From positions 2,314,789 to 2,378,788 of the forward strand of contig NZ_CM001776.1 of NCBI RefSeq assembly GCF_000332275.1: 64,000 nucleotides of DNA, in the 5' to 3' direction. The DNA is from Synechococcus sp. PCC 7336. Its GTDB lineage: Bacteria; Cyanobacteriota; Cyanobacteriia; Thermostichales; PCC-7336. How positions within the stretch are numbered: position 1 is the first letter of the stretch; every line of letters begins with the position of its first letter. The position numbers were made by a program, and so were the translations under genes. The notes under the pieces were generated by a model. The model did not search any database and had not been told where the DNA came from. It worked only from the letters and a program-made list of their open reading frames with translations. This document shows positions 1 through 64,000 of the stretch, piece after piece.

Positions 1-127
1 TCGTTTTGCCCGCTCCTGATGGACCCACGAGGGCCGCAAACTGTCCTGCGAACAAAGACAGGTTGACGCGATCGAAGATCGTTTTGCCTGCATAACTGCA
101 AGCCAGTTGGTGGGTCTCGAGTGCCAT
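1..127 (-). CDS. Metal ABC transporter ATP-binding protein (N-terminal fragment)
   Basis: This is the first 42 codons of an ABC ATPase; the rest lies beyond the window edge. The translation ends in a Walker A motif, GPSGAGKT, about 34 residues after the start, as in ZnuC/MntA-type ATPases that power metal uptake at the inner membrane. Its ATG lies 5 bp after the stop of the substrate-binding protein gene on the same strand, so the two are almost certainly one operon. The permease should follow outside the window. Confidence 0.85.
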   Translation of the reverse strand, partial: MALETHQLACSYAGKTIFDRVNLSLFAGQFAALVGPSGAGKT

Positions 128-132
128 TTGAA

Positions 133-1143
133 TCATTGCTCTTGCAATACCTCCACCAGAACTGCTTCGATCGGATTGCGTACATCCAATCGCTCGATCG
201 CAGAGGTATCGCCGCCCAAATTCTTAGCAAATATGCGTAAGTTTTCAGCCATCATGCCCACATAGGTATGCTCGGGATTGTCATTCAGTACGGCATTGGC
301 ATTGCCTTCCCCCGGCAGGTCGTCATCGCTCGTGTTATCGAGTTTTACCCCCGTTTCTCGGGCAATTTGTGCGGCGATTCTACTCGGAAAAACCTCGGAG
401 CCAAAAATGGCTGGAACCCCGGTTTCGCGCACGCGATCGACAATTTCAGCCACTTCGCGAGCCGAAGGTTCGCTCAAGTCTGACGGCTGAATTGCACCCA
501 AAATCTCAATGCCATATTCGCGACCCCAGTAAGCCCAAGAGTCGTGATAGGTGAGCAACTTCCGGTTTTCAACTGGAATAGAGGCCACCACCTCCCGGGT
601 CACTCGATCTAGGGCTTCGAGTTGGGCTAAATAGAGGTTGAGGTTGCGCGCATAATAGTCCCGACCGGAGGGATCGAGCTCTTGTAAGGCTGTTGCCACT
701 AATTCCGCGTATGCCATGGCATATAGAGGGTTTACCCATAAATGCGGATTGGGCTTTCCCCCCGACTCGGGGAAACTGAAATCGAACACCCATTCGTCTC
801 GGCTGATGGTTTCATCTCCCAGCAAGACAATCTTTGTCTCATCTGGTTTGGAGGCCCTAGCCAGATTGAGAATCGGCTCCTCTAGAAACAAGCCGTTGGC
901 AATAATCAGATCTGCCTCAGATAACAGTTCTACGTCGGAGGGGCGAGGCTCGAAGGTATGTGAATTGACGCCTTCTGGAACGATGCCGATCGCCTCGATG
1001 CGATCGCCTCCAATGTTGCTGACAATATTGGTGATGGGAGCAACGGTCGTGATGACCTGAGGGGTTGCCGAGCTGGCTGCAACGCCGATGGTGAAAAACG
1101 CTAGATTGACGGCAAAGGATACAACGACTGCAAATCGGTTCAT
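133..1143 (-). CDS. Zinc/manganese-type ABC transporter substrate-binding protein (ZnuA/TroA family)
   Basis: Periplasmic metal-binding component of a cluster A-I ABC importer, about 336 aa. The chosen ATG starts a signal peptide (MNRFAVVVSFAVNLAFF...), whereas the open frame runs 52 codons further upstream without signal character. Probable ligands are visible in family positions: His62 (SHTFEPRPSD), His134 (NPHLWVNP), His200 (TYHDSWAYW) and an Asp near 273-275. The third ligand is His, as in zinc-type TroA/ZnuA; manganese-type MntC/PsaA have Glu there. There is no His-rich loop of the kind seen in many ZnuA proteins. Zinc is therefore the better guess, but the metal is inferred. Confidence 0.85.
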   Translation of the reverse strand: MNRFAVVVSFAVNLAFFTIGVAASSATPQVITTVAPITNIVSNIGGDRIEAIGIVPEGVNSHTFEPRPSDVELLSEADLIIANGLFLEEPILNLARASKPDETKIVLLGDETISRDEWVFDFSFPESGGKPNPHLWVNPLYAMAYAELVATALQELDPSGRDYYARNLNLYLAQLEALDRVTREVVASIPVENRKLLTYHDSWAYWGREYGIEILGAIQPSDLSEPSAREVAEIVDRVRETGVPAIFGSEVFPSRIAAQIARETGVKLDNTSDDDLPGEGNANAVLNDNPEHTYVGMMAENLRIFAKNLGGDTSAIERLDVRNPIEAVLVEVLQEQ

Positions 1144-1530
1144 ACACCTAGTGTTGGGTGGAAGGACATTGGGGAAAAGCTCCATTCCCGATGCTTTGAA
1201 TATCTGTGGATAGCGAATAGGTACGACTCGCCTCGAAACTGCGGAGCTATACGAATCGTGCCTCAAGAGTTCGCTCTCGAACATCCCCTGCAGGGGCATA
1301 TCGATATGGACTCGTCTGAATGGCGGGTTAGATCGCAGCTAGCTTTTGGCCGCCTCTATTCGCCCAGAGTCCGACAGGCTGAACCTCTGATGCCCCTTGG
1401 GAGATAGCCTTGGTCAGAACCCGCTCGACAGCCACGGATTCCTGGCCGTCCCTGCGCTATGACTGCCTTGCGATCGCCTGAAATCTTCACAGAGACTTCC
1501 GATTTGAGCGTGGGGGATTCCCTCTATCCA
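1144..1530. other. Gene-free upstream region of the metal-uptake operon
   Basis: About 390 bp without a credible gene. It must carry the operon promoter. I see a 12-bp perfect palindrome CCCCTGCAGGGG at 1285-1296, but no clear Zur or MntR box. Confidence 0.5.
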
Positions 1531-1730
1531 ACGTCAGCTCGACCAGAGTCTGTCCCTTACCCCTACGCTCCCGCTAAGCGTGGCATCAACCATAACTTTG
1601 GGGCCAGAGGAACGAAATCTAGCCAAGATTTGCGACTATTTCTCCCCTCGGATTGAGCAATCTTTGGCGATCGCTCTCGCGGAACGAAATCTAGCCAAGA
1701 TTTGCGACTATTTCTCCCCTCTCCCCAGGG
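1531..1730. repeat. Dispersed intergenic repeat family R1, copy A (left part)
   Basis: This copy starts with a sequence resembling the ends of the R1 copies at 57181 and 61507 (ACGTCAG..CG.....GTCTG). It continues with a segment shared with 50364-50512 (CCGCTAAGC.TGGCATCAACC, then GGGGCCAGAGGAAC). It holds an exact 40-bp direct repeat at 1609-1648 and 1681-1720, each with a small hairpin (AAATCT-AGCCA-AGATTT). The remainder of the copy lies at 3221-3283, on the other side of an inserted IS. Confidence 0.8.
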
Positions 1731-3220
1731 CTATCCATTAGGCAAAAGTAGCTGAACCATAGACAGGCACTAGCTTTGAGAAGCCAGTTGAGCCCCTTCA
1801 AGCAAATGGTGGAGTTTGGTCAGCCCTCGCCAAAGCGTCTTCAATCCAGGGTTGCCATCGCCCTTGCGAGCCAAGAAGCCTCCCAATCGAGCAATCCACA
1901 GCATTGCCTGTTGCAGAGTGGGTGGCTTTTGAGAGCGACTTTTCGGCACAAACTTGCGTCGTAACAGCCGCCATTCAGCAGGCTGTAAAACGAGCTCACA
2001 GGAGGCTTGCGGGGTGAGTCGAGCGCGGTAGGTCAGCCACATCAATCGCCAAGCTACAACGTTGTAGGTTGCCAGAGCCTTGAGCAAGCGCTCATAGCTT
2101 TGCAGTTGGAGCTGTTCGATGCCACAGCCACTTTTGAGGGTGAAGTGAAACCGCTCAATCAGCCAGCGGTAGCTATACCAGCGGATGCACTGACAGACCT
2201 GCTCGAAGCTCTCAACTGGCAAGCTGGTCAGCAGAAACCAGCGAATCGGCTGAGCGCCATCATCAGGGGGGACGGTTTCTTCCACGAAGATGGCATTGAG
2301 GCGCACGGGCTCTAAGCTCGCGGCTTTGAGGTGATGCGATGGCACCTCCAGCGTCACCGCCATCGCCCGCACCTGCAACTGGGCAATGCGGGCCGCTCGC
2401 TTGGGATTACGCTGCACTTGCAGGCTCATCGCTCCCAAGACTGGGGCTTGTTCGAGGGTGGGGATGAACTTGCCCAGCTCGTGGCTAAGTTTGCGATTGT
2501 GCCTTGCGCGGATGAGTAACTCCCTGTTGTCCGCACGGGGATGGGCAAACAGTTCGAAGATGTCTGCTTCTCGATCGCCAATATGAACCACTTGCTCTTG
2601 GCCCGCGAGCTCTCGCTCTACGGCTGCGAGAGTTGCTATCCAGCGATAGCTTTCCTTTTGCTCGATGGGAGTCACTGAGCGTTTTTCTTTCTTCCCGCGC
2701 CGCTGTTTGCGATTCCAGATGAATTGACTCAACAGACCTAAGGGTTCTCCCTCGCCGCTCACCGCAAAACAACTGTGGACTTTGATTCCCTGTTGATGGC
2801 TTTGATTGATGAAGCCCAGCCCTTCGGTCTGGGGGTGAGTGGTGAAGTCGAAATCCGTTGTGTCTTGAATGGCCAGCACCGTCTTGCCCGTGAGGGCCCG
2901 CCTGACCACTCCATCACGATGACTGTCCAGAATGCTGCTCGTGCTCACCTTCGGGTTGGCCCAAAATCGATAGGTTCCTTGGGCCACTGAGGCATTCCCA
3001 CTCGCCTGAGGCACGCTCGCTGTGGGCTGCTCACTCAAGTCTGTGACGATCTGCCCCAACCGCTTTGCATGTCGCAAATCGGCGAAGTGGATCGGGTTGA
3101 TTTCTTGGCTGACCCAATCTTGCATGGTTTCTCTCCCTCCGGCTACAACTGCTTCAGTCTCTACTGCAGTTTATAATCCAGTCACAGTAAGCTCTCCATC
3201 GACTTGTGCCTAATGGATAG
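1731..3220. mobile_element. Complete IS4-family (IS50-like) insertion sequence, 1490 bp
   Basis: The ends are visible directly. Terminal inverted repeats begin CTATCCATTAGGCA at 1731 and mirror exactly at 3207-3220; 19 of the first 21 positions match. The element is flanked by a 10-bp direct duplication CTCCCCAGGG at 1721-1730 and 3221-3230. Inside is one transposase gene with an intact frame. A 10-bp target duplication and the YREK transposase fit the IS4 family. The host site is the middle of a dispersed repeat, so no gene was broken. Confidence 0.95.
1770..3125 (-). CDS. IS4-family transposase (IS50/Tn5-like)
   Basis: The 451-aa DDE transposase of the surrounding IS. The N-terminal domain resembles the Tn5 transposase (DLRHAKRLGQI..., then QGTYRFWANPKVS). 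Catalytic positions: first Asp in AIQDTTDFDF, second Asp in HIGDREADIF, and Glu within the Y-(2)-R-(3)-E-(6)-K signature of YSYRWLIERFHFTLK. The start is well placed, with GGAGGGAG a few bases upstream of the ATG. The frame is uninterrupted and both IS ends are intact, so the element may still be mobile. Confidence 0.95.
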   Translation of the reverse strand: MQDWVSQEINPIHFADLRHAKRLGQIVTDLSEQPTASVPQASGNASVAQGTYRFWANPKVSTSSILDSHRDGVVRRALTGKTVLAIQDTTDFDFTTHPQTEGLGFINQSHQQGIKVHSCFAVSGEGEPLGLLSQFIWNRKQRRGKKEKRSVTPIEQKESYRWIATLAAVERELAGQEQVVHIGDREADIFELFAHPRADNRELLIRARHNRKLSHELGKFIPTLEQAPVLGAMSLQVQRNPKRAARIAQLQVRAMAVTLEVPSHHLKAASLEPVRLNAIFVEETVPPDDGAQPIRWFLLTSLPVESFEQVCQCIRWYSYRWLIERFHFTLKSGCGIEQLQLQSYERLLKALATYNVVAWRLMWLTYRARLTPQASCELVLQPAEWRLLRRKFVPKSRSQKPPTLQQAMLWIARLGGFLARKGDGNPGLKTLWRGLTKLHHLLEGAQLASQS

Positions 3221-3283
3221 CTCCCCAGGGAGAGGGGCTGGGGGTGAGGGCAATGCAGCGCCATCGAACTCAGATCTATCCCG
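3221..3283. repeat. R1 copy A (right part, after the IS)
   Basis: Starts with the duplicated target CTCCCCAGGG, then continues through the block shared with 57181-57350 (AGAGGGGCTGGGGGTGAGGG, then CAATGCAGCGCCATCGAACT). It completes the R1 copy interrupted by the IS. Confidence 0.8.
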
Positions 3284-3291
3284 GGAGAGCT

Positions 3292-3594
3292 TTAAGCATA
3301 GTGATGTCGGGCCTTGAGAAAGACAATCTCCCACTCTGCGACGCGATACACCAGCCGATGCTCGCGCGCGATGCGGCGGGACCAAACATCAGCGCCAATA
3401 TATTTCAACGGCTCGGGCTTACCGATCCCCTCAAACGGCGACAGCATGATATTTTCCACCAAAGCCAAAATCCGACCCACCACTCTTCGATCGGACTTGG
3501 CCCACCATTCCACGTCTTCCACAAACTGCCGATCGAATCGGGGCACGATCCGCACGAACTGGATCTGTTTAGGCTTTGGCTTCTGCTTCGCCAT
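3292..3594 (-). CDS. yoeB: YoeB/Txe-family toxin (ribosome-dependent mRNA interferase)
   Basis: A 100-aa RelE-superfamily toxin that cleaves mRNA in the ribosomal A site. The frame has family landmarks: FVEDVEWWAKSD near the start, GIGKPEPLKY in the middle, SRRIAREHRLVYRV, and the C-terminal ARHHY, which aligns with the catalytic His-Tyr of E. coli YoeB. It is slightly longer than E. coli YoeB (84 aa) because of a basic N-terminal extension (MAKQKPKPKQ). Its start overlaps the end of the antitoxin gene by 26 bp, the usual translational coupling. Confidence 0.92.
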   Translation of the reverse strand: MAKQKPKPKQIQFVRIVPRFDRQFVEDVEWWAKSDRRVVGRILALVENIMLSPFEGIGKPEPLKYIGADVWSRRIAREHRLVYRVAEWEIVFLKARHHYA

Positions 3595-3868
3595 TTGCCA
3601 GAGTCCTGAGACCCTCTAGATCGAAGTCAGCGAACTCGCCCTCTCGAGAGCGAGCCAAGGCAGCCAACAACCGTTGCGCATTAGCAGGAGGAGTCAGAGC
3701 GCGCAGACTCTCCAGCATCGATTGCAACTCAGCCCAAGAAATAATGGCAGCCGGTTCGTGTCCCTGGCGCTGCACGATCGTGACCGTCAAATCCTGCGTC
3801 GCCCGTTCGAGCACGTCCGCCAGAGTTTGGCGCACGGCAGAGTAACTCATTTCAGAAGTCGAAAGCAT
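3569..3868 (-). CDS. yefM: YefM/Phd-family antitoxin
   Basis: A 99-aa antitoxin and autorepressor partner of the adjacent YoeB toxin. The N-terminal half is the Phd/YefM DNA-binding fold (SYSAVRQTLADVLERATQD, then RQGHEPAAIISWAELQSMLESLRAL), followed by the PANAQRLLAAL linker and an acidic toxin-binding tail. The ATG at 3868 is chosen because GGGAG lies just before it. A second ATG at 3850 has no such signal. Twin TGTACA operators lie immediately upstream. Confidence 0.92.
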   Translation of the reverse strand: MLSTSEMSYSAVRQTLADVLERATQDLTVTIVQRQGHEPAAIISWAELQSMLESLRALTPPANAQRLLAALARSREGEFADFDLEGLRTLANGEAEAKA

Positions 3869-3897
3869 CAATCTCCCGTCAATACAGGTATTTTAAT

Positions 3898-3923
3898 TGT
3901 ACAAACCTCATGTCTGTTGTACA
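3898..3923 (-). promoter_or_regulatory. Putative YefM autoregulatory operator (two TGTACA palindromes)
   Basis: Two copies of the palindromic hexamer TGTACA at 3898-3903 and 3918-3923, 20 bp centre to centre, 30-55 bp upstream of the yefM start. TGTACA is the core bound by YefM in E. coli. Assignment here is by motif and position only. Confidence 0.65.
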
Positions 3924-3943
3924 GGGAGCTCCCTCTCGCTCAG

Positions 3944-4705
3944 CTATCCTAACCCCACCCCGATCGCCATCATGCGAGCCACATCCTGAGGCTCCAGTGC
4001 AGCGTCGAGCACCTCGCCATCCTTAAACCAAATCACCCGCCGCGACATGCGGGCCACATCTGCCTCGTGGGTCACCATCACCACCGTAATGCCGTCCCGA
4101 TTCAGCTCTTCAAAAATCCCCATCACCTCTAGCGTCGTGTGGCTATCCAACGCCCCCGTCGGCTCGTCCGCCAATAACAACAGCGGCTGATTCACAATTG
4201 CTCGCGCGATCGCCACCCGCTGCTGCTGTCCCCCCGATAATTGCGTGGGTTTGTTGTGCAGGCGATCGGCCAACCCCACCTTCGTCAGCGCCTCAGTCGC
4301 CCGTTCCGCCCGCTCCGTTGGCGAAACTCCCGCATAAATCATCGGTAACATCACATTGTCGAGCGCCGTCAGTTGCTGCAGCAAGTGAAACTGCTGAAAC
4401 ACAAATCCAATCTTGCGATTGCGAATCAGGGCTAAATCTGGATCGCCCAGCTTCGCCACATCCGCCCCATCGAAGTAATACTTGCCCGCTGTCGGCGTAT
4501 CCAAACAGCCAATCACATTCATCGCCGTAGACTTTCCAGACCCCGACGGCCCCATAATGGCGCAGTACTCCCCTTGCTGGATCTCTAAGTTGACGTGCGA
4601 TAGTGCCCGCACCTCTGTATTGCCGGCACCATAAACCTTGGAAACGTCTTCGAGTCGGATGGGCGGTGGAGAGGCGGGTTGAGAGATTGAGACGGGGTGA
4701 GACAT
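3944..4705 (-). CDS. MacB/LolD-type ABC transporter ATP-binding protein
   Basis: A 253-aa ATPase of the LolD/MacB/DevA class. Walker A is GPSGSGKST near residue 53, followed by the Q-loop FVFQQFHLL, the signature LSGGQQQRVAIARA, Walker B LLLLADEPTGALD and the switch His in VMVTHEAD. It is the last gene of a three-gene minus-strand operon (adaptor, permease, ATPase) and should energise mechanical transport or efflux across the envelope rather than import. The gene ends about 75 bp before the yefM start, on the same strand. Confidence 0.93.
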   Translation of the reverse strand: MSHPVSISQPASPPPIRLEDVSKVYGAGNTEVRALSHVNLEIQQGEYCAIMGPSGSGKSTAMNVIGCLDTPTAGKYYFDGADVAKLGDPDLALIRNRKIGFVFQQFHLLQQLTALDNVMLPMIYAGVSPTERAERATEALTKVGLADRLHNKPTQLSGGQQQRVAIARAIVNQPLLLLADEPTGALDSHTTLEVMGIFEELNRDGITVVMVTHEADVARMSRRVIWFKDGEVLDAALEPQDVARMMAIGVGLG

Positions 4706-4764
4706 AGTGGCAACTCAAGCGAGGTTCGAAGAGCAGGATGTCGATCGGGTGCGAAGAGCAATAT

Positions 4765-5982
4765 CTACGCCGTTCGCAGCGCGACAATGGGATCGAGCTT
4801 GGCAGCTTGACGGGCGGGGATGACGCCAAAGATCAGGCCGATGCCGCTGGATACCCCAACAGCACCGGCGATCGCCACCAGCGAAATACCGGGATTGAAG
4901 GGGGCAAAAATACCAATGGCCACGAGGCCAGAGACCCCAATCGTCACCCCGATGCCGCCGCCAATCACCGCCAGCAGCACGGACTCAATCGTAAATTGCA
5001 CCAAAATATCCTGCTGCGACGCCCCAATCGCCTTGCGCAAGCCAATCTCCTGCGTCCGCTCCTTCACCGACACCAGCATGATATTCATAATGCCAATCCC
5101 CCCCACAAACAGCGAGATACCGGCGATCGCCGCCAATAGCAATGTCAGTGCCCCCGTGACCGTATCTGTAAATGCCAGCAGGGTTTTCTGGCTGCGGATG
5201 ACGAAATCATCTTCATTGACAATCTTGTGGCGCAGCCTCAATAGATTGGCGATTTGAAACTCTGCCGCCCTCATGCTCTCTTCATCTGCAATCGAGGCCG
5301 AAACATAGGTCAGCTCGATGCCAAAAGGAGAAGTCTGTCCGACTAAGCGACTAGACATCGTCGTAATCGGCACCAAGGCCACTTCATCGTAGTTGAGGCC
5401 AACACTAGAGCCTTTTCCTGCCAATACGCCAATCACTTCAAAGCTGACATTGTTGATGCGCAGGCGAGTGCCCAACGGATTGCGATCGTCAAACATGCGA
5501 TCGGCTAATTCAGAGCCCAATACCGCCACTGGGCGGTTGCGTTGTAGGTCGAGCTCGGAGACAAATCGCCCCCGAGCCACGTCGAAATTGCGCACCAGCG
5601 GGAACCCATCAGTAGTGCCGACAATGGTGGTGTTAGAACTGCGATTGCCCACCGACACGACGCCGCGCGTGTTGTATTCGGGGGCGACGGCAACGACGGA
5701 GGGCACCTGTTCGGCGATCGCAACAGCATCGGCTAGCACGAGGGTTTTGGGTTGGTTAAAGCCCGCCCGCTGCGATTCGGTATTTCCCGGCAGCGCAAAT
5801 AAGATATTGGGACCTAACCCTTCAATTTCGCTTTGGACGTAGTTTTGCGCCCCTTCTCCCAAACCCACCAGCGCAATCACCGAGGCATTGCCGATCACAA
5901 TCCCCAACATGGTCAGCGTGCTGCGCAGCTTGTTTGCCGTCAGCGTTGCGATCGACATCGAGAAACTTTCAGCGAGATTCAT
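4765..5982 (-). CDS. MacB/DevC-like ABC transporter permease
   Basis: A 405-aa permease with the MacB periplasmic core domain and the FtsX C-terminal domain. One membrane helix lies near residues 15-40 (LRSTLTMLGIVIGNASVIALVGLGEG, the standard MacB start). A large periplasmic domain follows, then three C-terminal helices (around 280-300, 330-355 and 365-390) with the conserved VKERTQEIGLRKAIGA between them. There is no fused ATPase, unlike E. coli MacB, so the separate ATPase 59 bp downstream supplies it. The arrangement matches cyanobacterial DevBCA exporters. Confidence 0.93.
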   Translation of the reverse strand: MNLAESFSMSIATLTANKLRSTLTMLGIVIGNASVIALVGLGEGAQNYVQSEIEGLGPNILFALPGNTESQRAGFNQPKTLVLADAVAIAEQVPSVVAVAPEYNTRGVVSVGNRSSNTTIVGTTDGFPLVRNFDVARGRFVSELDLQRNRPVAVLGSELADRMFDDRNPLGTRLRINNVSFEVIGVLAGKGSSVGLNYDEVALVPITTMSSRLVGQTSPFGIELTYVSASIADEESMRAAEFQIANLLRLRHKIVNEDDFVIRSQKTLLAFTDTVTGALTLLLAAIAGISLFVGGIGIMNIMLVSVKERTQEIGLRKAIGASQQDILVQFTIESVLLAVIGGGIGVTIGVSGLVAIGIFAPFNPGISLVAIAGAVGVSSGIGLIFGVIPARQAAKLDPIVALRTA

Positions 5983-6038
5983 GGCACAGTACTTCTGGGA
6001 TAGGGAGTTGAGAAGAAATAGCCTGCAAAGTCAGCGAA

Positions 6039-7397
6039 TTAGCTGTCGCGATCGCGACCGAAGTTGAGGTTTTCCAAATTGACATCGGGGGGCAGATCGA
6101 TAAAGACGCGATCGCCCGCTTCAATGCCACTCAAGATCTGCGTTTCGTTGCCCACCGAAGACCCAATCGTAATCGGTTGGAAGCGAGGCTTGTTGTCATC
6201 CTCCGGCACCAATACTCCTGTCTTGCCATCAATCGTCACGATCGCCACCGTCGGCACCACCAACCCATTCGGGACCTCGTCGCCAATAAACGTGGCATCC
6301 ACATTCATGCCCGACAGCAGCTTATCCAGGCCAGTGACCAAATCGACTCGCACCTGAAATGACGTGACATTTTGCTCCACCACCGCTTCTGGAGCAATCA
6401 GCTTGACCTGCCCCTCAAACACCTCGTCGGGATAGGCATCGGCTAAAATCTCCACCGTTTGACCCAGCCGAATTTGGCCGATATCGACTTCGGGAACTTC
6501 CGCCAGCACCTCCAATCCGTCGGCCAGCGCCACGATCGCCGTCGAGGTGGCCGATGCTGCATCGGACGCCGAGGTGGTCGGCGTCACAAATGCACCCACC
6601 GTGGCGAATTTCTGCGTAATTGTACCGGTAAAGGGAGCCCGCACTACCGTATCTGCCTGACGCACCCGAGCCGATTGCAACTGGGCTTGTGCCTCAGCTA
6701 GCTCCGCCTCGGCTGCCGCAATGTCTTCGTCGCGACTGCCCCGCTGACTTAAGCTCAGGGCATCGCGAGTCTCCTGCAGGTTGGCTTGCTGCAACGCCAA
6801 GGTGGCTTGGGTCACATTGACTTCATTCTCAACCCCATCCATTTCGTCCCGAGAGATCGCTCCCTCCGCTGCCAGCGATCGATTGCGTTCTAGGCGATCT
6901 AGAGCCAGTGCCAACCGGGCCTCGGCCTCAATTTCGAGGGCTTCGGCTTGAGCGACGCGGGCGCGAGCCTGGGCAATTTCTTCAGGACGGTTACCCGCTC
7001 TGGCCTCGTCTAACTCGGCTGCGGCCCGATCCACCTGAGCCAGAGCGCGAGCCACGTCGGCATTGATATCTTCGGCATCCATGCGGGCGATCGGTTGCCC
7101 CGCCTCAACCACATCCCCCTGCTCCACCAGCAGCTCGGCAATCAGTCCTGCATTTTTGGGGCTCAAGTTAACACTGCTGATGGGTTGGATGGCGCCACTG
7201 GCGGTAATGCGAATGGCAATGGGCTGTTCTTCCACCGGCACCGTCAGGGCATTGACATCCCAGCCCGCGCTCCGTTGCCGCCACAGCGTCGAGCCCAAGT
7301 AAATCGCTCCCACCGCCGCCACAGCAGCAAAGCCAATCGACCAAGTTCGGGGGATCTTGAAGGGAGAGGAAGATGGCAAATCGATAGCTTTAGTCAT
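6039..7397 (-). CDS. MacA/DevB/HlyD-family periplasmic adaptor protein
   Basis: About 452 aa; membrane-fusion protein linking an inner-membrane ABC transporter to an outer-membrane channel. The ATG at 7397 is chosen because it precedes a single membrane anchor (IGFAAVAAVGAIYLG). The upstream 40 codons of open frame look non-coding. Order: anchor, first half of the lipoyl domain (GDVVEAGQPIARMD), a long Ala/Glu/Gln-rich coiled-coil hairpin (about 95-225), second half of the lipoyl domain (VVRAPFTGTI), then the beta-barrel. It is first in the operon, 56 bp before the permease. No TolC lies nearby; the one at 57.5 kb belongs to another locus. Confidence 0.92.
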   Translation of the reverse strand: MTKAIDLPSSSPFKIPRTWSIGFAAVAAVGAIYLGSTLWRQRSAGWDVNALTVPVEEQPIAIRITASGAIQPISSVNLSPKNAGLIAELLVEQGDVVEAGQPIARMDAEDINADVARALAQVDRAAAELDEARAGNRPEEIAQARARVAQAEALEIEAEARLALALDRLERNRSLAAEGAISRDEMDGVENEVNVTQATLALQQANLQETRDALSLSQRGSRDEDIAAAEAELAEAQAQLQSARVRQADTVVRAPFTGTITQKFATVGAFVTPTTSASDAASATSTAIVALADGLEVLAEVPEVDIGQIRLGQTVEILADAYPDEVFEGQVKLIAPEAVVEQNVTSFQVRVDLVTGLDKLLSGMNVDATFIGDEVPNGLVVPTVAIVTIDGKTGVLVPEDDNKPRFQPITIGSSVGNETQILSGIEAGDRVFIDLPPDVNLENLNFGRDRDS

Positions 7398-7775
7398 TAT
7401 TGATTGAGCCAGTTTTGGGGGGGGACGATGGAGGCATCTTGCAGGGAACCACAGGTTCAGACTGCGGAAATCTCCCCTAAGATACAGGAACGATACAAAA
7501 GTTAATCTTTTCTGCATTATAACTATGGATTCCCCCCGCAGAGGTAAAGTTTGCGGCTAAAGGCATCTTCTATTGCGTCCATTACCTTTCAGCGCAGACG
7601 GATCTCGGAAGCCAGCGGAGAAAGAACGATACGAAATGACAGCATCAGAGTTAAGACAAACGATTGAGGTCGGCTATCTTTCGAGCGAGGATTCCCCGTC
7701 GAACTGACTTATCTGTAGGGGTTCCTGTCGTTTGTCCGCGATGGAGTATCTCCTTCGACATCTGTCCGTGGGAAA
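7398..7775. other. Divergent intergenic region between the exporter operon and glnB-like gene
   Basis: Holds the promoter of the exporter operon and leads into the P-II gene promoter. I see no other gene in it. Confidence 0.5.
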
Positions 7776-7789
7776 GTAGCTATCGCTAC
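7776..7789 (+). promoter_or_regulatory. NtcA-type box (GTA-N8-TAC)
   Basis: GTAGCTATCGCTAC matches the GTA-N8-TAC consensus of NtcA, the cyanobacterial nitrogen regulator, and is itself palindromic in its outer five bases. It lies 63 bp upstream of the P-II start codon. A weak -10 candidate (TACACC at 7813) sits at about the usual class-II spacing. NtcA control of P-II genes is well established in cyanobacteria. Confidence 0.6.
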
Positions 7790-7852
7790 AATTTAACTCT
7801 CAGACTGAGTGATACACCAAAAACAAACTGCTGCCATATAGAGGGCTGTTCG

Positions 7853-8194
7853 TTGAAAAAAATTTCGGCGGTGATTCGTCCGTTTCGTCTAGAAGCTGTC
7901 AAAAATGCGCTGGTGGAGATCGGTGTCGCCGGTATGACGATTAGTGAAGTGCGCGGGTTCGGTCGCCAGCGAGGCATGACGACCGGGCAAGAGAGCCAGA
8001 CGGGACAACCCACAGAGTTTTTGCAAAAGTTGCGGGTCGAGATTGTAGTGGCGGACGAAAAGTTCGATAAGGCATTGCAGATGGCGATCGAAGCAGCCCG
8101 CACGGGGGCAATCGGGGACGGCAAGATTTTTATTTCCTCTGTGGAGCAAGCGATTCGCATTCGTACGGGGGAATCGGGGCCCGAAGTGCTCTAG
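7853..8194 (+). CDS. P-II-family nitrogen regulatory protein with divergent T-loop
   Basis: A 113-aa trimeric P-II signal protein, sensing 2-oxoglutarate and ATP/ADP in the cytosol. The TTG start is chosen because translation from it gives the canonical LKKISAVIRPFRL opening and GAGGG lies 7-8 bp upstream. Conserved blocks are EVRGFGRQRG, EFLQKLRVEIVV, AARTGAIGDGKIF and IRIRTGE. The T-loop is odd. In place of the RYRGSEY that carries Ser49 (phosphorylated in cyanobacteria) and Tyr51 (uridylylated in proteobacteria), it reads TTGQESQTGQP and is one residue longer. It is probably a paralogue of the main GlnB. Confidence 0.9.
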   Translation: MKKISAVIRPFRLEAVKNALVEIGVAGMTISEVRGFGRQRGMTTGQESQTGQPTEFLQKLRVEIVVADEKFDKALQMAIEAARTGAIGDGKIFISSVEQAIRIRTGESGPEVL

Positions 8195-8284
8195 AGCAGA
8201 TTTCATGCCTCCAAGCCATTGGGCCGATCGATGGCGATCGCCTTTTGAAGCTCCAGTGGGCGATCGCCCAGCGAATGGCATGCC

Positions 8285-9586
8285 ATGCTTGAGGCATTCG
8301 AGTCAGAGAGGACATTTGTGCCCCCATTCGACCTCATTCTGCGCCGCGCCCGATTGCAAGACCATTCAGTTCCTCAAGACATCGCGATCGCCGCCGGAAC
8401 CTTTGCCGCCATCGCCCCCCGCCTCGACGCCACCGCCCGCGAAGAAATTGATTGCAGCGATCGCCTCGCTATCCCCCCCTTTGTGGAATCCCACATTCAC
8501 CTCGACTCGGCAGACACCGCAGGCGAACCCCGCTGGAACGAAAGTGGCACCCTGTTTGAAGGCATTGAAATCTGGCGCGATCGCAAGCAAAAACTGTCGA
8601 TCGAAGATGTCGAGCAAAGGGCGATCGCCACCCTCAAAACCCAAGCCGCCCAAGGCGTCTTACACGTCCGTTCCCATGCTGATGTGAGCGAATCGAGCTT
8701 GATCGCCCTCAAGGGGCTATTGGCCGTGCGGGAGGAAGTCAAAGATTGGATGAACCTGCAGGTGGTGGCCTTTCCGCAAGATGGCCTCTATGGCAGCCCG
8801 CAACAGCTCGAGCTGATGGAAGAGGCCTTGAAATTAGGCGCAGATGCGATCGGCGGCATCCCCCACTACGAACTCACCCGCGAAGACGGAGTGCGATCGC
8901 TCCAGCAGATCTTCGATTGGGCAGAACAATACGACAAACTCATCGATATCCATTGCGACGAAATTGATGACGACCAATCCCGCTTTCTAGAAGTGATGGT
9001 GGCTCAAACCCTGCGCCGCGATCTGGGCAGCCGCGTCACCGCCAGTCACACCACCGCCTTCCATTCCTATAACAACGGTTACGCCCAAAAACTGCTCGGC
9101 TCGATCCGCCGCACCCAACTCAACTGTGTGGCCAACCCCCTGATCAACATCACCCTGCAGGGGCGCACCGATACCTACCCCAAACGGCGGGGAGTCACGC
9201 GAGTCAAAGAACTCTGGCAGCAGGGAAATAATGTCTCATTGGGGCATGATTGTATCCGCGATCCTTGGTACAGCCTGGGCACTGGCAATATGCTGAACGT
9301 AGCCCACATGGCCGTTCATATCTGTCAGATGACTGGTCGAGAACAAGTCAAAGCTTGTTTGGATATGGTGACCCATAACGGAGCCAAGACCCTAAATCTT
9401 GACGATCGCTACGGAATCGCCCTGGGTCGTCCGGCTAGTCTGGTGGTGTTGGATGCGTCAGACGAGTTCGAGGCCATTCGCACTCAAGCTGCAGCCCTCT
9501 ACACCCTCAGCCACGGGCGTATCCTGGCCTGCACCCCTGCCGCTCGACCGAAGTTATTCCTGCCCGAGCCCTCACCCAGACTCTAG
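8285..9586 (+). CDS. codA: Cytosine deaminase (amidohydrolase superfamily)
   Basis: A 433-aa cytosolic metal-dependent deaminase converting cytosine to uracil (pyrimidine salvage). It aligns along its length with E. coli CodA: metal ligands in PPFVESHIHLDSA (His70, His72), the IDIHCDEIDDDQSRF block, SHTTAFHSYNNGY, VANPLINITLQGRTDTYPKRRG and the GHD..DPWY.LGTGNML block. One active-site neighbour differs: E. coli GHDDVFDPW has Asp313-Asp314, and here the second Asp is Cys (GHDCIRDPW). Position 314 is known to affect cytosine versus 5-fluorocytosine preference, so specificity may be altered. A related substrate is possible. Confidence 0.88.
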   Translation: MLEAFESERTFVPPFDLILRRARLQDHSVPQDIAIAAGTFAAIAPRLDATAREEIDCSDRLAIPPFVESHIHLDSADTAGEPRWNESGTLFEGIEIWRDRKQKLSIEDVEQRAIATLKTQAAQGVLHVRSHADVSESSLIALKGLLAVREEVKDWMNLQVVAFPQDGLYGSPQQLELMEEALKLGADAIGGIPHYELTREDGVRSLQQIFDWAEQYDKLIDIHCDEIDDDQSRFLEVMVAQTLRRDLGSRVTASHTTAFHSYNNGYAQKLLGSIRRTQLNCVANPLINITLQGRTDTYPKRRGVTRVKELWQQGNNVSLGHDCIRDPWYSLGTGNMLNVAHMAVHICQMTGREQVKACLDMVTHNGAKTLNLDDRYGIALGRPASLVVLDASDEFEAIRTQAAALYTLSHGRILACTPAARPKLFLPEPSPRL

Positions 9587-9597
9587 GAGCCCCCATC

Positions 9598-10056
9598 ATG
9601 CGCTTTGCCATGCAGGTTGCGGACGATCCCGTCAGTCGCGCAATGCTATCCCTGTTTGACGTCACCCCCTCGACAGCGTATGTCGAAATCACCGAGCACG
9701 AGTTGTTGATTCGCGAGGGAAATCTCTTTCACGAAAGTTTTCTCCTGCAAGATTTGGGCCGAGCGGGGCTAGACAATTGGAATTGGTTGATGGGACTGGG
9801 TCTCCACACCGATTTTCAAGGCACGGTCGCCCCCATTACCAGCCCCGAGAAGGTGATTGGCATTCCCGTTGCCACACCGCGATCGCTTTTCCTCCGTCTG
9901 GCAGGACCACTGGGATTTCAGGTGGACTGCAATCGCTTAGTCATGAGTTTGGCAGAGCCCGACTCGTTTTTGGTGGCGTTTAATGCCAGCTTGGCGAAGA
10001 CGACAGATTCGCTTGAGGAGCAGGAGGAAGAGTTCCAGCAGTATTCGGCAGATTAA
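9598..10056 (+). CDS. Conserved-looking protein of unknown function (152 aa)
   Basis: It starts 11 bp after codA, with GGAG before the ATG, and is probably co-transcribed. It has no signal peptide or membrane segment. The C-terminus is strongly acidic (DSLEEQEEEFQQYSAD). I do not recognise a family. The composition (many F, L, G and a central SPEKVIGIPVATPRSLFLRL) looks like a folded cytosolic protein. It converges on the phospholipase-like gene, with only 8 bp between their stops. Confidence 0.7.
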   Translation: MRFAMQVADDPVSRAMLSLFDVTPSTAYVEITEHELLIREGNLFHESFLLQDLGRAGLDNWNWLMGLGLHTDFQGTVAPITSPEKVIGIPVATPRSLFLRLAGPLGFQVDCNRLVMSLAEPDSFLVAFNASLAKTTDSLEEQEEEFQQYSAD

Positions 10057-10064
10057 AGCCCGAA

Positions 10065-11696
10065 TTACCACACCACCCGTCCCCGCAAATCCGCCAACTT
10101 TGCAGGCCCAATCCCCTCGATCGCCTCTAGATCCGACCGAGACCGAATCGGGCGAGCGCGAACAATCCGCTGGGCTAATGTCGGACCAATGCCGGGTAAA
10201 GCCTCCAACTGCTCGGGAGTAGCCGTATTGAGATTGACAACGCGACTCTGTTGTGGAGTCAGACAGCGGACGGGCTGCGCAGCATTCGCCAATAAAAATT
10301 GAGGGGGACCGAGCTGGGCGACGCTAAACAGGCGATCGAACTCGCGCGAGAAGTGAGCCGCGATTTCGGCAGAGGAGATGATAAGTAAAGTCTCGTCATT
10401 AATGCGATTGGCAGCTCGACTCCAGTTGTGGGAGCCTAAAATTACGCTAGCCCCCGGTAAAGCGGCATCGACGATCGCAAACTTGTGATGCAATTTATCC
10501 CCTTGCGGCAGTTGGGGAACTCCAATTCCATTGGCAGAAGCCGGAGCTAGCTCCAACGAGCAGTTGGCCTCCGTCCGAATATTCCAGAGGGCAAGGGTTT
10601 GGCTGAAGTCTCGATAGGCGAAGCTGCGATCGAATACCCCTCGAATGTCGATCCCTCGCTGCTGTTGGTGGCGCAAAAGCGGCGCGGCAATGTCGCGATC
10701 GCTAAACACAAACAAAGCTAAATCTACCGACTCTGTTGCTTCAGACAGTGCCCGCACAATCTCTCCGCCGCTGGTATCCGCATAGTCAGTTGCTGTCCCT
10801 CCCGGCGAAAAGTGAACCCTAATCTCCACAGCCCCCACTCGCACCCGCTGCAGCGATCGCTCCGGCTTGCGAACGCCAAACAAACTATCCGTCGCTCCCC
10901 CCGGGCCATCCCCCCACATCAAATCGAACTCTGCTAAAAACACCGCCGCCAATTCAGCACTCTCGATCGCCAGCAAATGATTGGCATTGCCGCGACTCTC
11001 GGGGCGATCGAAATCTCCGTGAATGCCGCTCAGGGTAAAGTTGGCCGAGCCCGTCACCAGCGTGCGGCCATCCACCAGCAAAAATTTGTGATGCATCAAC
11101 CCGCTGCCCTGCGACCCATCCGCGCGATCGTCAATCCAGGGCACCCCTGCCTGCTGCACGATCGCCAGTGCATCCCGCTGCGCTATCTCCTCTGGCTCCA
11201 GTGCTCCATCGCGATCGAGATCCACCAACTGCCAGTACTCGCGATATTTATCGCGATCGCGATCGTCTAACCCAGCAACCTCTGCAGGCGTTAAAGCCTG
11301 CCACGTGCGGGTATAGGTATTCTCCAAAATCAGTCGCACCTCCACACCTGCTCGCTGCCGCTCGGCCAGTGCCAGCGCAACACCCGGTAAGTTGAGCTCC
11401 TGAACGGCAATGGCGATGGAGTGGCGGGCGCGAGCAATCTCCTCGACTAAAAACGCCTCCAAATCGTCTCCATAGCGCTGAATGCCTCGATAGGGATCGG
11501 TATAAATATGAGAGCGGGCCTGATTAAAAGCAATGCGAAAATCGGGGGGTAACGGCAGGGGCGGAATCGGTTCGAATATCTCGGATTCAGGAGTCCGCGA
11601 AGGGGTCACCCAATATCCCACAGCAGCCAAGAGGGCCAACCCCAGCCCCAGTCCCACATATCGCCGCCACTGCCAACCCACCATCACCCCCGTCAC
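10065..11696 (-). CDS. Phospholipase D-like protein with EF-hand loop and C-terminal helix-hairpin-helix
   Basis: 543 aa, anchored by one N-terminal membrane helix (residues about 13-31). Two PLD-superfamily HKD motifs are visible: HHKFLLVDG at 202-210, followed by GSANFT, and a second HHKFAIVD followed by GSHNWS. Between the start of the first PLD domain and its HKD motif lies a canonical EF-hand loop, DLDRDGALEPEE (159-170). The last ~60 residues are a ComEA-like helix-hairpin-helix DNA-binding module (VNLNTATPEQLEALPGIGPTLAQRI). This suggests a membrane-tethered, possibly calcium-responsive nuclease rather than a lipase; that is inference. Confidence 0.88.
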   Translation of the reverse strand: MTGVMVGWQWRRYVGLGLGLALLAAVGYWVTPSRTPESEIFEPIPPLPLPPDFRIAFNQARSHIYTDPYRGIQRYGDDLEAFLVEEIARARHSIAIAVQELNLPGVALALAERQRAGVEVRLILENTYTRTWQALTPAEVAGLDDRDRDKYREYWQLVDLDRDGALEPEEIAQRDALAIVQQAGVPWIDDRADGSQGSGLMHHKFLLVDGRTLVTGSANFTLSGIHGDFDRPESRGNANHLLAIESAELAAVFLAEFDLMWGDGPGGATDSLFGVRKPERSLQRVRVGAVEIRVHFSPGGTATDYADTSGGEIVRALSEATESVDLALFVFSDRDIAAPLLRHQQQRGIDIRGVFDRSFAYRDFSQTLALWNIRTEANCSLELAPASANGIGVPQLPQGDKLHHKFAIVDAALPGASVILGSHNWSRAANRINDETLLIISSAEIAAHFSREFDRLFSVAQLGPPQFLLANAAQPVRCLTPQQSRVVNLNTATPEQLEALPGIGPTLAQRIVRARPIRSRSDLEAIEGIGPAKLADLRGRVVW

Positions 11697-11927
11697 TCTG
11701 GCTACAGCTTTAACCTGCCACCTTCTCGCTCCAATCCCATCAGAGCCTGGTTCAACGGAGGGTTACAGTCCGAGGGTGTTTTTCGAGGAAATCAGCAATC
11801 TTTCCGTGAGGTTTGCGATCGGTGGAGCGTGAGTCTGGATACTGGGCAGTTGGTATGTCCCAGCGCGATCGCAACGAATGACCCAAGTCCCTTCAGTTGC
11901 AGCCAGTTTGCCTCCAGCTATCCGCCA

Positions 11928-12080
11928 GCGTTTGGCCGTGGAGATCTCTCCCAAGCTGAACCTGTCAGTCATCTCGCCGACAAACACGAGGTCAGTCGCA
12001 AGTTCCTGTATCAACAATAAGAGAAAGCAACAGAAGCGCTCGAAAAAGCCTTTGCCTGCCGGGGTGACAGAGAGGTCTAG
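11928..12080 (+). pseudogene. Degenerate helix-turn-helix (transposase-like) fragment
   Basis: One frame reads DLSQAEPVSHLADKHEVSRKFLYQQ, stop, EKATEALEKAFA. This resembles the N-terminal HTH of cyanobacterial transposase-like proteins, interrupted by a TAA and then lost after a second stop at 12078. No IS ends are visible. The family assignment is by appearance only. Confidence 0.35.
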
Positions 12081-12578
12081 AATGTAGACATAGCAAGCTT
12101 TAGAGCCCTCATCCCTCTGGCATAGAATGACCGTTTGGTGGGGTTGAGGGCAGGGGGATTGCAGCTAAATACAAGAACCAGATTCGTTATCGTGACAGTG
12201 CCGGATGTCCACCAATTAATCAGATTTACTTATTAATTGGTTTTGAGATTGCCATTTTACAACTCCATGGGCGTGAACTATTATGCAACTAAGACTATCT
12301 ATCGCCCATTGAGGATAGATAAAAATCAGTGATTGTACCAACTGATTCGCTCCAGGATCCTCGCCCTTTCACCCAGTTGACATTGCAATCCGAGGACCTA
12401 ACAGCGGTGCAGCATAGTAAATCTGGAAGTCCGTATTAGGGGGAGGAAGGTAGAAATAGGAAGTCAGAGGGTAAAGGTAGTTTAGTGATTTTATGATTAG
12501 GCATCAACGATCTTGCCTCGAATCCAAGAAGAAAGGTTTATCCAGTACTAGATTTCTATATCCTGAAAAGATCGCACC
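12081..12578. other. AT-rich gene-free stretch
   Basis: No credible gene. GCCCTCA and TGAGGGC between 12105 and 12152 could pair as a loose hairpin. This region begins a compositional shift towards AT that lasts to about 13.86 kb. Confidence 0.5.
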
Positions 12579-12833
12579 ATGAGAAAACTAGACTCTGAAT
12601 TGGGCTCTGAGCTTGAAACTAGCTGGATTATCCATATCTATGGAAGCAATCGACGTTTGCTTTGTACCCTTGAAGATACGCATGCCTATGCCCTTTTTAT
12701 AGGATTGCTTTTAGGTTTTATCCTAGGGCTACTAATGACAAGAATAGTCACTCATAACGTTGAACAGCCTGCCAGGAAGTTAGAGCTAAATCCGAAAATT
12801 GTTGATGTTGTTCCTTGGCAAAAAATAAATTGA
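12579..12833 (+). CDS. Small putative membrane protein (84 aa)
   Basis: A cytosolic-looking N-terminus, one strong hydrophobic segment (YALFIGLLLGFILGLLMT, about residues 37-54), then a short polar tail. I do not recognise it. It is the only open frame of any size in an AT-rich, HIP1-free region. No strong ribosome-binding site precedes the ATG, so its reality is uncertain. Confidence 0.4.
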   Translation: MRKLDSELGSELETSWIIHIYGSNRRLLCTLEDTHAYALFIGLLLGFILGLLMTRIVTHNVEQPARKLELNPKIVDVVPWQKIN

Positions 12834-13772
12834 TTTCTATTCAATACTTAAAATTATGTGGTTATCTTGTAAAAAATGAGAGCATGGTTCAAGCATCTGC
12901 CAATTTGGGTAACACTTGCGCAACAAACTAGGCCACCTTGTCAAGATGACCAAACTCGATACCAGCAGCGGGATTATCAGGGCTATTTCATTTAAAAATA
13001 GCCCTGCTTCAGAGTTTTTGCAAAAATGATAGGCACTCTAAGTATATTACGCTCTTGTCTGCAATTGTTTATTCAACCAGGTAAGACATGCTAGATTCTT
13101 GTTTTTGACAAAAAGCTATAATTAGGCGCTGATAGTAAAATCTAACATTCCAAACGAATCAATTCCGACAAAAACCATGCTAAATTTTTATCTGCTTATT
13201 TAGATTCTTTATAGGCTACAAATATATTCCGCTCCTGCAATCTCCCCGCCACCGGCATCCTCGCGATCGAATCCCCCAAGGAAACTGGCAAAACCTTAGA
13301 CATGTGTCAGGCAGCCAATCAACTTATCATATTTTTTTTGCAAGAGGTCTAATCTGCCACCCTCGAGGCTAGGCCTCTGCTTTTGCACAACTACCTTTCC
13401 TCAAAACAGGCTTTCCCTATCCCGATAACCTTTCCTTATATATAGAGTAAAAGATCCTATCACAAATTTCCTTGCTATTTTTGCAAGCTCTGATATTCTA
13501 CACATATGGGCTAAATTTAAATGCAAAAATAATAGAGAAAACACTATGTTTTGTATGTTTATTGAGTTAATAGTTGACTTTGCACAGCAATTTTAGTATC
13601 GACATCGTCGACGATTTGATTTTCTGGTTCAATCTTGTATATACCTGGAAAATCTGCGATTGAGCACAAGCATTTGTACGGCTTTTGAGGGCAGGGAAAA
13701 TCAACTACCCAGCTTCATTAAATATATCTACAGTTGCTTGTAGACAAGTTTGAAATATCTTACGGAGGCAAT
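12834..13772. other. AT-rich gene-free stretch upstream of sbtA
   Basis: About 940 bp with no credible gene, apart from the hairpin at 12978-13006. Base composition is clearly more AT-rich than the flanks. It may hold regulatory sequence for the bicarbonate transporter, but I could not identify a specific operator. Confidence 0.5.
12978..13006 (+). terminator. Strong hairpin, terminator-like
   Basis: CAGGGCTATTT pairs perfectly with AAATAGCCCTG (11 bp, 7-nt loop), followed after 9 nt by a TTTTT run. It could end the transcript of the 84-aa gene. Confidence 0.5.
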
Positions 13773-13856
13773 ATGTCTAAGTTCCTTTCGGATTTTACGA
13801 ACCAATTGATGGTAAAGTATGCCCGCAGCAAGCCACTGCCAATGAATTACCACTGA
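13773..13856 (+). CDS. Short ORF (27 aa) with strong ribosome-binding site upstream of sbtA
   Basis: ATG follows GGAGG by about 5 nt. The peptide opens MSKFLSDFTNQLMVKYARSK and ends in NYH. Its opening recalls the SbtA start (DFLSDFLT). It could be a leader peptide or a truncated relict of a gene. It is unrecognised. Confidence 0.4.
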   Translation: MSKFLSDFTNQLMVKYARSKPLPMNYH

Positions 13857-14043
13857 TTAGTGCGATCGTTTGCGCTCGCCAGAGCGAAACTTTATCTTCC
13901 AGCACACGACGCACCGGGATGCAGATGCAATTAAGTGGTGGGTTGACTCGCTGCTCACCCGGATGCGTGGAGCCAGCCAGGATTCGAGGCCATGCTTGCC
14001 TGCCGTCCTGACCCCTAATATCCGATCGAGGAGGAATTACTAC

Positions 14044-15144
14044 GTGGATTTTTTGTCCGATTTCTTGACGCTCTTCCTGGCGAAGTTGCAGTCCCCGACA
14101 CTCGGCTTTCTGATTGGTGGTCTGCTCCTTGCCTCCCTCGGTAGCCGACTGGCAATTCCAGATGCGGTCTATAAGTTCATCGTCTTCATGCTGCTCCTAA
14201 AAGTCGGCCTGAGCGGCGGCATTGAGATCCGCAATGCCAATCTGGTGGAGATGCTGTTGCCCGCGGTGTTCGCCGTGGTAATGGGGATCCTTATCGTGTT
14301 CATCGGGCGCTACACATTGGCCAAGCTGCCGAAAGTCAAAACCGTGGATGCCATTGCGACCGCAGGCTTGTTCGGTGCCGTGAGTGGCTCTACCCTCGCC
14401 GCCGCCCTGACGCTACTGGAAACGGAAGGCGTCGAATACGAGGCCTGGGCCGCCGCACTCTATCCCTTCATGGACATCCCAGCACTCGTGACTGCGATCG
14501 TCTTGGCCAGCATTTATGTCAGCAAGCAGCGCGATACCGCAGACGAGGCTCTCAGCAAGCAGAAGTATCTCAGCAAGCAGGGCGGTACCGGCGGTACCGC
14601 AGTCGAGTATCGCAGCAAGCAGGGCGGTACCGCAGGCAAGCGGGTCAAGATATGGCCCATCGTGAAGGAAAGCCTCCAGGGCTCTGCCCTGTCGGCACTG
14701 CTGCTCGGCATCGCTCTAGGTCTGCTAACCCAGCCGGAAAGTGTCTATGAGAGCTTCTTCAATCCCCTCTTCCGCGGCCTGCTTTCGATACTGATGCTGG
14801 TAATGGGTATGGAGGCTTGGGCAAGGCTCGGCGAGCTGCGCAAGGTGGGCCAGTGGTACGCTCTATATGCCGTGGTGGCGCCGCTGCTGAATGGGCTCAT
14901 AGCCTTCGGTCTCGGCATGATTGCCCACGTCATCACGGGATTCAGCCCTGGCGGCGTCGTGATTCTGGCCACCATCGCCGCCTCCAGTTCAGACATCTCA
15001 GGGCCGCCCACTTTACGAGCCGGTATCCCGTCGGCCAATCCCTCCGCCTACATCGGCTCGTCCACAGCCGTCGGCACACCGGTTGCGCTTGCTGTGGGAA
15101 TACCGCTCTACATCGGGCTCGCCCAGACGCTGATGGGCAGCTGA
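14044..15144 (+). CDS. sbtA: Sodium-dependent bicarbonate transporter SbtA
   Basis: About 366 aa; high-affinity HCO3-/Na+ symporter of the plasma membrane, part of the CO2-concentrating mechanism. The GTG at 14044 is chosen because it gives the family start (DFLSDFL...LQSPTLGFLIGG) and GAGGAGGA lies upstream; the open frame extending 58 codons further has no homology. Landmarks: GLFGAVSGSTLAAALTLLE, YPFMDIPALVTAIV, KIWPIVKESLQG, GMEAWARLGELRKVGQWY, and SSSDISGPPTLRAGIPSANPSAYIGSSTAVGTP. The cytoplasmic loop before KIWPI is made of SKQ.../GGT... repeats. The gene is GC-rich, lacks HIP1 sites and follows an AT-rich stretch, suggesting transfer. SbtB follows 140 bp downstream. Confidence 0.96.
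   Translation: MDFLSDFLTLFLAKLQSPTLGFLIGGLLLASLGSRLAIPDAVYKFIVFMLLLKVGLSGGIEIRNANLVEMLLPAVFAVVMGILIVFIGRYTLAKLPKVKTVDAIATAGLFGAVSGSTLAAALTLLETEGVEYEAWAAALYPFMDIPALVTAIVLASIYVSKQRDTADEALSKQKYLSKQGGTGGTAVEYRSKQGGTAGKRVKIWPIVKESLQGSALSALLLGIALGLLTQPESVYESFFNPLFRGLLSILMLVMGMEAWARLGELRKVGQWYALYAVVAPLLNGLIAFGLGMIAHVITGFSPGGVVILATIAASSSDISGPPTLRAGIPSANPSAYIGSSTAVGTPVALAVGIPLYIGLAQTLMGS
14521..14631 (+). repeat. Imperfect tandem repeat inside sbtA loop
   Basis: AGCAAGCAG occurs at 14521, 14554, 14572 and 14613, combined with GGCGGTACCG units. It encodes SKQ and GGT repeats in the cytoplasmic loop, the segment that is longest and most variable in SbtA proteins. Confidence 0.85.
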
Positions 15145-15257
15145 TCCCAGACGGGTCGCGGGCTGCCGGTCCCCTGACCCGGCGACCAACGCGGCGGCTA
15201 GATCGGCGCGATAGCGCGCGGTGCTGCCGTTTTCCTGATTTCTATGTAGTTCAATGA

Positions 15258-15602
<345 letters not shown>

Positions 15603-15629
15603 CTCAAAACCCAGGAGAGCGATCGAAAC

Positions 15630-15686
15630 CGTGGGCAATGCAGAGCGGTCAAGTGGAGATTTCTCTGAGATCGCTGATTGCCCACG
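15630..15686. other. Long-range hairpin downstream of sbtB
   Basis: CGTGGGCAAT (15630-15639) pairs perfectly with ATTGCCCACG (15677-15686). Inside, CAGAG and CTCTG can extend the structure. There is no T-run, so it may act in RNA stability, as a terminator variant, or over the start of the small ORF that follows. Confidence 0.4.
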
Positions 15687-15914
15687 ATCTTAATCGATGC
15701 AGCAAAGCTGCCGAGTTCGAGCACTGAGGTGCCATCCCAATTTACGTTTCGCGGCAAACGCTATATTTGCCGACAACAGTATGCCAAACCCAACTTGCCG
15801 GCGATCGCCGAATGTCGCAGGCAACTGGACGACGGGCTGTTCTGCAGGATTGTGGAGGGGGCAACCAGGATTGGTTTGTGCTCGGCTAGCGATCGCCCGA
15901 TCGACTCACAATAA
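15678..15914 (+). CDS. Possible small protein of unknown function (up to 78 aa)
   Basis: The frame reads LPTILIDAAKLPSSSTEVPSQ then FTFRGKRYICRQQYAKPNLP, with good protein-like composition. The only early start is a TTG lying in the hairpin at 15630-15686, and no ribosome-binding site is obvious. It overlaps the end of the convergent SWIM gene by 9 bp. I do not recognise it. Confidence 0.35.
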   Translation: MPTILIDAAKLPSSSTEVPSQFTFRGKRYICRQQYAKPNLPAIAECRRQLDDGLFCRIVEGATRIGLCSASDRPIDSQ

Positions 15915-16748
15915 ATCTTTATTCTTCACCTTCACCCGCCCGTACAACTCTTCCATCACCTCAATAAACGATTTATCCTTGTGCCAAAACGGCGGATAAT
16001 CCCCCTGCTTCTTCACCACAATGGCGGGCACCGCTGCCCCATCAATACTCTCAACGGTTTGCGGCAATCGCTTTGTCCCCTGCCAAAACTCCCTCGGGCT
16101 CAACTGAGTATCTAGCTCAATCGGCTCCGGTCGGGCGAACAAAAAGGCGACCGGCTGTGGCTGCAACTCTGATTGCGCACTCAATTCCGCCGACAGTGCT
16201 CGACCCAGCGGCGACTTGACCAATTCCGCCTGCAACTCCTCCCGCGACAAGCCGCGCAGCTCGAACAGTAGAAACGGATCGCGATCCAAATGCTGAGCCA
16301 AGCGGTAACAGACCCCTGCAATATGCTTGCAAGGGCGCGACCAATCGGGACAAGAACAACTGCTTTGAAAATCGTCGAACCCACCCGGCAACAAAGACTG
16401 CCCCACTGAATCAAAACTCTCTTCGATCTCATCCGGCATTTCGTTCAGCAGCAACTTCGCCACAGACCCAGCCTTTGACGACAAATGGCGAATCACATCG
16501 GGCCAATCTTCCATGGGAATGGCAGTCAATGCCACGTTTACGATATATTTTGGCTCCTTATAAACTCCAAAATATGGGTTTACATTGCCTCGCACCGTCG
16601 CTGTAATCTCTCCGTCGCTGATATCAAACATCAAAATTCGACTGTCGCCGGAATACGATCGCCCCCGCTGCAACCGTCCGGGGTCCGCAAACTCCGACAT
16701 GGCCTCCAGAAACCGCTCCCCCCACCAAGTTCGACTCATTCTCGCCAT
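15906..16748 (-). CDS. SWIM zinc-finger domain protein
   Basis: 280 aa. The SWIM finger is visible as CSCPDWSRPCKHIAGV (C-x-C-x6-C-x-H, around residues 131-146), a zinc-binding fold linked to DNA or protein binding. The N-terminal MSRTWWGERFLEAM is typical of cyanobacterial SWIM proteins encoded next to SNF2 helicases. It lies 53 bp downstream of such a helicase on the same strand, so the two probably work as a unit in chromosome or RNA-polymerase remodelling. Confidence 0.9.
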   Translation of the reverse strand: MARMSRTWWGERFLEAMSEFADPGRLQRGRSYSGDSRILMFDISDGEITATVRGNVNPYFGVYKEPKYIVNVALTAIPMEDWPDVIRHLSSKAGSVAKLLLNEMPDEIEESFDSVGQSLLPGGFDDFQSSCSCPDWSRPCKHIAGVCYRLAQHLDRDPFLLFELRGLSREELQAELVKSPLGRALSAELSAQSELQPQPVAFLFARPEPIELDTQLSPREFWQGTKRLPQTVESIDGAAVPAIVVKKQGDYPPFWHKDKSFIEVMEELYGRVKVKNKDLL

Positions 16749-16801
16749 CTCGTACCTCCCAACTCGTCTCGATCTCCCCTCAAACGCGCCCCAATAAACC
16801 C

Positions 16802-19800
16802 CTACAACACCGCACTGGTATTCAAGGCAATCAACTGCTGGAACGCCTCATTATCCAACTCCGTCAGCCAAGACTCATCCGATCCCACTACAGCCCCCGC
16901 TAATTTTTTCTTGTCCTCAATCATTTCGTCAATCCGCTCCTCCAACGTGCCGATCGCCACAAACTTGTGGACAAACACATTCTTGGTTTGCCCGATGCGA
17001 AAGGCCCGGTCTGTAGCCTGATCCTCCACCGCCGGGTTCCACCAGCGATCGAAGTGAAAGACGTGGTTGGCCTTGGTCAGCGTAATCCCCACCCCGCCAG
17101 CCTTGAGGGAGAGAATAAATGCCGACGGTTCCGTTTCGGGCTCTTGAAACTCGGCAATCATCTGCTCGCGCTTTTTGCGGGAGGTGCCGCCGTGCAGGTA
17201 ATAGGTGTTGAGCAGGTGGTGGTGCCGCAGGTAGTGCTCCAACGCTTCGCCAATCTCGGTAAATTGCGTGAAGATCAGGAGACTCTCCCCTTCGGAAATT
17301 GCTTCCGCCACCATCTCCGTCAAGCGACTGAGTTTGTGCGATCGCTCTGTTGTAAAGTCGCTGCCATCCTGCAAAAACTGCCTGGGATGGTTGCAAATTT
17401 GCTTCAGTTTCATCAGAGAAGAGAGAATTAACCCCCTGCGACTCATGCCCTCCGCCTGCTCCAGTTCGCCAGAAATTTGCTTGACCACTGCCTCGTACAG
17501 CGATGCCTGCTCTTTGGTCAAATTGCAGTAAACCTTTTGCTCCACCTTGTCGGGCAAGTCTTTGATGATGTTGCGATCGGTTTTCATGCGCCGCAAAATA
17601 AACGGCTCCACCAATTTTTTTAAGGTAGCAGATTGGCGCAGATCGCTGTTCTTTTGAATGGGAATTTCAAATGACTTGCGGAATTGAGTTTGATTGCCCA
17701 GATAGCCGGGGTTGAGGAAGTTGAAGATCGACCACAGATCCATCAGGCGATTTTCGACCGGCGTTCCCGTTAGGGCGAGGCGATGGCGAGCCGACAGTTT
17801 GAGAATGGCTTTGGTCTGAGCGGCTTTGGGATTCTTGATGTTTTGGGCCTCGTCCAAGACAATGCGATGCCACTCCACGGCATTCAAAAGTTTCTGGTCT
17901 TTGCGAGCCAATGTGAAGGACGTGATGATGACGTCATATTCGTCATAAAGCTTCTGAAACGCCGCTTCATTCGTATTGCGATTGCTGCCGTGGTGAATGG
18001 CCACGCACAGGTCGGGGGCAAATTTCTCAATTTCCCGCTTCCAGTTCCCCACTACTGATGTGGGTACCACCAGCAGCGTCGGCAGTATCGGACGCTCTTC
18101 CTCTTGCTGCTGCACCTCTGCTTGCTGCTGTACCTCTTCCCGTTCTTGCACCAAGCGGGCAATCACCTGAATGGTTTTACCCAAGCCCATATCGTCCGCC
18201 AGACAGCCATTCAAACCCAGATTTTCCAAATAGCTCAGCCAGGACAAGCCCCGTTGCTGATATTCCCGCAACGTGCCTTGCAAGTTTTCGGGGTTGGGCA
18301 AAACCTCCAGTTTGCTGGGATCTCGCAGTTGGTCCATCCAGTCTGCCAAGGCGCGATCGCGACTCAGATCCAGCTCGATCTCCTCCTGCTGCTGTGCCTC
18401 CAGCTTGACTAGATCCAGCAGCGACATCTCGGAGTCCTCAGGTTGCGATCGCCAGAACTCCAGCATCTCCTTCATCTTGGCGGGATCGATCTCCACCCAT
18501 TCGCCGCGAAACAGCACCAGTGGCGTCTGGGCTTCCACCAATTGTTCCCATTCCTCATTGCTGACCGGTTCGTCCCCAATGGCCAACTGATATTCGTAGT
18601 CCACCAGTTGGTCGAAGCCGAAGTAACTCTTGCTGCCCTTCTGTTTGCCTGCGCTGCTCTTCTGCTTGGGACGCAGCTTTACTTTGGCGCGGCGGCGACC
18701 GGCGGGGGTCCACCAACTGGGCACAATCACCTTGAACCCGGCATCCTCCAACACCCAAGCAAACTCGGTCAGAAACTCGAAGGCTTCTTGCACCTCCAGA
18801 GCCAGACAGAAGGGGGCCATCCGGTCCAATGCCTGCCAGAGGAGAGGATACATGCGGGCAGCGTAGCCCAAATGCACCAGTAATTGCTGCTCGAAATCGG
18901 CCCCGAAGCGATCGCCCACCGTCTGGCGCTCTCCAGCGTCCATTAACCAATAGTCGGCCAACAGCATGCGATGGGAGGGATCTTGGCGATCGGCCACCAC
19001 AAAGAATAATTCCCAGGGCTCGTCCGTGTCGCCGGGGTCTTCCAGTTGAAAGCCCAAGTAAAATGACGTGGCCGTTTGGGTGCGGGCCAGCTTCTGCCGC
19101 CAGTCCTGCCATTGGCGATATAGTTCTAAAGACTGGCGATCGCGCCAGGGATGCTTGCGGTCGGGCTGGAAGCATCCTGCCAATAGAGTGTCGGCAAGCG
19201 TTTTGTCGAATTGGTTCGTGCTGGGGGTATGGGTGACAATATCGTCCAGCAGCACTTCGGAAAAATGCCGCAGTAGGGTTTCTTTATCCCACAACTGAGG
19301 GGTCTTGGGGGCATCGTCGAAGCCACAGGTACAGATTGCAGGCATGTGCTCGACATAACGATGGATATTGGTTTCGTACTGCTCGGAAACAAACTCCCAA
19401 GTGGGATATAGCTCGAACTCGGGCTCACTTTTTTTGCGGCGGCCCTTGCTTTTGGGGGCAGACAGTTCGCGGTATCGCAGGGCCGGGATGTACTGGTCTT
19501 TAAAGATCGCCTGTGCGAACGCGCGCGTGTAGTGATACCAAAACAGCAAATCGTTCCCGAATTGCACTTCTGCCGATTGGTGCAAGGCAATAAAGTGCAA
19601 GTCGTTCAGCAGTTTGATGGCAGGAATCGCGTCCCGGTATTCACGCTGTCCGGTTTTAACGCGGGTTTTGACTTCATAGCAATCCACTTCCCACAGTTGC
19701 CAGTCCGCCGCCTCCGGCCAATCGGCTTCCCAATAGCGGGCGAGTTCGGGGGAGGGCAGGGGTTTGTCGGAGCCGCTGGGCAAGTGGAAATATTTGGGGG

Positions 19801-20014
19801 CGATCGCTTCTGCAACGAGGCGATCGCTACCGAGGCGCAGTTCCCCACTCAACCAAGTGACCAGTTCTGCTTTCTCTAACTGAAAGGGATGGCGACCCGC
19901 CACTCTTTTGCGCCGCTTTTGGGGTTCGGCAGTTTCAGCCCAGAGATAAAACTCTCCAGTTTGGATAAAGTCGCTGCCACTGTGGGGAATCCAGGTGCCG
20001 TGCAGTATTTTCAT
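16802..20014 (-). CDS. SNF2-family helicase (HepA-like)
   Basis: 1070 aa; cytosolic DNA translocase. The N-terminal half carries the bacterial SNF2-associated region (EFLTEFAWVLEDAGFKVIVPSWW). The helicase core starts near residue 600: DDMGLGKT (Walker A), VVPTSVVGNWKREI, VLDEAQNIKNP (motif II), ALTGTPVENRLMDLWSIFNFL, then the C-terminal RecA lobe (LLIFTQFTEIGEALEHYL, SLKAGGVGITLTKANHVFHFDRWWNPAVEDQATDRAFRIGQ). All core motifs are present and uninterrupted. It is co-directional with the SWIM-domain gene downstream. Confidence 0.95.
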   Translation of the reverse strand: MKILHGTWIPHSGSDFIQTGEFYLWAETAEPQKRRKRVAGRHPFQLEKAELVTWLSGELRLGSDRLVAEAIAPKYFHLPSGSDKPLPSPELARYWEADWPEAADWQLWEVDCYEVKTRVKTGQREYRDAIPAIKLLNDLHFIALHQSAEVQFGNDLLFWYHYTRAFAQAIFKDQYIPALRYRELSAPKSKGRRKKSEPEFELYPTWEFVSEQYETNIHRYVEHMPAICTCGFDDAPKTPQLWDKETLLRHFSEVLLDDIVTHTPSTNQFDKTLADTLLAGCFQPDRKHPWRDRQSLELYRQWQDWRQKLARTQTATSFYLGFQLEDPGDTDEPWELFFVVADRQDPSHRMLLADYWLMDAGERQTVGDRFGADFEQQLLVHLGYAARMYPLLWQALDRMAPFCLALEVQEAFEFLTEFAWVLEDAGFKVIVPSWWTPAGRRRAKVKLRPKQKSSAGKQKGSKSYFGFDQLVDYEYQLAIGDEPVSNEEWEQLVEAQTPLVLFRGEWVEIDPAKMKEMLEFWRSQPEDSEMSLLDLVKLEAQQQEEIELDLSRDRALADWMDQLRDPSKLEVLPNPENLQGTLREYQQRGLSWLSYLENLGLNGCLADDMGLGKTIQVIARLVQEREEVQQQAEVQQQEEERPILPTLLVVPTSVVGNWKREIEKFAPDLCVAIHHGSNRNTNEAAFQKLYDEYDVIITSFTLARKDQKLLNAVEWHRIVLDEAQNIKNPKAAQTKAILKLSARHRLALTGTPVENRLMDLWSIFNFLNPGYLGNQTQFRKSFEIPIQKNSDLRQSATLKKLVEPFILRRMKTDRNIIKDLPDKVEQKVYCNLTKEQASLYEAVVKQISGELEQAEGMSRRGLILSSLMKLKQICNHPRQFLQDGSDFTTERSHKLSRLTEMVAEAISEGESLLIFTQFTEIGEALEHYLRHHHLLNTYYLHGGTSRKKREQMIAEFQEPETEPSAFILSLKAGGVGITLTKANHVFHFDRWWNPAVEDQATDRAFRIGQTKNVFVHKFVAIGTLEERIDEMIEDKKKLAGAVVGSDESWLTELDNEAFQQLIALNTSAVL

Positions 20015-20143
20015 TGTGTGAATGTCTTCTCGTGAATGTCCTCGTTCCTCAAGGGACTTGCGGGTTAATCGAGTACCGATCGCCTCGTTCGAGACTGGAT
20101 TCTTCTCCCGATTGGCATTCTAGTGAAACGAATAACAATAGTT

Positions 20144-21049
20144 TCAGAGGTTTTTCTGGAAATCTTCTAGGTTGGTTGCATCTAATGCAGCATCAAGAAG
20201 TTCTTCCAGTCGTTCTGGATTGGCGATCGCCTTTAGCGATGTCGAGAGGGCTTGAGGGAGCGGTCCAAACTGATGGGATAGGAGACGGACGAGCATCCGC
20301 TGCCCTTCTTCTGCCTTCCCGCGAACTTTGCCTCTAGCCTCGCCTTCAGCCTCGCCTTCAGCTTTGCCCCTTTCTTCAGCTTCGCGCAGCCAATCCCTCA
20401 ATAGGGGAGACTCCATCAGATCCAACATTTTTCTGCTCCTGAGGAATTCTTCGATCGCATCCCGCCCCCTCGGCTGGAGCGAGCTCAACAGCACTGCCAC
20501 CGCTAGCAAATCCTGTTGCCTCGATTTTACTTCTACTCGCTCGGAAATGGCTGCTTCACAAGCCTCAAGCCGTTCCTTCAACTGGTTCGGCGGTCCCATC
20601 AAGGGCACCAAGGGGAGCAGGCCCGGACAATCGCCGACTAAAATCGCCTCTGGATCTTGTTCCCATAACGGGAGCAGTTTATATTGAACTCTCGTTCCAC
20701 CGCAGGCATAGAAATCGGGCATCTCCCGAGCCGCTTTGCTGTCCTCCAGCAGGATTAAGATCTGGGTCGGTGCTTCGCCATAGTTGAGCATGATAAACAG
20801 CGAATATTCAGCCATGCGCAGCGGCATCTCCACCAAAGGCCGACGCTGAAACTCGATATGAAGGATGCCTCGCCTCCCAGCGGGGGTGGCATAGCGGATA
20901 ACGATATCTGCTCGTCGCTCGCGAGACGTAAACACTGAATTGACGATCTCCTCCACCCGAGCTCCCTCGCCCACCAGCCATTGGAGAAAGTCCTGACAGT
21001 AATCACCTACCAAGCTGCGCAGGTTGATGTCGTACTCATTGCGGTCCAT
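20144..21049 (-). CDS. Rpn/PD-(D/E)XK-type nuclease with DUF4351-like tail
   Basis: About 301 aa from the ATG at 21049 (MDRNEYDINLRSLVGDYCQDF). The N-terminal half looks like the recombination-promoting nuclease / transposase-31 family: F.SRERRADIVIRYATPAGRRGILHIEFQRRP contains the nuclease-core pattern of D and E-x-Q. It is followed by an alternating Glu/Lys/Gly-rich stretch (EERGKAEGEAEGEARGKVRGKAEE) and a C-terminal RMLVRLLSHQFGPLPQAL...LEELLDAALDATNLEDF of the DUF4351 type. Many cyanobacteria hold numerous copies of this family; its role is not settled. Confidence 0.82.
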   Translation of the reverse strand: MDRNEYDINLRSLVGDYCQDFLQWLVGEGARVEEIVNSVFTSRERRADIVIRYATPAGRRGILHIEFQRRPLVEMPLRMAEYSLFIMLNYGEAPTQILILLEDSKAAREMPDFYACGGTRVQYKLLPLWEQDPEAILVGDCPGLLPLVPLMGPPNQLKERLEACEAAISERVEVKSRQQDLLAVAVLLSSLQPRGRDAIEEFLRSRKMLDLMESPLLRDWLREAEERGKAEGEAEGEARGKVRGKAEEGQRMLVRLLSHQFGPLPQALSTSLKAIANPERLEELLDAALDATNLEDFQKNL

Positions 21050-21120
21050 CAGACAGAGGTCAGAAGATGAGGTGTTTCGCTCCAGAGTCGCTGACTGGCT
21101 GTACGTTTGGCAATATCTCA

Positions 21121-22035
21121 TCACATCTTTGCTAACACCCACTCCCGCACCAGTGCATTCACCTGCTCGGGCACCTCATCGTGGGGACAGTGACCGGCCT
21201 CGAGAAAGTGCTCGGTCAATTGAGGATAATACTGGCGAAATTGCTGCGATCGCCTCCTGACATCCATCCACGGGTCCCCCTCCCCCCACAACAGCATGAG
21301 CGGACAGCCCATTTGGCCGAGCAGCTCGTCCACTCTGGCCCCCTGACGGGATTTGAACACTGCAGCAAAGACCTTGGCGGCTCCTTTGTCGCAGGAGGGG
21401 CGGTAGATGTCTTCCACTAGGCGATCGGTGACAGCCGCGCGATCGCAATACACCTTCTCCAAGGTTTTGCGAATCACAGACTTGCGGCGCACGTACTGAA
21501 ACAGTAAAAAGCTGGCCCAAGGCTGCAAGAGAATTGCCTTCGTCAAACTCCCCATCCATTGGCCTATGGGGTTTCTAGATGGTTCTGGTGCAGTGCTCGC
21601 AAACGGTCCGGCACTATTGAGCAACACTACCCCTGCTGCCGACTCGGGACGCTGTGCGGCTACGCATAACGACGCGTATCCCCCCAAAGAGTTGCCTAAC
21701 AGTACGGCGGGCCGACCAATAACTTCCTGAACGAAATCGCTTAACTGATCCCGCCACAAATCGCCACTGTATTGAATGTTCGGCTTGGCCGATCGCCCGA
21801 ACCCCAACAGATCGATTGCCCAGACCTCAAACGCCTCGCTCAGGGGACCGAGATTGTTGTGCCAGTGGTCGGTAGAGGCTCCAAACCCATGTACGCAAAG
21901 GAGTGGCGGGCGATCGGGGCGAGGTTCCCCAGATCGAACGGCGTAGATATTGCAATCTCGCCAGCTCCAGATTTGGGCCTTGCGAGCAGCAGAGACGCAA
22001 GCGCGATCGTTAAGAGAATCCAAAATTTCCTCCAT
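21121..22035 (-). CDS. Alpha/beta-fold hydrolase
   Basis: 304 aa. The catalytic triad is visible: nucleophile Ser in GNSLGG, Asp in WGEGDPWM, His in AGHCPHDEVPE. The oxyanion motif is VHGFGAS. The sequence around GNSLGGYASL and VVLLNSAGPF resembles the plant and cyanobacterial branch that includes pheophytinase and chlorophyll dephytylase, so an ester of a pigment or lipid is a reasonable but unproven substrate. No signal peptide. Confidence 0.85.
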   Translation of the reverse strand: MEEILDSLNDRACVSAARKAQIWSWRDCNIYAVRSGEPRPDRPPLLCVHGFGASTDHWHNNLGPLSEAFEVWAIDLLGFGRSAKPNIQYSGDLWRDQLSDFVQEVIGRPAVLLGNSLGGYASLCVAAQRPESAAGVVLLNSAGPFASTAPEPSRNPIGQWMGSLTKAILLQPWASFLLFQYVRRKSVIRKTLEKVYCDRAAVTDRLVEDIYRPSCDKGAAKVFAAVFKSRQGARVDELLGQMGCPLMLLWGEGDPWMDVRRRSQQFRQYYPQLTEHFLEAGHCPHDEVPEQVNALVREWVLAKM

Positions 22036-22282
22036 ATCTTAACGATATTGTAACTTCACTTCTTATTTAGCAAGGGACTGTAATAGAGGCTCGGAGCCTT
22101 GTCAGATAAGCTCCTTAAGGGTTTCACCTTGGCTGGAGAAGGGCGAAATCGGGATTTTTGGCTGGCTCCACCCCGGTGCGAGTCTGCAGTACGTTAACTT
22201 ATGTGCGGCGCTTTTTGAGTAAAATGTAAAGGATTAATAACTTCGTTGCCCCGAGCTCTCCGTGCAAAGAGTTTCCACTGGT

Positions 22283-22663
22283 ATGTCCTTCTCGCTAGCG
22301 CCAAGCCAATGGAGGCAAGCAATAGCTGCAATGGGTATTGTTTTGTTGCTAGGGACTTTACTGTATTTTGGAATTGGCCGCTGGCACCAACCCGATTCCT
22401 ATACTCTTGCCGTGCTCCAGCTCACTGGCGATCCGGCCAAAGGGGAAACGCTATTTGCGATGAATTGTGCTGGCTGTCACGGTACAACGGCAGAGGGTCA
22501 TGTCGGCCCTAGTTTGCATGGCGTCACCGATCGCCGTTCCGATATTGCTTTAATCGAGCAGGTCACTAGCGGCAAAACGTTGCCAATGCCCCAGTTTCAG
22601 CCCGAACCCGAAGCGATGGCCGACCTGTTGAGTTATCTGAAAACTCTGTCGCCGCGACCTTAG
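22283..22663 (+). CDS. cytM: Cytochrome cM
   Basis: 126 aa, with an N-terminal hydrophobic signal or anchor (AIAAMGIVLLLGTLLYFGIG) and one class-I c-type haem site CAGCH followed by GPSLHGVTDRRSD. The likely axial Met lies in TLPMPQF, near the C-terminus. Length and layout fit cytochrome cM, a low-abundance membrane-bound cytochrome linked to respiration and stress metabolism in cyanobacteria. The ATG at 22283 is preferred over a GTG seven codons upstream. A 30-aa ORF follows after 22 bp. Confidence 0.85.
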   Translation: MSFSLAPSQWRQAIAAMGIVLLLGTLLYFGIGRWHQPDSYTLAVLQLTGDPAKGETLFAMNCAGCHGTTAEGHVGPSLHGVTDRRSDIALIEQVTSGKTLPMPQFQPEPEAMADLLSYLKTLSPRP

Positions 22664-22685
22664 ATATCCGTAAGAGGTCCGAGAT

Positions 22686-22778
22686 ATGAAGTTTCTCAAT
22701 TCCAAAATTTTCTGGGAAGCGATCGGGTGGTGCTTGCTTCTGGGGTTCGTCTGGCTTATCTCGGGTATCGGACATTAG
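22686..22778 (+). CDS. Single-span 30-aa membrane peptide downstream of cytM
   Basis: An ATG with AAGAGG 8 nt upstream starts a peptide opening MKFLNSKIFWEAIGW, then a hydrophobic run (CLLLGFVWLISGIG) and a terminal His. Size and topology resemble small subunits of photosynthetic and respiratory complexes, but I do not recognise it as PetL/M/N/G, PsbN, Psb30, CydX or CcoQ. The short distance to cytM suggests co-translation and possibly a partner of cytochrome cM. Confidence 0.6.
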   Translation: MKFLNSKIFWEAIGWCLLLGFVWLISGIGH

Positions 22779-22787
22779 TCGATCGCG

Positions 22788-24365
22788 CTAAGTAGAGGGC
22801 GATCGCTTCATCAACTGCTCGAACAACCGACCGAATACAGTCCGAAACTGCCGCGCCTTCTCTTCGCTCGCGCTCCCCCCCACCGCCATCTCTGCTAACA
22901 AATCCTTCAACTCGCCCAGAATGTATCCTTCCTCGATGGATACCTCGTTATCCGCATAAATCACCCGTTGCAGCAGCGCCAACAGACGTTGCCGCTCTGC
23001 CAAGGCAGGGTGTGCCTCCAAATATTCCTGCAAATAGCGGCGGTAGGTCGGGGCGGGAACTGGCGTTTCTAGCAGTAGGCGGACATCGGGATGGGCGGCT
23101 AGCCCCAACTCGTCCACAATTTGATGAATCGGTGCCAACTCCTCCGGCTGCAGCGTACCGTCCGCCCAAGCCGCCCCCAACACCACCTTCAACACCAGTA
23201 AATCTCTCGCCTGCGCATCGCCAGCCATCGCGGATTCCCAACCTTCGTGAGGTCTAGCTTGACATACTTGTGATAGCTCGCAGCCAATCGCTTCGCCAAT
23301 CGTCTCAAACCCGTGCCGATCGAGCTCCTGCAGTAACCCCCGCACAATTTGACTCGCTAACCCCGGTCCGCGATACACCAACCCCGTATAGAGCTGCACT
23401 AGACTCGCCCCGGCCGCAATCTTCTCCCAAGCCGCCTGGGCAGAGTCAATGCCACCCACCCCCACGATCGCCAGTTTCCCCTCTGTTTGCCGATAGATAT
23501 AGCGAATTATCTCCGTCGATCGCGCTCTGACTGGCGGCCCACTCAACCCCCCAGCCTCCCCTGCAGGGGAATTGCCTGTGGAGGCGATCGCCTTTGTGCG
23601 CAACCCCGCTCGACTCAGCGTCGTATTCGTGGCGATGATGCCCGCAATCTGGCAATCGGTCGCGATTTCGAGCACTTCGTCCAGTTGGGGCCAAGTCAGA
23701 TCGGGGGCGATTTTGACCAGCAAGGGCTTGCGATCTCGGTTGTGCGCCTGCAGGGCTGTGAATATTTCCGCAAGGCTGGCCTTAGCTTGGAGCGATCGCA
23801 GCCCTGGCGTATTGGGAGAACTGACATTGACGACAAAATAATCGCCGTAGGAATAGAGCAATTGGAAACTGGTCAGATAATCCGCCGCGGCCTCTACTAA
23901 TGGCGCCAGCTTCGATTTACCCAAGTTGATGCCCACCGGATAGCCCGCCGGACGGTTGGGTTCGGCAGCCAGACGGGCGGCGATCGCTTCTGCCCCCAGA
24001 TTGTTGAAGCCATAGCGGTTGATAACGGCTTCATCGGCAGGCAAGCGAAACAGGCGCGGCTGAGGATTGCCCGCTTGAGGGAGGGCAGTGATGGTACCGA
24101 CCTCGCAGAATGAAAACCCTATCCGAGGCCAAAAAGCAATCGCTTCTGCATTTTTATCGAACCCTGCCGCCAAGCCGATGGGATGCTGAAAGGTCAAACC
24201 CCACAGCGTTTGGTTCAATCGCCGATCGGCAGGGGCAGCAAAGGGTTGGGCTAGGAGTTGCAGAGAAGGGGTACGGGCCAGCAGGCGGGCTTGGGCGATC
24301 GCCCAACGGTGCAGCCATTCGGGGTCGAGACGAAACAGAAGGGGGCGGACAATGTGTGGATACAT
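22788..24365 (-). CDS. pyrD: Class-2 dihydroorotate dehydrogenase fused to a TerB-like domain
   Basis: 525 aa. Residues 1-~370 are quinone-dependent PyrD (dihydroorotate to orotate, pyrimidine synthesis, membrane-associated). Visible landmarks are GLAAGFDKNAEA, NRYGFNNLG, the class-2 catalytic Ser in VNVSSPNTPGLR (about 180-190), ATNTT, GGLSGPP and VGVGGI. Residues ~383-500 are extra: a helical domain with two similar acidic turns (AAWADGTLQPEEL and VIYADNEVSIEEG), the pattern of TerB/tellurite-resistance-like domains. The ATG at 24365 is chosen because MYPHIVRPLLFRLDPEWLH is the family start; a 48-codon upstream extension is not conserved in style. Confidence 0.9.
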   Translation of the reverse strand: MYPHIVRPLLFRLDPEWLHRWAIAQARLLARTPSLQLLAQPFAAPADRRLNQTLWGLTFQHPIGLAAGFDKNAEAIAFWPRIGFSFCEVGTITALPQAGNPQPRLFRLPADEAVINRYGFNNLGAEAIAARLAAEPNRPAGYPVGINLGKSKLAPLVEAAADYLTSFQLLYSYGDYFVVNVSSPNTPGLRSLQAKASLAEIFTALQAHNRDRKPLLVKIAPDLTWPQLDEVLEIATDCQIAGIIATNTTLSRAGLRTKAIASTGNSPAGEAGGLSGPPVRARSTEIIRYIYRQTEGKLAIVGVGGIDSAQAAWEKIAAGASLVQLYTGLVYRGPGLASQIVRGLLQELDRHGFETIGEAIGCELSQVCQARPHEGWESAMAGDAQARDLLVLKVVLGAAWADGTLQPEELAPIHQIVDELGLAAHPDVRLLLETPVPAPTYRRYLQEYLEAHPALAERQRLLALLQRVIYADNEVSIEEGYILGELKDLLAEMAVGGSASEEKARQFRTVFGRLFEQLMKRSPST

Positions 24366-24526
24366 GCAGTCAGCAATTGAGGCTTGGGCTAGGATTGTGG
24401 AATTAGAGTTCGAATCGGCACTGTCTAGCCTAGCAGCGGAGTCCGATACAGCCACGACTGCAACACTCAACTCGCCCCGCTCTCGACTGATTTTCACTCG
24501 CACTCCCAAGCACTAGGAGACACAAT

Positions 24527-25552
24527 ATGGCTCTCCACGCCGAATTGCATCGCCATCTGGGTGGTTCCGTCGTTCCCCGCATTCTCTGGCGCTACCTGCA
24601 CCGCCAAGACGCGCCTCTAGCCCGAGACTATCCCGACTATGCCGATTTCGAAGACTATTACACCCGCCCCCGCAAGACTCTCGATGAATATCTAGAGTTG
24701 CACTCGTTAGTCGAAAGCGTTCAAACCTTAGAGACACTTCCCTACTTCATCTGCCGACTTTTGAGGGGAGCTTATGTGTTTGAGGATTTGGCCTATCTCG
24801 AAATTCGCTATACCCCCTATCTGCGTACCGATCCCAGCCTCGCTGAAGCCGATCGCCTGCGGCAGATGCACCAAATTATTGAGGTTGTGGCTGAAGCCAC
24901 TCGCCAAACCGATTACCCCATCGTCACCAGCCAAATTCTCTGCTTGCACTCGCGACTGCCCGAGCGGGTAAACCGGGCCATCGTCGAAGCCGCCGCCAGC
25001 CACGCGTCCGTCTGTGCAATTGACCTAGCCGGGGGAGATAAAGCTTATCGCGATCGCATGCCCGAATGGGTGGAACTCTACAAATCTGCTCTGGCCCGAG
25101 GTCTGAAAACCACCGCTCACCTATACGAAACTCCCGACGGCTGCTATCCAGAGCTACTGCCCTACGTCTCCCGCATCGGCCACGGCATCCAGATTCCGCT
25201 GCTCCAGCCCGAACTCTTGCCCGCCTTGGCCAAGCGCAACCAGTGCTTGGAGATCTGTCCCACCACCTATCTCAAAACGGGGACACTCTCCACATTGGAA
25301 CCGCTCAAACAGGTGTTCGATCGCTGTTTCGACGCTGGTGTCGATATTGCCATTTGCACCGATAACGCCGGACTGCACAACGTCCGCCTGCCGTTTGAAT
25401 ACGAAAATCTACTCACCCTCGACATCATTGACTTCTCCCAACTGCAGCAGTGCCAGTCTGCTGCTTTTCGTCATGCCTTTGCCTGGCCCCACTCCAAGTC
25501 CCCTGCCGAGGCACTGCGAGATGGTTCGGTTTCCCTGGCGGCTTCTCGGTAG
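24527..25552 (+). CDS. Adenosine deaminase-like metallohydrolase
   Basis: 341 aa of the adenosine/AMP deaminase family. The Zn site His-x-His is at the very start (AELHRHLGGS). ICAIDLAGGDKAYRDR matches the GxE/D substrate block, and RIGHGIQ supplies the third His region. Two canonical motifs differ. The family HAGE, with the catalytic Glu, reads AHLYET here (Glu kept). The family TDDP reads CTDNAGLHN, so the Asp that ligates zinc is kept and the neighbouring Asp that holds the purine is Asn. The substrate could therefore be other than adenosine. The gene is divergent from pyrD. Confidence 0.82.
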   Translation: MALHAELHRHLGGSVVPRILWRYLHRQDAPLARDYPDYADFEDYYTRPRKTLDEYLELHSLVESVQTLETLPYFICRLLRGAYVFEDLAYLEIRYTPYLRTDPSLAEADRLRQMHQIIEVVAEATRQTDYPIVTSQILCLHSRLPERVNRAIVEAAASHASVCAIDLAGGDKAYRDRMPEWVELYKSALARGLKTTAHLYETPDGCYPELLPYVSRIGHGIQIPLLQPELLPALAKRNQCLEICPTTYLKTGTLSTLEPLKQVFDRCFDAGVDIAICTDNAGLHNVRLPFEYENLLTLDIIDFSQLQQCQSAAFRHAFAWPHSKSPAEALRDGSVSLAASR

Positions 25553-25677
25553 TATTGGTGTTGCTTTTGCTTCTAGATTGATGCGATGAATGTAAAGATC
25601 GATATATTCAAGCCCAACCGCAAAATTCAGTCTGTCAGAATGAGTGAAACGGTGGTGGGTTTGCGGAGGATCGCTCC

Positions 25678-28023
25678 ATGACACAATCCCCCGATCGCAA
25701 TCTCCCCCTCTGCCATCCCTGGAGCAGGATCTTGAAGGGAGCCAGTAGCCAATCTCTCAACCGCGTGCTGCCAGTCCTCAAGCATGCGGCCAATTATAGT
25801 TTTGCAGTCGCGTTACTGACGGCAGCCCACGGTTCTAAGTTTTACAACGAGCCCCGTTTGACGGCTGGAGAACTAGCCCCCGAAACGTTGGTGGCTCCAT
25901 TCGCCGCCGAGATTGTCGATCCAGAAGCCACGGCGGCATTAGAGGCGCAAATTCGGGCAGAGGCCACCCAATTTTTGCAGGTGGACCCTCGTGCCAATGC
26001 CCAAATGCAGGACAACCTAGCACGGCAATTGCAGATAGGGGAGGAATTGCGCCAGAGCGTAGGGCTGCCTCCCTATATTCCTCGCTCCTTGCTGTCGCTC
26101 GCCGCCCAGCAGTATTTCCAACAGCTGTTGCCGGAGGAGTGGGAAGCCTTGTTGGCGGCGATTGATGGCGCTGTAGTGGAGGAATTACCGACAGAGGCTC
26201 TGCTACCGGCCAGTGAGTTGGGGGGGCTGCGACAGGAGCTTTTGTCCCCCTCCAACGAGGGCAGCATCTCCTTTGCCGAGTTGGTGGCCAGAATTGAAGC
26301 AGCTCAGCAACGCTACCAATTGACGCGGGGACAATTGCAGGAGACTGGCTGGTCCCCCGACCTACTGCAGTGGAGCTCGGCAGAATGGACAGATGTGAAA
26401 CGAACCTTGCCCGAGGCTCTGCGACGGCTGCAGGCGATCGGTCTCGCGCAGGGGCTTCCACCAGACCTGCAGCGCGAGGGCATTGCCGCTCAATTAGAAT
26501 CTTTACCCGAATCGCTACGACCGGTGGCGATTCAGCTATTGGATAGTGTAGTGCAGCCGAACTTGCTAATTAATCGCCAGCTCACGCAAGAGCAGTTGCA
26601 GTCTCAGCTCGATCGCATGCAACCCGTGACGATCGCTGTGGAGCGCGGCAGCGATATCGTCATGAGAGGGGAACCGATCGACTCGACGCAATTTGCCATT
26701 TTGGACCATTACAACCTGACGCAGCGGCGCTTGAATGTGGGGGGCTTGCTGCAGGTGGGGGGCATGATGGCGGGGGCGATCGCCATTTTTGTGCCGTTGC
26801 AAAATTGGATTCGACCCACCCTGCGCAGCCGCGATCGCCTCCTGCTGCTACTACTGGCCAGTACCGTCGCCCCCACTGCCAGCATCTTCGGCGTGCAGTC
26901 GAGTGCATTACCGGCTGTCGGGTTGTTGGCGGGGAGTTTTTACGGCGGGCTCTTGGGCTTGTTAGTCCTGGGTGGAGCAGCGGCTTTGCTGCCCGTGGCG
27001 ACGGAGGTGACAGCAGTAACGCTGGGACCGGTCTTAGCGGGCAGCCTGTTGGCTTGTCTGGTGGCACCGCGCTTGCGATCGCGCGAGGATCTCGCCTTAT
27101 TAGGGGGAGGAGCAGCCTTAACCCAAGCGGCAACCTACGGCTTGCTGTCTCTAGCGACAGGCAATCCCTTTCAGGCAGTCCAAATGGCGATCGCGGGGGG
27201 TTCCGGTTTACTGTGGAGTGTGGCAGCTTTGGGGGCTAGCCCCAATCTCGAACTCTTATTCGATCTGGTCACCCCCATTCGTCTGGCGGAACTGGCCAAT
27301 CCCAACCGCCCCTTGCTGCGCCGCCTCGCGGACGAAGCTCCCGGCACCTTTCAACACACCCTCTTTGTGGCTTCGCTGGCCGAGCGGGCAGCCCAAAGAC
27401 TCAAGCTCAATGCCGAATTGGTGCGCACGGGCACCCTCTATCACGACATCGGCAAAATGCTGCGCGCCCAATACTTTATAGAAAACCTCAAGGGTGCCCC
27501 CAACCCCCACGAGGCGTTGAATAATCCCTATCGCAGCGCCGAAATCATTCGAGACCACGTGAGCGACGGTCTCAAGCTGGCCCGCCAATACCGCTTGCCC
27601 ACCGCCATCCGCGCCTTCATTCCCGAACACCAGGGCACGATCCGCATCGCCTACTTCTACCACCAGGCTCAAGTGGAATCCCCCAACAATCCGCCGGAGG
27701 AAGCCGCCTTTCGTTACGACGGCCCGATTCCCCAAACGCGCGAGACAGGGGTGGTGATGTTGGCAGATGCTTGCGAAGCGGCGTTGCGGAGCTTGCGCAA
27801 ACGCGAGGAAGGAGAGGAAGTCGTCTCGCCCGAGATGGCCAAACGGATGATTCTCAGTATCTTTCGCAATCGTTGGGAGGACGGCCAGCTCGTCGATAGT
27901 GGCTTGATGCGAAAAGACCTCGAAGCGATCGCCGAGGTCTTCTTACAAGTTTGGCAGGATTCTTCCCACGAGCGCATTCGCTATCCGCAGCCGCTGATGG
28001 TAGGAGCGGGCAGATCGGTATAG
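25678..28023 (+). CDS. 7TM-HD membrane phosphohydrolase (PgpH-type)
   Basis: 781 aa. An N-terminal helix is followed by a large extracytoplasmic 7TMR-HDED-type domain (to ~360), a cluster of about seven membrane helices (~361-530) and a cytosolic HD domain. The HD residues are seen in HTLFVASLAERAAQ (about 559) and YHDIGK (about 588), with PEHQGT downstream. The family includes PgpH, which hydrolyses cyclic di-AMP, a messenger in cyanobacterial osmotic and day-night physiology. GGAGG precedes the ATG. Confidence 0.92.
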   Translation: MTQSPDRNLPLCHPWSRILKGASSQSLNRVLPVLKHAANYSFAVALLTAAHGSKFYNEPRLTAGELAPETLVAPFAAEIVDPEATAALEAQIRAEATQFLQVDPRANAQMQDNLARQLQIGEELRQSVGLPPYIPRSLLSLAAQQYFQQLLPEEWEALLAAIDGAVVEELPTEALLPASELGGLRQELLSPSNEGSISFAELVARIEAAQQRYQLTRGQLQETGWSPDLLQWSSAEWTDVKRTLPEALRRLQAIGLAQGLPPDLQREGIAAQLESLPESLRPVAIQLLDSVVQPNLLINRQLTQEQLQSQLDRMQPVTIAVERGSDIVMRGEPIDSTQFAILDHYNLTQRRLNVGGLLQVGGMMAGAIAIFVPLQNWIRPTLRSRDRLLLLLLASTVAPTASIFGVQSSALPAVGLLAGSFYGGLLGLLVLGGAAALLPVATEVTAVTLGPVLAGSLLACLVAPRLRSREDLALLGGGAALTQAATYGLLSLATGNPFQAVQMAIAGGSGLLWSVAALGASPNLELLFDLVTPIRLAELANPNRPLLRRLADEAPGTFQHTLFVASLAERAAQRLKLNAELVRTGTLYHDIGKMLRAQYFIENLKGAPNPHEALNNPYRSAEIIRDHVSDGLKLARQYRLPTAIRAFIPEHQGTIRIAYFYHQAQVESPNNPPEEAAFRYDGPIPQTRETGVVMLADACEAALRSLRKREEGEEVVSPEMAKRMILSIFRNRWEDGQLVDSGLMRKDLEAIAEVFLQVWQDSSHERIRYPQPLMVGAGRSV

Positions 28024-28561
28024 AAAGCCTCTGTTGGGCAAACGTATTTTTCTAAAAATTCGAACCGAACAAGGGAGATTTCAGCAGAGCATTTAGCGAT
28101 CGCCTGGAATTGGAAACACGATAGATCGCGCAATCGAGTGTATCCTGCATAGCAGAGCTTCTACAGATGTAAGGTGATATAATCCGCACTTGTTAAACAA
28201 AGTCATGCTGTCTCCCAATCGGCGTTGCAAGCAGAGGATGCTCGGCAATATTGCAGATCGATATCGATCTGCGATCGCACCAATAAATAGAGTGCTCCAG
28301 TAGCGCGAACGCCTCCCAAGTATAAACTTAACCAAGTCTGGTTTTAAGGGGCAGTTGAGGTATCCAAACTATTTTTAGGTTTAATTACGTTTTGATATCC
28401 ACTTGGCATCTAATGCTAGAATCCCTAAGACTTACTAAGGCTAGAGACTCTTTTCATTCCATTCAATCATCGCGGTCTTAGCCAAGGAGCCAGCCCATTT
28501 ACGTGTAGTTTTTTCTGCAGACTATCAAGAAAATTGCACAAGCTTTGATTTGGAGTCCTCG
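28024..28561. other. Gene-free region upstream of the EF-hand iron-sulfur protein
   Basis: About 540 bp with no credible gene on either strand. It should contain the promoter of the downstream gene. I saw no recognisable operator or riboswitch. Confidence 0.5.
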
Positions 28562-30754
28562 ATGTTTTCAAATGTTCCTGAAAAACAGATGCATCGCGTT
28601 CGATGGGTGCTAACCATTGCCTGGATCGTTCTGATCGTCTCCCTTTTCTACGATCCCATCTCCCCTTGGCTGACCGATCCTTCCAATGCGGCTAGTCCCT
28701 TACGTCTCTACTTAAGCGATCCATCAAATCCTACTAGCCCCTTGAGAATCGATCCCGATATCTGCGTTCGGGTGCAGGGAGCATGCCTCGAAGAGAGTCC
28801 TTATGCCTTGGGCGCACCAATTTTTTGGGGAATGGTTATTCCCACCGCTGTATTTATTTTATTGGTGTTCGGTCACGATCTGTGGCGACGGATTTGTCCG
28901 CTATCGTTTTTGTCTCAGATTCCGCGAGCTTTAGGCTGGGAGCGCAAACGCAAACGGGTAAATGAGAAAACAGGAAAAGTGCGGTATGAATTGGTTAAAG
29001 TAGCTAAAGATTCTTGGCTGGCCAAGAATCACTTTTACCTTCAACTTGGGCTTTTCTTCATCGGACTTTCAAGTCGAATTCTGTTCGTTAATTCCGATCG
29101 GATTGTCTTGGGCGTCTTTCTCATTGGGACTATCTTGGCTGCGATCTCAGTTGGTTTTCTATATGGCGGTAAATCCTGGTGCCAGTATTTTTGTCCGATG
29201 GCTCCGGTACAAAGAATTTACGCCGAACCCAGAGCGATTCTTAACAGCACCGCTCACGCTGGCGATCGCCAACTGGTAACCCAATCGATGTGCCGTACCG
29301 TAGCGAAAGATGGCAAAGAACTCAGCGATTGCGTGGCCTGTAAAAGTCCCTGTATCGACATTGATGCCGAGCGATTGTATTGGGAGAGCGTGACCGAGCC
29401 CAAACAGCAGTGGCTCTACTACGGCTATACGGGGGTTGCGGTTGGATATTTCATTTATTACTATCTCTACTCCGGCAGTTGGGAATATTACTTCTCGGGT
29501 GCGTGGGCGCACGAAGCCGATCAACTGGGTAGTCTTTTCGATGCAGGATTTTATTTGTTCGGCACCCCGATTGGCATTCCAAAACTGATTGCAGTTCCGA
29601 TTACCCTAGCTATTTTCACAGTGGGTGGATACCTGCTCGGCCGCACTTTAGAACAGCGCTTCAAGGTCTTTTATCTCCGACAGAAGAAATCTGTCGACAA
29701 GGGACTCATTCGTCACCGGGTTTTCTCTCTATCGACATTTTTTATTTTCAACTTCTTCTTTGTTTTTGCCGGTCGAAATTTTGTCCGTCTCTTTCCAGAT
29801 CCACTGCGGCTTTTCTTTCCGCTGCTAATTGTTTTCTGCAGTGCTGTGTGGCTGCATCGCACCTGGCCCAGAAGCCGCACTACCTACCAGAGGGAAGGCT
29901 TTGCCTCTCGACTGCGCAAACAGCTCAAGAAACTCGATCTCGATATTTCTCGATTTTTGGAAGGACGCACCCTCAACAGCCTCAATGCTGATGAAGTGTA
30001 CGTTCTAGCCAAGGTTCTGCCGGGATTTTCTCAAGAAAAACGCCTGCAAGCTTATAAGGGGGTTTTACGAGACTCGCTTGAAGAAGGCTATGCTAAGCCC
30101 GATAGTAGTTTGGAAACTTTCCAGCAACTGCGCCAGGAATTGCAAATTTCCGATCGCGATCACGAAACAGTCCTGCAACAGCTAGAGGCCGAGCTCCCCG
30201 ATCTGTTCAATCCGAACAAGCCTCACGAGTGGGAAAACCTGTTGCGTTTGGAAAGTTATCGAGAAGCGCTATTGGAAATCATTTTGGAGTCTTGGAAAGC
30301 CAATTCAGATCGATCGCATATTGGCGATCTATTGCGCGCCTTTTCGAGTAGCAGTTCTAATGTCTCTCTGGAAGAAATTGTGCGAGGCTTGCCTGAATCC
30401 GATCTGGCAACCATCAGTACCATTCGTCAGGAATACGGTATTAGTTCGGATGACGAAACAGATGCCCTCAAACTGACAAACCCAGACGAGCTATGGCATT
30501 TATTGGCTGGCACCATTGGGATTTCGGGTGTTTTAGAGTCCGAGCAAAATGCCATTCTGGAAAAAGTGTTTCAACAAATCGACGCCGATCGCTCGGGCGA
30601 TATCTCTCTCCCAGAGCTAATGGCATACATCAAGACCCTAGATCCAGACTGTACCGAAGCTCAAATTCGCGAAATGGTGGAGATGGCAGATGAGAACTCT
30701 GACAACAAAATTAGTTATGACGAGTTTTGTGCCACGATCGTCTGTCGGATCTAA
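28562..30754 (+). CDS. Polytopic membrane iron-sulfur protein with C-terminal EF-hands
   Basis: 730 aa from an ATG with GGAG 6 nt upstream. Several membrane helices (first at about 15-35) frame cysteine motifs like those of the NapH/CcoG/NosR ferredoxin-type membrane proteins: RICPLSFLS, WCQYFCPMAPVQ (Cys ~206 and ~210), then C-x12-C-x2-C-x3-C (CRT...CVACKSPC, ~243-263). Helices continue to ~430. A soluble helical region follows and ends in two EF-hands: DADRSGDISLPE (about 673-684) and DENSDNKISYDE (about 709-720). This suggests a calcium-gated electron-transfer membrane protein, similar in logic to EF-hand NADPH oxidases. Redox partners are unknown. Confidence 0.85.
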   Translation: MFSNVPEKQMHRVRWVLTIAWIVLIVSLFYDPISPWLTDPSNAASPLRLYLSDPSNPTSPLRIDPDICVRVQGACLEESPYALGAPIFWGMVIPTAVFILLVFGHDLWRRICPLSFLSQIPRALGWERKRKRVNEKTGKVRYELVKVAKDSWLAKNHFYLQLGLFFIGLSSRILFVNSDRIVLGVFLIGTILAAISVGFLYGGKSWCQYFCPMAPVQRIYAEPRAILNSTAHAGDRQLVTQSMCRTVAKDGKELSDCVACKSPCIDIDAERLYWESVTEPKQQWLYYGYTGVAVGYFIYYYLYSGSWEYYFSGAWAHEADQLGSLFDAGFYLFGTPIGIPKLIAVPITLAIFTVGGYLLGRTLEQRFKVFYLRQKKSVDKGLIRHRVFSLSTFFIFNFFFVFAGRNFVRLFPDPLRLFFPLLIVFCSAVWLHRTWPRSRTTYQREGFASRLRKQLKKLDLDISRFLEGRTLNSLNADEVYVLAKVLPGFSQEKRLQAYKGVLRDSLEEGYAKPDSSLETFQQLRQELQISDRDHETVLQQLEAELPDLFNPNKPHEWENLLRLESYREALLEIILESWKANSDRSHIGDLLRAFSSSSSNVSLEEIVRGLPESDLATISTIRQEYGISSDDETDALKLTNPDELWHLLAGTIGISGVLESEQNAILEKVFQQIDADRSGDISLPELMAYIKTLDPDCTEAQIREMVEMADENSDNKISYDEFCATIVCRI

Positions 30755-30835
30755 CGGGCACTCTTCTCGGTACCGGACGCATCCCCAGATTGTGCCTGCG
30801 CTTTCGCAATTCAAGCGCGATCGCCGTTTGGGGAT

Positions 30836-30937
30836 GTAAACCGAGTCTAGTTTGAAACCCGTAGTTTTGAGTTCTTCCTACTAGCGCTGCCGCTCGCTGC
30901 ATTCGCCCCCTAAATCCCCCATTCTGGGGGACTTGAG
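30836..30937. repeat. Dispersed repeat family R2, copy 1
   Basis: About 100 bp that matches 43138-43250 in the opposite orientation. Shared blocks include TCTAGT.TGAAAC.CGT, CGCTGCATT.GCCCCCTA and a GGGGG/CCCCC hairpin around 30917-30932. It lies between two genes and encodes nothing. Confidence 0.7.
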
Positions 30938-31046
30938 TGCAATGTCTGAAAACTCCAGATCCCAACATGGACGAGGTTTAGATCGCTACAAGAACCCAGG
31001 GTGGTGAAAACAATAGGGCTCGCTCGGGTTCAGTTCAGTTGGTTTT

Positions 31047-32780
31047 CTACACCAAAATTCCCTCTTGCCACTGGCGGACTGAATTCATCCAGATAATCCG
31101 ATCGCACGCTCGCAATTCCTCCACCGCGATCGCACGCTCGTGCAGCTTGCCCCGTTGGAGTAAGTGCTGCCGAAATGTCCCCGCCAAGAGACCGCACTCC
31201 ACAGGTGGGGTAAACCATTCTCCATCCAGCTCGATCGCAAGATTCCCCCAACAGGCTTCCGTTACCTGATTGCGCTCGTTCCACAGCACCACATCGTCAC
31301 CATCGGGATGGGCGGCAAGGGCTGACTCGTAGACTTCGCGATGGCTGGTTTTGTGGAACAAAAAGAGATTGCTCGAATCAATCGGACGATCGGCCAGTTT
31401 CAAGCGGATTGCTGCAGGCATTTCTGGGGCAACGATCGCCGCAAATGTATGACCGATCGACCCTTTGCGATCGACTAAAATCCGCACCTTGTGGGGCTGA
31501 GGGGACAACTGTACGGCAATCTTCTCTAACTCGCACTCCACATCGGCGATGGCGAGCGGGATCTGGAAATAGCGGGCAGACCGTTCCAGCCTGAAAAGGT
31601 GCTCGGCTAACAAGAAATATCCCGCCGGGGGCTGCCATAACAGCGTTTCCAGCAACGAAAACTCTGGCAACCGGTAGGTCAACACCCGCGACTTTTCCAC
31701 ACATTCGGCATATTCGCGATCGCTGGTGGAGTCCCAGACCACGCCACTACCGACGCCATACTCCGCCTCTCCCGCAGCCTTATCCACCACCACCGTCCGA
31801 ATCGCCACATTAAATTGGGCCGCCCCGTCCGGTCGAATCAGCCCCAGGCAACCGGTGTAAAGCTTGCGCGGCGAGGTTTCCAAAGCGGCGATCGCCTCCA
31901 TTGTGCGGGCTTTCGGCGCTCCGGTAATCGAAGCACAGGGGAACAGCGCTCGCATCGTGTCGGTCAGCGAGGTTCGCGCCATTGCCGTCACGGTCGAAGT
32001 CATTTGGTGAATGCTGGGATACTGTTCCACCTCAAACATCTGGGGCACCTTCACTGTTCCCAGCTCGGCAATGCGCCCGATATCGTTGCGGATCATGTCC
32101 ACAATCATCAAATTTTCGGCTCGATCTTTTGGGGATCGCTGCAGCCACCCTCGGTTCGCGGCATCCTCTGCCAGCGTTCGACCCCGTGCTGCTGTGCCTT
32201 TCATCGGGCGCAACTCCACCCGATCGCCTAGTTTGCGGAAAAACAGCTCGGGAGAGGCGGAGCAGATGGCAAACTCGTCGGTTTCGAAGTAGGCACAATA
32301 GGGGGTGGATTGGGCTTGCACCAAATCGAGGAACAGCGGCCAAGCGCTCCCTTGAAAGTGCGATCGCAACCGGAAGGTGAAATTGACTTGATAGGTTTCG
32401 CCGCAGGCAATCTGGGTTTTGATGCGGGCGATCGCCGAGCGATAGTCCTCTAGCGAAATATCGGGTTTCCAATTCGTCAGATGGTAGCGCTCCTCCGATC
32501 GCTCGGGAAGCTGAACGGTTTCGATCGCATCGAATAGAGCAAAATACAGCAGCGGAAAATTCCTTGAGGGCTGCGTTTGCAAGACCGAATCGAAGGCGGG
32601 AGATGCTTCGTAACTAATAAAACCGACGGCATGCCATTGCTGCTGAGACACCAAGGTTTCCACCTGCTCCAGCGCAGGCAGCACATCATCGAGGCAATCG
32701 GCCCGAATAACTTGGCAAGGGCGATCGCAGCGCAGCCAGCGATCGCCTGTAAAGTCTCGAATGACAGTCTTGACGGCCAT
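31047..32780 (-). CDS. pabB: Fused aminodeoxychorismate synthase component I / aminodeoxychorismate lyase (PabB-PabC)
   Basis: About 577 aa catalysing two steps of p-aminobenzoate synthesis for folate. Residues ~1-365 are PabB, the chorismate-binding domain: GETYQVNFTFRL, RPMKGTAARGR (catalytic Lys), ENLMIVDMIRNDIGR, ASITGAPKARTMEAI, GVGSGVVWDS. Residues ~370-577 are the class-IV PLP-dependent lyase: HKTSHREVYESAL (likely PLP Lys) and a substrate-binding LAGTFRQHLL. The amidotransferase PabA must be encoded elsewhere. ATG 32780 (MAVKTVIRDF) is preferred over a TTG 12 codons upstream. Confidence 0.93.
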   Translation of the reverse strand: MAVKTVIRDFTGDRWLRCDRPCQVIRADCLDDVLPALEQVETLVSQQQWHAVGFISYEASPAFDSVLQTQPSRNFPLLYFALFDAIETVQLPERSEERYHLTNWKPDISLEDYRSAIARIKTQIACGETYQVNFTFRLRSHFQGSAWPLFLDLVQAQSTPYCAYFETDEFAICSASPELFFRKLGDRVELRPMKGTAARGRTLAEDAANRGWLQRSPKDRAENLMIVDMIRNDIGRIAELGTVKVPQMFEVEQYPSIHQMTSTVTAMARTSLTDTMRALFPCASITGAPKARTMEAIAALETSPRKLYTGCLGLIRPDGAAQFNVAIRTVVVDKAAGEAEYGVGSGVVWDSTSDREYAECVEKSRVLTYRLPEFSLLETLLWQPPAGYFLLAEHLFRLERSARYFQIPLAIADVECELEKIAVQLSPQPHKVRILVDRKGSIGHTFAAIVAPEMPAAIRLKLADRPIDSSNLFLFHKTSHREVYESALAAHPDGDDVVLWNERNQVTEACWGNLAIELDGEWFTPPVECGLLAGTFRQHLLQRGKLHERAIAVEELRACDRIIWMNSVRQWQEGILV

Positions 32781-32828
32781 ATCATTTTCGCCAATCTGAA
32801 AAACTTCAGCTTTCAACGCAGACGCGGT

Positions 32829-33722
32829 TTAGTGCATCTGTTGAGGCGTACGATTATATTTTGCTGCTAACTGATTGGTCTCCACGAATTCCCGCTCCTG
32901 TAGCATCTGATTTCCCACCTCCAACAGGCGGGCTAAATGAAAATCGATCTGGGCAAAACTCGGCAGCGCCTCTGTGCTATTCACCACCCGCGACGAGATT
33001 TTTTCAATGCCGACCTGCTGAATCAAACTCAACACTTGCTCGTCATAAAGACGCGATCGCAAGGCGCTAAAAAAGTCGATCGAACAATCGGCAAACGTTT
33101 CCACTAACTTCTTGACATCGCCGGAGGATAAACCATCCGCCTCAAAGATCCCAGTGGCTACCCCGACCCGTTCTGCCAAGGTCGGCTGCCAATAAAACTT
33201 TTCCATCCGCCCATCCCGCAATAGCGGATCGTACAGGGTTGAAAAGTCATTGCCCGTCACAATGACGGGCACCCGCCGGATCTTCTCTTCGTTGTAGCTG
33301 CCCGGTAACTGCACGTCAGTGGGATTGTCGGCAATATTCATCAGCGTGCCGTTAACCAACTGAGTATTGACGGTATATTGCGTTGTTTGATTCATCCGAC
33401 CGGCCCCCGCATCCAGATCGTTAATCATCAACACGCACATTCGCCCCCGCACCTTAACTCGCTCTGACGCCTCCCGATAGCGCAGCCGAATCAGTCGCAC
33501 TGGGTCCCCCGCATCGGGACTCTCCAGCTCTCCAGACGACATCCGAATCGGCTCGATGCCCATCTTGCGAAACACCAATTCGCATTGAAACGACTTGCCC
33601 TCCCCCTTAGGACCGTGGATGCCGAGAATGAGGGGAACTTGAATGCCGGGGATATCGAGGAAGTTTTTGGTGATGTGAACGGAAATGCGATCGAGAAAGC
33701 GAGGAGCGATGTAGAAACTCAT
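32829..33722 (-). CDS. rca: Rubisco activase homologue without SSUL domain
   Basis: 297-aa AAA+ ATPase, expected to be hexameric, that releases inhibitory sugar phosphates from Rubisco. Walker A GIHGPKGEGKS (34-44) and FQCELVFRKMGIEPIRMSSGELES are near-identical in style to plant and cyanobacterial Rca. Walker B is MCVLMINDLDAG and sensor 1 is VPVIVTGNDFSTLYDPLLRDGRMEKFYW. Many cyanobacterial Rca proteins carry a C-terminal small-subunit-like (SSUL) domain that targets carboxysomes. This one stops after the AAA core (ATP domain plus helical lid), so recruitment must differ. Confidence 0.93.
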   Translation of the reverse strand: MSFYIAPRFLDRISVHITKNFLDIPGIQVPLILGIHGPKGEGKSFQCELVFRKMGIEPIRMSSGELESPDAGDPVRLIRLRYREASERVKVRGRMCVLMINDLDAGAGRMNQTTQYTVNTQLVNGTLMNIADNPTDVQLPGSYNEEKIRRVPVIVTGNDFSTLYDPLLRDGRMEKFYWQPTLAERVGVATGIFEADGLSSGDVKKLVETFADCSIDFFSALRSRLYDEQVLSLIQQVGIEKISSRVVNSTEALPSFAQIDFHLARLLEVGNQMLQEREFVETNQLAAKYNRTPQQMH

Positions 33723-33799
33723 ATCAATGCCAAAATCCGACCCCAGTATACAGATGGGAGCCTGTGGAATAGAAAGCCACCCCTCACCTCAAGAGTAAA

Positions 33800-33823
33800 G
33801 GCTTACCCCTGTTGGAGTAAGCC
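33800..33823. other. Hairpin between rca and a small gene
   Basis: GGCTTAC pairs with GTAAGCC across a 10-nt loop. There is no T-run on either strand. It may be an inefficient terminator or a processing site for the upstream 66-aa gene. Confidence 0.35.
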
Positions 33824-33874
33824 CACTTCTGAACGCTAATGTGATGATTTGCGTTAGAACGCCAGAGTTATTGG

Positions 33875-34075
33875 CTAGCTCATGGTTGCATGGCTGCGCT
33901 CGTAGTTCGTCCGAAAGGTGGGTTGAACTTTACCTTGAATGTGGCCCCAGTAGTCCACTCGATCGGCACTGATACCGACATGAGCGGCAGAGCGGGTCAA
34001 TAAAGACTGCTGGCGCTGCTTAAGGCGCGTACGATTTAACATTATTAGGCGACGTGCTTCTGAAGAAACGGTCAT
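33875..34075 (-). CDS. Small basic protein of unknown function (66 aa)
   Basis: The ATG at 34075 is chosen because GGAGG lies 5 nt upstream, a strong site. The protein is rich in Arg and Ser (SSEARRLIMLNRTRLKQRQQ), with a conserved-looking VDYWGHIQGKVQPTFRTNYE end. It has no membrane segment or signal. I do not recognise it. It lies upstream of rca on the same strand. Confidence 0.7.
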   Translation of the reverse strand: MTVSSEARRLIMLNRTRLKQRQQSLLTRSAAHVGISADRVDYWGHIQGKVQPTFRTNYERSHATMS

Positions 34076-34307
34076 GGAAACCTCCAAGCGATGGAATAAC
34101 TAGCTGACGTCCTTACAGTTCCCATACTAGAACAAAATCTTAAAAAGTAGCAAGTGCTACAAAATACATTCTTATGTCATGGAATATTGATGTACGATCT
34201 GAGAGATTTTTCAGCTCTGAATGCCTAATCGCTGACAATATCGATAGAGCGATCGGTCTCGCGAGCAGAGGGTTTAAGATCGACTCGCCCCCACTGCGCG
34301 CACTGGT

Positions 34308-34934
34308 GTGAATACCCCATCCCATTTCCTGATTGGCGCGGCAGTTGCCCGCTGCTCCCGCTATCCCGTTGTCACCAGTGCATTTCTGCTGGGATCGATC
34401 GCCCCTGACATCCCGCTGTATCTACTTTCGATCGGCGGCTGGGTTTACTACCGCCACTTCCAGGGACTGACCGATCGAGCAGCGTTTCAGCTGATGTTTG
34501 ACGAGCACTTTTTTCGCGACCCCGTCTGGATTGCCCTTCATAACATTTTACACTCGCCCTTGGTGTTGGCGATCGCGATCGCCATCCTCTGGTCGTCCCG
34601 CCGCGCCATCGGCTCCCTCCAGCGCTGGGGATTGCACTTTTTTCTATCCTGCTCGATCCACACCGCCCTCGACATTCTCACCCACGTCAATGACGGGCCA
34701 CTGCTGCTTTTCCCCCTCAATTGGAGTTTGCGCTTTGAAAGTCCGATTAGCTATTGGGACCACCGCTATTTCGGGCGGGAGTTTACCGTTTTTGAGATTG
34801 TGCTCGACTTGCTGTTGATCGTATTGCTGTTCATTTTGCCGAAGTTACGAGGCTGGTTGGGAACTGAGGGAGGGCGATCGGCTCAACCTGCTACCTCAAT
34901 GCTTGAATCTGAGGCATCCCCTCCGTCAGACTGA
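34308..34934 (+). CDS. Membrane-bound YdjM/DUF457-like metal-dependent hydrolase-type protein
   Basis: 208 aa from a GTG start (MNTPSHFLIGAAVARCSRYP). The opening TPSHFLIGAA, the IAPDIPLYLLSIGG helix and HTALDILTHVNDGP, with His and Asp in membrane-embedded positions, are the pattern of the DUF457/YdjM family of integral-membrane putative metal-dependent hydrolases. At least four hydrophobic segments are visible. The substrate is unknown. Confidence 0.75.
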   Translation: MNTPSHFLIGAAVARCSRYPVVTSAFLLGSIAPDIPLYLLSIGGWVYYRHFQGLTDRAAFQLMFDEHFFRDPVWIALHNILHSPLVLAIAIAILWSSRRAIGSLQRWGLHFFLSCSIHTALDILTHVNDGPLLLFPLNWSLRFESPISYWDHRYFGREFTVFEIVLDLLLIVLLFILPKLRGWLGTEGGRSAQPATSMLESEASPPSD

Positions 34935-34963
34935 CAGTGTTGGGTTGTTGAGGCACTGCCGCT

Positions 34964-35200
34964 ATGGATAATGCTGCCATCGAAGCGATGCTGGATGCGT
35001 ATTTCACTCATCTTTCGGCCATGCAGCCGGGGGACTGGATTGAAGTGTTTGCTGAGGACGCTGTCCTGCGCGATCCGGTAAACACCCGCTCCACAGGTAA
35101 AACTGCCATGTTTCACGGAGCCAGCTATGCCCTTCGCAAACCGGTCGCGTTAACTTCCCTATCCGTTCGATCGGGAACTTTTTTCGGAGGCTCGGCTTAG
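34964..35200 (+). pseudogene. Truncated SnoaL/NTF2-like protein
   Basis: The first ~48 residues (MDNAAIEAMLDAYFTHLSAM.. then WIEVFAEDAVLRDPV) look like the start of a SnoaL-like NTF2-fold protein, usually 120-140 aa. After GKTAMFHGAS the similarity ends and the frame runs through unlike sequence to a stop at 78 aa. It is probably a decayed or recombined gene, though a functional short form cannot be excluded. Confidence 0.55.
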
Positions 35201-35308
35201 TTGTAAAATCGTTACAATTTAGCAACTTCTTGTTTAGTAAATCCCCGCACAAACTGTTTGACTTAACAAATTCACTGTCTTGAAGTTCACTTATTCATTC
35301 ACTTTTTG

Positions 35309-35341
35309 AGGTATGACCCTGCGTCAGGTCATACCTTTTTT
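35309..35341 (+). terminator. Rho-independent terminator
   Basis: AGGTATGACC pairs perfectly with GGTCATACCT (10 bp, 8-nt loop), followed by a run of T's. It is oriented for plus-strand transcription, about 110 bp after the truncated gene. Confidence 0.9.
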
Positions 35342-35378
35342 CTGTTTGACAGAGATGGGTACCGCCAAGCCAAACCCG

Positions 35379-36176
35379 TCATCCCCGCAGATCGAACGTT
35401 TCCAACTCAGCAGCCACCACACTGGCCACGACCAGAGGAGCCGTCACCGCCCGCAAGATACGCGGTCCTAAATTAACCGCCTCCACCCCTCTGTCCCGTC
35501 CAGCCTCTAACTCCTCGTCCGTCCAGCCCCCTTCGGGGCCGATCGCCACAGCAATCCCACCCGAGAGGCGGCTGCGATCGCGTTGCAGGCGATCGAGCAG
35601 GCCGAGGGCATCCTCCCTGGCCGCCGCCATCCATCTCACCTCCCCACCCCGATACCGCAGCCATTGCTCCCACGCGAGTGGCTCCAGCACCTCTGGCACA
35701 AACACCCGCTCGCATTGCTCCGTTGCCTCTCGGGCGATCGCCCGCCAGCGCTCCACTTTCTTGGCACTGGGCTGCACTAGCGTCCGTTCCGTCAGTAGGG
35801 GCACCAGCCGCGACGCGCCTAATTCAGTCAACTGCCGAACTGTTTCATCCAGTCCCGAGCCCTTGGGAACGGCGATCGCCAATTCCAACGACACTGGTAA
35901 CTCCCGTTGGAGCGGCTGCAAAGCTTCTACCAACTGCGCCCCCCCCTCGACTAACGCAGCCCTCCACAGCAGCCCCGTGCTGTCAAAGGCCAAAAAGTCA
36001 TCCCCCACCTTCAGGCGACGGACCCGTTCTAAATAGTGGCGCTGTGATTTTTCTAGGGGGAACTGGCGATCGCCTGCCGACCATCGTGCCGCGAGGGTGC
36101 CGCGCTCGAAGGCCAGCCGAGGGCAAGACTTTAGTGTCTGCGGACATTCAGGCAACACCATTCCTGCCGCTTCCAT
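35379..36176 (-). CDS. rsmE: 16S rRNA (uracil1498-N3)-methyltransferase RsmE
   Basis: Up to 265 aa. A PUA-like N-terminal domain (HYLERVRRLKVGDDFLAFD) is followed by a SPOUT knot methyltransferase: LAIAVPKGSGLDETVRQLTELG, the RTLV/RWRAIAREATEQCERVFVPEV block, AIGPEGGWTDEELEAGR and LGPRILRAVTAPLVVAS. It methylates 16S rRNA at U1498. It overlaps the end of prmA by 46 bp if the first ATG is used; the ATG at 36161 would shorten the overlap. The two rRNA/ribosome-modifying genes are coupled. Confidence 0.95.
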   Translation of the reverse strand: MEAAGMVLPECPQTLKSCPRLAFERGTLAARWSAGDRQFPLEKSQRHYLERVRRLKVGDDFLAFDSTGLLWRAALVEGGAQLVEALQPLQRELPVSLELAIAVPKGSGLDETVRQLTELGASRLVPLLTERTLVQPSAKKVERWRAIAREATEQCERVFVPEVLEPLAWEQWLRYRGGEVRWMAAAREDALGLLDRLQRDRSRLSGGIAVAIGPEGGWTDEELEAGRDRGVEAVNLGPRILRAVTAPLVVASVVAAELETFDLRG

Positions 36177-37081
36177 AACGCCGCCACCATCCAGCCGTGG
36201 GCTTCTAGCGTCTGTGACACCATCTTGGCCTGCTCGATCGCGATGCCGCTCAACACCAACCAGCCATTTTCCCGAATCGCCAATTGAAATTGAGGAATCA
36301 AGTCGATCGCGACCTCGGCCAAAATATTGCAGATCAAGCCATCCACCATCCGGGGTAAGGCGTCTAAGCTGCCGCGATGGATTTCGATTTTACCGTCCAG
36401 CCCATTGTTGCGGATGTTGAATTGGGTGGCCTCCACGGCAAATGCATCCGTATCGACGGCATACACCCGCTCTGCCCCCAGTTTCGCTGCCGCCAGCGAC
36501 AAAATACCCGATCCACAGCCAATATCGGCCACGGTCACCTTCTCATTGGGCTCCAGAAACCCCAAGTGCATTTCTAAGGCTTCTATACACAGTTGCGTGG
36601 TGGTGTGAGCCCCCGTACCAAAAGCAACACCAGGGTCCATGCGCAAAACGTGGCGATCGCTATTCTCGGGCACTTCTAACCAAGCCGGACAGACCAGAAT
36701 AGTCTCGCCAATCGCCTGTGGCTGCCAATGCTGCTTCCACGAACTGGACCAGTCTTCCTCTTCCAACCGCTCCCAGTGGACTTGTGGTGGCTCGACACTG
36801 CAGAGCAATGCGTCTCGACGCATTATCAGGGCTAGGGCCGAGAGATCGAGGGGGGTAGCCTGCTCGATGGGCATGTAGGCTCGCAGGTGGAGCTGTGGTC
36901 CGTCTCGCTCGCTGGACATCCCGTTGCAGCCAAACTCCTGCAAGCGCCAAAAGGTGATGTCTTCTTGCTCTGGGGCGATCGCAATATGTAACTCCCACCA
37001 GGCAGAATTGGCAGCGTAACGGGTGGGCTGAGGCTCTAGCCGTTCGTCCTCGTCAGCAATTCTGAGGGAAGCAGTTCGCAT
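36131..37081 (-). CDS. prmA: Ribosomal protein L11 methyltransferase PrmA
   Basis: 316 aa; SAM-dependent trimethylation of ribosomal protein L11. Landmarks: LRMDPGVAFGTGAHTTTQLCIEALE (PrmA signature), the SAM site VADIGCGSGILSLAAAKLGA, the acidic AVDTD, and CNILAEV (catalytic NxL-type loop). The length is normal for cyanobacteria. The gene is upstream of and overlapping rsmE. Confidence 0.95.
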   Translation of the reverse strand: MRTASLRIADEDERLEPQPTRYAANSAWWELHIAIAPEQEDITFWRLQEFGCNGMSSERDGPQLHLRAYMPIEQATPLDLSALALIMRRDALLCSVEPPQVHWERLEEEDWSSSWKQHWQPQAIGETILVCPAWLEVPENSDRHVLRMDPGVAFGTGAHTTTQLCIEALEMHLGFLEPNEKVTVADIGCGSGILSLAAAKLGAERVYAVDTDAFAVEATQFNIRNNGLDGKIEIHRGSLDALPRMVDGLICNILAEVAIDLIPQFQLAIRENGWLVLSGIAIEQAKMVSQTLEAHGWMVAALWKRQEWCCLNVRRH

Positions 37082-37196
37082 AGATTGACTCGTTGAAGAT
37101 ATTGGGAGAAACCGTAGTTCGACGCGAAGTGCGCCGACTGGCCCCCTCCGACTCTAGAATGCCCGATTGAGGTCAGCCTCACTCAACCTAAAAGCG

Positions 37197-37601
37197 TCAG
37201 TCTTGAATGTATGGGCTCCCGTCAATTAAGGCAGTCTCTGCTTTTTGAAATTCTCTGCCCAAATAAGCGGCATGGCCCAGTTGAGAAACGGGGATAGGAT
37301 CGGTCTGCTCGAACACAGCCACGCTCAATTCTTTCGCGCTGCGACCGGAAAAGGTCTGGAGCAATTGGGTGGGAATCTCTCCTTTGGCAGGCAGGGGCTT
37401 ACCCGTTGCTGGGTCGATTGCCAGCCCCCGTTCATTCACAACAATGCCGTAATGTTTGGCATAAATCAGCCCTTCGTCGGAATCGACAAAGATGACAAAG
37501 TATCCGGCTGGGTCGAGATCGAGATGTCGCGCGGAGAGTTTGCGATCGATTTCGGCCACCTGGCGAGCACTGGAGGAAAGGCGGTTGAGGGAGGAAGTCA
37601 T
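37197..37601 (-). CDS. DUF4346-type cyanobacterial protein
   Basis: 134 aa. The sequence LDPAGYFVIFVDSDEGLIYAKHY, followed by GLAIDPATGKPLPAKGEIP, GRSAKELSVAVFEQ and AAYLGREFQKAETALIDG.YIQD, is the DUF4346 pattern common in cyanobacteria. It is cytosolic with no signal peptide. The function is unknown. It lies upstream of and co-directional with prmA, separated by about 115 bp. Confidence 0.8.
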   Translation of the reverse strand: MTSSLNRLSSSARQVAEIDRKLSARHLDLDPAGYFVIFVDSDEGLIYAKHYGIVVNERGLAIDPATGKPLPAKGEIPTQLLQTFSGRSAKELSVAVFEQTDPIPVSQLGHAAYLGREFQKAETALIDGSPYIQD

Positions 37602-37749
37602 CGGAGAACACAGCCTCTAGAAACGCAATTTTAACTTTAATTCTGACAGATTAGCGATCGCCCTCGCACGAGTTGGCAGCGATTGGGCGATCGCGCCCTT
37701 TTTGTATGGTGGCATTGCGGCAGTTGAGAATGCTATGCTGACTCCTGCT

Positions 37750-37829
37750 GCGGACGTGGCGGAATTGGTATACGCGCACGCTTGAGGGGCGTGTGGGCAA
37801 CCATGAGGGTTCGAGTCCCTCCGTCCGCA
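37750..37829 (+). tRNA. tRNA-Leu (anticodon GAG)
   Basis: An 80-nt cloverleaf. The acceptor stem GCGGACG pairs with CGTCCGC (37822-37828) with discriminator A. The anticodon stem CACGC/GCGTG encloses loop TTGAGGG, giving anticodon GAG. The variable arm is enlarged (about 37792-37803), and the T-arm is GAGGG-TTCGAGT-CCCTC. CCA is not encoded. Confidence 0.95.
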
Positions 37830-37958
37830 CTCAAACAATGCAGCAGCGATACCACCACACACCACAGTCGGCCTCCCGAGCAAAGCTTGTGCGGGGATTT
37901 GGCCGCTGTTCAGTCTTGCGTCAAGTTTGGAAGGATCGATTCAGTGGATAAGGTGAGG

Positions 37959-38489
37959 ATGCGCCTTCCCAGACCAAAAATTCTGCAGGGCGATATCGAG
38001 ATCGAACTCGATCGCATGCGCCCTCAAGAAAAGCAGGCAGCGCGCACGTTATTCAATCGGGTCATCGCGGAAGGAATGACCTATGCCTTTAGCAAGCCAC
38101 TCACGGAGGCAGAGTTTGAGGAGTACTGGATGCCGGGAGACACGTATGTGGTGCGAGCGGACACAGAGCTCTTAGGGGCGTTCTATCTCAAGCCCAATTT
38201 TCCCGGTCGCTGCAAGCATATTGCTAACGCAGGGTTTATCGTGCAGTCAGCCTGCCGCAATATGGGAATCGGGCGGTTTATGACAGAGACAATGCTCTCG
38301 CTGGCCAAACAGGCGGGCTATGCGGCGGTGATGTTCAATCTCGTGTTTGAAACCAACCATGTCGCGATCGCGCTATGGCGATCGCTGGGGTTTAGTACCA
38401 TTGGCCGCATCCCTCATGCCGCTCGGCTCAGCAACGGTCAGACCGTCGATGCCCTCATGTTTTATCGAGAGTTGAGTGATATCGCTTGA
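37959..38489 (+). CDS. GNAT-family N-acetyltransferase
   Basis: About 176 aa from ATG 37959 (a GTG at 37944 is also possible). The acetyl-CoA site is GFIVQSACRNMGIGRFMTETML (motif A, Q/RxxGxG/A-like). It is followed by AGYAAVMFNLVFETNHVAIALWRSLGFSTIGRIP, the classic C-terminal GNAT block. The substrate is unknown. The open frame upstream runs through the tRNA gene and is not coding. Confidence 0.88.
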   Translation: MRLPRPKILQGDIEIELDRMRPQEKQAARTLFNRVIAEGMTYAFSKPLTEAEFEEYWMPGDTYVVRADTELLGAFYLKPNFPGRCKHIANAGFIVQSACRNMGIGRFMTETMLSLAKQAGYAAVMFNLVFETNHVAIALWRSLGFSTIGRIPHAARLSNGQTVDALMFYRELSDIA

Positions 38490-38716
38490 AGGTTCGTTCA
38501 ATCTAGAACATATGTTTAAGGAAAATTGCATCAAATAGATCTTTGAGTATGATTTTCCTCAACGGAATGTCAAGAAGTGCGTCCGGGGCTCCCTAGACCG
38601 GGTCGATTCTTGTATTATTCTGAGTAAAATATTGCAAACAGAAACATCCGCCCTAAGATGCATACATCCGAGCGGTTTCTCGCTATCTCAAACAACACAG
38701 GGGGTCGGGGTCAGCC

Positions 38717-39157
38717 ATGACAAACTACCAATATGACAAGGCAGCTTCCCACCGTGGTTTTATGATTATTCCCTTCGAAGGAGGGAAAATTTCAGGCCGC
38801 TCGCTGTTTTCTTACGTATTGCTATCGGGCTATGGCTACCAGCACCAATGGCACAAGACTGAGAATATCGCGGGTGTCTATGCCGAGGATGCTTACGAGG
38901 TTGTCAAGCTTGCCAAAGCCCACCTCGATCGCCACAAAGCGATTGGCGGTTCGCCGACCCACTTCACCCTGAGCTATACCTATCTCAACAACCTGATTGT
39001 CATTCACGAGGCTGCCGGTCGCTTCTATTACGATCACTACACTCCAGGCAACTTGAACAATATCGCCGCACCCAAGCTGTTTTCGTCGGAGCAGGAGTGC
39101 ATTGAGTGGGTGCGATTGGGGTTGCTCCGCCGCACGGTTCGGCAGGCGTTAGCTTAG
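38717..39157 (+). CDS. Unknown protein, 146 aa
   Basis: It reads as a folded cytosolic protein rich in Tyr and His (FSYVLLSGYGYQHQWHKTENI, then FTLSYTYLNNLIVIHEAAGRFYYDHYTPG). No signal peptide or membrane helix; no family recognised. The mannosidase frame starts 1 bp after its stop, so the two may be co-translated. Confidence 0.7.
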   Translation: MTNYQYDKAASHRGFMIIPFEGGKISGRSLFSYVLLSGYGYQHQWHKTENIAGVYAEDAYEVVKLAKAHLDRHKAIGGSPTHFTLSYTYLNNLIVIHEAAGRFYYDHYTPGNLNNIAAPKLFSSEQECIEWVRLGLLRRTVRQALA

Positions 39158-39158
39158 G

Positions 39159-42100
39159 TTGGCGGAAGGGTTGGACCGGTCTCTGGGGAAAGCGATCGCC
39201 TGTTTGAGACAGCAGGCGGTGCTGGATTTGATGGCCGGTTGGCAGGCGAGTCCTGCCGGTGACACTCGCACTTGGTTAGAGCCGGAGCGTCGCATTTGGA
39301 TGTGGCCGCGAGGGCAGCAACGACAGATCTTCCGACAAACTTGGCAGGTGCCCGATCGCTTAGGGGTATTGCCCTTGGAAGGAGCGACTTTGCGGTTGAA
39401 GCTGTTGTGGTGGGCCGCAGCGGCTGAGATTTGGGTGAATGGCGATCGCGTTTGTGCAGGGGATTTATTCGATCGCGACTGTCGCCTGCCGCTGTCGGTA
39501 GCGGCGATCGCGGGGGAGCGCTTCGAGCTGGAACTGCGGCTAGAGAGCCCCGGCCACGACGATGGGGCCTTGATGGTTTCGCAGATCGTGGCGGAATATC
39601 CCCAGCGGGTTTGCGATCCGGGACGGTTGGCGGATGAGCTGGCGGTGCTGCAGAGTTGTCGGCCACTGTTAGACTCCGGCGAGGATGAAACGGCTTGGGA
39701 TGGGCAGGCGTGGGGCGATCGCTTGCTAGAGGTCTTCGAGCGGCCCATTGACGACCGGATCTGGGAGCAACTGGGGCAGTTGCGGGGGGAGTTACTGCCC
39801 TTCGGTCGCCAGTTGAAGCAGCGACGGGTGTATTTGTTGGGGAATGCCCATATTGATGTGGCTTGGCTGTGGCCGATCGCCGAAACGCAGGCGGTGGTGC
39901 AGCGCACGTTTGAGTCGGTGCTGAACTTGCAGCGGCAGTTTCCCAAAATGACGTTTAACCAGAGCACGGCACTGTCCTATGGGTGGATCGAACGGCATTA
40001 TCCCGCACTATTTGAGACCGTTCGGCAGGCGGTGCAGCAGGGGTGGTGGGAGCTGACGGGGGGCATGTGGGTGGAGCCCGATTGCAATTTGCCCTGCGGC
40101 GAGGCGTTGGTGCGGCAGGTGCTGTACGGGCAGCGGTATTTTCGCGAGCGCTTCGATCGGCAGGTGAAGGTGGCCTGGAATCCCGATAGTTTCGGCTTTT
40201 GCGGGCAGTTGCCGCAAATTTTGGCCAAAAGTGGGTTTGAGGTGTTTATCACCCAAAAGCTCACTTGGAATGACACGAATTCATTTCCCCATCAGCTGTT
40301 TTGGTGGGAGGGGTTGGATGGGTCGCGCATTCTGACCTATTTCTGCAATGAATTGGGGCAGGGGATCGAGCCGGAGGCGATCGCCCAGTCTGTCGTGCAA
40401 TGGGAGCGCGATTGCGGCACGCGAGAGTCTTTATGGCTGTATGGGGTGGGGGACCACGGCGGCGGCCCAACGGCGGATATGTTGAATGTGGCCAGCAGTT
40501 GGGGGCAAGATGACTTGTTTTTCTCGTTGGAGCCTGCCACGGCAGAAGCGTTTTTCGATCGCCTCAAACCCAACTTAGACCAATTGGAGCTAGCGGTTTG
40601 GCGGGATGAGCTGTACTTGGAGTTTCATCGCGGCACCTATACTTCTAAGGCCGATCGCAAGCGTCAGAATCGCCAGCTAGAAGTATGGCTGACCAATGTT
40701 GAGAAGTTGAGGGCGATCGCCGCGATTGAGGCCAATATTCCCTATCCCCAACAGGATTTGCAGGCAGCTTGGCAAACCTTTTTAACCAACCAGTTTCACG
40801 ATATTTTGCCGGGATCGGCGATTCCAGAGGCGTTTGCGGATGCCGATCGCGCCGATGGCGAGGTTCGCCGAGTTTGCCGAGAGGCGATCGCCGCACTGGC
40901 GGACGGCAATGGCGATCGCGATCGCTTCTCCGTCTGGAATTTATTGAATTGGGAACGCCGCGAGTTAGTGGAGTTGTCGGATACCGATTGGAATTTAGAA
41001 AACGTTTCAGGCGTTCTGGAGATCGAAACTTCGCAGGTGCTGCCAATCCAAGTGACAGATTCTGGCCTGATGTTTCCGGCCCGAGTCGCCAGCATGGGAG
41101 CTGCCCAATTCCAATTGCTGCGAGGGGCGATCGCGGCATTGCCCGAGGTGGATTCCCCATTGGAGGTCGCTGGCGATCGCCTAGAGAATCGGTATGTGCG
41201 GGTGCAGATCGATTTGAAGACAGGGGAGATCGGCCAAATTGTCGATAAGCGTTCCGGTCGGGCGCTGTTGTCGGGCAATGCGGAGCTGCAGGTGTTTGAC
41301 GATCGCGGTCAATATTGGGATGCCTGGAATATCGATCCCGAATACGAAGCCAAGCGGCTGGAGGGTTTAAAGCTGGTTGCGATTGAAGTGGTGGAGTCGG
41401 GACCGTTGCGGGCCTCGGTAAGGGTGGTGTGGCAGTTTCGGCGATCGCGCCTGCAGCAGGAGATTCAACTAGAGGCGGATGCTGCCTTTGTGACGGTGTG
41501 CAATCAATGGGATTGGCAAGAGAGTCATCTACTGCTCAAAGCCAATTTTCCGTTGGCCTTTTCCGCGCCGCTGGCGACCTATGAAATTCCGTTTGGAGCG
41601 ATCGAGCGCAGTACGTTAGGGGAGACCTCACAAGAGCGGGCCAAGTGGGAAGTGCCTGCGTTGCGGTGGGCCAATCTGAGTGGCGACGGCATGGGACTGG
41701 CGGTCTTGAATGATTGCAAGTATGGCTACGATGCCAAGCCCAATGGGCTGAGATTGACCCTGTTGCGATCGCCCACTTGGCCCGATCCTAACTCCGATTT
41801 AGGCCGACACGAGTTTGTCTATCGTCTGGTTCCCCATGCGGGCAATTGGCGAGCTGCGGGCATTGTGCGCCAGGGCTGGCATCTGAATAACGCCCTCTAT
41901 CCCTTGCCACAGGGGAGTATTTCTGGCGATCGCCCCCTCATCGAGATTGACAGCGAGGCGATCGTGCTGGCGGCTTGGAAGCGGGCAGAAGACGGCGCGG
42001 GCTGGATTGTGCGGTTATACGAGTCTTGTGGGGAAAGTGTCACCACTGAGGTGCAGGTCTCGCAGGCGATCGGTTCGCTGCAGGTTTGCGACCTGTTGGA

Positions 42101-42197
42101 GAATGCTATGTCTGAGTTGCCCGCACGAGGCGATCGATTTGCAGTCACGTTTAAGCCTTTTGAAATTCAGACTTACAGACTTCAATTGCAAGCTTGA
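39159..42197 (+). CDS. Alpha-mannosidase (glycoside hydrolase family 38)
   Basis: About 1012 aa. The GH38 catalytic domain shows Zn and catalytic residues in GNAHIDVAWLWPIAE (about 227-241), QSTALSYGWIERHYP, ELTGGMWVEPDCNLPCGEALVRQVLYGQRYF, the nucleophile region WNPDSFGFCGQLPQIL, and VGDHGGGPT. GH38 middle and C-terminal domains follow, with LENRYVRVQIDLKTGEIGQI. It cleaves alpha-mannosyl residues, presumably in glycan or storage-sugar turnover. The start is uncertain: the frame opens with TTG immediately after the previous stop, and no in-frame ATG precedes about codon 24. Confidence 0.92.
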   Translation: MAEGLDRSLGKAIACLRQQAVLDLMAGWQASPAGDTRTWLEPERRIWMWPRGQQRQIFRQTWQVPDRLGVLPLEGATLRLKLLWWAAAAEIWVNGDRVCAGDLFDRDCRLPLSVAAIAGERFELELRLESPGHDDGALMVSQIVAEYPQRVCDPGRLADELAVLQSCRPLLDSGEDETAWDGQAWGDRLLEVFERPIDDRIWEQLGQLRGELLPFGRQLKQRRVYLLGNAHIDVAWLWPIAETQAVVQRTFESVLNLQRQFPKMTFNQSTALSYGWIERHYPALFETVRQAVQQGWWELTGGMWVEPDCNLPCGEALVRQVLYGQRYFRERFDRQVKVAWNPDSFGFCGQLPQILAKSGFEVFITQKLTWNDTNSFPHQLFWWEGLDGSRILTYFCNELGQGIEPEAIAQSVVQWERDCGTRESLWLYGVGDHGGGPTADMLNVASSWGQDDLFFSLEPATAEAFFDRLKPNLDQLELAVWRDELYLEFHRGTYTSKADRKRQNRQLEVWLTNVEKLRAIAAIEANIPYPQQDLQAAWQTFLTNQFHDILPGSAIPEAFADADRADGEVRRVCREAIAALADGNGDRDRFSVWNLLNWERRELVELSDTDWNLENVSGVLEIETSQVLPIQVTDSGLMFPARVASMGAAQFQLLRGAIAALPEVDSPLEVAGDRLENRYVRVQIDLKTGEIGQIVDKRSGRALLSGNAELQVFDDRGQYWDAWNIDPEYEAKRLEGLKLVAIEVVESGPLRASVRVVWQFRRSRLQQEIQLEADAAFVTVCNQWDWQESHLLLKANFPLAFSAPLATYEIPFGAIERSTLGETSQERAKWEVPALRWANLSGDGMGLAVLNDCKYGYDAKPNGLRLTLLRSPTWPDPNSDLGRHEFVYRLVPHAGNWRAAGIVRQGWHLNNALYPLPQGSISGDRPLIEIDSEAIVLAAWKRAEDGAGWIVRLYESCGESVTTEVQVSQAIGSLQVCDLLENAMSELPARGDRFAVTFKPFEIQTYRLQLQA

Positions 42198-42219
42198 TTG
42201 ATGCGGGTGTCTCTCAATC

Positions 42220-42330
42220 CTAAGCCGTGACCTCGACGGTCCCCATCATGCCCAGATCTTCGTGGTCGAGAATGTGACAGTGGTACACCGTTTTCCCTGG
42301 AAAGTCAGCAAACCGAGCCCTCAACCGCCA
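42220..42330 (-). pseudogene. C-terminal remnant of a multicopper oxidase
   Basis: Read on the minus strand, 42220-42290 gives the end of a multicopper oxidase: RFADFPGKTVYHCHILDH then EDLGMMGTVEV and a stop. The HCHxxxH type-1/type-3 copper motif and the following Met ligand are exact. Upstream the similarity is lost within about 15 codons, and an R1 repeat lies about 120 bp away. Only the terminal ~30 residues survive, so the gene is dead. It sits at the edge of the copper island. Confidence 0.8.
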
Positions 42331-42450
42331 TCGGTGGCAATGAGATGGAAGGGAGCTGCAATCGGTAAAACTGGGAGGGAGAGGCATGGAGCAAGCGCAA
42401 GCGCAGCAAGCCCCCCGCTGCGAGCTCGAAGTCCTGAAGCCGACCTTGTT

Positions 42451-42637
42451 ATACCTGAGTTCGATGACTCTGCATTGCCCTCACCCCCGGCCCCTCTCCC
42501 CAGGGAGAGGGGAGCGACAGCCTCAAACCCGCAATCTACCGTTCTATTCCCCTTCCCCCAAACTTACGGCTGACGCCACGCTTCGCGAGGGGGGAAGGGG
42601 TTAGGAGGTGGGGGCCAGTCCCTTGTCGAACTCACGT
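42451..42637. repeat. R1 repeat, copy B
   Basis: Inverted relative to copies C and D: ACCTGAGTTCGATG..CTCTGCAT.GCCCTCACCCCC, then CCCCTCTCCCCAGGGAGAGGGG, and ending GGGGGCCAGTC..TTG.CGAACT.ACGT. It contains several G-run/C-run hairpins. Confidence 0.75.
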
Positions 42638-43014
42638 TTTTATAGTCCAGAGCTTCATTACTGTTCGCTGCTGTTGCAATCTTGTATGGAGTCCTCGACC
42701 GAAAGGGCTCTCCGCTCAGCCCTGAATTGCGTTCTTTTGAGTGAAACGATTGCATGACTTTTTCGATCGAGATAGTATCCATTGAATTGACAGGGCTGAT
42801 TGGCTTTCAGAATTTATCTAGCAAATTCAATAATGCTCTAGATGTACCTCCACAAGGGTTTTATCAACTTCCAATCGTTCCAGAATACCGAGAAGCATCC
42901 TAAAATAAAACTGTCAATTAAGGCTTATTCAATTATAGATTGAATCGCATTGTATAAGAGAGCGTAAACCCTTGATATAAACTATGTCTAAGTTGAGATC
43001 TAGAATTTTTAGAT

Positions 43015-43060
43015 ATTGCACTCGGTCTCCTAAATCCCCCACCAGTGGGGGACTTGCGAG
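43015..43060. repeat. R2 repeat, partial copy
   Basis: CTCCTAAATCCCCCACCAG.. with TGGGGGACTT forms a short hairpin and matches the core of the R2 copy at 30836-30937. It faces the longer R2 copy at 43138-43250 in inverted orientation. Confidence 0.6.
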
Positions 43061-43137
43061 AGGCTATTGGCTTCGTTCTAGAACTTTAAGAATAGCGATC
43101 GCCTTCCTCATCTCTAAACCCCAACTAGCACTCTAGT

Positions 43138-43250
43138 CAAGTCCTCCAGACTGGGGGACCTAGGGGGCAAATGCAGCGATCGACAGCGCCAGTGAGAGGG
43201 ACTAATAGGTGCCTCATCGAAACGACGAGTTTCAGACTAGACGGGGTTTA
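43138..43250. repeat. R2 repeat, copy 2 (inverted)
   Basis: The reverse complement matches 30836-30937 over about 100 bp (TCTAGT.TGAAAC, CGCTG..GATCGCTGCATT, GCCCCCTA, GGGGG hairpin). Non-coding. Confidence 0.7.
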
Positions 43251-43329
43251 TATATCTTTTAATGAGTTCTATATCCACCCGAGCTAAGATGAAATCTTTT
43301 GCGATGAAGTAAACTTTTGTGCAGATCTC

Positions 43330-43361
43330 TTTACCCTCCGCTTAGCTGGAGAGTCTATCTT
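43330..43361 (+). promoter_or_regulatory. MerR-type promoter/operator of the Met-rich protein-copA operon
   Basis: -35 TTTACC, then a 20-bp spacer with the dyad CTCC-GCTTAGCT-GGAG, then -10 TATCTT at 43356-43361. The start codon of the first gene is 49 bp downstream. The elongated spacer with a centred dyad is the hallmark of MerR-family activators, and the design recurs at six other sites in this island. Confidence 0.8.
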
Positions 43362-43410
43362 GACCTTGGTACTCGATGGTTTATGCAGTGTAGTACTAGA
43401 GGGCTGAATC

Positions 43411-43875
43411 ATGAACGTAACTCGCCAAAACTTTGTCCCCATTTCTTTAATAGGGATATCTCTATTCGTATTGGCAGGGATGCCATTGCTAGCTCAAATA
43501 GAAGCAGAAAACCCGGCTGTTCCCAGTGAAACTGCCACCGAGACAGTCATGACTCCCGGACAGATGCGCCAACAGCAGCAACAAATGATGGGTCAGATGC
43601 AGGAAAGGATGGGTCGAATGCAGGAAAGGATGGGCCAGATGACCCCAGAGCAGATGGGTCAGCACCATCAGAGGATGATGGGCCAGATGGCACAGATGGC
43701 AGAACAGATGGATCGAATGATGTCACAGGCAGGGAATGGAATGATGGGCGGTCCAGATCGGCAAGCTGGGCCAATGATGATGGATGATTCTGGCCGAGGA
43801 CCTAGACAAGAAATGATGGGTAGCCCCAGCCAACTCTCAGAACCCGAGACTGGCGACCTGACGGTGGAAGAGTAA
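43411..43875 (+). CDS. Secreted methionine-rich protein, probable copper binder
   Basis: 154 aa with a signal peptide ([22 protein letters not shown]). The mature part is a low-complexity Met/Gln stretch with many MxxM, MGQM and MMG motifs (about residues 47-118: [20 protein letters not shown]...). Such thioether-rich periplasmic segments bind Cu(I) or Ag(I). It is first in an operon with copA 53 bp downstream, under a MerR-type promoter. It probably buffers or delivers copper in the periplasm. I see no named domain. Confidence 0.85.
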
Positions 43876-43928
43876 CCATCGCATTCATCGAGCGACATTC
43901 ATTCAACACTACCTGTGGGTCAGCAGTT

Positions 43929-46172
43929 ATGGAAACTCAACAGCTCCAGCTAAGAGGAATGAGCTGTGCATCCTGTGCCTCGACTATCGAGCAAGCCATC
44001 CAAAGTGTTCCGGGAATCATTGAGTGCAATGTTAACTTTGCAACAGAACGGGCTGCCGTGAAGTTCGACAATCGACAAACCAGTCTCAAGCAAATTCAGC
44101 AAGCAGTCGCAGATGCCGGATATGCAGCAGAACCCCTGCGGCAAGCTGGGGCCAGTGAAGACGATCCAGAGAAAGCAGCTCGCGAGGCAGAACAGAACGA
44201 TTTAAGGCGCAAAGTGGTTGTTGGAAGCGTGATGAGTGTACTACTGATTTTAGGAGACCTTCCCGATATGACAGGTTTGAACCTGCCTGGGATACCGATC
44301 TGGTTGGGTCATCCTTGGGTGCAGTTCGTATTAGCGACGCCAGTGATGGTCTGGTGCGGAAAAAACGTTTTTGTGGGGGCTTGGAAAGCCTTCAAGCTAC
44401 ATACTGCCGACATGAATACTCTGGTGGCCGTGGGCACCGGAGTAGCGTACCTCTATTCGATATTTGTCACGGTTTTTCCAGATGTCTTGAGCTCTCAAGG
44501 TCTGTCGGCGCAAGCTTATTACGAAATAGCTGCGGTCATCATGACATTGATTTTGCTAGGACGTTTTCTAGAAAACCGTGCCAAGGGTATGACCTCGGAA
44601 GCAATTCGGAAACTGATGGGTCTACAGGCAAAAACGGCTCGCGTTATCCGCGCAGGTCGAGAGCTCGATATCCCGCTAGAGGAGGTTGTGGTTGGAGATG
44701 CAATCTTAGTCCGTCCAGGTGAAAAAATTCCTGTGGATGGAACGGTCATCGAAGGGTCTTCTGCTGTAGACGAATCGATGGTGACGGGTGAGTCCGTACC
44801 CGTGATGAAGCGAGCTGACGACGACGTGATTGGCGCGACTATCAATAAAACAGGCAGTTTTAAGTTCCAGGCTGCGCGAGTGGGCAAGGACACCGTGTTA
44901 GCTCAGATAGTCGAGTTAGTCCAGCAAGCTCAGGGCTCAAAAGCCCCCATTCAACAGTTGGCCGATCGGGTAACCGGTTGGTTTGTCCCTGTGGTGATTG
45001 CGATCGCGATCGCCACCTTCGTCATCTGGTTCAACCTTATGGGGAATGTCACCCTGGCGATGCTGACCACTGTGGGCGTACTGATTATCGCTTGTCCTTG
45101 TGCATTAGGCTTGGCGACTCCCACATCCATCATGGTGGGGACGGGCAAGGGCGCAGAGAATGGCATCTTAATTAAGAGTGCCGACAGCTTGGAACTGGCC
45201 CATAAACTTCAGGCGATTGTGCTGGACAAAACGGGAACCCTGACGCAGGGTCAGCCCGCCGTCACTGATTTCCAGACGCTGAACGGGAATGATTTAAAAC
45301 TGCTGCGCTGGGTTGCTGCTGCAGAGCGGAATTCCGAACATCCCCTCGCGGAAGCAGTGGTTCAATTCGCTCGGGCTCGACAAGTGAGCCTGCCAGAAGC
45401 GCGGAACTTTAATGCCGTTGCTGGGAGTGGCGTTGAAGCCAACGTGGAAGGTCAGTGGGTGCAAGTCGGTACAGAACGCTGGTTTGGAGAGTTGGGGATC
45501 GATATCCAACCTTTGCAGAGGCGCAAACAACAGTGGGAGTCGGAGGGAAAGACGGCGGTTTTGGTAGCCGTTAACGGTCAAGTACAGGGGCTAATCGGGA
45601 TTGCCGATACCCTCAAATCATCTTCTGCTGCTGCGGTGAAGGCTTTACAACAGATGGGATTGCAAGTGGTGATGCTGACAGGCGACAACAAACGCACTGC
45701 TGAGGCGATCGCTCAACAGGTGGGCATTACGCGAGTGTTTGCTGAAGTCCGTCCGGGCCAGAAGGCTGCCAAAGTGAAATCAATTCAGGAAGAAGGCAAG
45801 ATTGTAGCGATGGTGGGAGACGGCATTAACGATGCCCCTGCGCTGGCCCAAGCTGATGTGGGCATTGCCATTGGTACGGGGACAGATGTGGCGATCGCCG
45901 CAAGCGATGTCACGCTCATCTCTGGAGATCTACAGGGGATTGTGACTGCTATTCAGCTCAGCCACGCCACGATGAGAAACATTAAAGAAAATCTCTTCTT
46001 TGCCTTTATTTATAACGTCGCTGGCATTCCGATTGCTGCCGGGGTTCTCTTTCCCCTCTTGGGCTGGCTGCTCAATCCTGTGATTGCTGGAGCTGCAATG
46101 GCATTTAGTTCAGTGTCTGTGCTGACGAATGCCTTGCGCTTGCGTAATTTCCAACCCAAAACCACCTTATAG
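43929..46172 (+). CDS. copA: Copper-translocating P1B-type ATPase
   Basis: 747 aa; exports Cu(I) from the cytosol using ATP. N-terminal heavy-metal domain with GMSCASCAS (M-x-C-x2-C), then the membrane region with the CPC metal site (ACPCALG), phosphorylation motif DKTGTLT, TGES actuator loop, HP motif (SEHPLAEA), and [32 protein letters not shown] hinge. The C-terminal helices carry YN and [16 protein letters not shown], the pattern of the P1B-1 (Cu+) subgroup. It is the second gene of the operon; the cupredoxin-like gene follows 10 bp downstream. Confidence 0.97.
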
Positions 46173-46182
46173 CCAGGGAGTC

Positions 46183-46773
46183 ATGAAGCCAATGTTCGCG
46201 AAGAATCAGCGATATAATCTTTTACTTAGTCTGGGACTAATCGTTGGGGTGGCTACCGGTACTGCCGTTGCACAAATATCCGAGCCTACTTCACCACCCA
46301 CTGAGGAATCTCGCCGTGCCGATCGATCTACATCAAGTAAAATTGCTGTCACTCTAGGAGGTTTAGCATTAATTGGTGCAGAGTTATGGTGGTTCCAGTT
46401 CAGTAAGACTAAAGCTCGACAAGCCGAAGTGAAGCAGGGGGTACAAGAAATTGAGATCGCCGTTGATGGCGGCTACTCGCCCAATCAGATTGTCGTCATA
46501 GCCTGTCAACCCGTTCGGCTTAGTTTTTTTCGTAAAGACCCCAGCAGTTGCCTCGAAAAGGTCATCCTGCCCGATTTTCACCGCGCAGTAGATTTGCATC
46601 TCCATCAAACAACACCCGTGGAATTTACCCCAGAGCAGCCTGGAGAGTACTCTTTCCACTGCGGCATGAATATGTTTCGGGGGACTGTGGTCGTTCGCGA
46701 ACAGACGGCAGACGATCGCACTGCGCCAAAAGTCTCTTCAAACGGCCAAGTTCGAGCTGATTCAGAAAAATGA
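46183..46773 (+). CDS. Membrane-anchored cupredoxin-like protein
   Basis: 196 aa from ATG 46183, 10 bp after copA. A signal or first helix (LLLSLGLIVGVATGTAVAQ), a second helix around residues 65-80 (IAVTLGGLALIGAELWWFQF), then a cupredoxin fold (QEIEIAVDGGYSPNQIVVIACQPVRLSF...) ending in FHCGMNMFRGTVVV. Potential copper ligands are Cys, His and Met in HCGMNM, plus upstream His residues (DFHRAVDLHLHQ). It is the third gene of the copper operon and is likely to accept or carry periplasmic copper. Confidence 0.88.
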   Translation: MKPMFAKNQRYNLLLSLGLIVGVATGTAVAQISEPTSPPTEESRRADRSTSSKIAVTLGGLALIGAELWWFQFSKTKARQAEVKQGVQEIEIAVDGGYSPNQIVVIACQPVRLSFFRKDPSSCLEKVILPDFHRAVDLHLHQTTPVEFTPEQPGEYSFHCGMNMFRGTVVVREQTADDRTAPKVSSNGQVRADSEK

Positions 46774-46896
46774 ATGCAACTCTAGATCGTGATGGTTTCG
46801 GCATTTTCCAGCATAGGACTTCTCATTGCTTTCCAGAACTGTCGATATGAGAAGAGGTCATCATAGCTGAGATGATAGCTCTTTTGGGCTAGAATT

Positions 46897-47814
46897 CTAG
46901 CGATGCCCAAGCCCATGAGACATAGTTTGATTTTGCAATATATCCAGATCAAAGGGTACAAACAAAATTTGGCCATCAATTTTAACCTGGGCAAACAGCT
47001 TTAGATAACCGGCAGTTTTCGGACGCATAAAGAACTTGAGCTCTGGTCCGCTATGCTCATCCAAGCTGCTGGGCTCTTCACCTAGGGGATGAATGTGAGC
47101 AATGCCAGTATAGTTTCCCTCATACCCAACAAGATGAGCAAATGCACCTAAGATAGGTTCAAGTGTAGTGACATCCCGACCTTCCTCATCCCTAACGCGG
47201 ATTGACCCTGTAGCACCATCACTCGTAGTTAAGCTATCGACATCGAATGACAAGTCAAAGGTATAGCCAGCGACTGTTGCTGAAGTATTTACCGTTTCAC
47301 GAACGCATGGTGCTGCACACGATGCACTGCCTTCTAAGTCAGCGATCGCATATTGCTGGTTGCCATCAACCGGGGTGATGTCTATCCAAATCCGGTAATC
47401 ATGAGTTGTGTTTGGTGTAAAGCTAAACTGATACTCGCCGGGTTTACCTGTTGGAATGGGGTGTTCGTGATGGTAATCGCGTAGAGATGGATCGACGATC
47501 AAAAGGTGAATTTTTTCAGTATGAACTTCGCGCAAATCATCTAACGTCATCGGCGAATTATCATCAACATGCGAGAGTGTGAGGGTGACTGTGACAGTTT
47601 CTCCAGGTACAAGGGGGCCATCAGTCGTTGTTTCTAGTTTAACTGCCAAGGGTGTTTCAGGGACTTGTTGTTGCGAGTTGTGATGTGAGGAATGTCCGGC
47701 ATCGGCGAGAGAGGATAGCGACGTCGGAACTAATAAAGCAAGAGCTACTGTGGAGGTCATCAGTAAATGGCAGATAGGCATGAAGAGAATTCTTTTCACG
47801 ATTTCCTCACTCAT
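46897..47814 (-). CDS. Secreted protein of the metal regulon, His-rich N-terminus
   Basis: 305 aa from ATG 47814. The signal peptide (LLMTSTVALALLVPTSLSSLADA) is followed by GHSSHHNSQQQ, then beta-rich domains (VPGETVTVTLTLSHVDD..., EKIHLLIVDPSLRDYHHEHP, YQFSFTPNTTHDYRIWIDI). His pairs and HEHP, HIHPLG and Cys-Ala-Ala-Pro-Cys may bind metal. I do not recognise the family with certainty; it resembles periplasmic YtkA/FixH-like beta-sandwich proteins. The upstream frame to 47892 is not needed. A MerR-type promoter lies about 300 bp upstream on the same strand. Confidence 0.82.
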   Translation of the reverse strand: MSEEIVKRILFMPICHLLMTSTVALALLVPTSLSSLADAGHSSHHNSQQQVPETPLAVKLETTTDGPLVPGETVTVTLTLSHVDDNSPMTLDDLREVHTEKIHLLIVDPSLRDYHHEHPIPTGKPGEYQFSFTPNTTHDYRIWIDITPVDGNQQYAIADLEGSASCAAPCVRETVNTSATVAGYTFDLSFDVDSLTTSDGATGSIRVRDEEGRDVTTLEPILGAFAHLVGYEGNYTGIAHIHPLGEEPSSLDEHSGPELKFFMRPKTAGYLKLFAQVKIDGQILFVPFDLDILQNQTMSHGLGHR

Positions 47815-48113
47815 TTGAGTTGAACTGTTGGGAAGACTACCTTCACAGCTATCCCCTGATTGACTGACAAAACTCTCGTCGTCTTGATACAAAAGGGGTC
47901 TGGTGGAGCGAGCCTTTAGATGAGATAACTGGCGGATGCTGCAAATGCAAAATTACGACAGATATTCATCATTAGCTCTCGTTGAGTGACTATAGCGATC
48001 CGATCTGAGTCGTAAAACTAATGGCATCTTAGGACGCCAGAACCCTTTCCCAGTAAGGATCTCAGGTTTTACAGTTTTTACAAGTAGTTTAGGACTGCTA
48101 TAGTTACGCATGC
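47815..48113. other. Long 5' region of the secreted-protein gene
   Basis: About 300 bp between the MerR-type promoter at 48114-48145 and the start codon. No gene is seen. It would form a long 5' untranslated leader if the promoter is used. Confidence 0.4.
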
Positions 48114-48145
48114 ACTTTAATCTCTCCCGCTAAGGACAGAGTCAA
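48114..48145 (-). promoter_or_regulatory. MerR-type promoter/operator (variant) for the secreted-protein gene
   Basis: On the minus strand: -35 TTGACT, 20-bp spacer with CTGT-CCTTAGCG-GGAG, then -10 TAAAGT. The left half-site differs from CTCC in two bases. The core otherwise resembles the copA-operon operator (CTTAGC...GGAGAG). Confidence 0.6.
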
Positions 48146-48213
48146 GTCCTACGACCGGGAATAGCTGCAGTCCTCGCGATCGCTTGCGCGGCACGACTAA
48201 TCGAGAGTCCACA

Positions 48214-48489
48214 TTATCCTTGTCCCACACCAGCTGCTACGAGAGCCGCCCGAGTCATGGGTTGCTGGTCGCGGCAACATTCAGCCAACTTACCATTCAC
48301 AACCACAGCAGGAATCCGATAAATTCCATACTGGCTGGCTTTCTGGCTGGCTTCCTCCCCCTGGCTCTTATCTGCTAGAGAGTAGATTCGGACGTCGCAG
48401 CTAGGGCAGGCTATTTCGTTAACTAGACGAACAGTCTCATCGCAGAGCGGACAACCGGCTGTAAACACTTCTACAAGTCTTTTGGTCAC
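48214..48489 (-). CDS. Thioredoxin-fold protein with CPLC motif
   Basis: 91 aa. The GTG at 48489 is chosen because AAGGAAG precedes it and because the MerR-type promoter overlaps any start further upstream. The protein opens VTKRLVEVFTAGCPLCDETV, a glutaredoxin/thioredoxin-like strand followed by the redox motif C-P-L-C. A second pair CPSC follows 11 residues later, and IPAVVVNGKLAECC contains the cis-Pro. It may reduce or bind metal-stressed thiols. It is divergent from the membrane-protein gene at 48683. Confidence 0.85.
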   Translation of the reverse strand: MTKRLVEVFTAGCPLCDETVRLVNEIACPSCDVRIYSLADKSQGEEASQKASQYGIYRIPAVVVNGKLAECCRDQQPMTRAALVAAGVGQG

Positions 48490-48520
48490 AGTGCGCGCTT
48501 CCTTCAGTAGCTCCAGCTCA

Positions 48521-48552
48521 ACCCTAACCCCTCCAGTTGACTGGATAGTCAA
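48521..48552 (-). promoter_or_regulatory. MerR-type promoter/operator of the thioredoxin-like gene
   Basis: On the minus strand: -35 TTGACT, 20-bp spacer with ATCC-AGTCAACT-GGAG, then -10 TAGGGT. The GTG start is 32 bp beyond the -10 box. Confidence 0.65.
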
Positions 48553-48593
48553 GAGGTAACTGTTAACTTTTTAATCGCAGACTGCGATAGGAC

Positions 48594-48625
48594 TTGATTC
48601 TCCATCTCGATGGAGAGTTTAAAAT
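48594..48625 (+). promoter_or_regulatory. MerR-type promoter/operator of the membrane-protein gene
   Basis: -35 TTGATT, 20-bp spacer holding the near-perfect dyad CTCCATC-TC-GATGGAG, -10 TAAAAT. This is the most symmetrical of the seven sites. Confidence 0.8.
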
Positions 48626-48682
48626 TTATGCGTCATACCAGAAATTGCTCTAGTATGACGGACTCCACTCAGTTAAACTGAA

Positions 48683-49189
48683 ATGCAGAATAGTCCCATG
48701 AAATCATTTGCTACTCGCTGGTTCGAGCGTGTGTTATTGCTACCGGAAGTCAATCTGTTTGTCTTTGCTTTCCTAGTAAATTTTGTTTACGAAGTTTGGC
48801 AATCTCCTTTCTTTGAGTTTTACGATCGATCGTCTCTGGCAGCTAAGATTGCTGCCATCAATCACTGCACAGTCGGCGATGGCATTATTATCGTCGTCTG
48901 TTACTGGATTGCCAGTTTACTGCTGCGATCGCGCTTCTGGATTTTACAGCCGGGTTGGCGACAGGTGGTTTTGTTCGCCAGCCTGGGATTTGCCTATACT
49001 TTTGTTTCTGAAATTTACCGAGTGCGGATTGCCCATCTTTACGGCCTTTCAGGGTTAGTTGTGCCGGGAATAGGAATCAGTTGGCTGCCCCTTCTGCAGT
49101 GGATTGTTCTTCCACCCTTGATTCTCTACTTCGTGCGTTGGCAGTTACTCGGACATGCAAAAATATCTCAACCTCAGCAAGATCGTTAA
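48683..49189 (+). CDS. Integral membrane protein of the metal regulon, unknown function
   Basis: 168 aa with four or more hydrophobic segments (LFVFAFLVNFVYEVWQ, GIIIVVCYWIASLLL, VVLFASLGFAYTFVSEI, LPLLQWIVLPPLILYFV). Motifs NFVYEVWQSPFF and HCTVGDGII look conserved (an N-x3-E-x2-Q helix and a His-Cys-T-x-GD turn). I know of no assigned function. Its promoter places it under the same control as copA and the RND pump, so a role in metal handling is a reasonable inference. Confidence 0.82.
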   Translation: MQNSPMKSFATRWFERVLLLPEVNLFVFAFLVNFVYEVWQSPFFEFYDRSSLAAKIAAINHCTVGDGIIIVVCYWIASLLLRSRFWILQPGWRQVVLFASLGFAYTFVSEIYRVRIAHLYGLSGLVVPGIGISWLPLLQWIVLPPLILYFVRWQLLGHAKISQPQQDR

Positions 49190-49810
49190 TTAGTCAGGGC
49201 AGCCTATAGTGATTTCTCGTGTGGCTGGCGGTAAAGGCTGACAGTTGTCTAAAGGGTTGCCCGAGAGATCTAATTCCTTTAAATTCCTCAAATTAATCAG
49301 TGGACTGACATCGACAACACGGTTATTACTGAGGTGTAGCTCGACCAGATTATCTAAGCTCGATAGCGGACTGAGATCCTCGATCTGGTTGTCTTCGAGA
49401 TGGAGATAGATGAGCTCATTTAGATTGGCAAGAGGACTAATGTCGGCAATCTGGTTTCCTTCAAGGTGTAGGTCACTGAGCTCAGTTAAATGGGCAAGCG
49501 GTGCGAGATCGCGGACCTGATTGTCAGTCACCAGAAGCTCTTGTAGCTTCGAAAGCTTTTGGATACCCTCAAGAGAAGCAATACTGCCTGATTGAGGTCT
49601 AGTCCGCGAAATATCTAACTGAGTGATTTGCTCAATCGAATTGGCTCCTGGTGACTGTTCAGTTTGAAGCCTGAGAAACATTCTGATTCCTGCCTCCAGT
49701 TGCGGATCTGGGAAGATCCAATCGCGCTCACTTGCTGCCGCACGAGCAATTGGGATGCTTACTATAGTAAAAAACGCGATCGACTGGATGGCGATATTTT
49801 TTGTATTCAT
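49190..49810 (-). CDS. Secreted leucine-rich-repeat protein
   Basis: 206 aa. Signal peptide (IQSIAFFTIVSIPIARAAA), an N-terminal cap ending near GANSIEQITQLDIS, then about five internalin-type 22-residue repeats (LSDLHLEGNQIADISPLANL, LIYLHLEDNQIEDLSPLSSL and so on). It ends in a short PLPPATREITIGCPD cap. It is probably exported and protein-binding. The stop codon abuts the stop of the convergent membrane-protein gene. I saw no MerR-type promoter for it. Confidence 0.88.
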   Translation of the reverse strand: MNTKNIAIQSIAFFTIVSIPIARAAASERDWIFPDPQLEAGIRMFLRLQTEQSPGANSIEQITQLDISRTRPQSGSIASLEGIQKLSKLQELLVTDNQVRDLAPLAHLTELSDLHLEGNQIADISPLANLNELIYLHLEDNQIEDLSPLSSLDNLVELHLSNNRVVDVSPLINLRNLKELDLSGNPLDNCQPLPPATREITIGCPD

Positions 49811-49909
49811 AATTCACCACGATAGGGCTTTTACCATAGATTGCCATAAGAATAGATGCTTTTCTGCCTGCTCTAATAGCGCATTCATGCAAAGATTGAT
49901 TACATTTGC

Positions 49910-49941
49910 TTTAGTCTCCAGTTGAGGGGAGATTTTACGAT
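49910..49941 (+). promoter_or_regulatory. MerR-type promoter/operator, duplicated unit 1
   Basis: -35 TTTAGT, 20-bp spacer with CTCC-AGTTGAGG-GGAG, -10 TACGAT. The surrounding ~70 bp is a near-copy of 50974-51045. Confidence 0.8.
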
Positions 49942-49973
49942 TGAGGTGTAAGAGGCCGTCTTGCGATCCAAGT

Positions 49974-50381
49974 ATGGGTCCCGGCCAGATGATGTCGCAA
50001 CGGCACAGGGGCGGAGGCTGGATGAGAGGCGATCGCTGGGGGTACGGCCAGCAGCATGGCAGAATGTATAACCTCAACACCGTTGAAACGGTGCGAGGCA
50101 CGATTGTCGGCACAGACTCTTTCACACCCTCAGCAGGCATGTCTCCAGGGATGCAAATCTCGGTGAATACTGGCACGGAGACTCTACCCATTCACCTCGG
50201 TCCGCGCTGGTTCTTAGATTCGCAAAATTTAAACCTGGCCTCGGGTGATGAGATAGAAGTTACCGGCTCTCGGGTGGACTTTGCAGGCCGCTCGACCATT
50301 GTTGCGTCCGAACTGCGGGAAGGGGATACCGCGATCGCCCTGAGAGACTCGGATGGGATACCCAGCTTACGCCCCCGCTAA
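49974..50381 (+). CDS. OB-fold-like small protein, N- and C-termini apparently altered
   Basis: 135 aa from ATG 49974. An earlier TTG in frame is ruled out because it lies on the -10 box. The N-terminus is Met/Gly/Arg/His-rich (MGPGQMMSQRHRGGGWMRGD) and lacks the signal peptide one would expect for a copper-island protein. The rest (NTVETVRGTIVGTDSFTP, then ISVNTGTETLPIHLGPRWFL and SGDEIEVTGSRVDF) looks like a beta-barrel/OB fold. The last residues (SLRPR) are encoded by an R1 repeat, so the original C-terminus has been replaced. Confidence 0.7.
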   Translation: MGPGQMMSQRHRGGGWMRGDRWGYGQQHGRMYNLNTVETVRGTIVGTDSFTPSAGMSPGMQISVNTGTETLPIHLGPRWFLDSQNLNLASGDEIEVTGSRVDFAGRSTIVASELREGDTAIALRDSDGIPSLRPR

Positions 50382-50512
50382 GCATGGCATCAACCATAGC
50401 TTTGGGGCCAGAGGAACAAAATCTAGCCAAGATTTGCGGCGGTTTCTCCTCTCTCCCTCGGGAGAGGAACTGGGGGTAAGGGCAATGCAGAGCTATCGAA
50501 CTCAGGTTGTAC
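50364..50512. repeat. R1 repeat, copy C
   Basis: Same orientation as copy A: CCGCTAAGCATGGCATCAACC, GGGGCCAGAGGAAC, AAAATCTAGCCAAGATTTGCG, CTCCCTCGGGAGAGG, ending ATCGAACTCAGGT. It lies exactly between the OB-fold gene and the first merR. Confidence 0.85.
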
Positions 50513-50514
50513 CG

Positions 50515-50913
50515 ATGGAAAAGCAGATCGTGTCTGGTCAAACAACAGAGCTTCTAAAAATAGGAAAACTCAGAGAGGAAAGCGGTATTCCGGTCAAAAC
50601 CATTCGCTATTACGAAGAACTGGGATTGATTGAGGCAGAGAGGCGTACCGAGGGAGGCTTTCGCCTCTTTTCCAGAGCAATGCTCCCTCGTTTGAGGTTT
50701 ATCAAACAAGCCCAGGGCCTAGGCTTTAGCCTACGAGAAATTGGTGCAATTATCAAAATCTACAACCGCAGTGAAGCTCCTCGTGGCGAAGTGAAGCAGA
50801 ATATTCAAGCCAAACTTTTAGAAATCGAAGATAAAATTCGGAAGTTAGAGGAATTGAAAGCTCAACTGATAGCTCTGGTCTCGGATACCCATCCTGCTTC
50901 CGTACTCAATTGA
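50515..50913 (+). CDS. MerR-family regulator 1 (cysteine-free paralogue)
   Basis: 132 aa from ATG 50515; a GTG at 50530 matches the start of the second copy (VSGQTTELLK versus MSCQITELLK). The winged-helix DNA-binding domain is intact (IGKLREESGIPVKTIRYYEELGLI...), as is the dimer coiled coil (LLEIEDKIRKLEELKAQL). There are no cysteines at all. The position of the sensing Cys in metal MerR proteins is Arg90 (APRGEVK), and the C-terminal metal loop is missing (ends DTHPASVLN). It may be metal-blind and act as a constitutive or competing regulator. Separated from its promoter by the OB gene and an R1 repeat. Confidence 0.93.
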   Translation: MEKQIVSGQTTELLKIGKLREESGIPVKTIRYYEELGLIEAERRTEGGFRLFSRAMLPRLRFIKQAQGLGFSLREIGAIIKIYNRSEAPRGEVKQNIQAKLLEIEDKIRKLEELKAQLIALVSDTHPASVLN

Positions 50914-51003
50914 ATATATGATTTCTCTCTAGATTGCCTTAATAACGGGTAATTTTTAGCTTGTCTCGATCTAGACACCAATGCAAAGATTTGTTACTTT
51001 TGC

Positions 51004-51035
51004 TTTAGCCTCCAGTCAAGGGGAGATTTTACGCT
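51004..51035 (+). promoter_or_regulatory. MerR-type promoter/operator, duplicated unit 2
   Basis: -35 TTTAGC, 20-bp spacer with CTCC-AGTCAAGG-GGAG, -10 TACGCT. It is closely similar to 49910-49941, including the flanks (TGCAAAGATT upstream, GTGTAAG downstream). Confidence 0.8.
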
Positions 51036-51075
51036 CGACGTGTAAGCATCAATTTCTAGAATGGAGGTTCTGTCT

Positions 51076-51147
51076 ATGATGGATCGAGCTGTTTCTCTCG
51101 TTATTCCTCCTGCCGCCACTATTGCTAGAGTAGCTATTGCTGCTTGA
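51076..51147 (+). CDS. Short ORF (23 aa) between the second operator and merR2
   Basis: ATG with GGAGG 8 nt upstream. The peptide starts MMDRAVSLVIPPAATI and continues hydrophobic to a stop, like a signal peptide without a mature protein. It occupies the place of the OB-fold gene in duplicated unit 1. It could be a leader peptide or the stump of a deleted secreted protein. Confidence 0.45.
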   Translation: MMDRAVSLVIPPAATIARVAIAA

Positions 51148-51243
51148 AACTTTGTTCGAGCAGTTGCCTTTCAACTCGACGAAACCCTGTCGGGTTGGCA
51201 CCCACCATCGATTTCGTTCTACGATCGCCTGAGAATTTATACT

Positions 51244-51672
51244 ATGTCTTGCCAAATAACAGAGCTTCTGAAAATAGGAGAGCTCAAGGAAGAAATTGGT
51301 ATTTCAGTTAAAACCATTCGCTATTATGAAGAACTGGGATTGATTGAGGCAGAGAAGCGTACTGAGGGAGGTTTTCGACTTTTTTCCAGAGCGATGCTCC
51401 CTCGCTTGAGATTTATCATAAGAGCCAAGGAATTGGGCTTTAGCCTGCGAGAAATTGGTTCAATTCTCCAAATTCACGATCGCGGCGATATCCCCTGTGG
51501 TGAAGTGAAGAAAAACATTCAAGCGAGAGTTTTAGAAATTGAGGATAACATTCGAAAACTAGAGGAACTGAAAACTCAATTGAGAGACTTGATCTCGGAT
51601 GCTAGTCCTGCCTCTGTTCGGCAGGAGGGAATCATTTGCCCAATTATCCAACACGATAATGATGGAGCTTGA
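51244..51672 (+). CDS. MerR-family metal-responsive regulator 2
   Basis: 142 aa. The DNA-binding domain (LLKIGELKEEIGISVKTIRYYEELGLIEAEKRTEGGFRLF) is nearly identical to that of MerR1. It keeps three cysteines: Cys3, Cys85 (IPCGEVKK) at the start of the dimer helix, and Cys132 (IICPIIQHD) in the C-terminal tail. Cys85 corresponds to the Hg/Zn-type helix Cys (Ser in CueR), and Cys132 to the second Cys of the C-terminal loop. The first loop Cys of CueR is absent. It is therefore not a standard CueR, and the metal is uncertain. It is the likely activator of all seven promoters listed here. Confidence 0.93.
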   Translation: MSCQITELLKIGELKEEIGISVKTIRYYEELGLIEAEKRTEGGFRLFSRAMLPRLRFIIRAKELGFSLREIGSILQIHDRGDIPCGEVKKNIQARVLEIEDNIRKLEELKTQLRDLISDASPASVRQEGIICPIIQHDNDGA

Positions 51673-51869
51673 CTCTCGATTGTGCATCAAAAAAGCGTGG
51701 GTTCCCAACAACTAAGGGCAGCCATGTTTCGATCTAAGACCGCCAGCAGCCTCAAGATCTCCCCAAGAGCGCGCGTGTTGCAAAAAGAATAACAGTATTC
51801 TCGATCGCTCCGAGATCGCCGCCTCTGACTGGCATTCATCTTAAGCGAAGGCAAAAAAATCTTCAGGGC

Positions 51870-51901
51870 TTGACTCTCCACTTGAGGGGAGATACTACAT
51901 T
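51870..51901 (+). promoter_or_regulatory. MerR-type promoter/operator of the RND efflux operon
   Basis: -35 TTGACT, 20-bp spacer with CTCC-ACTTGAGG-GGAG, -10 TACATT. The adaptor gene starts 45 bp downstream. Confidence 0.8.
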
Positions 51902-51946
51902 ACGTCAAAGTTCATTCTCCCGCTCTGTCGCGAACTGCTCGAACTT

Positions 51947-53500
51947 ATGCCGAACAAACATATTCTGTCCGACATTGCCCCGCTCCTGCTCTTGTTATCC
52001 ACCGCTAGTCCCGCCTTTGCCCACGGCGGACATGGGGATGAATTTCAAACGGGCGGAGCGATTTCAGCCGCCGATGCAGTGCAGGTGGATGCCGATACGG
52101 CCGAGCGTCTGGGCATCGAGATAACAGCTGTAACGTTGCAGCAACTGACTTTCGGAGTTGAGGCCACCGGACAGTTAGAGCTCCTACCCAACGGCCAAGC
52201 AGAAGTCACCAGTCCCGTGGAAGGGACACTCACTCAAGTGTTGGTGGCTCCCGGCGAAACCGTGGAAGCGGGGCAGCCGATCGCCATTCTCTTCAGCCCA
52301 GAGTTAGCGGAACTGTACGTCAGCGCGCAGGAGCAAAGCATAGCAGCGGCAACCGAAATGCAGCTAGCGCAGGCAGAGTTGCAATTGGCGCAGCAAAATT
52401 ACGGGCAACAGCGACAGATTGCTGCGGCTGAGCGATCGCGGGCCGAGATCGATGTCAAAACGGCTCGGGAGCGGTACGAGAATGATAAAGCTCTGCTGTC
52501 TCGGGGAGTCATTGCTCGGCAATTGGTGGCAGAGTCAGAAATTCAATTGGCAGCGGCGGAGAGTGCGCTGACTCAAGCCAGCCATTCGCGATCGCTGCTC
52601 GAAGCCTCGGCAGAGTTGGAGCGCGCCCAAGCTAATCTGCAGGCCGCTCAATCCCGTTTGCAGTTGAGTGGAACCGTCTACGAAGCTCGCCTCGAGCAAT
52701 TGGGGGGCAACGTCACTCCAGATGGCATTCTCACCCTCGCGGCCCCCATTGCGGGAGAGGTGGTCGAGCTCGCCGTGACCTCTGGCGAAGCACTGTCAGA
52801 TGCCGGGCAGTTGCTGATGGCGATTGCGAACAGCGATCGCCTCTTTGCCACCGCCAATATCCAAGAGAAAGATTTAGCCCGCACCTTTATCAACCAGTCA
52901 GTTCGGGTGGAGGTGGCCAGTTTGCCGGGGCAGATTTTCCCAGGCCGGGTGGCCAGTGTGGGAGCGGTGGTGGATGGAGCGACTCGCGTCGTGCCGGTAC
53001 GAGCCGAAATTGATAATGCCGACGGCTCGCTCAAAGCCGGAATGTTTGCCGAACTAGAAATTTTGACCGAACAAACTCCCGCCCCCGTGATGGTGGTGCC
53101 CCAATCTGCAGTATTGGAGGTGGACGATCGGACGCTTGTGTTCATTGAGAATGGCAGTGTTTTCGAACCCCTGGATGTGACGGTGGGGCGGACGGCTGGC
53201 GATTGGGTGGAGATCGAGAGCGGACTCTTTGAGGGCGATCGCGTTGTCAGTCAGCGGGCCAGTCAGCTCTATGCCCAGTCCTTGCGGGGGAGCAGTTCTG
53301 GTGCGGACGACGGGCAGGTTGGAGCAACGGAAACTTCTGGCGCTTCCATGCCTTGGTGGGGGCTGGGCTTGGCTGGCGGGGCGATCGCAGCCAGCACCTT
53401 CTGGGCGGGAACGGCCTGGGCGGGGCGGCGCGAACGCGACAAAACCTCAGCCACAAGTGCTCAAACCGACAAGCCCCTTGAAGTCGCGAGAAAACTGTAA
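51947..53500 (+). CDS. CusB/CzcB-like RND periplasmic adaptor
   Basis: 517 aa. Signal peptide (IAPLLLLLSTASPAFA) followed by HGGHGDE, a short His motif that may bind metal. Lipoyl halves (GQAEVTSPVEGTLTQVLVAPGETVEAGQPIAIL and APIAGEVVELAVTSGEAL) flank a long coiled-coil hairpin (about 130-245), then beta-barrel and membrane-proximal domains. Unusually, the C-terminus adds a hydrophobic helix (WWGLGLAGGAIAASTFWAGTAWAG) and a charged tail, which could anchor it in the inner membrane. The RND pump gene starts 4 bp after its stop. Confidence 0.92.
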   Translation: MPNKHILSDIAPLLLLLSTASPAFAHGGHGDEFQTGGAISAADAVQVDADTAERLGIEITAVTLQQLTFGVEATGQLELLPNGQAEVTSPVEGTLTQVLVAPGETVEAGQPIAILFSPELAELYVSAQEQSIAAATEMQLAQAELQLAQQNYGQQRQIAAAERSRAEIDVKTARERYENDKALLSRGVIARQLVAESEIQLAAAESALTQASHSRSLLEASAELERAQANLQAAQSRLQLSGTVYEARLEQLGGNVTPDGILTLAAPIAGEVVELAVTSGEALSDAGQLLMAIANSDRLFATANIQEKDLARTFINQSVRVEVASLPGQIFPGRVASVGAVVDGATRVVPVRAEIDNADGSLKAGMFAELEILTEQTPAPVMVVPQSAVLEVDDRTLVFIENGSVFEPLDVTVGRTAGDWVEIESGLFEGDRVVSQRASQLYAQSLRGSSSGADDGQVGATETSGASMPWWGLGLAGGAIAASTFWAGTAWAGRRERDKTSATSAQTDKPLEVARKL

Positions 53501-53504
53501 AGTC

Positions 53505-56500
53505 ATGCTCAATGCCATTTTGCAATGGTCCATCGTGCAGCGTTGGCTGGTGGTGCTGGGGGCGATCGCCGCGACCGTTTTGGGGGTTTACAACCTCACC
53601 CAAATGCCCCTGGATGTCTTCCCCAACTTTGCGCCGCCACAGGTGGAAGTGCAAACCGAAGCCCCCGGATTGGCCCCCGAAGAGGTGGAGTCGTTAATTA
53701 CGCTACCGATTGAAAGTGCCGTTAACGGCACGCCGGGGGTGCAAACGGTGCGCTCCTCCTCCGCTGTGGGCATTTCGGTGGTGAAGGCCATTTTCCAGTG
53801 GGATACCGATGTGTTTCGGGCCAGACAACTGGTGGCGGAACGACTGCAGCAGGTGCGAGAGCAATTGCCAGAGGGGGCAGAATCGCCGCAGATTTCCCCC
53901 ATCTCCTCCCCCATCGGCACGGTGCTGATGTATGCACTCACTGCTGAAACTACGCCGCTGATGGACGTGCGTCGGTTGGTGGATCGGGATATTAGCAATC
54001 GCCTGCTGTCGGTGCCGGGGGTTTCTCAGGTGATTGCTTACGGCGGAGACGTGCGGCAGTATCAAGTGCTGGTGAACCCCGAGCGTTTGGCTGCCTTCGA
54101 CGTGTCGCTGCAGGAGGTGACGGAGGCTGCTGCTGCCGCCAATGTGAATGCGGCGGGCGGATTTCTGATTACCCCCGATGTGGAAACGATTGTGCGGGGG
54201 GTGGGCCGGATTGAATCGCTAGAGCAGTTGGGGCAATCGGTGGTGACCGCTCGGGACGGACGACCGGTGCTGCTGTCGGATGTCGCGGACGTGCGCATTG
54301 GGGCGGCTTTGAAGCGGGGAGACGGGAGCGCCAATGGCAAGCCTGCCATTGTGGTGGTGGTCAACAAGCAGCCCGCCTTCGATACTCCGACCGTGACCCG
54401 CGCGATCGATCGCGCCATGGCGGAGATTGCAGCCAGTTTGCCCGCCGATGTCGAGGTAACGGAAACATTTCGGCAGGAGAACTTTATCGCTGCGGCCATT
54501 CAGAATGTGCGCGGCTCGTTGCGGGATGGCATCATCATTGTTTCGATCGTCCTGCTCTTATTTCTGATGAACTGGCGGACTGCTGTCATTACCTTGTGTG
54601 CCATCCCTCTGTCGCTGCTGGTGGGGCTGATCGTCCTGAATGCCTTTGGTCTGGGCATTAACACCATGACGCTGGGGGGATTGGCGGTGGCGATCGGGTC
54701 GGTGGTGGATGACGCGATCGTGGATATGGAAAATGCCTATCGCGGCCTGCGCAACAATCAGCTAGAGGGCAACCCAGTCCCCCCCTTGCAGGTGGTCTAC
54801 GACACGTCAGTTGAGGTGCGCAGCAGCGTGATCTTTTCGACCGTCATTATTGCTGTCGTGTTTGCCCCCATCTTTAGCTTGACTGGGGTAGAAGGGCGCA
54901 TCTTCGCGCCGATGGGAATTGCCTATTTGGTCTCTATTTTCGCGTCCACGTTGGTGGCGATGACCTTATCTCCCGCACTCTGTGCCTTCCTCTTGACTCA
55001 TCGCCCCCTACCCAGCGACGAAACTTGGGTGACGGCACTGTCGCAGCGATGCTATCGTCCGATGCTGGATTTTGCCTTGCGCCGTTCGCGGATGGTGTTG
55101 CTGACGGCGGCCACTGCTCTGCTGCTGTCGTTACTGCTGTTCTCTGGATTGGGGCGGGTGTTTTTGCCCGAGTTTCAGGAACCTTCCCTCGTGAATGCCA
55201 TGCTGCTGTATCCGGGGTCGTCGCTGGAAAGTACCAATCAGGCGGGGTTGGCGATGCAGGCGGCTCTCAAAGACGATCCCCGCTTCAGCTCCTTGCAGTT
55301 ACGGGCGGGGCGCGCGGCGGGAGATGCAGATGCGGGCGGGGTGAATTTGGGGCATTTGGATGTGGAGTTGAGTGCCGAGGGGCTGAGGGATCGAGAGGGG
55401 GCGATCGCCGCCATTCGCGCAGAGTTCGCCCGCATCCCCGGCATCGCCCCCAATATCGGCGGATTTATCACCCACCGCATGGACGAGGTGCTCTCGGGGG
55501 TGAGAAGTGCGATCGCCATCAAGATTTTCGGTCCCGATTTGGACCAACTGCGCCGGATTGGGCGGGATGTGGAAACGGCCATCCAAGGCGTAGAGGGCTT
55601 GGTGGACCTGCAACTGGAACCGCAGGTACCGATTCGGCAGGTGCAAATTCAGTTCGACCGCGCGGCGGCGGCTCGCTACGGTCTGACGGTGGGCCAAATC
55701 GCCGAGGTGGTGGAAACGGCCTTGAACGGTCGGGTGGTGTCGCAGGTTCTGGACGAGCAGCAATTGGTGGATCTCGTGGTGTGGCTGCAGGAAGAGGCTC
55801 GCAGTAATTTAGAGACCATTCGCAATTTGTTGGTGGACACCCCCAGCGGCCAGAAAATTCCACTGGCGCAGGTGGCCCGCGTCGGATTTGGCACCGGTCC
55901 CAATACGATCGCTCGGGAGAATGTGTCTCGCTTGATTGTGGTGTCTGCCAATGTCGCCGGTCGAGATTTGGGCTCGGTGGTGGACGATATTCAAGCCCGC
56001 GTGCAGGAACGGGTGAATTTCGACTCGGGCTATTTCATCCAATACGGCGGCCAGTTCGAATCGGAGCAGCGGGCTCGCCACAACCTACTCGTCTTCGGTG
56101 GCTTGGCGATCGCCACCATTGCCGTACTGATGTACTTTGCCGTTCACTCCGTTGCGGGAATGCTGGCGATTTTAGTCAATCTGCCGCTGGCCTTGGTGGG
56201 AGGGGTGGTTTCCATTGCGCTGGGCGGCGGCGTGCTGTCGGTGGCCTCGATGGTGGGCTTCATTACTCTGTTTGGTGTGGCCACTCGCAATGGCTTGCTG
56301 CTGGTGGATAACTACAACAGCAAATTCGCTCGGGGGATACCGCTGCATCAGGCGATCGCCTCGGGATCGATGGAGCGGTTAGTGGCGATTTTAATGACAG
56401 CCCTGACTTCTGCCTTGGGGATGTTGCCGCTGGTGTTCGGTCGCGGTGCGGGGCAGGAGATTTTGCAGCCGCTGGCGGTGGTGGTGTTGGGAGGACTGTT

Positions 56501-56630
56501 CACTTCGACAGCTCTAACGCTGGTGGTGCTGCCCGCCCTGTATGCCCAATTCGGCAGATTCTTGATCTCCGAGCGCTCGACTGCTGCACCTAAACCCAAA
56601 ATTTTGGCAGAGTTTGAAGCCAGTCTCTGA
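53505..56630 (+). CDS. CusA/CzcA-family heavy-metal RND efflux pump
   Basis: 1041 aa, starting at ATG 53505; the longer open frame upstream is only the adaptor gene in another phase. Classic HME-RND layout: an N-terminal helix, periplasmic loop (PLDVFPNFAPPQVEVQTEAPG), helices 2-7 with the proton-relay acids in AIGSVVDDAIVDMENAYR, a second periplasmic loop (FLPEFQEPSLVNAMLLYPGSSL) and helices 8-12. It exports metal ions or periplasmic Cu(I)/Ag(I) with the CusB-like adaptor and the TolC protein encoded 0.9 kb downstream. Metal specificity cannot be read from the sequence by eye. Confidence 0.95.
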   Translation: MLNAILQWSIVQRWLVVLGAIAATVLGVYNLTQMPLDVFPNFAPPQVEVQTEAPGLAPEEVESLITLPIESAVNGTPGVQTVRSSSAVGISVVKAIFQWDTDVFRARQLVAERLQQVREQLPEGAESPQISPISSPIGTVLMYALTAETTPLMDVRRLVDRDISNRLLSVPGVSQVIAYGGDVRQYQVLVNPERLAAFDVSLQEVTEAAAAANVNAAGGFLITPDVETIVRGVGRIESLEQLGQSVVTARDGRPVLLSDVADVRIGAALKRGDGSANGKPAIVVVVNKQPAFDTPTVTRAIDRAMAEIAASLPADVEVTETFRQENFIAAAIQNVRGSLRDGIIIVSIVLLLFLMNWRTAVITLCAIPLSLLVGLIVLNAFGLGINTMTLGGLAVAIGSVVDDAIVDMENAYRGLRNNQLEGNPVPPLQVVYDTSVEVRSSVIFSTVIIAVVFAPIFSLTGVEGRIFAPMGIAYLVSIFASTLVAMTLSPALCAFLLTHRPLPSDETWVTALSQRCYRPMLDFALRRSRMVLLTAATALLLSLLLFSGLGRVFLPEFQEPSLVNAMLLYPGSSLESTNQAGLAMQAALKDDPRFSSLQLRAGRAAGDADAGGVNLGHLDVELSAEGLRDREGAIAAIRAEFARIPGIAPNIGGFITHRMDEVLSGVRSAIAIKIFGPDLDQLRRIGRDVETAIQGVEGLVDLQLEPQVPIRQVQIQFDRAAAARYGLTVGQIAEVVETALNGRVVSQVLDEQQLVDLVVWLQEEARSNLETIRNLLVDTPSGQKIPLAQVARVGFGTGPNTIARENVSRLIVVSANVAGRDLGSVVDDIQARVQERVNFDSGYFIQYGGQFESEQRARHNLLVFGGLAIATIAVLMYFAVHSVAGMLAILVNLPLALVGGVVSIALGGGVLSVASMVGFITLFGVATRNGLLLVDNYNSKFARGIPLHQAIASGSMERLVAILMTALTSALGMLPLVFGRGAGQEILQPLAVVVLGGLFTSTALTLVVLPALYAQFGRFLISERSTAAPKPKILAEFEASL

Positions 56631-56686
56631 GTTTCAGAGGCGATCGCAAAGTTTCCAAACCCTAGTTCACTTAGAGGATTACCCCC

Positions 56687-57166
56687 ATGACCGTCAAACC
56701 ATCCACTGCCATCCTGCTAGCTTGCGCGGGCATCGCAATGTCCGCCTTTGGAGCATTCGCAAGAGGAATGAGTTTCGAACAGCAGGCATCTCGCGCGGAG
56801 AGTTACGTCCCTGCCACAGGCTCGGGGTCGGCTTTACTGGCCCACGTCGACGCGCAATATGGCGGTCAAGCACTGGAATCGGGGGATTATTTCTTGGAAT
56901 TCGTGCCGGAGATCGAAGCAACGACTGTTCATCTCGATTTCTTCCTCGAAACCCGCGACACCCACGAAGCCATTCCCGATGCAGCCGTCAAGGTGCAAGT
57001 TCAACTGCCCGACGGCAGTCAGGCAGTGCTAGACATGACCTACGATGCCGAGGGCCAGCACTACACCACAGTTTTAGACAGCACAGTGGCTGGAGAGTAT
57101 CGGGTGGCGGTATTGAGTGATATTCAAGGCCAAAAAGTGAATGGTCGCTTCCGGTTTACGCGCTAG
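56687..57166 (+). CDS. Small periplasmic protein of the RND operon (FixH/YtkA-like)
   Basis: 159 aa with a signal peptide (STAILLACAGIAMSAFGAFA). The mature part is predicted beta-rich (YFLEFVPEIEATTVHLDFFL, DAAVKVQVQLPDGSQAVL, GEYRVAVLSDIQGQKVNGRF), like the immunoglobulin-like YtkA/FixH family. It lies 56 bp after the RND pump and before tolC, so it is likely part of the efflux operon, perhaps as a periplasmic metal carrier. Confidence 0.8.
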   Translation: MTVKPSTAILLACAGIAMSAFGAFARGMSFEQQASRAESYVPATGSGSALLAHVDAQYGGQALESGDYFLEFVPEIEATTVHLDFFLETRDTHEAIPDAAVKVQVQLPDGSQAVLDMTYDAEGQHYTTVLDSTVAGEYRVAVLSDIQGQKVNGRFRFTR

Positions 57167-57180
57167 GGCGAACCCTATGA

Positions 57181-57350
57181 ACGTCAGTTCGGCAGGTGTC
57201 TGGCCCCCATCCCCTAACCCCTTCCCCCAAACTTGGGGGAAGGGGAACAGAACGGTAGATTGCGGGTTTGAGGCTGTCGCTCCCCTCTCCCTGGGGAGAG
57301 GGGCTGGGGGTGAGGGCAATGCAGCGCCATCGAACTCAGGTATATAAAGG
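57181..57350. repeat. R1 repeat, copy D
   Basis: Starts ACGTCAGTTCGGCAGGTGTC, then GCCCCCATCCCCTAACCCC, a CCCCCAAAC/TTGGGGG hairpin, CCCCTCTCCCTGGGGAGAGG, and ends GCGCCATCGAACTCAGGTAT. It is the most complete copy and is useful as a reference for the family. Confidence 0.85.
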
Positions 57351-57430
57351 AATTTTGTTGAGGGATAAAGCTCTTGCATAACGCGATCTCAACCGCTCTG
57401 AATGACGATTTATCTAGCTGCCTTTGCCCC

Positions 57431-57459
57431 CTAGAGCCCCCACTCGTGGGGGGCTCTAG
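57431..57459. other. Perfect 11-bp hairpin upstream of tolC
   Basis: CTAGAGCCCCC pairs with GGGGGCTCTAG over a 7-nt loop. The preceding TTTGCCCCCTA resembles the R2 repeat core. It could be an R2 relict or attenuate tolC transcription; there is no T-run. Confidence 0.55.
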
Positions 57460-57523
57460 CCCAGTTGTTGTCGAACCCGATCGAGCTCGGAAGCCCCAAA
57501 GACAATCTCGCACCAGTCCTCCA

Positions 57524-58966
57524 ATGTTGAGTTTTGGGGGGGAGAGGGCAACACAGCTTCTGGTTGCAGCAACTGTCGGCAGCACTATCCTTTCCGGCTT
57601 GGCTCCGTCCGCGATCGCCCAGACGATCGCCCTGCACCTTCCCGACCCACCCGCCACGACCCGTCAAGCTCCACCTCTAGAAACCAGTCTCGATCGCCTG
57701 CTCTTACCCACCCAACCGGCGGACGTGCAACTGCAAGACCTACAGCCCATCACGTTAGATGAAGCGGTCGATTTAGCACTGCAAAACAACCGGGGTTTGC
57801 AAATTGCCCGACTGGTACTGCAGCGCAGCCAAGCGGGTTTGCGAGAAGCCCGGGCTGAAAATTTCCCCACCTTGGCAGTAGCAGGGGACGTTGAATACGA
57901 GCAAGATGCCCGCGAAACCCTCGACGATCGCCAAGATGGGGAAGACAACCCCGACAGCTTGTTTTTGGATGCCGCCATCGAACTCGAATACGACCTATTC
58001 AGCTTTGGTCGGCGGGGGGCAGAGCAGGCAGCAGCCCGAGCGCAAATCCGCTCGGACGAGTTGGAGATCCAGCAACTGGAGCAGCACATTCGGCTGGATG
58101 TGGCGATCGCCTACTATGCCGTGCAAGAGGCGCAAGAGCAGTTGCGGATTGCGCGGGCGGGGGTGAAAAATTTCCGTCGCAGTTTGAGCGATGCCCGCTG
58201 GCTGGAGCGGGCAGGTAGGGGATCGCAGTTTGACGTGGTGCGGGGGGAAGTGCAATTGGCCAACGCCCAGCAGGAGCTGATTCGGGCGGAAGGGACAGCA
58301 GAGATTGCGCGGCGGGAGTTCACGCAACTGTTGGGGCTGGGGGAGATGGCAAACGTCACAACTGCCGATCCGGTGGCTGTAGCGGGGGAGTGGGATCTGA
58401 GTTTGGAGGATAGCATTCTCTTGGCCTATCACAATCGGGCTGAATTCGAACAACTGCTAGCGGAAAGGCGGATTGGCCTGCAACAGCGACGGGCCGAGCT
58501 CGCAAGCACTTGGCCCCAGTTCAATTTATTTGCCAACTACCAATTGACAGACGATCTGGAAGACGACATTGGCGGCAACGACGGCTATGCAGCGGGGGTG
58601 AGAGTGCGGTGGAATTTTTTTGATGGGGGGGCGGCACGGGCAGCAGCAGCGCAGGCGGCGGCAGATGCGGCGATCGCCGAGGTTCGGTTTGCCGATACCC
58701 GCAGTCAAATTCGCTTGGAGGTAGAGCGGGCGTTTAGGGCATTAGAGTCCAATGCCAGCAATCGAGAGGTGGCTGACGCGGCACTGGAGGGAGCGCGACA
58801 GGGGTTGGCAAGTGCTCGTTTGAGGATGCAGGCGGGGGTGGGAACTCAGTTAGATGTATTGGTGGCCGAGGGCGACTTGACTCGGGCGGAGTCGAATCGG
58901 GTGAGTGCTTTGTTGAATTACAATCGGGCCTTAGCCGAGTTGCAACGAGCTGCTAGCGTTCTATAG
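57524..58966 (+). CDS. TolC-family outer-membrane efflux protein
   Basis: About 480 aa from ATG 57524, which gives a signal peptide (RATQLLVAATVGSTILSGLAPSAIAQ). Two homologous halves of the outer-membrane efflux protein family are visible: ITLDEAVDLALQNNRGLQIARLVLQRSQAGLREARAENFPTL and the later LSLEDSILLAYHNRAEFEQLL...RRAELASTWPQFNLFANYQL. Strands (GYAAGVRVRWNFFDGG) and long helices follow. It should be the outer-membrane channel of the CusBA-like pump encoded just upstream. Confidence 0.92.
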   Translation: MLSFGGERATQLLVAATVGSTILSGLAPSAIAQTIALHLPDPPATTRQAPPLETSLDRLLLPTQPADVQLQDLQPITLDEAVDLALQNNRGLQIARLVLQRSQAGLREARAENFPTLAVAGDVEYEQDARETLDDRQDGEDNPDSLFLDAAIELEYDLFSFGRRGAEQAAARAQIRSDELEIQQLEQHIRLDVAIAYYAVQEAQEQLRIARAGVKNFRRSLSDARWLERAGRGSQFDVVRGEVQLANAQQELIRAEGTAEIARREFTQLLGLGEMANVTTADPVAVAGEWDLSLEDSILLAYHNRAEFEQLLAERRIGLQQRRAELASTWPQFNLFANYQLTDDLEDDIGGNDGYAAGVRVRWNFFDGGAARAAAAQAAADAAIAEVRFADTRSQIRLEVERAFRALESNASNREVADAALEGARQGLASARLRMQAGVGTQLDVLVAEGDLTRAESNRVSALLNYNRALAELQRAASVL

Positions 58967-59104
58967 CAGCGGTTGGGTAGCCGTTCTGTCCCGTGAAATC
59001 ATTACAGTTCTCACTCTTCTCGCCTAAAGTTGCGCTTGGCGACACCGCATCAACTCGCACCACACAGCTGTCATGGCTTGAAATCCCGATCGCGATTGCT
59101 AACA

Positions 59105-60004
59105 TTAAGGAGCCAACCCAGCCGTCATCTCTGCCTGCTTCTCCAATAGCGGAAAACCCAGTTCCTCTCGCTGCTGCAAATATGCCCGTGCCACCCGCCG
59201 AGCCATGCCCCGCACGCGATCGATAAACCGATTCCGCTCCGTCACCGAAATCGACCCGCGCGCATCTAAGAGATTGAACGCATGCGAACACTTGAGCACA
59301 TATTCGTGGCTGGGCAAAATCAGATCCAGATCGAGTAACTTCAATGCCTCTGTTTCGTATAACTCGAACAGTTGAAACAGGATTTCGGGGGTGGATGCCT
59401 CAAAATTGTAACGACATTGCTCGATCTCCCCTTGCAGGTGAACGTCCCCATAGGTGAGCTTGTCATTCCAGCGAATCTTGGCGATCGCGTCTACGTTTTG
59501 CAAATACATCGCCAGCCGTTCTAAACCGTAGGTCATCTCAATCGAGACCGGCTTGCAATCGATGCCGCCACATTGCTGAAAATAGGTAAACTGAGTCACC
59601 TCCATGCCGTCCAGCCAGACTTCCCAGCCCAACCCCCAGGCCCCCACAGCGGCGTCTTCCCAGTTGTCTTCCACAAAGCGAATATCGTGCTCCTCGGGAT
59701 GGATGCCCAAAGCCCGCAGCGAGTCGAGATAGACCTCTTGAATGTCGTCGGGAGAGGGCTTGATCAGCACCTGATATTGGTAATAGTGCTGAAAGCGATT
59801 GGGATTTTCGCCATAGCGGCCGTCAGCCGGACGGCGACAGGGTTCCACATAAGCCACCGACCAAGGCTCGGGGCCAATCGCCCGCAAAAACGTGTGGGGA
59901 CTCTTCGTGCCCGCACCCTTTTCCGTGTCGAAGGGTTGCGCAATTAAACAGCCGCGATCGCCCCAGAACTGGTGTAGCGTCGCAATCGTTTCCTGAAAAT
60001 TCAC
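59105..60004 (-). CDS. glyQ: Glycyl-tRNA synthetase alpha subunit
   Basis: 299 aa; charges tRNA-Gly together with GlyS, which is not in the window. The sequence follows GlyQ throughout: [100 protein letters not shown]. The GTG at 60004 is preferred because AAGGAG is 6 nt upstream; a TTG two codons earlier would be too close. Confidence 0.96.
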
Positions 60005-60192
60005 CGTCAAACTCCTTCAGACAGCCTGCGCACCCTATCAAACCTAACGCACAAGGGGGACCGCTATACCGGCAGACTGTGGCGCTCTGCACTGGACCTC
60101 AAACACTCGACAATCTTAAGCTTCGTGCGCGATCGCTGTACGGAGCGAGATCGCCTGCTTAGGATTGAAGTAGAGGCGTATCGCTGGAGATA

Positions 60193-60693
60193 ATGATGAG
60201 CAAATATCTAGTGGTCGTAATGGATGGCACCAAAGCCCGTTTTTTGACCTTAAAGCCCGTAGATTTTCCAGAACACGAATCGGGGCCAGATTTAATCGAG
60301 CGGGACGGATTGACGGATGAGGCTAAGGGAATGCACGGCAGCGAGCTGTGGGCCAACGTCCAAACTGGTCGAAATCGCGGTTCGAACAGTCGCGGCCACA
60401 CCTATGACGATCGCCGCCAAAATCACATCGTGGAATTCGAGCGCCGGTTTGCCCACGCCATTGTGGATAAAATCGTCCAATTCGAGCAAGCTGAAGGGAT
60501 TCGACGGCTGATTGCGATCGCCGAACCTCAGATCTTGGGGATTGTGCGGGGGTTATTGCCAACTGCATTGACCAACCGTCTCCAAATCCACGACATCGCC
60601 AAAGACCTTTGCCATCTCAAACCCCACGAGATCCAGGAATATCTAGCCAAAAAATCCCTCTTACCCGCGCGCAATGCTGTCACGAGAGCGTGA
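60193..60693 (+). CDS. Host-attachment/baeRF-like protein
   Basis: 166 aa. The opening KYLVVVMDGTKARFLTL, the GNxR-like basic centre and the end FAHAIVDKIVQFEQAEGIRRLIAIAEPQILGIVRGLLP match the bacterial host-attachment protein family, related to the eRF1 middle domain. It is cytosolic. The name derives from a plant-associated bacterium and says little about function here. GGAG lies just before the tandem ATGs. Confidence 0.82.
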   Translation: MMSKYLVVVMDGTKARFLTLKPVDFPEHESGPDLIERDGLTDEAKGMHGSELWANVQTGRNRGSNSRGHTYDDRRQNHIVEFERRFAHAIVDKIVQFEQAEGIRRLIAIAEPQILGIVRGLLPTALTNRLQIHDIAKDLCHLKPHEIQEYLAKKSLLPARNAVTRA

Positions 60694-60899
60694 ACTCGAT
60701 CGCCAATTTCGCTGACTGGTCCGCACCCTCGTCCGCCGAGCGATCCTGAGAGATTGTTTCAAACCTTAAACGAATGTAAAAAGTCTCGATGGTTGGTGAA
60801 TTATTGAGCGATATCGCTACGAGTGAATGAATGCCGACAGTCGAAATAGCTACTATTGTAAGGACTATCAGAGCGCCTACGTAAAGAGGATGTAATCCC

Positions 60900-61115
60900 A
60901 TGTTGAAGGCTCCACAAACGATCTATGACAGGCTCAGATTGCTCGAGCAAATAGACGGTATCGACGTTGTGACCAGTGCTTCCTATCGAGAGCTGGCTTA
61001 CGAAGCCTTAACGAACCCGGAGGTCAATGTCAGTTTGCAGCAGGCGATCGCCGATCGACTCCATCAAGCCAACCTGCAGCTCGGCATGCAAACTGTTGAC
61101 GGCGATAGTTACTAG
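60900..61115 (+). CDS. Small unknown protein (71 aa)
   Basis: ATG with AAGAGGA 9 nt upstream. Mostly helical, acidic sequence (TIYDRLRLLEQIDGIDVVTS, ELAYEALTNPEVNVSLQQAIADRL). No family recognised. A terminator-like hairpin follows at 61181. Confidence 0.65.
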   Translation: MLKAPQTIYDRLRLLEQIDGIDVVTSASYRELAYEALTNPEVNVSLQQAIADRLHQANLQLGMQTVDGDSY

Positions 61116-61180
61116 ATAGGGTGGGGCGAGCGGGGCCGATATGCCTGCTGGAACTCTATAGTTAAGTCCCTTTGTATCCA

Positions 61181-61214
61181 TCGCGTTCGGTCTAAACTGA
61201 AAAGGCCGAACGCG
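61181..61214 (+). terminator. Hairpin, probable terminator of the 71-aa gene
   Basis: TCGCGTTCGG pairs perfectly with CCGAACGCGA (10 bp, 14-nt loop), followed by TTCTGTTG. The T-tract is weak. Confidence 0.5.
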
Positions 61215-61257
61215 ATTCTGTTGCTCTAGTCTCGATGGTTGCCGGTAAGCCGGGAAC

Positions 61258-61507
61258 AACCTGAGTTCGATGGCTCTGCATGCCCTCACCCCCGGCCCCT
61301 CTCCCAAGTTTGGGAGAGGGGAGAAACAGCCGAAAATCCTTACGGGGCCTTGTTCCCCTGCCCCCAAAGTTGGGGGTAGGGGTTAGGGGAAGGGGGCCAC
61401 AGGCATCTAGACAAATGGCCAATGTTTCGGAATATGAATTTCGCCAGCAGCATCAATTTTGGGGGAAGGGGCTAGGGGATGGGGGCCAGACACTTGGCGA
61501 ACTGACG
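61258..61507. repeat. R1 repeat, copy E (inverted, composite)
   Basis: Begins ACCTGAGTTCGATGGCTCTG, contains CCCCTCTCCCAAGTTTGGGAGAGGGG and a CCCCCAAAGTTGGGGG hairpin, and ends with a second partial unit GGGGGCCAGACACTTGGCGA then ACTGACGT, the mirror of the start of copy D. Confidence 0.8.
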
Positions 61508-61781
61508 TGGAACACCTTGTATAGACAGACGACACCATTTTTATAGACAGGCCACACCATTGAATCGACAATCTCTGAAGGTCAAGATTTAAGATTTTCC
61601 CGTCAAGATCTGAGATTTTCCTTAAGACAGGGCACTGCGACCTCGACCTCGAAGAAGATTCAAATACAATGAGCTCTCCCGGTCAGCGTTTGAGAAGTCG
61701 ATCCGAACCGACTTGTCACGACTTTTTCCCAGCTCCCTATCACTTCCAACTCCCTATCAGACGTTATTAGCTGCCATTGCC
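61508..61781. other. Upstream region of the glutamate synthase gene
   Basis: About 270 bp with no gene. It must hold the gltB promoter. I looked for a GTA-N8-TAC NtcA box and did not find one. Two near-identical 15-17 bp blocks (AAGAT..GAGATTTTCC type) lie around 61580-61622. Confidence 0.4.
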
Positions 61782-64000
61782 ATGAATAGCCATCAACTGC
61801 CTCCGAAGCAGGGTCTCTACGACCCGAAATTCGAGCGCGACGCCTGTGGTGTTGGTTTTGTCGTGCAAATGAAAGGGCAGCAATCTCACGACATTGTCGA
61901 ACAGGCTCTGACAATTCTGTGCAACTTAGAGCATCGCGGTGCTTGCGGAGCCGAAATCAACAGTGGCGACGGGGCCGGAATCTTGCTGCAGTTGCCCCAC
62001 AAGTTTATGCAGAAGGTTGCAGCAGCAGAGCAGATTGACCTGCCGCAACCCGGCCAGTATGGGGTCGGAATCATTTATGCCTCCCCCGATGCCGACGAGC
62101 GAGAGCGGGGTCGGCGGGCCTTCGAACAGATTGCGGCCGAGGAAGGTCAGCAGGTACTGGGCTGGCGGGACGTACCGACAGACAACTCGACGCTGGGCAA
62201 CACGGCGAAAGCTAGCGAACCCTTTATGCAGCAGGTGTTCGTTCAGCGAGGGGAAGCGATTGCCGACGAGTTAGCCTTCGAGCGCAAGCTTTACATCATT
62301 CGCAAGCGCACTCACACTGCCATCCGCGCCACAGATCTCGATCCCTACTGGTATCCCTCCAGCATCTCCTGCCGCACGATTGTCTACAAAGGGATGCTCA
62401 TGCCCTTGCAGGTGAGGGAGTACTATCCCGACTTGCACGATCCCGATATGGAGAGCGCCCTCGCGCTGGTCCACTCCCGCTTCAGTACCAACACCTTCCC
62501 CAGTTGGGAACGCGCCCATCCCTACCGCTATATCGCCCACAACGGCGAATTTAACACTCTGCGCGGCAATACCAACTGGATGCACGCCCGCCAGTCCATG
62601 TTTGAGTCAGGCTTGCTGGGGGACGACCTCGCCAAAGCTCAGCCCATCTTCAACATCCACGGCAGCGATTCGGGCATTTACGACAACACCTTGGAATTAC
62701 TCGTGCTGGCAGGGCGATCGCTACCTCAAGCGGTGATGATGACGATCCCCGAGCCTTGGTCTCAGCACGAGTCCATGAGCGACGAGAAAAAAGCCTTCTA
62801 CCAATATCATTCCTGTCTGATGGAACCGTGGGACGGTCCCGCCTCGGTTGCGTTTACCGATGGCAAGTCGATCGGGGCGGTGCTCGATCGCAATGGCTTG
62901 CGCCCTTCCCGCTATTACGTCACCAAAGACGATCTCGTGATTATGGCCTCCGAGGCAGGGGTGTTGCCGATCGCCCCCGAACGGGTGGCGTTGAAGGGTC
63001 GCTTGGAACCGGGGCGGATGTTTCTGGTGGATATGAAAGCGGGTCGCATTGTTGAGGACGCAGAACTCAAGCATCAAATTGCCAGCGAGCAGCCCTATCG
63101 CGAATGGCTCGATCGCTTCTTGGTGAATTTAGAGGATCTGGCCGCCGCCCCCGAGCCTGAGGCATCAGACCCCGACACCGTGCTGCAGCGCCAGATGGCC
63201 TTTGGCTATACGTTTGAAGAACTGCGCATGTTGCTGACGCCGATGGCGGCGAACGGGGTGGAGGCGATCGGCTCCATGGGCTCGGATACACCGCTGGCGG
63301 TGCTCTCCGATCGCCCCAAGCTGCTCTACGAATACTTCCAGCAACTGTTCGCGCAAGTGACCAATCCGCCGATCGATCCGATTCGAGAGGCGATCGTCAC
63401 ATCGGCCCAAACCACCATCGGAGCCGAACGAAATTTGCTGGAGCCCGTACCGGAGAGCTGCCATCTCATCAATCTGAAGACTCCGGTGCTGAGTAACGCG
63501 GAACTGGCCAAGCTGAAGTACGTTTCCCAAGGCGCATTTCGGTCGGTAACGCTGCCTATCTTGTTCGATCCCCAGCAGGGGGCGGCAGGACTGGAAGCCG
63601 CCATGGACGAGATTTGCGCCCGGGCCGATCGGGCGATCGCCGACGGTATCAGCATCGTCATCCTGTCCGACCGAGGCACAGACCGAGACAATGCGCCGAT
63701 CCCGGCACTGCTGGCAGTCTCTGGCTTGCACCACCACTTGATTCGAGCTGGGACGAGAACGCGGGTGGGGATCGTGCTGGAATCGGGCGAACCGCGAGAG
63801 GTACATCATTTTGCCCTCTTGCTGGGCTACGGCTGCGGAGCCATCAATCCCTATCTGGCCTTCGAGACGTTAGAGGACATGATTCATCAGGGCTTGCTAG
63901 TCGATATCGACCCCGACAAGGCTTGTCAGAACTACGTTAAAGCCGTAACCAAAGGGGTGATTAAAATTGCCTCGAAGATTGGCATCTCCACCATCCAGAG
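61782..64000 (+). CDS. Glutamate synthase large subunit (N-terminal half, runs off the window)
   Basis: 739 codons of a protein usually about 1,520-1,560 aa. It makes glutamate from glutamine and 2-oxoglutarate. After a short propeptide ([21 protein letters not shown]), Cys22 begins the class-II glutamine amidotransferase domain ([91 protein letters not shown]). The central domain follows ([24 protein letters not shown]). Whether it is the ferredoxin-dependent (GlsF) or NADPH-dependent (GltB) form needs the C-terminal half. Confidence 0.95.

Follow-up and report, generated by a model that had tools for sequence, protein, structure and literature searches.

The excerpts of the literature considered here describe several systems that come close to the protein reported below. 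NapH-like proteins are thought to move electrons across the membrane (PMC8238504), and relatives of the NapH, NosR and CcoG type have been proposed as electron-transfer links between quinols, or other donors, and partners on the extracytoplasmic side (PMC8238504, PMC5928378). In NOX5, calcium permits the transfer of electrons from NADPH to FAD (PMC11088703). Calcium signals have been described in cyanobacteria and their signalling mechanisms called virtually unknown (PMC7065334); CSE (asr1131), according to the same source the one calcium sensor known in Anabaena, is linked there to C/N balance and photosynthesis. Cyanobacterial EF-hands have also been reported in fusion with a 7TM domain, with NOS and with an NADPH oxidase bearing ferredoxin domains (PMC7016017). 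The available text of a review on cyanobacterial redox signalling (PMC13421787) mentions neither EF-hands nor calcium, and a search of the open-licence literature returned no paper recognisable as being about the present protein family.

The protein is encoded in a stretch of 64,000 nucleotides from Synechococcus sp. PCC 7336, hereafter the window (Table 1). Its open reading frame is intact from ATG to stop; since relatives begin at the same methionine, an alternative TTG start 12 bases 5' of the ATG is not needed. The preceding ORF ends at 28023 and the following one, at 31047, lies on the opposite strand. As the ORFs on either side are separate, the gene is probably transcribed alone. Promoter and terminator scans at the gene gave signals no higher than shuffle level, and an Rfam scan found no RNA match at the gene and one tRNA elsewhere. 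At 22262-22663 of the window, a small ORF has a CAGCH motif and an N-terminus resembling a membrane anchor, and looks c-type cytochrome-like by eye; it is unlinked to the gene studied here.

Table 1. Features of the gene and its product (positions are those of the window).
Feature	Position	Strand	Basis or remark
Whole gene, membrane Fe-S/EF-hand protein, 730 aa	28562..30754	+	Start backed by relatives
Membrane core, aa 1-450, eight predicted helices	28562..29911	+	Hydropathy, loop charges, AlphaFold
C68 and C75, predicted extracytoplasmic Cys pair between TM1 and TM2	28763..28786	+	Row conservation
First motif, W108-R-R-I-C112-P	28883..28900	+	Trp where CX3CP relatives have the first Cys
Second motif, C207-Q-Y-F-C211-P, predicted cytosolic end of TM4	29180..29197	+	Pfam Fer4_5; 141/141 rows
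C244-X12-C257-X2-C260-X3-C264, probable [4Fe-4S] ligand set	29291..29353	+	141/141 rows
Cytosolic helical linker (predicted), aa 439-650	29876..30511	+	First part common to EF, cNMP and FHA forms
EF-hand pair, aa 666-724	30557..30733	+	Pfam, fold match; sole PF13499 match in genome
EF loop 1, aa 674-685, DADRSGDISLPE	30581..30616	+	Canonical
EF loop 2, aa 710-721, DENSDNKISYDE	30689..30724	+	Canonical

Hydropathy and AlphaFold together predict membrane helices at residues 7-29, 84-111, 152-176, 180-201, 280-304, 341-373, 380-403 and 413-434. The AlphaFold models are of high overall confidence (pLDDT 84.7 and 85.9) but of low confidence in the cysteine loop 238-261. The loop after helix 2 contains 14 Lys/Arg against 5 acidic residues and is therefore predicted to be cytosolic; the alternation of helices then places the loop that follows helix 4, and the C-terminus, on the same side, and both termini of the protein are predicted in the cytosol. 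This placement would put C112, C207, C211, C244, C257, C260 and C264 at the cytosolic face, and C68 and C75 on the opposite side. No confident Pfam family was found in the linker. Fold searches of the whole model against PDB and BFVD returned the EF-hands only, or nothing; the core model had no PDB match above Z 3.0 and no confident fold, with NapH, NosR and CcoG chains absent among the matches listed, and a sequence profile search of PDB gave no match.

The core cysteines stand out by their conservation. C207, C211, C244, C257, C260 and C264 are cysteine in 141 of 141 aligned rows, the window protein counted, which rules out a chance arrangement. C112 is cysteine in 139 of the 141, the two exceptions being an apparently frameshifted row (L018) and one cut at a contig edge (L151). 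H385 is invariant in the same alignment and W108, where present, is never another residue. C68 and C75 are near-invariant in cyanobacterial rows and missing from the three rhizobial ones. The first-pass annotation had described ferredoxin-type cysteine motifs between membrane helices, a reading that hung on conservation of the cysteines among homologues. That conservation is borne out by the counts above, and the motifs do fall between helices (predicted TM2/TM3 and TM4/TM5), but they are not standard CX2CX2CX3CP repeats. The Pfam model Fer4_5 (PF12801) scores the window protein at 20.8 bits (E=3.7e-4), under its cut-off of 22; relatives L060 (22.1) and L105 (29.2) pass this value, and L024, L025 and L103 fall below it. 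From these patterns, the 730-residue protein very probably carries iron-sulfur clusters. We infer that C244, C257, C260 and C264 would bind one [4Fe-4S] cluster and that, by analogy with NapH/NosR-type proteins, C112, C207 and C211 may ligate another centre at the membrane surface, perhaps a site-differentiated one.

Comparison with the described membrane Fe-S families places this one at a distance. In one-on-one hhalign comparisons, the core matched FixG with a probability of 78% over 140 columns, NapH (28%) and YccM (20%) weakly, and NosR (5%) without significance; the CcoG/RdxA/FixG model TIGR02745 gave the window protein 10.6 bits, below its NCBIfam cut-off of 316.7. Both CX3CP motifs are complete in FixG, NapH, YccM and NosR, whereas in the window protein the second is complete and the first reads WRRICP. 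Because of these profile scores and of the tryptophan in the first CX3CP, the family is, by sequence comparison, a distant and divergent relative of NapH, NosR or CcoG, not a member of any of them. Electron transfer through Fe-S centres is indicated by the invariance of the cysteines across receiver classes (see below), together with the distant FixG/CcoG likeness and the motif matches to NapH and YccM.

The EF-hands lie at the C-terminus. EF-hand_7 (PF13499) covers residues 666-724 with 45.4 bits (E=1.1e-11) against a cut-off of 30, EF-hand_1 matches two stretches, and the modelled segment 657-730 superimposes on the C-lobe of troponin C over 73 residues (Z 13.2, rmsd 1.6; AlphaFold and VIA-align). 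As in a calmodulin-like pair, there are two helix-loop-helix units with ligands at positions 1, 3, 5 and 12. Over 27 EF-hand rows, the first loop keeps D1, D3 and S5 in all and E12 in 26; the second keeps D1 in 24, D5 in 26 and E12 in 27. Chance EF-hands are ruled out by the Pfam E-value (about 1e-11) and this ligand conservation. A likeness to the XopAW effector (NCBIfam 28.6 bits, cut-off 120) involves the EF-hands only and was read as a general EF-hand match. The source genome holds a single PF13499 match, in this gene. The earlier claim that two canonical EF-hands close the protein thus holds, and the doubt it carried, that they might be unable to bind calcium, finds no support as far as sequence tells. 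The pair is ligand-complete and, as a predicted calcium sensor, working-looking.

A member of the family (E<=1e-20) occurs in 173 of the 388 genomes of a class-wide sample. The EF-hand form, defined here as a match reaching query residue 720 or beyond, was present in at least five of the 388 (G000, G222, G265, G347 and G270) among the matches listed. Scanning named genomes yielded 461 relatives; the best 80 of the 461 were kept and 27 of these 80 have EF-hands, a share that is inflated because the query was itself the EF form. Carriers of EF-hands include Trichodesmium, Okeania, Crocosphaera, Nostoc, Planktothrix, Microcystis, Xenococcus and a Phormidesmis-like strain, and copies of the family gene lie on plasmids in Leptolyngbya, Kovacikia, Synechocystis, Rhizobium and Agrobacterium. 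A viral origin was rejected: 30 pattern matches in viral contigs included no relative. The source genome also has a cNMP-type paralogue (L116:8500-11349), which carries an extra cysteine pair (CPLNACP) before its cNMP domain.

In a quickly built core tree of modest support, the EF-hand rows require two changes and form one group with two EF-less rows (28 and 2 rows, SH-aLRT 83). By this tree, the EF-hand version is nearly a single clade across cyanobacteria. Two members of the EF clade, L040 and L045, have no EF-hands, so that calcium would be dispensable in some members. These EF-less members, with the absence of the glycine at position 6 of the second loop in the window protein and in other rows, would suit EF-hands that are constitutively loaded and serve as a structural or docking surface without regulatory function. 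We consider such a role improbable: the side-chain ligands at positions 1, 3, 5 and 12 of the first loop and 1, 5 and 12 of the second are conserved, and the alternative modules found at the same place in sister forms are all signal receivers.

Among the first family set of 109 proteins, the C-terminal receivers were cNMP in 62, EF-hands in 28, FHA+cNMP in three, FHA in two, none in 12 and other modules in two. Gene neighbourhoods differ between these forms; the neighbour counts that follow include closely related loci (L002 and L116 are one gene, and the cores are identical within L004/L061 and within L005/L084) and were made without L147 and L148 (the same contigs as L103 and L034), L001, L075 and the window's own locus. 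A gene for an FHA-FAD-NAD-Fer2 ([2Fe-2S]) reductase, complete with FAD, NAD and Fer2 signatures, lies directly downstream in 22/31 loci without a receiver, 4/11 FHA+cNMP loci and 2/2 FHA loci, and a WD40-Ser/Thr kinase adjoins the short forms, with their FHA-reductase operons, in 18 of 28 loci. The combination of reductase and kinase, first met in a few loci, was then tested on 20 further short-form loci, a part of the class-wide match list chosen by frame length. The reductase was present at 18 of these 20, and at 16 the kinase lay beside the gene. One short form outside these 20 (L153) has no reductase. In two Leptolyngbya boryana plasmids (L024, L028), the kinase/Fe-S/reductase operon also comes with CHRD-domain and RTX-like proteins; the 'EFhand' label that the L024 record gives the Fe-S protein has no Pfam backing.

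Other sister forms keep other company. In six of the 11 FHA+cNMP loci, a nucleotide cyclase that bears a Tll0287-type haem-Cache domain is encoded divergently, and CXXCH is kept in all six; signalling-fused domains of this haem-Cache family are credited with NO-sensor properties (PMC12889525). One FHA+cNMP form adjoins genes for a mechanosensitive-channel protein that itself bears a cNMP domain and for a CheW-like protein (L105:1902-3365 and L105:3728-4261). The cNMP forms have no reductase (0/47 loci), and have nitrate-transporter genes within 1 kb in 14/42 loci and a ParA-like gene in 8/42; within 6 kb, nrt genes were found at 11/34 cNMP loci against 0/21 EF loci. The cNMP form is often encoded immediately 3' of the nrtABCD genes or divergently from them (L041, L046, L060, L066, L077; also L081-L084, L086, L087, L096, L107 and others), which suggests that it is linked to nitrate assimilation. 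Crocosphaera-type cNMP forms (L063, L071, L072, L076, L085, L091, L104, L152) are preceded on the same strand by genes for a ParA/MinD-like ATPase and for a small conserved protein that NCBIfam does not match.

These neighbourhoods bear on two further explanations. Kinase, cyclase, CheW-like and MscS-cNMP genes near some copies, and the incomplete first CX3CP motif, could mean that the Fe-S core senses redox state or a gas as part of a signalling complex, carrying no bulk electrons, with the C-terminal domains integrating second messengers. We regard this as quite unlikely, given that no operon partner is commoner than a complete FAD/NAD(P)H/[2Fe-2S] reductase and that no output domain is recognised in the core itself. 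The protein might otherwise be a factor for the assembly or maintenance of a metal centre, like CcoG/FixG or NosR, making one electron delivery per cofactor, with the receiver setting the timing. FixG is indeed the best distant profile match, a single copy per genome is common, and in Rhizobium and Agrobacterium a MauG/MbnH-like di-haem gene is divergent from the family gene, the rhizobial FHA forms also adjoining an annotated response regulator, an ATP-binding protein and the reductase. Against such a factor, which we hold to be unlikely although it deserves attention, no gene for a cytochrome oxidase or Cu protein was noticed as a repeated neighbour, and the recurrent NAD(P)H reductase, kinase and cyclase fit regulated turnover better than one-off maturation.

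The loci of the EF form are bare by comparison, with no reductase downstream (0/29) and no kinase, cyclase, nrt, ParA or MauG-like neighbour (0/26). The source genome has no full-length match to the FHA reductase, only partial reductase matches and ferredoxin-like ones. As EF loci lack a conserved partner and the genome lacks the full FHA reductase, the donor and acceptor named below for the EF form are guesses.

By analogy with its sister forms, we lean slightly towards the 730-residue protein being a calcium-controlled electron carrier in the membrane. A cytosolic donor (for the sister forms an NAD(P)H reductase, here probably a ferredoxin) would deliver electrons to the core, which would pass them to a membrane or extracytoplasmic acceptor, either a quinone or a partner on the side of the C68/C75 dithiol. 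Calcium bound to the EF-hand pair would alter the linker and so set donor docking or electron flow. In sister subfamilies, the same core would be controlled by phosphorylation (FHA) or by cyclic nucleotides, the C-terminal module acting as an exchangeable receiver. That module is read as a true receiver because FHA pairs with a kinase and cNMP with a cyclase, and the EF-hand pair is taken as a calcium receiver by analogy with these pairings; the core is read as an electron carrier because sister forms have a reductase partner. For the EF form, both readings are extrapolations from sister subfamilies. The calcium-gated electron route that the first-pass annotation raised as a possibility is backed in outline, as a possible gate.

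The sister receivers found at the same place suggest that electron carriers controlled by signals make up this family, with the window protein as its calcium version. In its fullest form, a tentative proposal that we judge rather less probable than not, cyanobacteria and some rhizobial plasmids would encode signal-gated Fe-S electron valves with a non-canonical second centre and a receiver swapped between Ca2+, cyclic nucleotides and phosphorylation, the window protein being the calcium-gated route and its genome's only EF-hand-pair sensor. If the route is calcium-gated, it would tie cytosolic calcium directly to bacterial membrane electron flow by a path unrelated to NOX; with the sister operons (kinase/Fe-S/FHA reductase, and cyclase with FHA-cNMP Fe-S protein), three signal systems would act on one redox core.

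The window protein shares with NapH, NosR, PceC(RdhC), CcoG(FixG) and YccM the helices that bracket CP-type cysteine motifs at the predicted cytosolic face. It differs from NapH, YccM and FixG in having C-X12-C-X2-C-X3-C in place of their C-terminal CX2CX2CX3C ferredoxin motifs, and from all five in its eight predicted helices and long cytosolic C-terminus with a receiver domain; Pfam found no extracytoplasmic FMN domain. With NOX5 and DUOX, it has in common a membrane redox core and an EF-hand pair, to which sister subfamilies add a FAD/NAD(P)H reductase as a separate protein, but it has Fe-S cysteines and its EF-hands are at the C-terminus. Pfam searches up to E=1 found neither ferric-reductase transmembrane nor FAD/NADPH dehydrogenase domains, and a NOX homologue is ruled out for want of this domain support. 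The resemblance to the logic of EF-hand NADPH oxidases that the first-pass annotation proposed therefore survives in part: in sister forms a reductase gene follows and the receiver often matches a neighbouring signal source, but EF loci have no such reductase and the protein is not a NOX homologue. Like CSE, it is a cyanobacterial two-EF-hand protein, whereas CSE is small and has no membrane or Fe-S part. The annotation also knew of no characterised cyanobacterial redox protein with this layout; since PMC7016017 reports EF-hands joined to other redox proteins of cyanobacteria, an EF-hand/redox fusion in cyanobacteria is not unprecedented, although its available text names no Fe-S membrane core, and the 7TM class described there may include the present family.

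Follow-up and report, generated by a model that had tools for sequence, protein, structure and literature searches.

MerR itself holds its metal at a site that spans the protomers, with C82' of one protomer and loop cysteines of the other (PMC5027573). The substitutions C112S in CueR and C115S in ZntR leave these proteins permanently apo, as constitutive repressors, and shut-off is thought to run via displacement of the holo-protein by the apo-protein (PMC4507017). For MerD, association with MerR at the operator has been reported, and its role is given as that of an activator or a repressor depending on the study (PMC5895735). CarA and CarH of Myxococcus xanthus are adjacent MerR-family paralogues that act on one operator, one of them ligand-dependent and the other not (PMC8156234). 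CvkR represses CAST genes and its effector is unknown, and HiNmlR acts via cysteines of its wHTH (PMC9938897). Slr0701 is an Hg-responsive MerR in Synechocystis (PMC6741143). A ligand-blind twin (CarA), a co-regulator (MerD) and sensor-less MerRs (CvkR, HiNmlR) are thus known already.

Here we describe MerR1 and MerR2, two MerR-family proteins encoded in tandem in Synechococcus sp. PCC 7336. The window, i.e. the whole stretch of 64,000 nt that was analysed, lies within a genome that consists of a single contig of 5.07 Mb. CueR C112S and ZntR C115S resemble MerR1 in the loss of a sensor cysteine, both mutants being locked as repressors with DNA binding kept, but they are engineered single substitutions, whereas MerR1 is natural, tail-less and located beside an intact sister. 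As a parallel they are also inexact in kind: the Cys-to-Arg change and tail loss of MerR1 differ from the Cys-to-Ser mutants tested. MerD is, like MerR1, a MerR-like DNA-binding protein without a metal site that is clustered with a metal-sensing MerR; MerR1, however, arose recently as a sister of the local sensor, and the efflux island in which it lies is of the copper type and has no mer genes. The assignment of MerR1 as a MerD was rejected on scores of 43.6 bits for TIGR02054 (cut-off 103.65) and 29.3 for NF033783 (cut-off 170). CarA/CarH share with MerR1/MerR2 the arrangement of adjacent paralogues, one of them ligand-blind, but differ in the B12 ligand, the large B12 domain, the B12-binding motif kept by CarA and the blocking of RNA polymerase by the pair. 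MerR1 ends past the dimer helix and has no Pfam match to a C-terminal B12-binding domain. HiNmlR and CvkR have, like MerR1, the MerR fold without a metal-binding C-terminus, but they represent separate subfamilies; Cys54 and Cys71 of HiNmlR are absent from MerR1, and CvkR dimerizes otherwise. A HiNmlR-like identity was discarded as well, given zero cysteines and 44.6 bits for the NmlR model (cut-off 175). The family of MerR2 is probably Slr0701-type (MerR/ZntR-like two-Cys proteins of cyanobacteria). MerR1 differs from this type by lacking both cysteines, and the predicted targets in this island are genes for efflux and copper handling. We found no description of a Cys-less paralogue of a metal-sensing MerR in the literature searched, which took in a minority of subscription journals. 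Nor did that literature yield a case in which a metal sensor stands in tandem with a sister devoid of cysteines, the two sharing predicted operators.

The tandem merR locus and its proteins

The genome contains three close MerR-family copies, namely MerR1, MerR2 and a third paralogue at 3227098 (L165) with both sensor cysteines present. The merR1 and merR2 genes share 81% nucleotide identity over 300 nt and the proteins 75% identity, and the two were recovered as sisters with a tree support of 99 (100/99 without the sensor columns), which bears out the sequence-only reading that they are close paralogues. The near-copy promoters claimed there also hold up, as 49887-49952 matches 50981-51046 at 86% identity over 66 nt. 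Together with the homologous upstream regions (Table 1), these comparisons support the origin of the pair by tandem duplication. Similarity between MerR1 and MerR2 stops at about 50905, and the upstream homology of copy 2 starts 25 bp further on. On the simplest reading, the breakpoint probably lies inside the merR 3′ end, in this short interval, and removed the tail of MerR1 at birth. A search of the sequence that follows merR1 detected no trace of the Cys tail (score 20, inside the range of shuffles), indicating that the tail is absent rather than frameshifted.

Copy 1 is organized differently from what the first reading assumed. A duplicated promoter-merR unit describes copy 2, whereas it applies to copy 1 only loosely, since P1 does not directly precede merR1 but lies about 0.6 kb upstream, with an ORF and a palindrome in between. 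Because this truncated ORF and the palindrome part P1 from merR1, the transcription of merR1 is uncertain. A consensus scan revealed no separate constitutive promoter ahead of merR1, the yield of the scan being at chance level. The intervening OB-fold-like ORF shows 59% identity to a 220-aa paralogue in the genome that has a signal-peptide-like N-terminus, compared with which the window copy looks 5′-truncated; that paralogue (L166, 1284-1946, minus strand) carries its own CTCCAGTTGACTGGAG MerR-type dyad. The palindrome CTCTCCCTCGGGAGAGG belongs to a dispersed family with 29 forward and 30 reverse genome matches versus 0 for the control. The OB-fold region in copy 1 and the leader in copy 2 showed no homology above chance. 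After P2 and before MerR2, copy 2 contains a 23-codon ORF (51076-51147; MMDRAVSLVIPPAATIARVAIAA) with a good ribosome-binding site (GGAGG, 51063-51067), possibly a leader peptide or a membrane microprotein.

Table 1. Features of the locus (positions in the window) and sensor-altered homologues at other loci (L numbers).
Feature	Position	Strand	Remarks
Putative MerR-type operator	43330-43357	+	precedes genes for Met-rich secreted protein, CopA/CPC-type copper ATPase and cupredoxin
Putative MerR-type operator	48525-48552	-	precedes thioredoxin-like gene; divergent pair with 48594-48621
Putative MerR-type operator	48594-48621	+	precedes gene for 168-aa membrane protein
Copy 1 upstream region	49837-49953	+	homologous to 50930-51047
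P1, MerR-type promoter	49910-49941	+	-35 TTTAGT, 20-bp spacer with dyad CTCCAGTTGAGGGGAG, -10 TACGAT
P1 dyad	49916-49931
OB-fold-like Met/His-rich ORF	49941-50381	+	146 codons, no signal peptide; 5′-truncated relative to 220-aa paralogue
Palindrome CTCTCCCTCGGGAGAGG	50451-50467		dispersed genomic repeat family; between OB-fold ORF and merR1
MerR1, MerR-family regulator without any cysteine	50515-50913	+	C85R, no tail; start probably ATG 50515 or GTG 50530
Inferred tandem-duplication junction	50906-50929		MerR1/MerR2 similarity stops, copy 2 upstream homology starts
Copy 2 upstream region	50930-51047	+	homologous to 49837-49953
P2, MerR-type promoter	51004-51035	+	-35 TTTAGC, 20-bp spacer with dyad CTCCAGTCAAGGGGAG, -10 TACGCT
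MerR2, sister MerR-family metal sensor	51244-51672	+	C85 and tail C132
P3, MerR-type promoter of RND efflux operon	51870-51901	+	-35 TTGACT, 20-bp spacer, dyad CTCCACTTGAGGGGAG, -10 TACATT
RND efflux adaptor (CzcB/CusB-like)	51947-53500	+	under P3
CusA/CzcA family heavy-metal RND pump	53229-56630	+	true start downstream of ORF 5′ end
Homologue L061	5992-6369		Hydrococcus MAG; Arg at C85, no tail
Homologue L161	1495-1866		Thr at C85, no tail
Homologue L233	around 3998		Ser at C85, no tail
Homologue L120	5980-6396		Nostoc linckia; Ser at C85, tail altered
Homologue L192	around 4016		Arg at C85, tail retained

The merR1 frame is open from 50353. As the ORF translations confirm, MerR1 is free of cysteine, with Arg at position 85 and a truncated tail, whereas MerR2 contains C3, C85 and C132. 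The in-frame codon for residue 85 is CGT in MerR1 and TGT in MerR2, a difference of one T-to-C transition, and MerR1 stops before the tail GIICPIIQ that is present in MerR2. The earlier placement of Cys85 and Cys132 of MerR2 at sensing positions was correct, as both occupy conserved columns; with C85 at the start of the dimer helix and C132 in the C-terminal loop, MerR2 has the two cysteines of the MerR/ZntR/CadR type, and MerR1 has neither. The tail of MerR2 can be aligned to the CPII tail of MerR from Bacillus (4UA1), and a counterpart of the third Cys of MerR (C117) is absent in MerR2, as across the family at large. No meaning for metal sensing could be attached to the loss of Cys3, because this residue is no conserved ligand; it is private to MerR2, and Val stands at that position in the third paralogue of the genome.

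Both proteins display the MerR fold, i.e. a wHTH DNA-binding domain and a dimerization helix, with 55.2 (MerR1) and 58.8 bits (MerR2) for PF13411 (cut-off 21.6) and 63.1 and 63.9 bits for PF09278 (cut-off 25.4). For MerR1, the AlphaFold model shows a confident wHTH and a dimer helix of 31 residues, and the end is disordered. Its best structural matches are DNA-bound CueR and CadR, and MtaN, a MerR-family N-terminal fragment without a sensor, is also among the matches. MerR1 gained no domain and is shorter than MerR2. The Pfam matches, the model and the short core branch described below support the proposal that MerR1 retains its DNA-binding and dimer parts.

Predicted MerR-type promoters of the island

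MerR promoters are recognized by a 19–20 bp spacer that contains a dyad, a 20-bp spacer being known for them (PMC10028694), and P1, P2 and P3 each have a 20-bp spacer with such a predicted operator. The dyad CTCCANTYRAGGGGAG occurs with zero mismatch at three sites in the genome, ahead of the OB-fold ORF/MerR1, MerR2 and the RND operon. A looser promoter-shaped pattern matched 7 genome sites, 6 of them in the island, and a control pattern gave 1 match. The 6 sites fall within 8.6 kb (43330-51901) and form what looks like a compact MerR regulon, with the CopA-type ATPase operon, the thioredoxin-like gene, the membrane protein, the OB-fold ORF/MerR1, MerR2 and the RND efflux operon as its units. 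As the -35 elements of P1 and P2 are weak (TTTAGT and TTTAGC), expression of the two merR units may be low. Elsewhere, TTGACTCTCCAGTTNACTGGAGAGTTTAGNAT is found about 60–100 bp 5′ of many family members' own genes, in a scan that required TTGA and is uninformative on -35 variation. The target genes suggest Cu/Ag as the metal, and C85 suggests Hg/divalent sensing. The 168-aa membrane protein (48683-49189), which has a MerR-type promoter and no Pfam family, has a homologue beside merR in Nostoc linckia (L120, 6497-6973).

Sensor loss among homologues and constraint on MerR1

The homologue set comprised 211 distinct ORFs pooled from several genome searches, covering relatives from the same order as the host and beyond. 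Cys was present at the C85 column in 193 of the 211 ORFs. With MerR1, MerR2 and cut rows left out, C85 was kept in 191/205 homologues, and Cys aligned at C132 in 202/205, an approximate count owing to the gappy tail alignment. Since C85 is found in most homologues and the tail Cys in nearly all, the loss in MerR1 is derived. Ser was found in 10 of the C85 exceptions, mostly alphaproteobacterial CueR-like proteins. MerR1, together with MerR2, split at 98/98 from the group containing the other cyanobacterial C85 exceptions, which indicates that the sensor was lost at least twice. A single clade of blind MerRs found no support, as MerR1 stands apart and the others were not strongly grouped without the sensor columns.

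Whether the Cys loss is maintained in related genomes, as the sequence-only reading proposed to check, could be followed at the level of the order and beyond. Comparable sensor-less MerR copies in other cyanobacteria look sporadic; such a copy, L161, is present in 1/28 genomes of its genus. Damaged homologues were seen as well: one stops one codon before the tail Cys (L174, around 475; EDTI then stop), one is broken by two internal stops (L246, around 3949), and a broken homologue is recorded for the genome G098.

The pairwise comparison of MerR1 and MerR2 gave dN 0.13, dS 0.73 and Ka/Ks 0.18. A neutral simulation run over half of their synonymous divergence predicted about 62 amino-acid changes, and about 94% of the runs acquired a stop; the real pair shows about 31 residue differences across both lineages and zero stops. 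Outside the sensor, the branch length is 0.12 for MerR1 vs 0.20 for MerR2. Among the private changes of MerR1, 6/11 fall in residues 75-85 of the hinge/sensor segment (hypergeometric P = 6.5e-5, for a segment chosen after seeing the data), including D79N, G81S and C85R. Position 81 was equated, in an alignment by eye, with the hinge Gly79 of Tn501 MerR, which touches Cys126' of the other monomer (PMC5027573). As read from these substitutions, the pattern in MerR1 is that of a relaxed sensor with DNA-binding and dimer parts still under constraint. The low ratio, the intact frame and the short core branch argue against a long-dead pseudogene, so that the decay envisaged by the first reading appears unlikely over the long term; recent relaxation remains compatible with the pairwise ratio.

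MerR1 as a possible brake on metal-responsive promoters

Our leading reading, which we consider an even call, is that MerR1 is a metal-blind twin of MerR2, locked in the apo state, which acts as a dominant-negative co-regulator and brakes the MerR-type promoters of the island. MerR1 homodimers would sit on the island operators in the repressing shape at any metal level. In a MerR1-MerR2 heterodimer, one site would lack the tail Cys and the other would carry Arg in place of C85, leaving neither complete. Because MerR1 is without both halves of the trans-dimer site, its heterodimer with MerR2 would be blind too. Losing just one Cys contribution would leave the heterodimer one usable site; it is this two-hit logic, with both contributions gone, that would favour a dominant-negative brake. 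By ousting metal-bound MerR2, MerR1 would raise the induction threshold and make shut-off faster. Read-through from P1, which belongs to the MerR type as well, could render MerR1 metal-induced, which would close a negative-feedback loop. Of the three functions suggested for MerR1 from the sequence, the metal-blind competitor is thus favoured, the heterodimer partner would work by the same mechanism, and constitutive activation is less likely.

It is also possible, though we think it unlikely, that MerR1 is a leftover duplicate, unexpressed or newly unconstrained and without a regulatory role, whose tail was lost at the breakpoint and whose C85R drifted. The truncated ORF and dispersed repeat that part P1 from merR1 agree with this, as do the sporadic look of sensor-less copies elsewhere (L161) and the broken homologue in G098. 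Such a duplicate is, however, difficult to reconcile with a dN/dS of 0.18 and no stops where neutral drift would have brought so many changes, with a core branch not longer than that of MerR2, and with changes that cluster in the sensor rather than spread.

MtaN is a constitutive activator, and the presence of this sensor-less fragment among the structural matches could mean that tail loss and Arg85 lock MerR1 in a DNA-distorting form, giving metal-independent basal efflux and MerR2. MerD, another Cys-poor co-regulator, has been described as activator or repressor depending on the study (PMC5895735). We regard this reading as improbable, since Cys mutants of the metal branch are locked as apo-repressors (PMC4507017) and MerR1 lost the tail and hinge contacts that transmit the metal signal. 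Least credible to us, and quite improbable, is a new input, by which the remaining MerR1 would answer another signal (redox, a small molecule or a protein partner). CvkR and HiNmlR do show that a MerR protein can lack a recognizable C-terminal sensor (PMC9938897), but MerR1 has no added domain, is shorter than MerR2, contains no Cys that an NmlR-like mechanism could use and is modelled as disordered past the dimer helix.

Beyond this locus, cyanobacteria might repeatedly convert duplicated MerR sensors to antagonists that are blind to metal because both halves of the trans-dimer site have been removed, a generalization that we find rather doubtful; we are just as hesitant about its second part, that such dominant-negative twins set the threshold and the shut-off time of metal-efflux promoters. 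If the brake on the island promoters is real, MerR1/MerR2 would be a natural counterpart of the laboratory apo-locked CueR and ZntR mutants and would make the shut-off of metal-responsive promoters by apo-protein displacing holo-protein testable. It would also mean that a dedicated apo-protein for promoter shut-off can arise by evolution, and that a duplication breakpoint plus one transition suffice to create a dominant-negative regulator.
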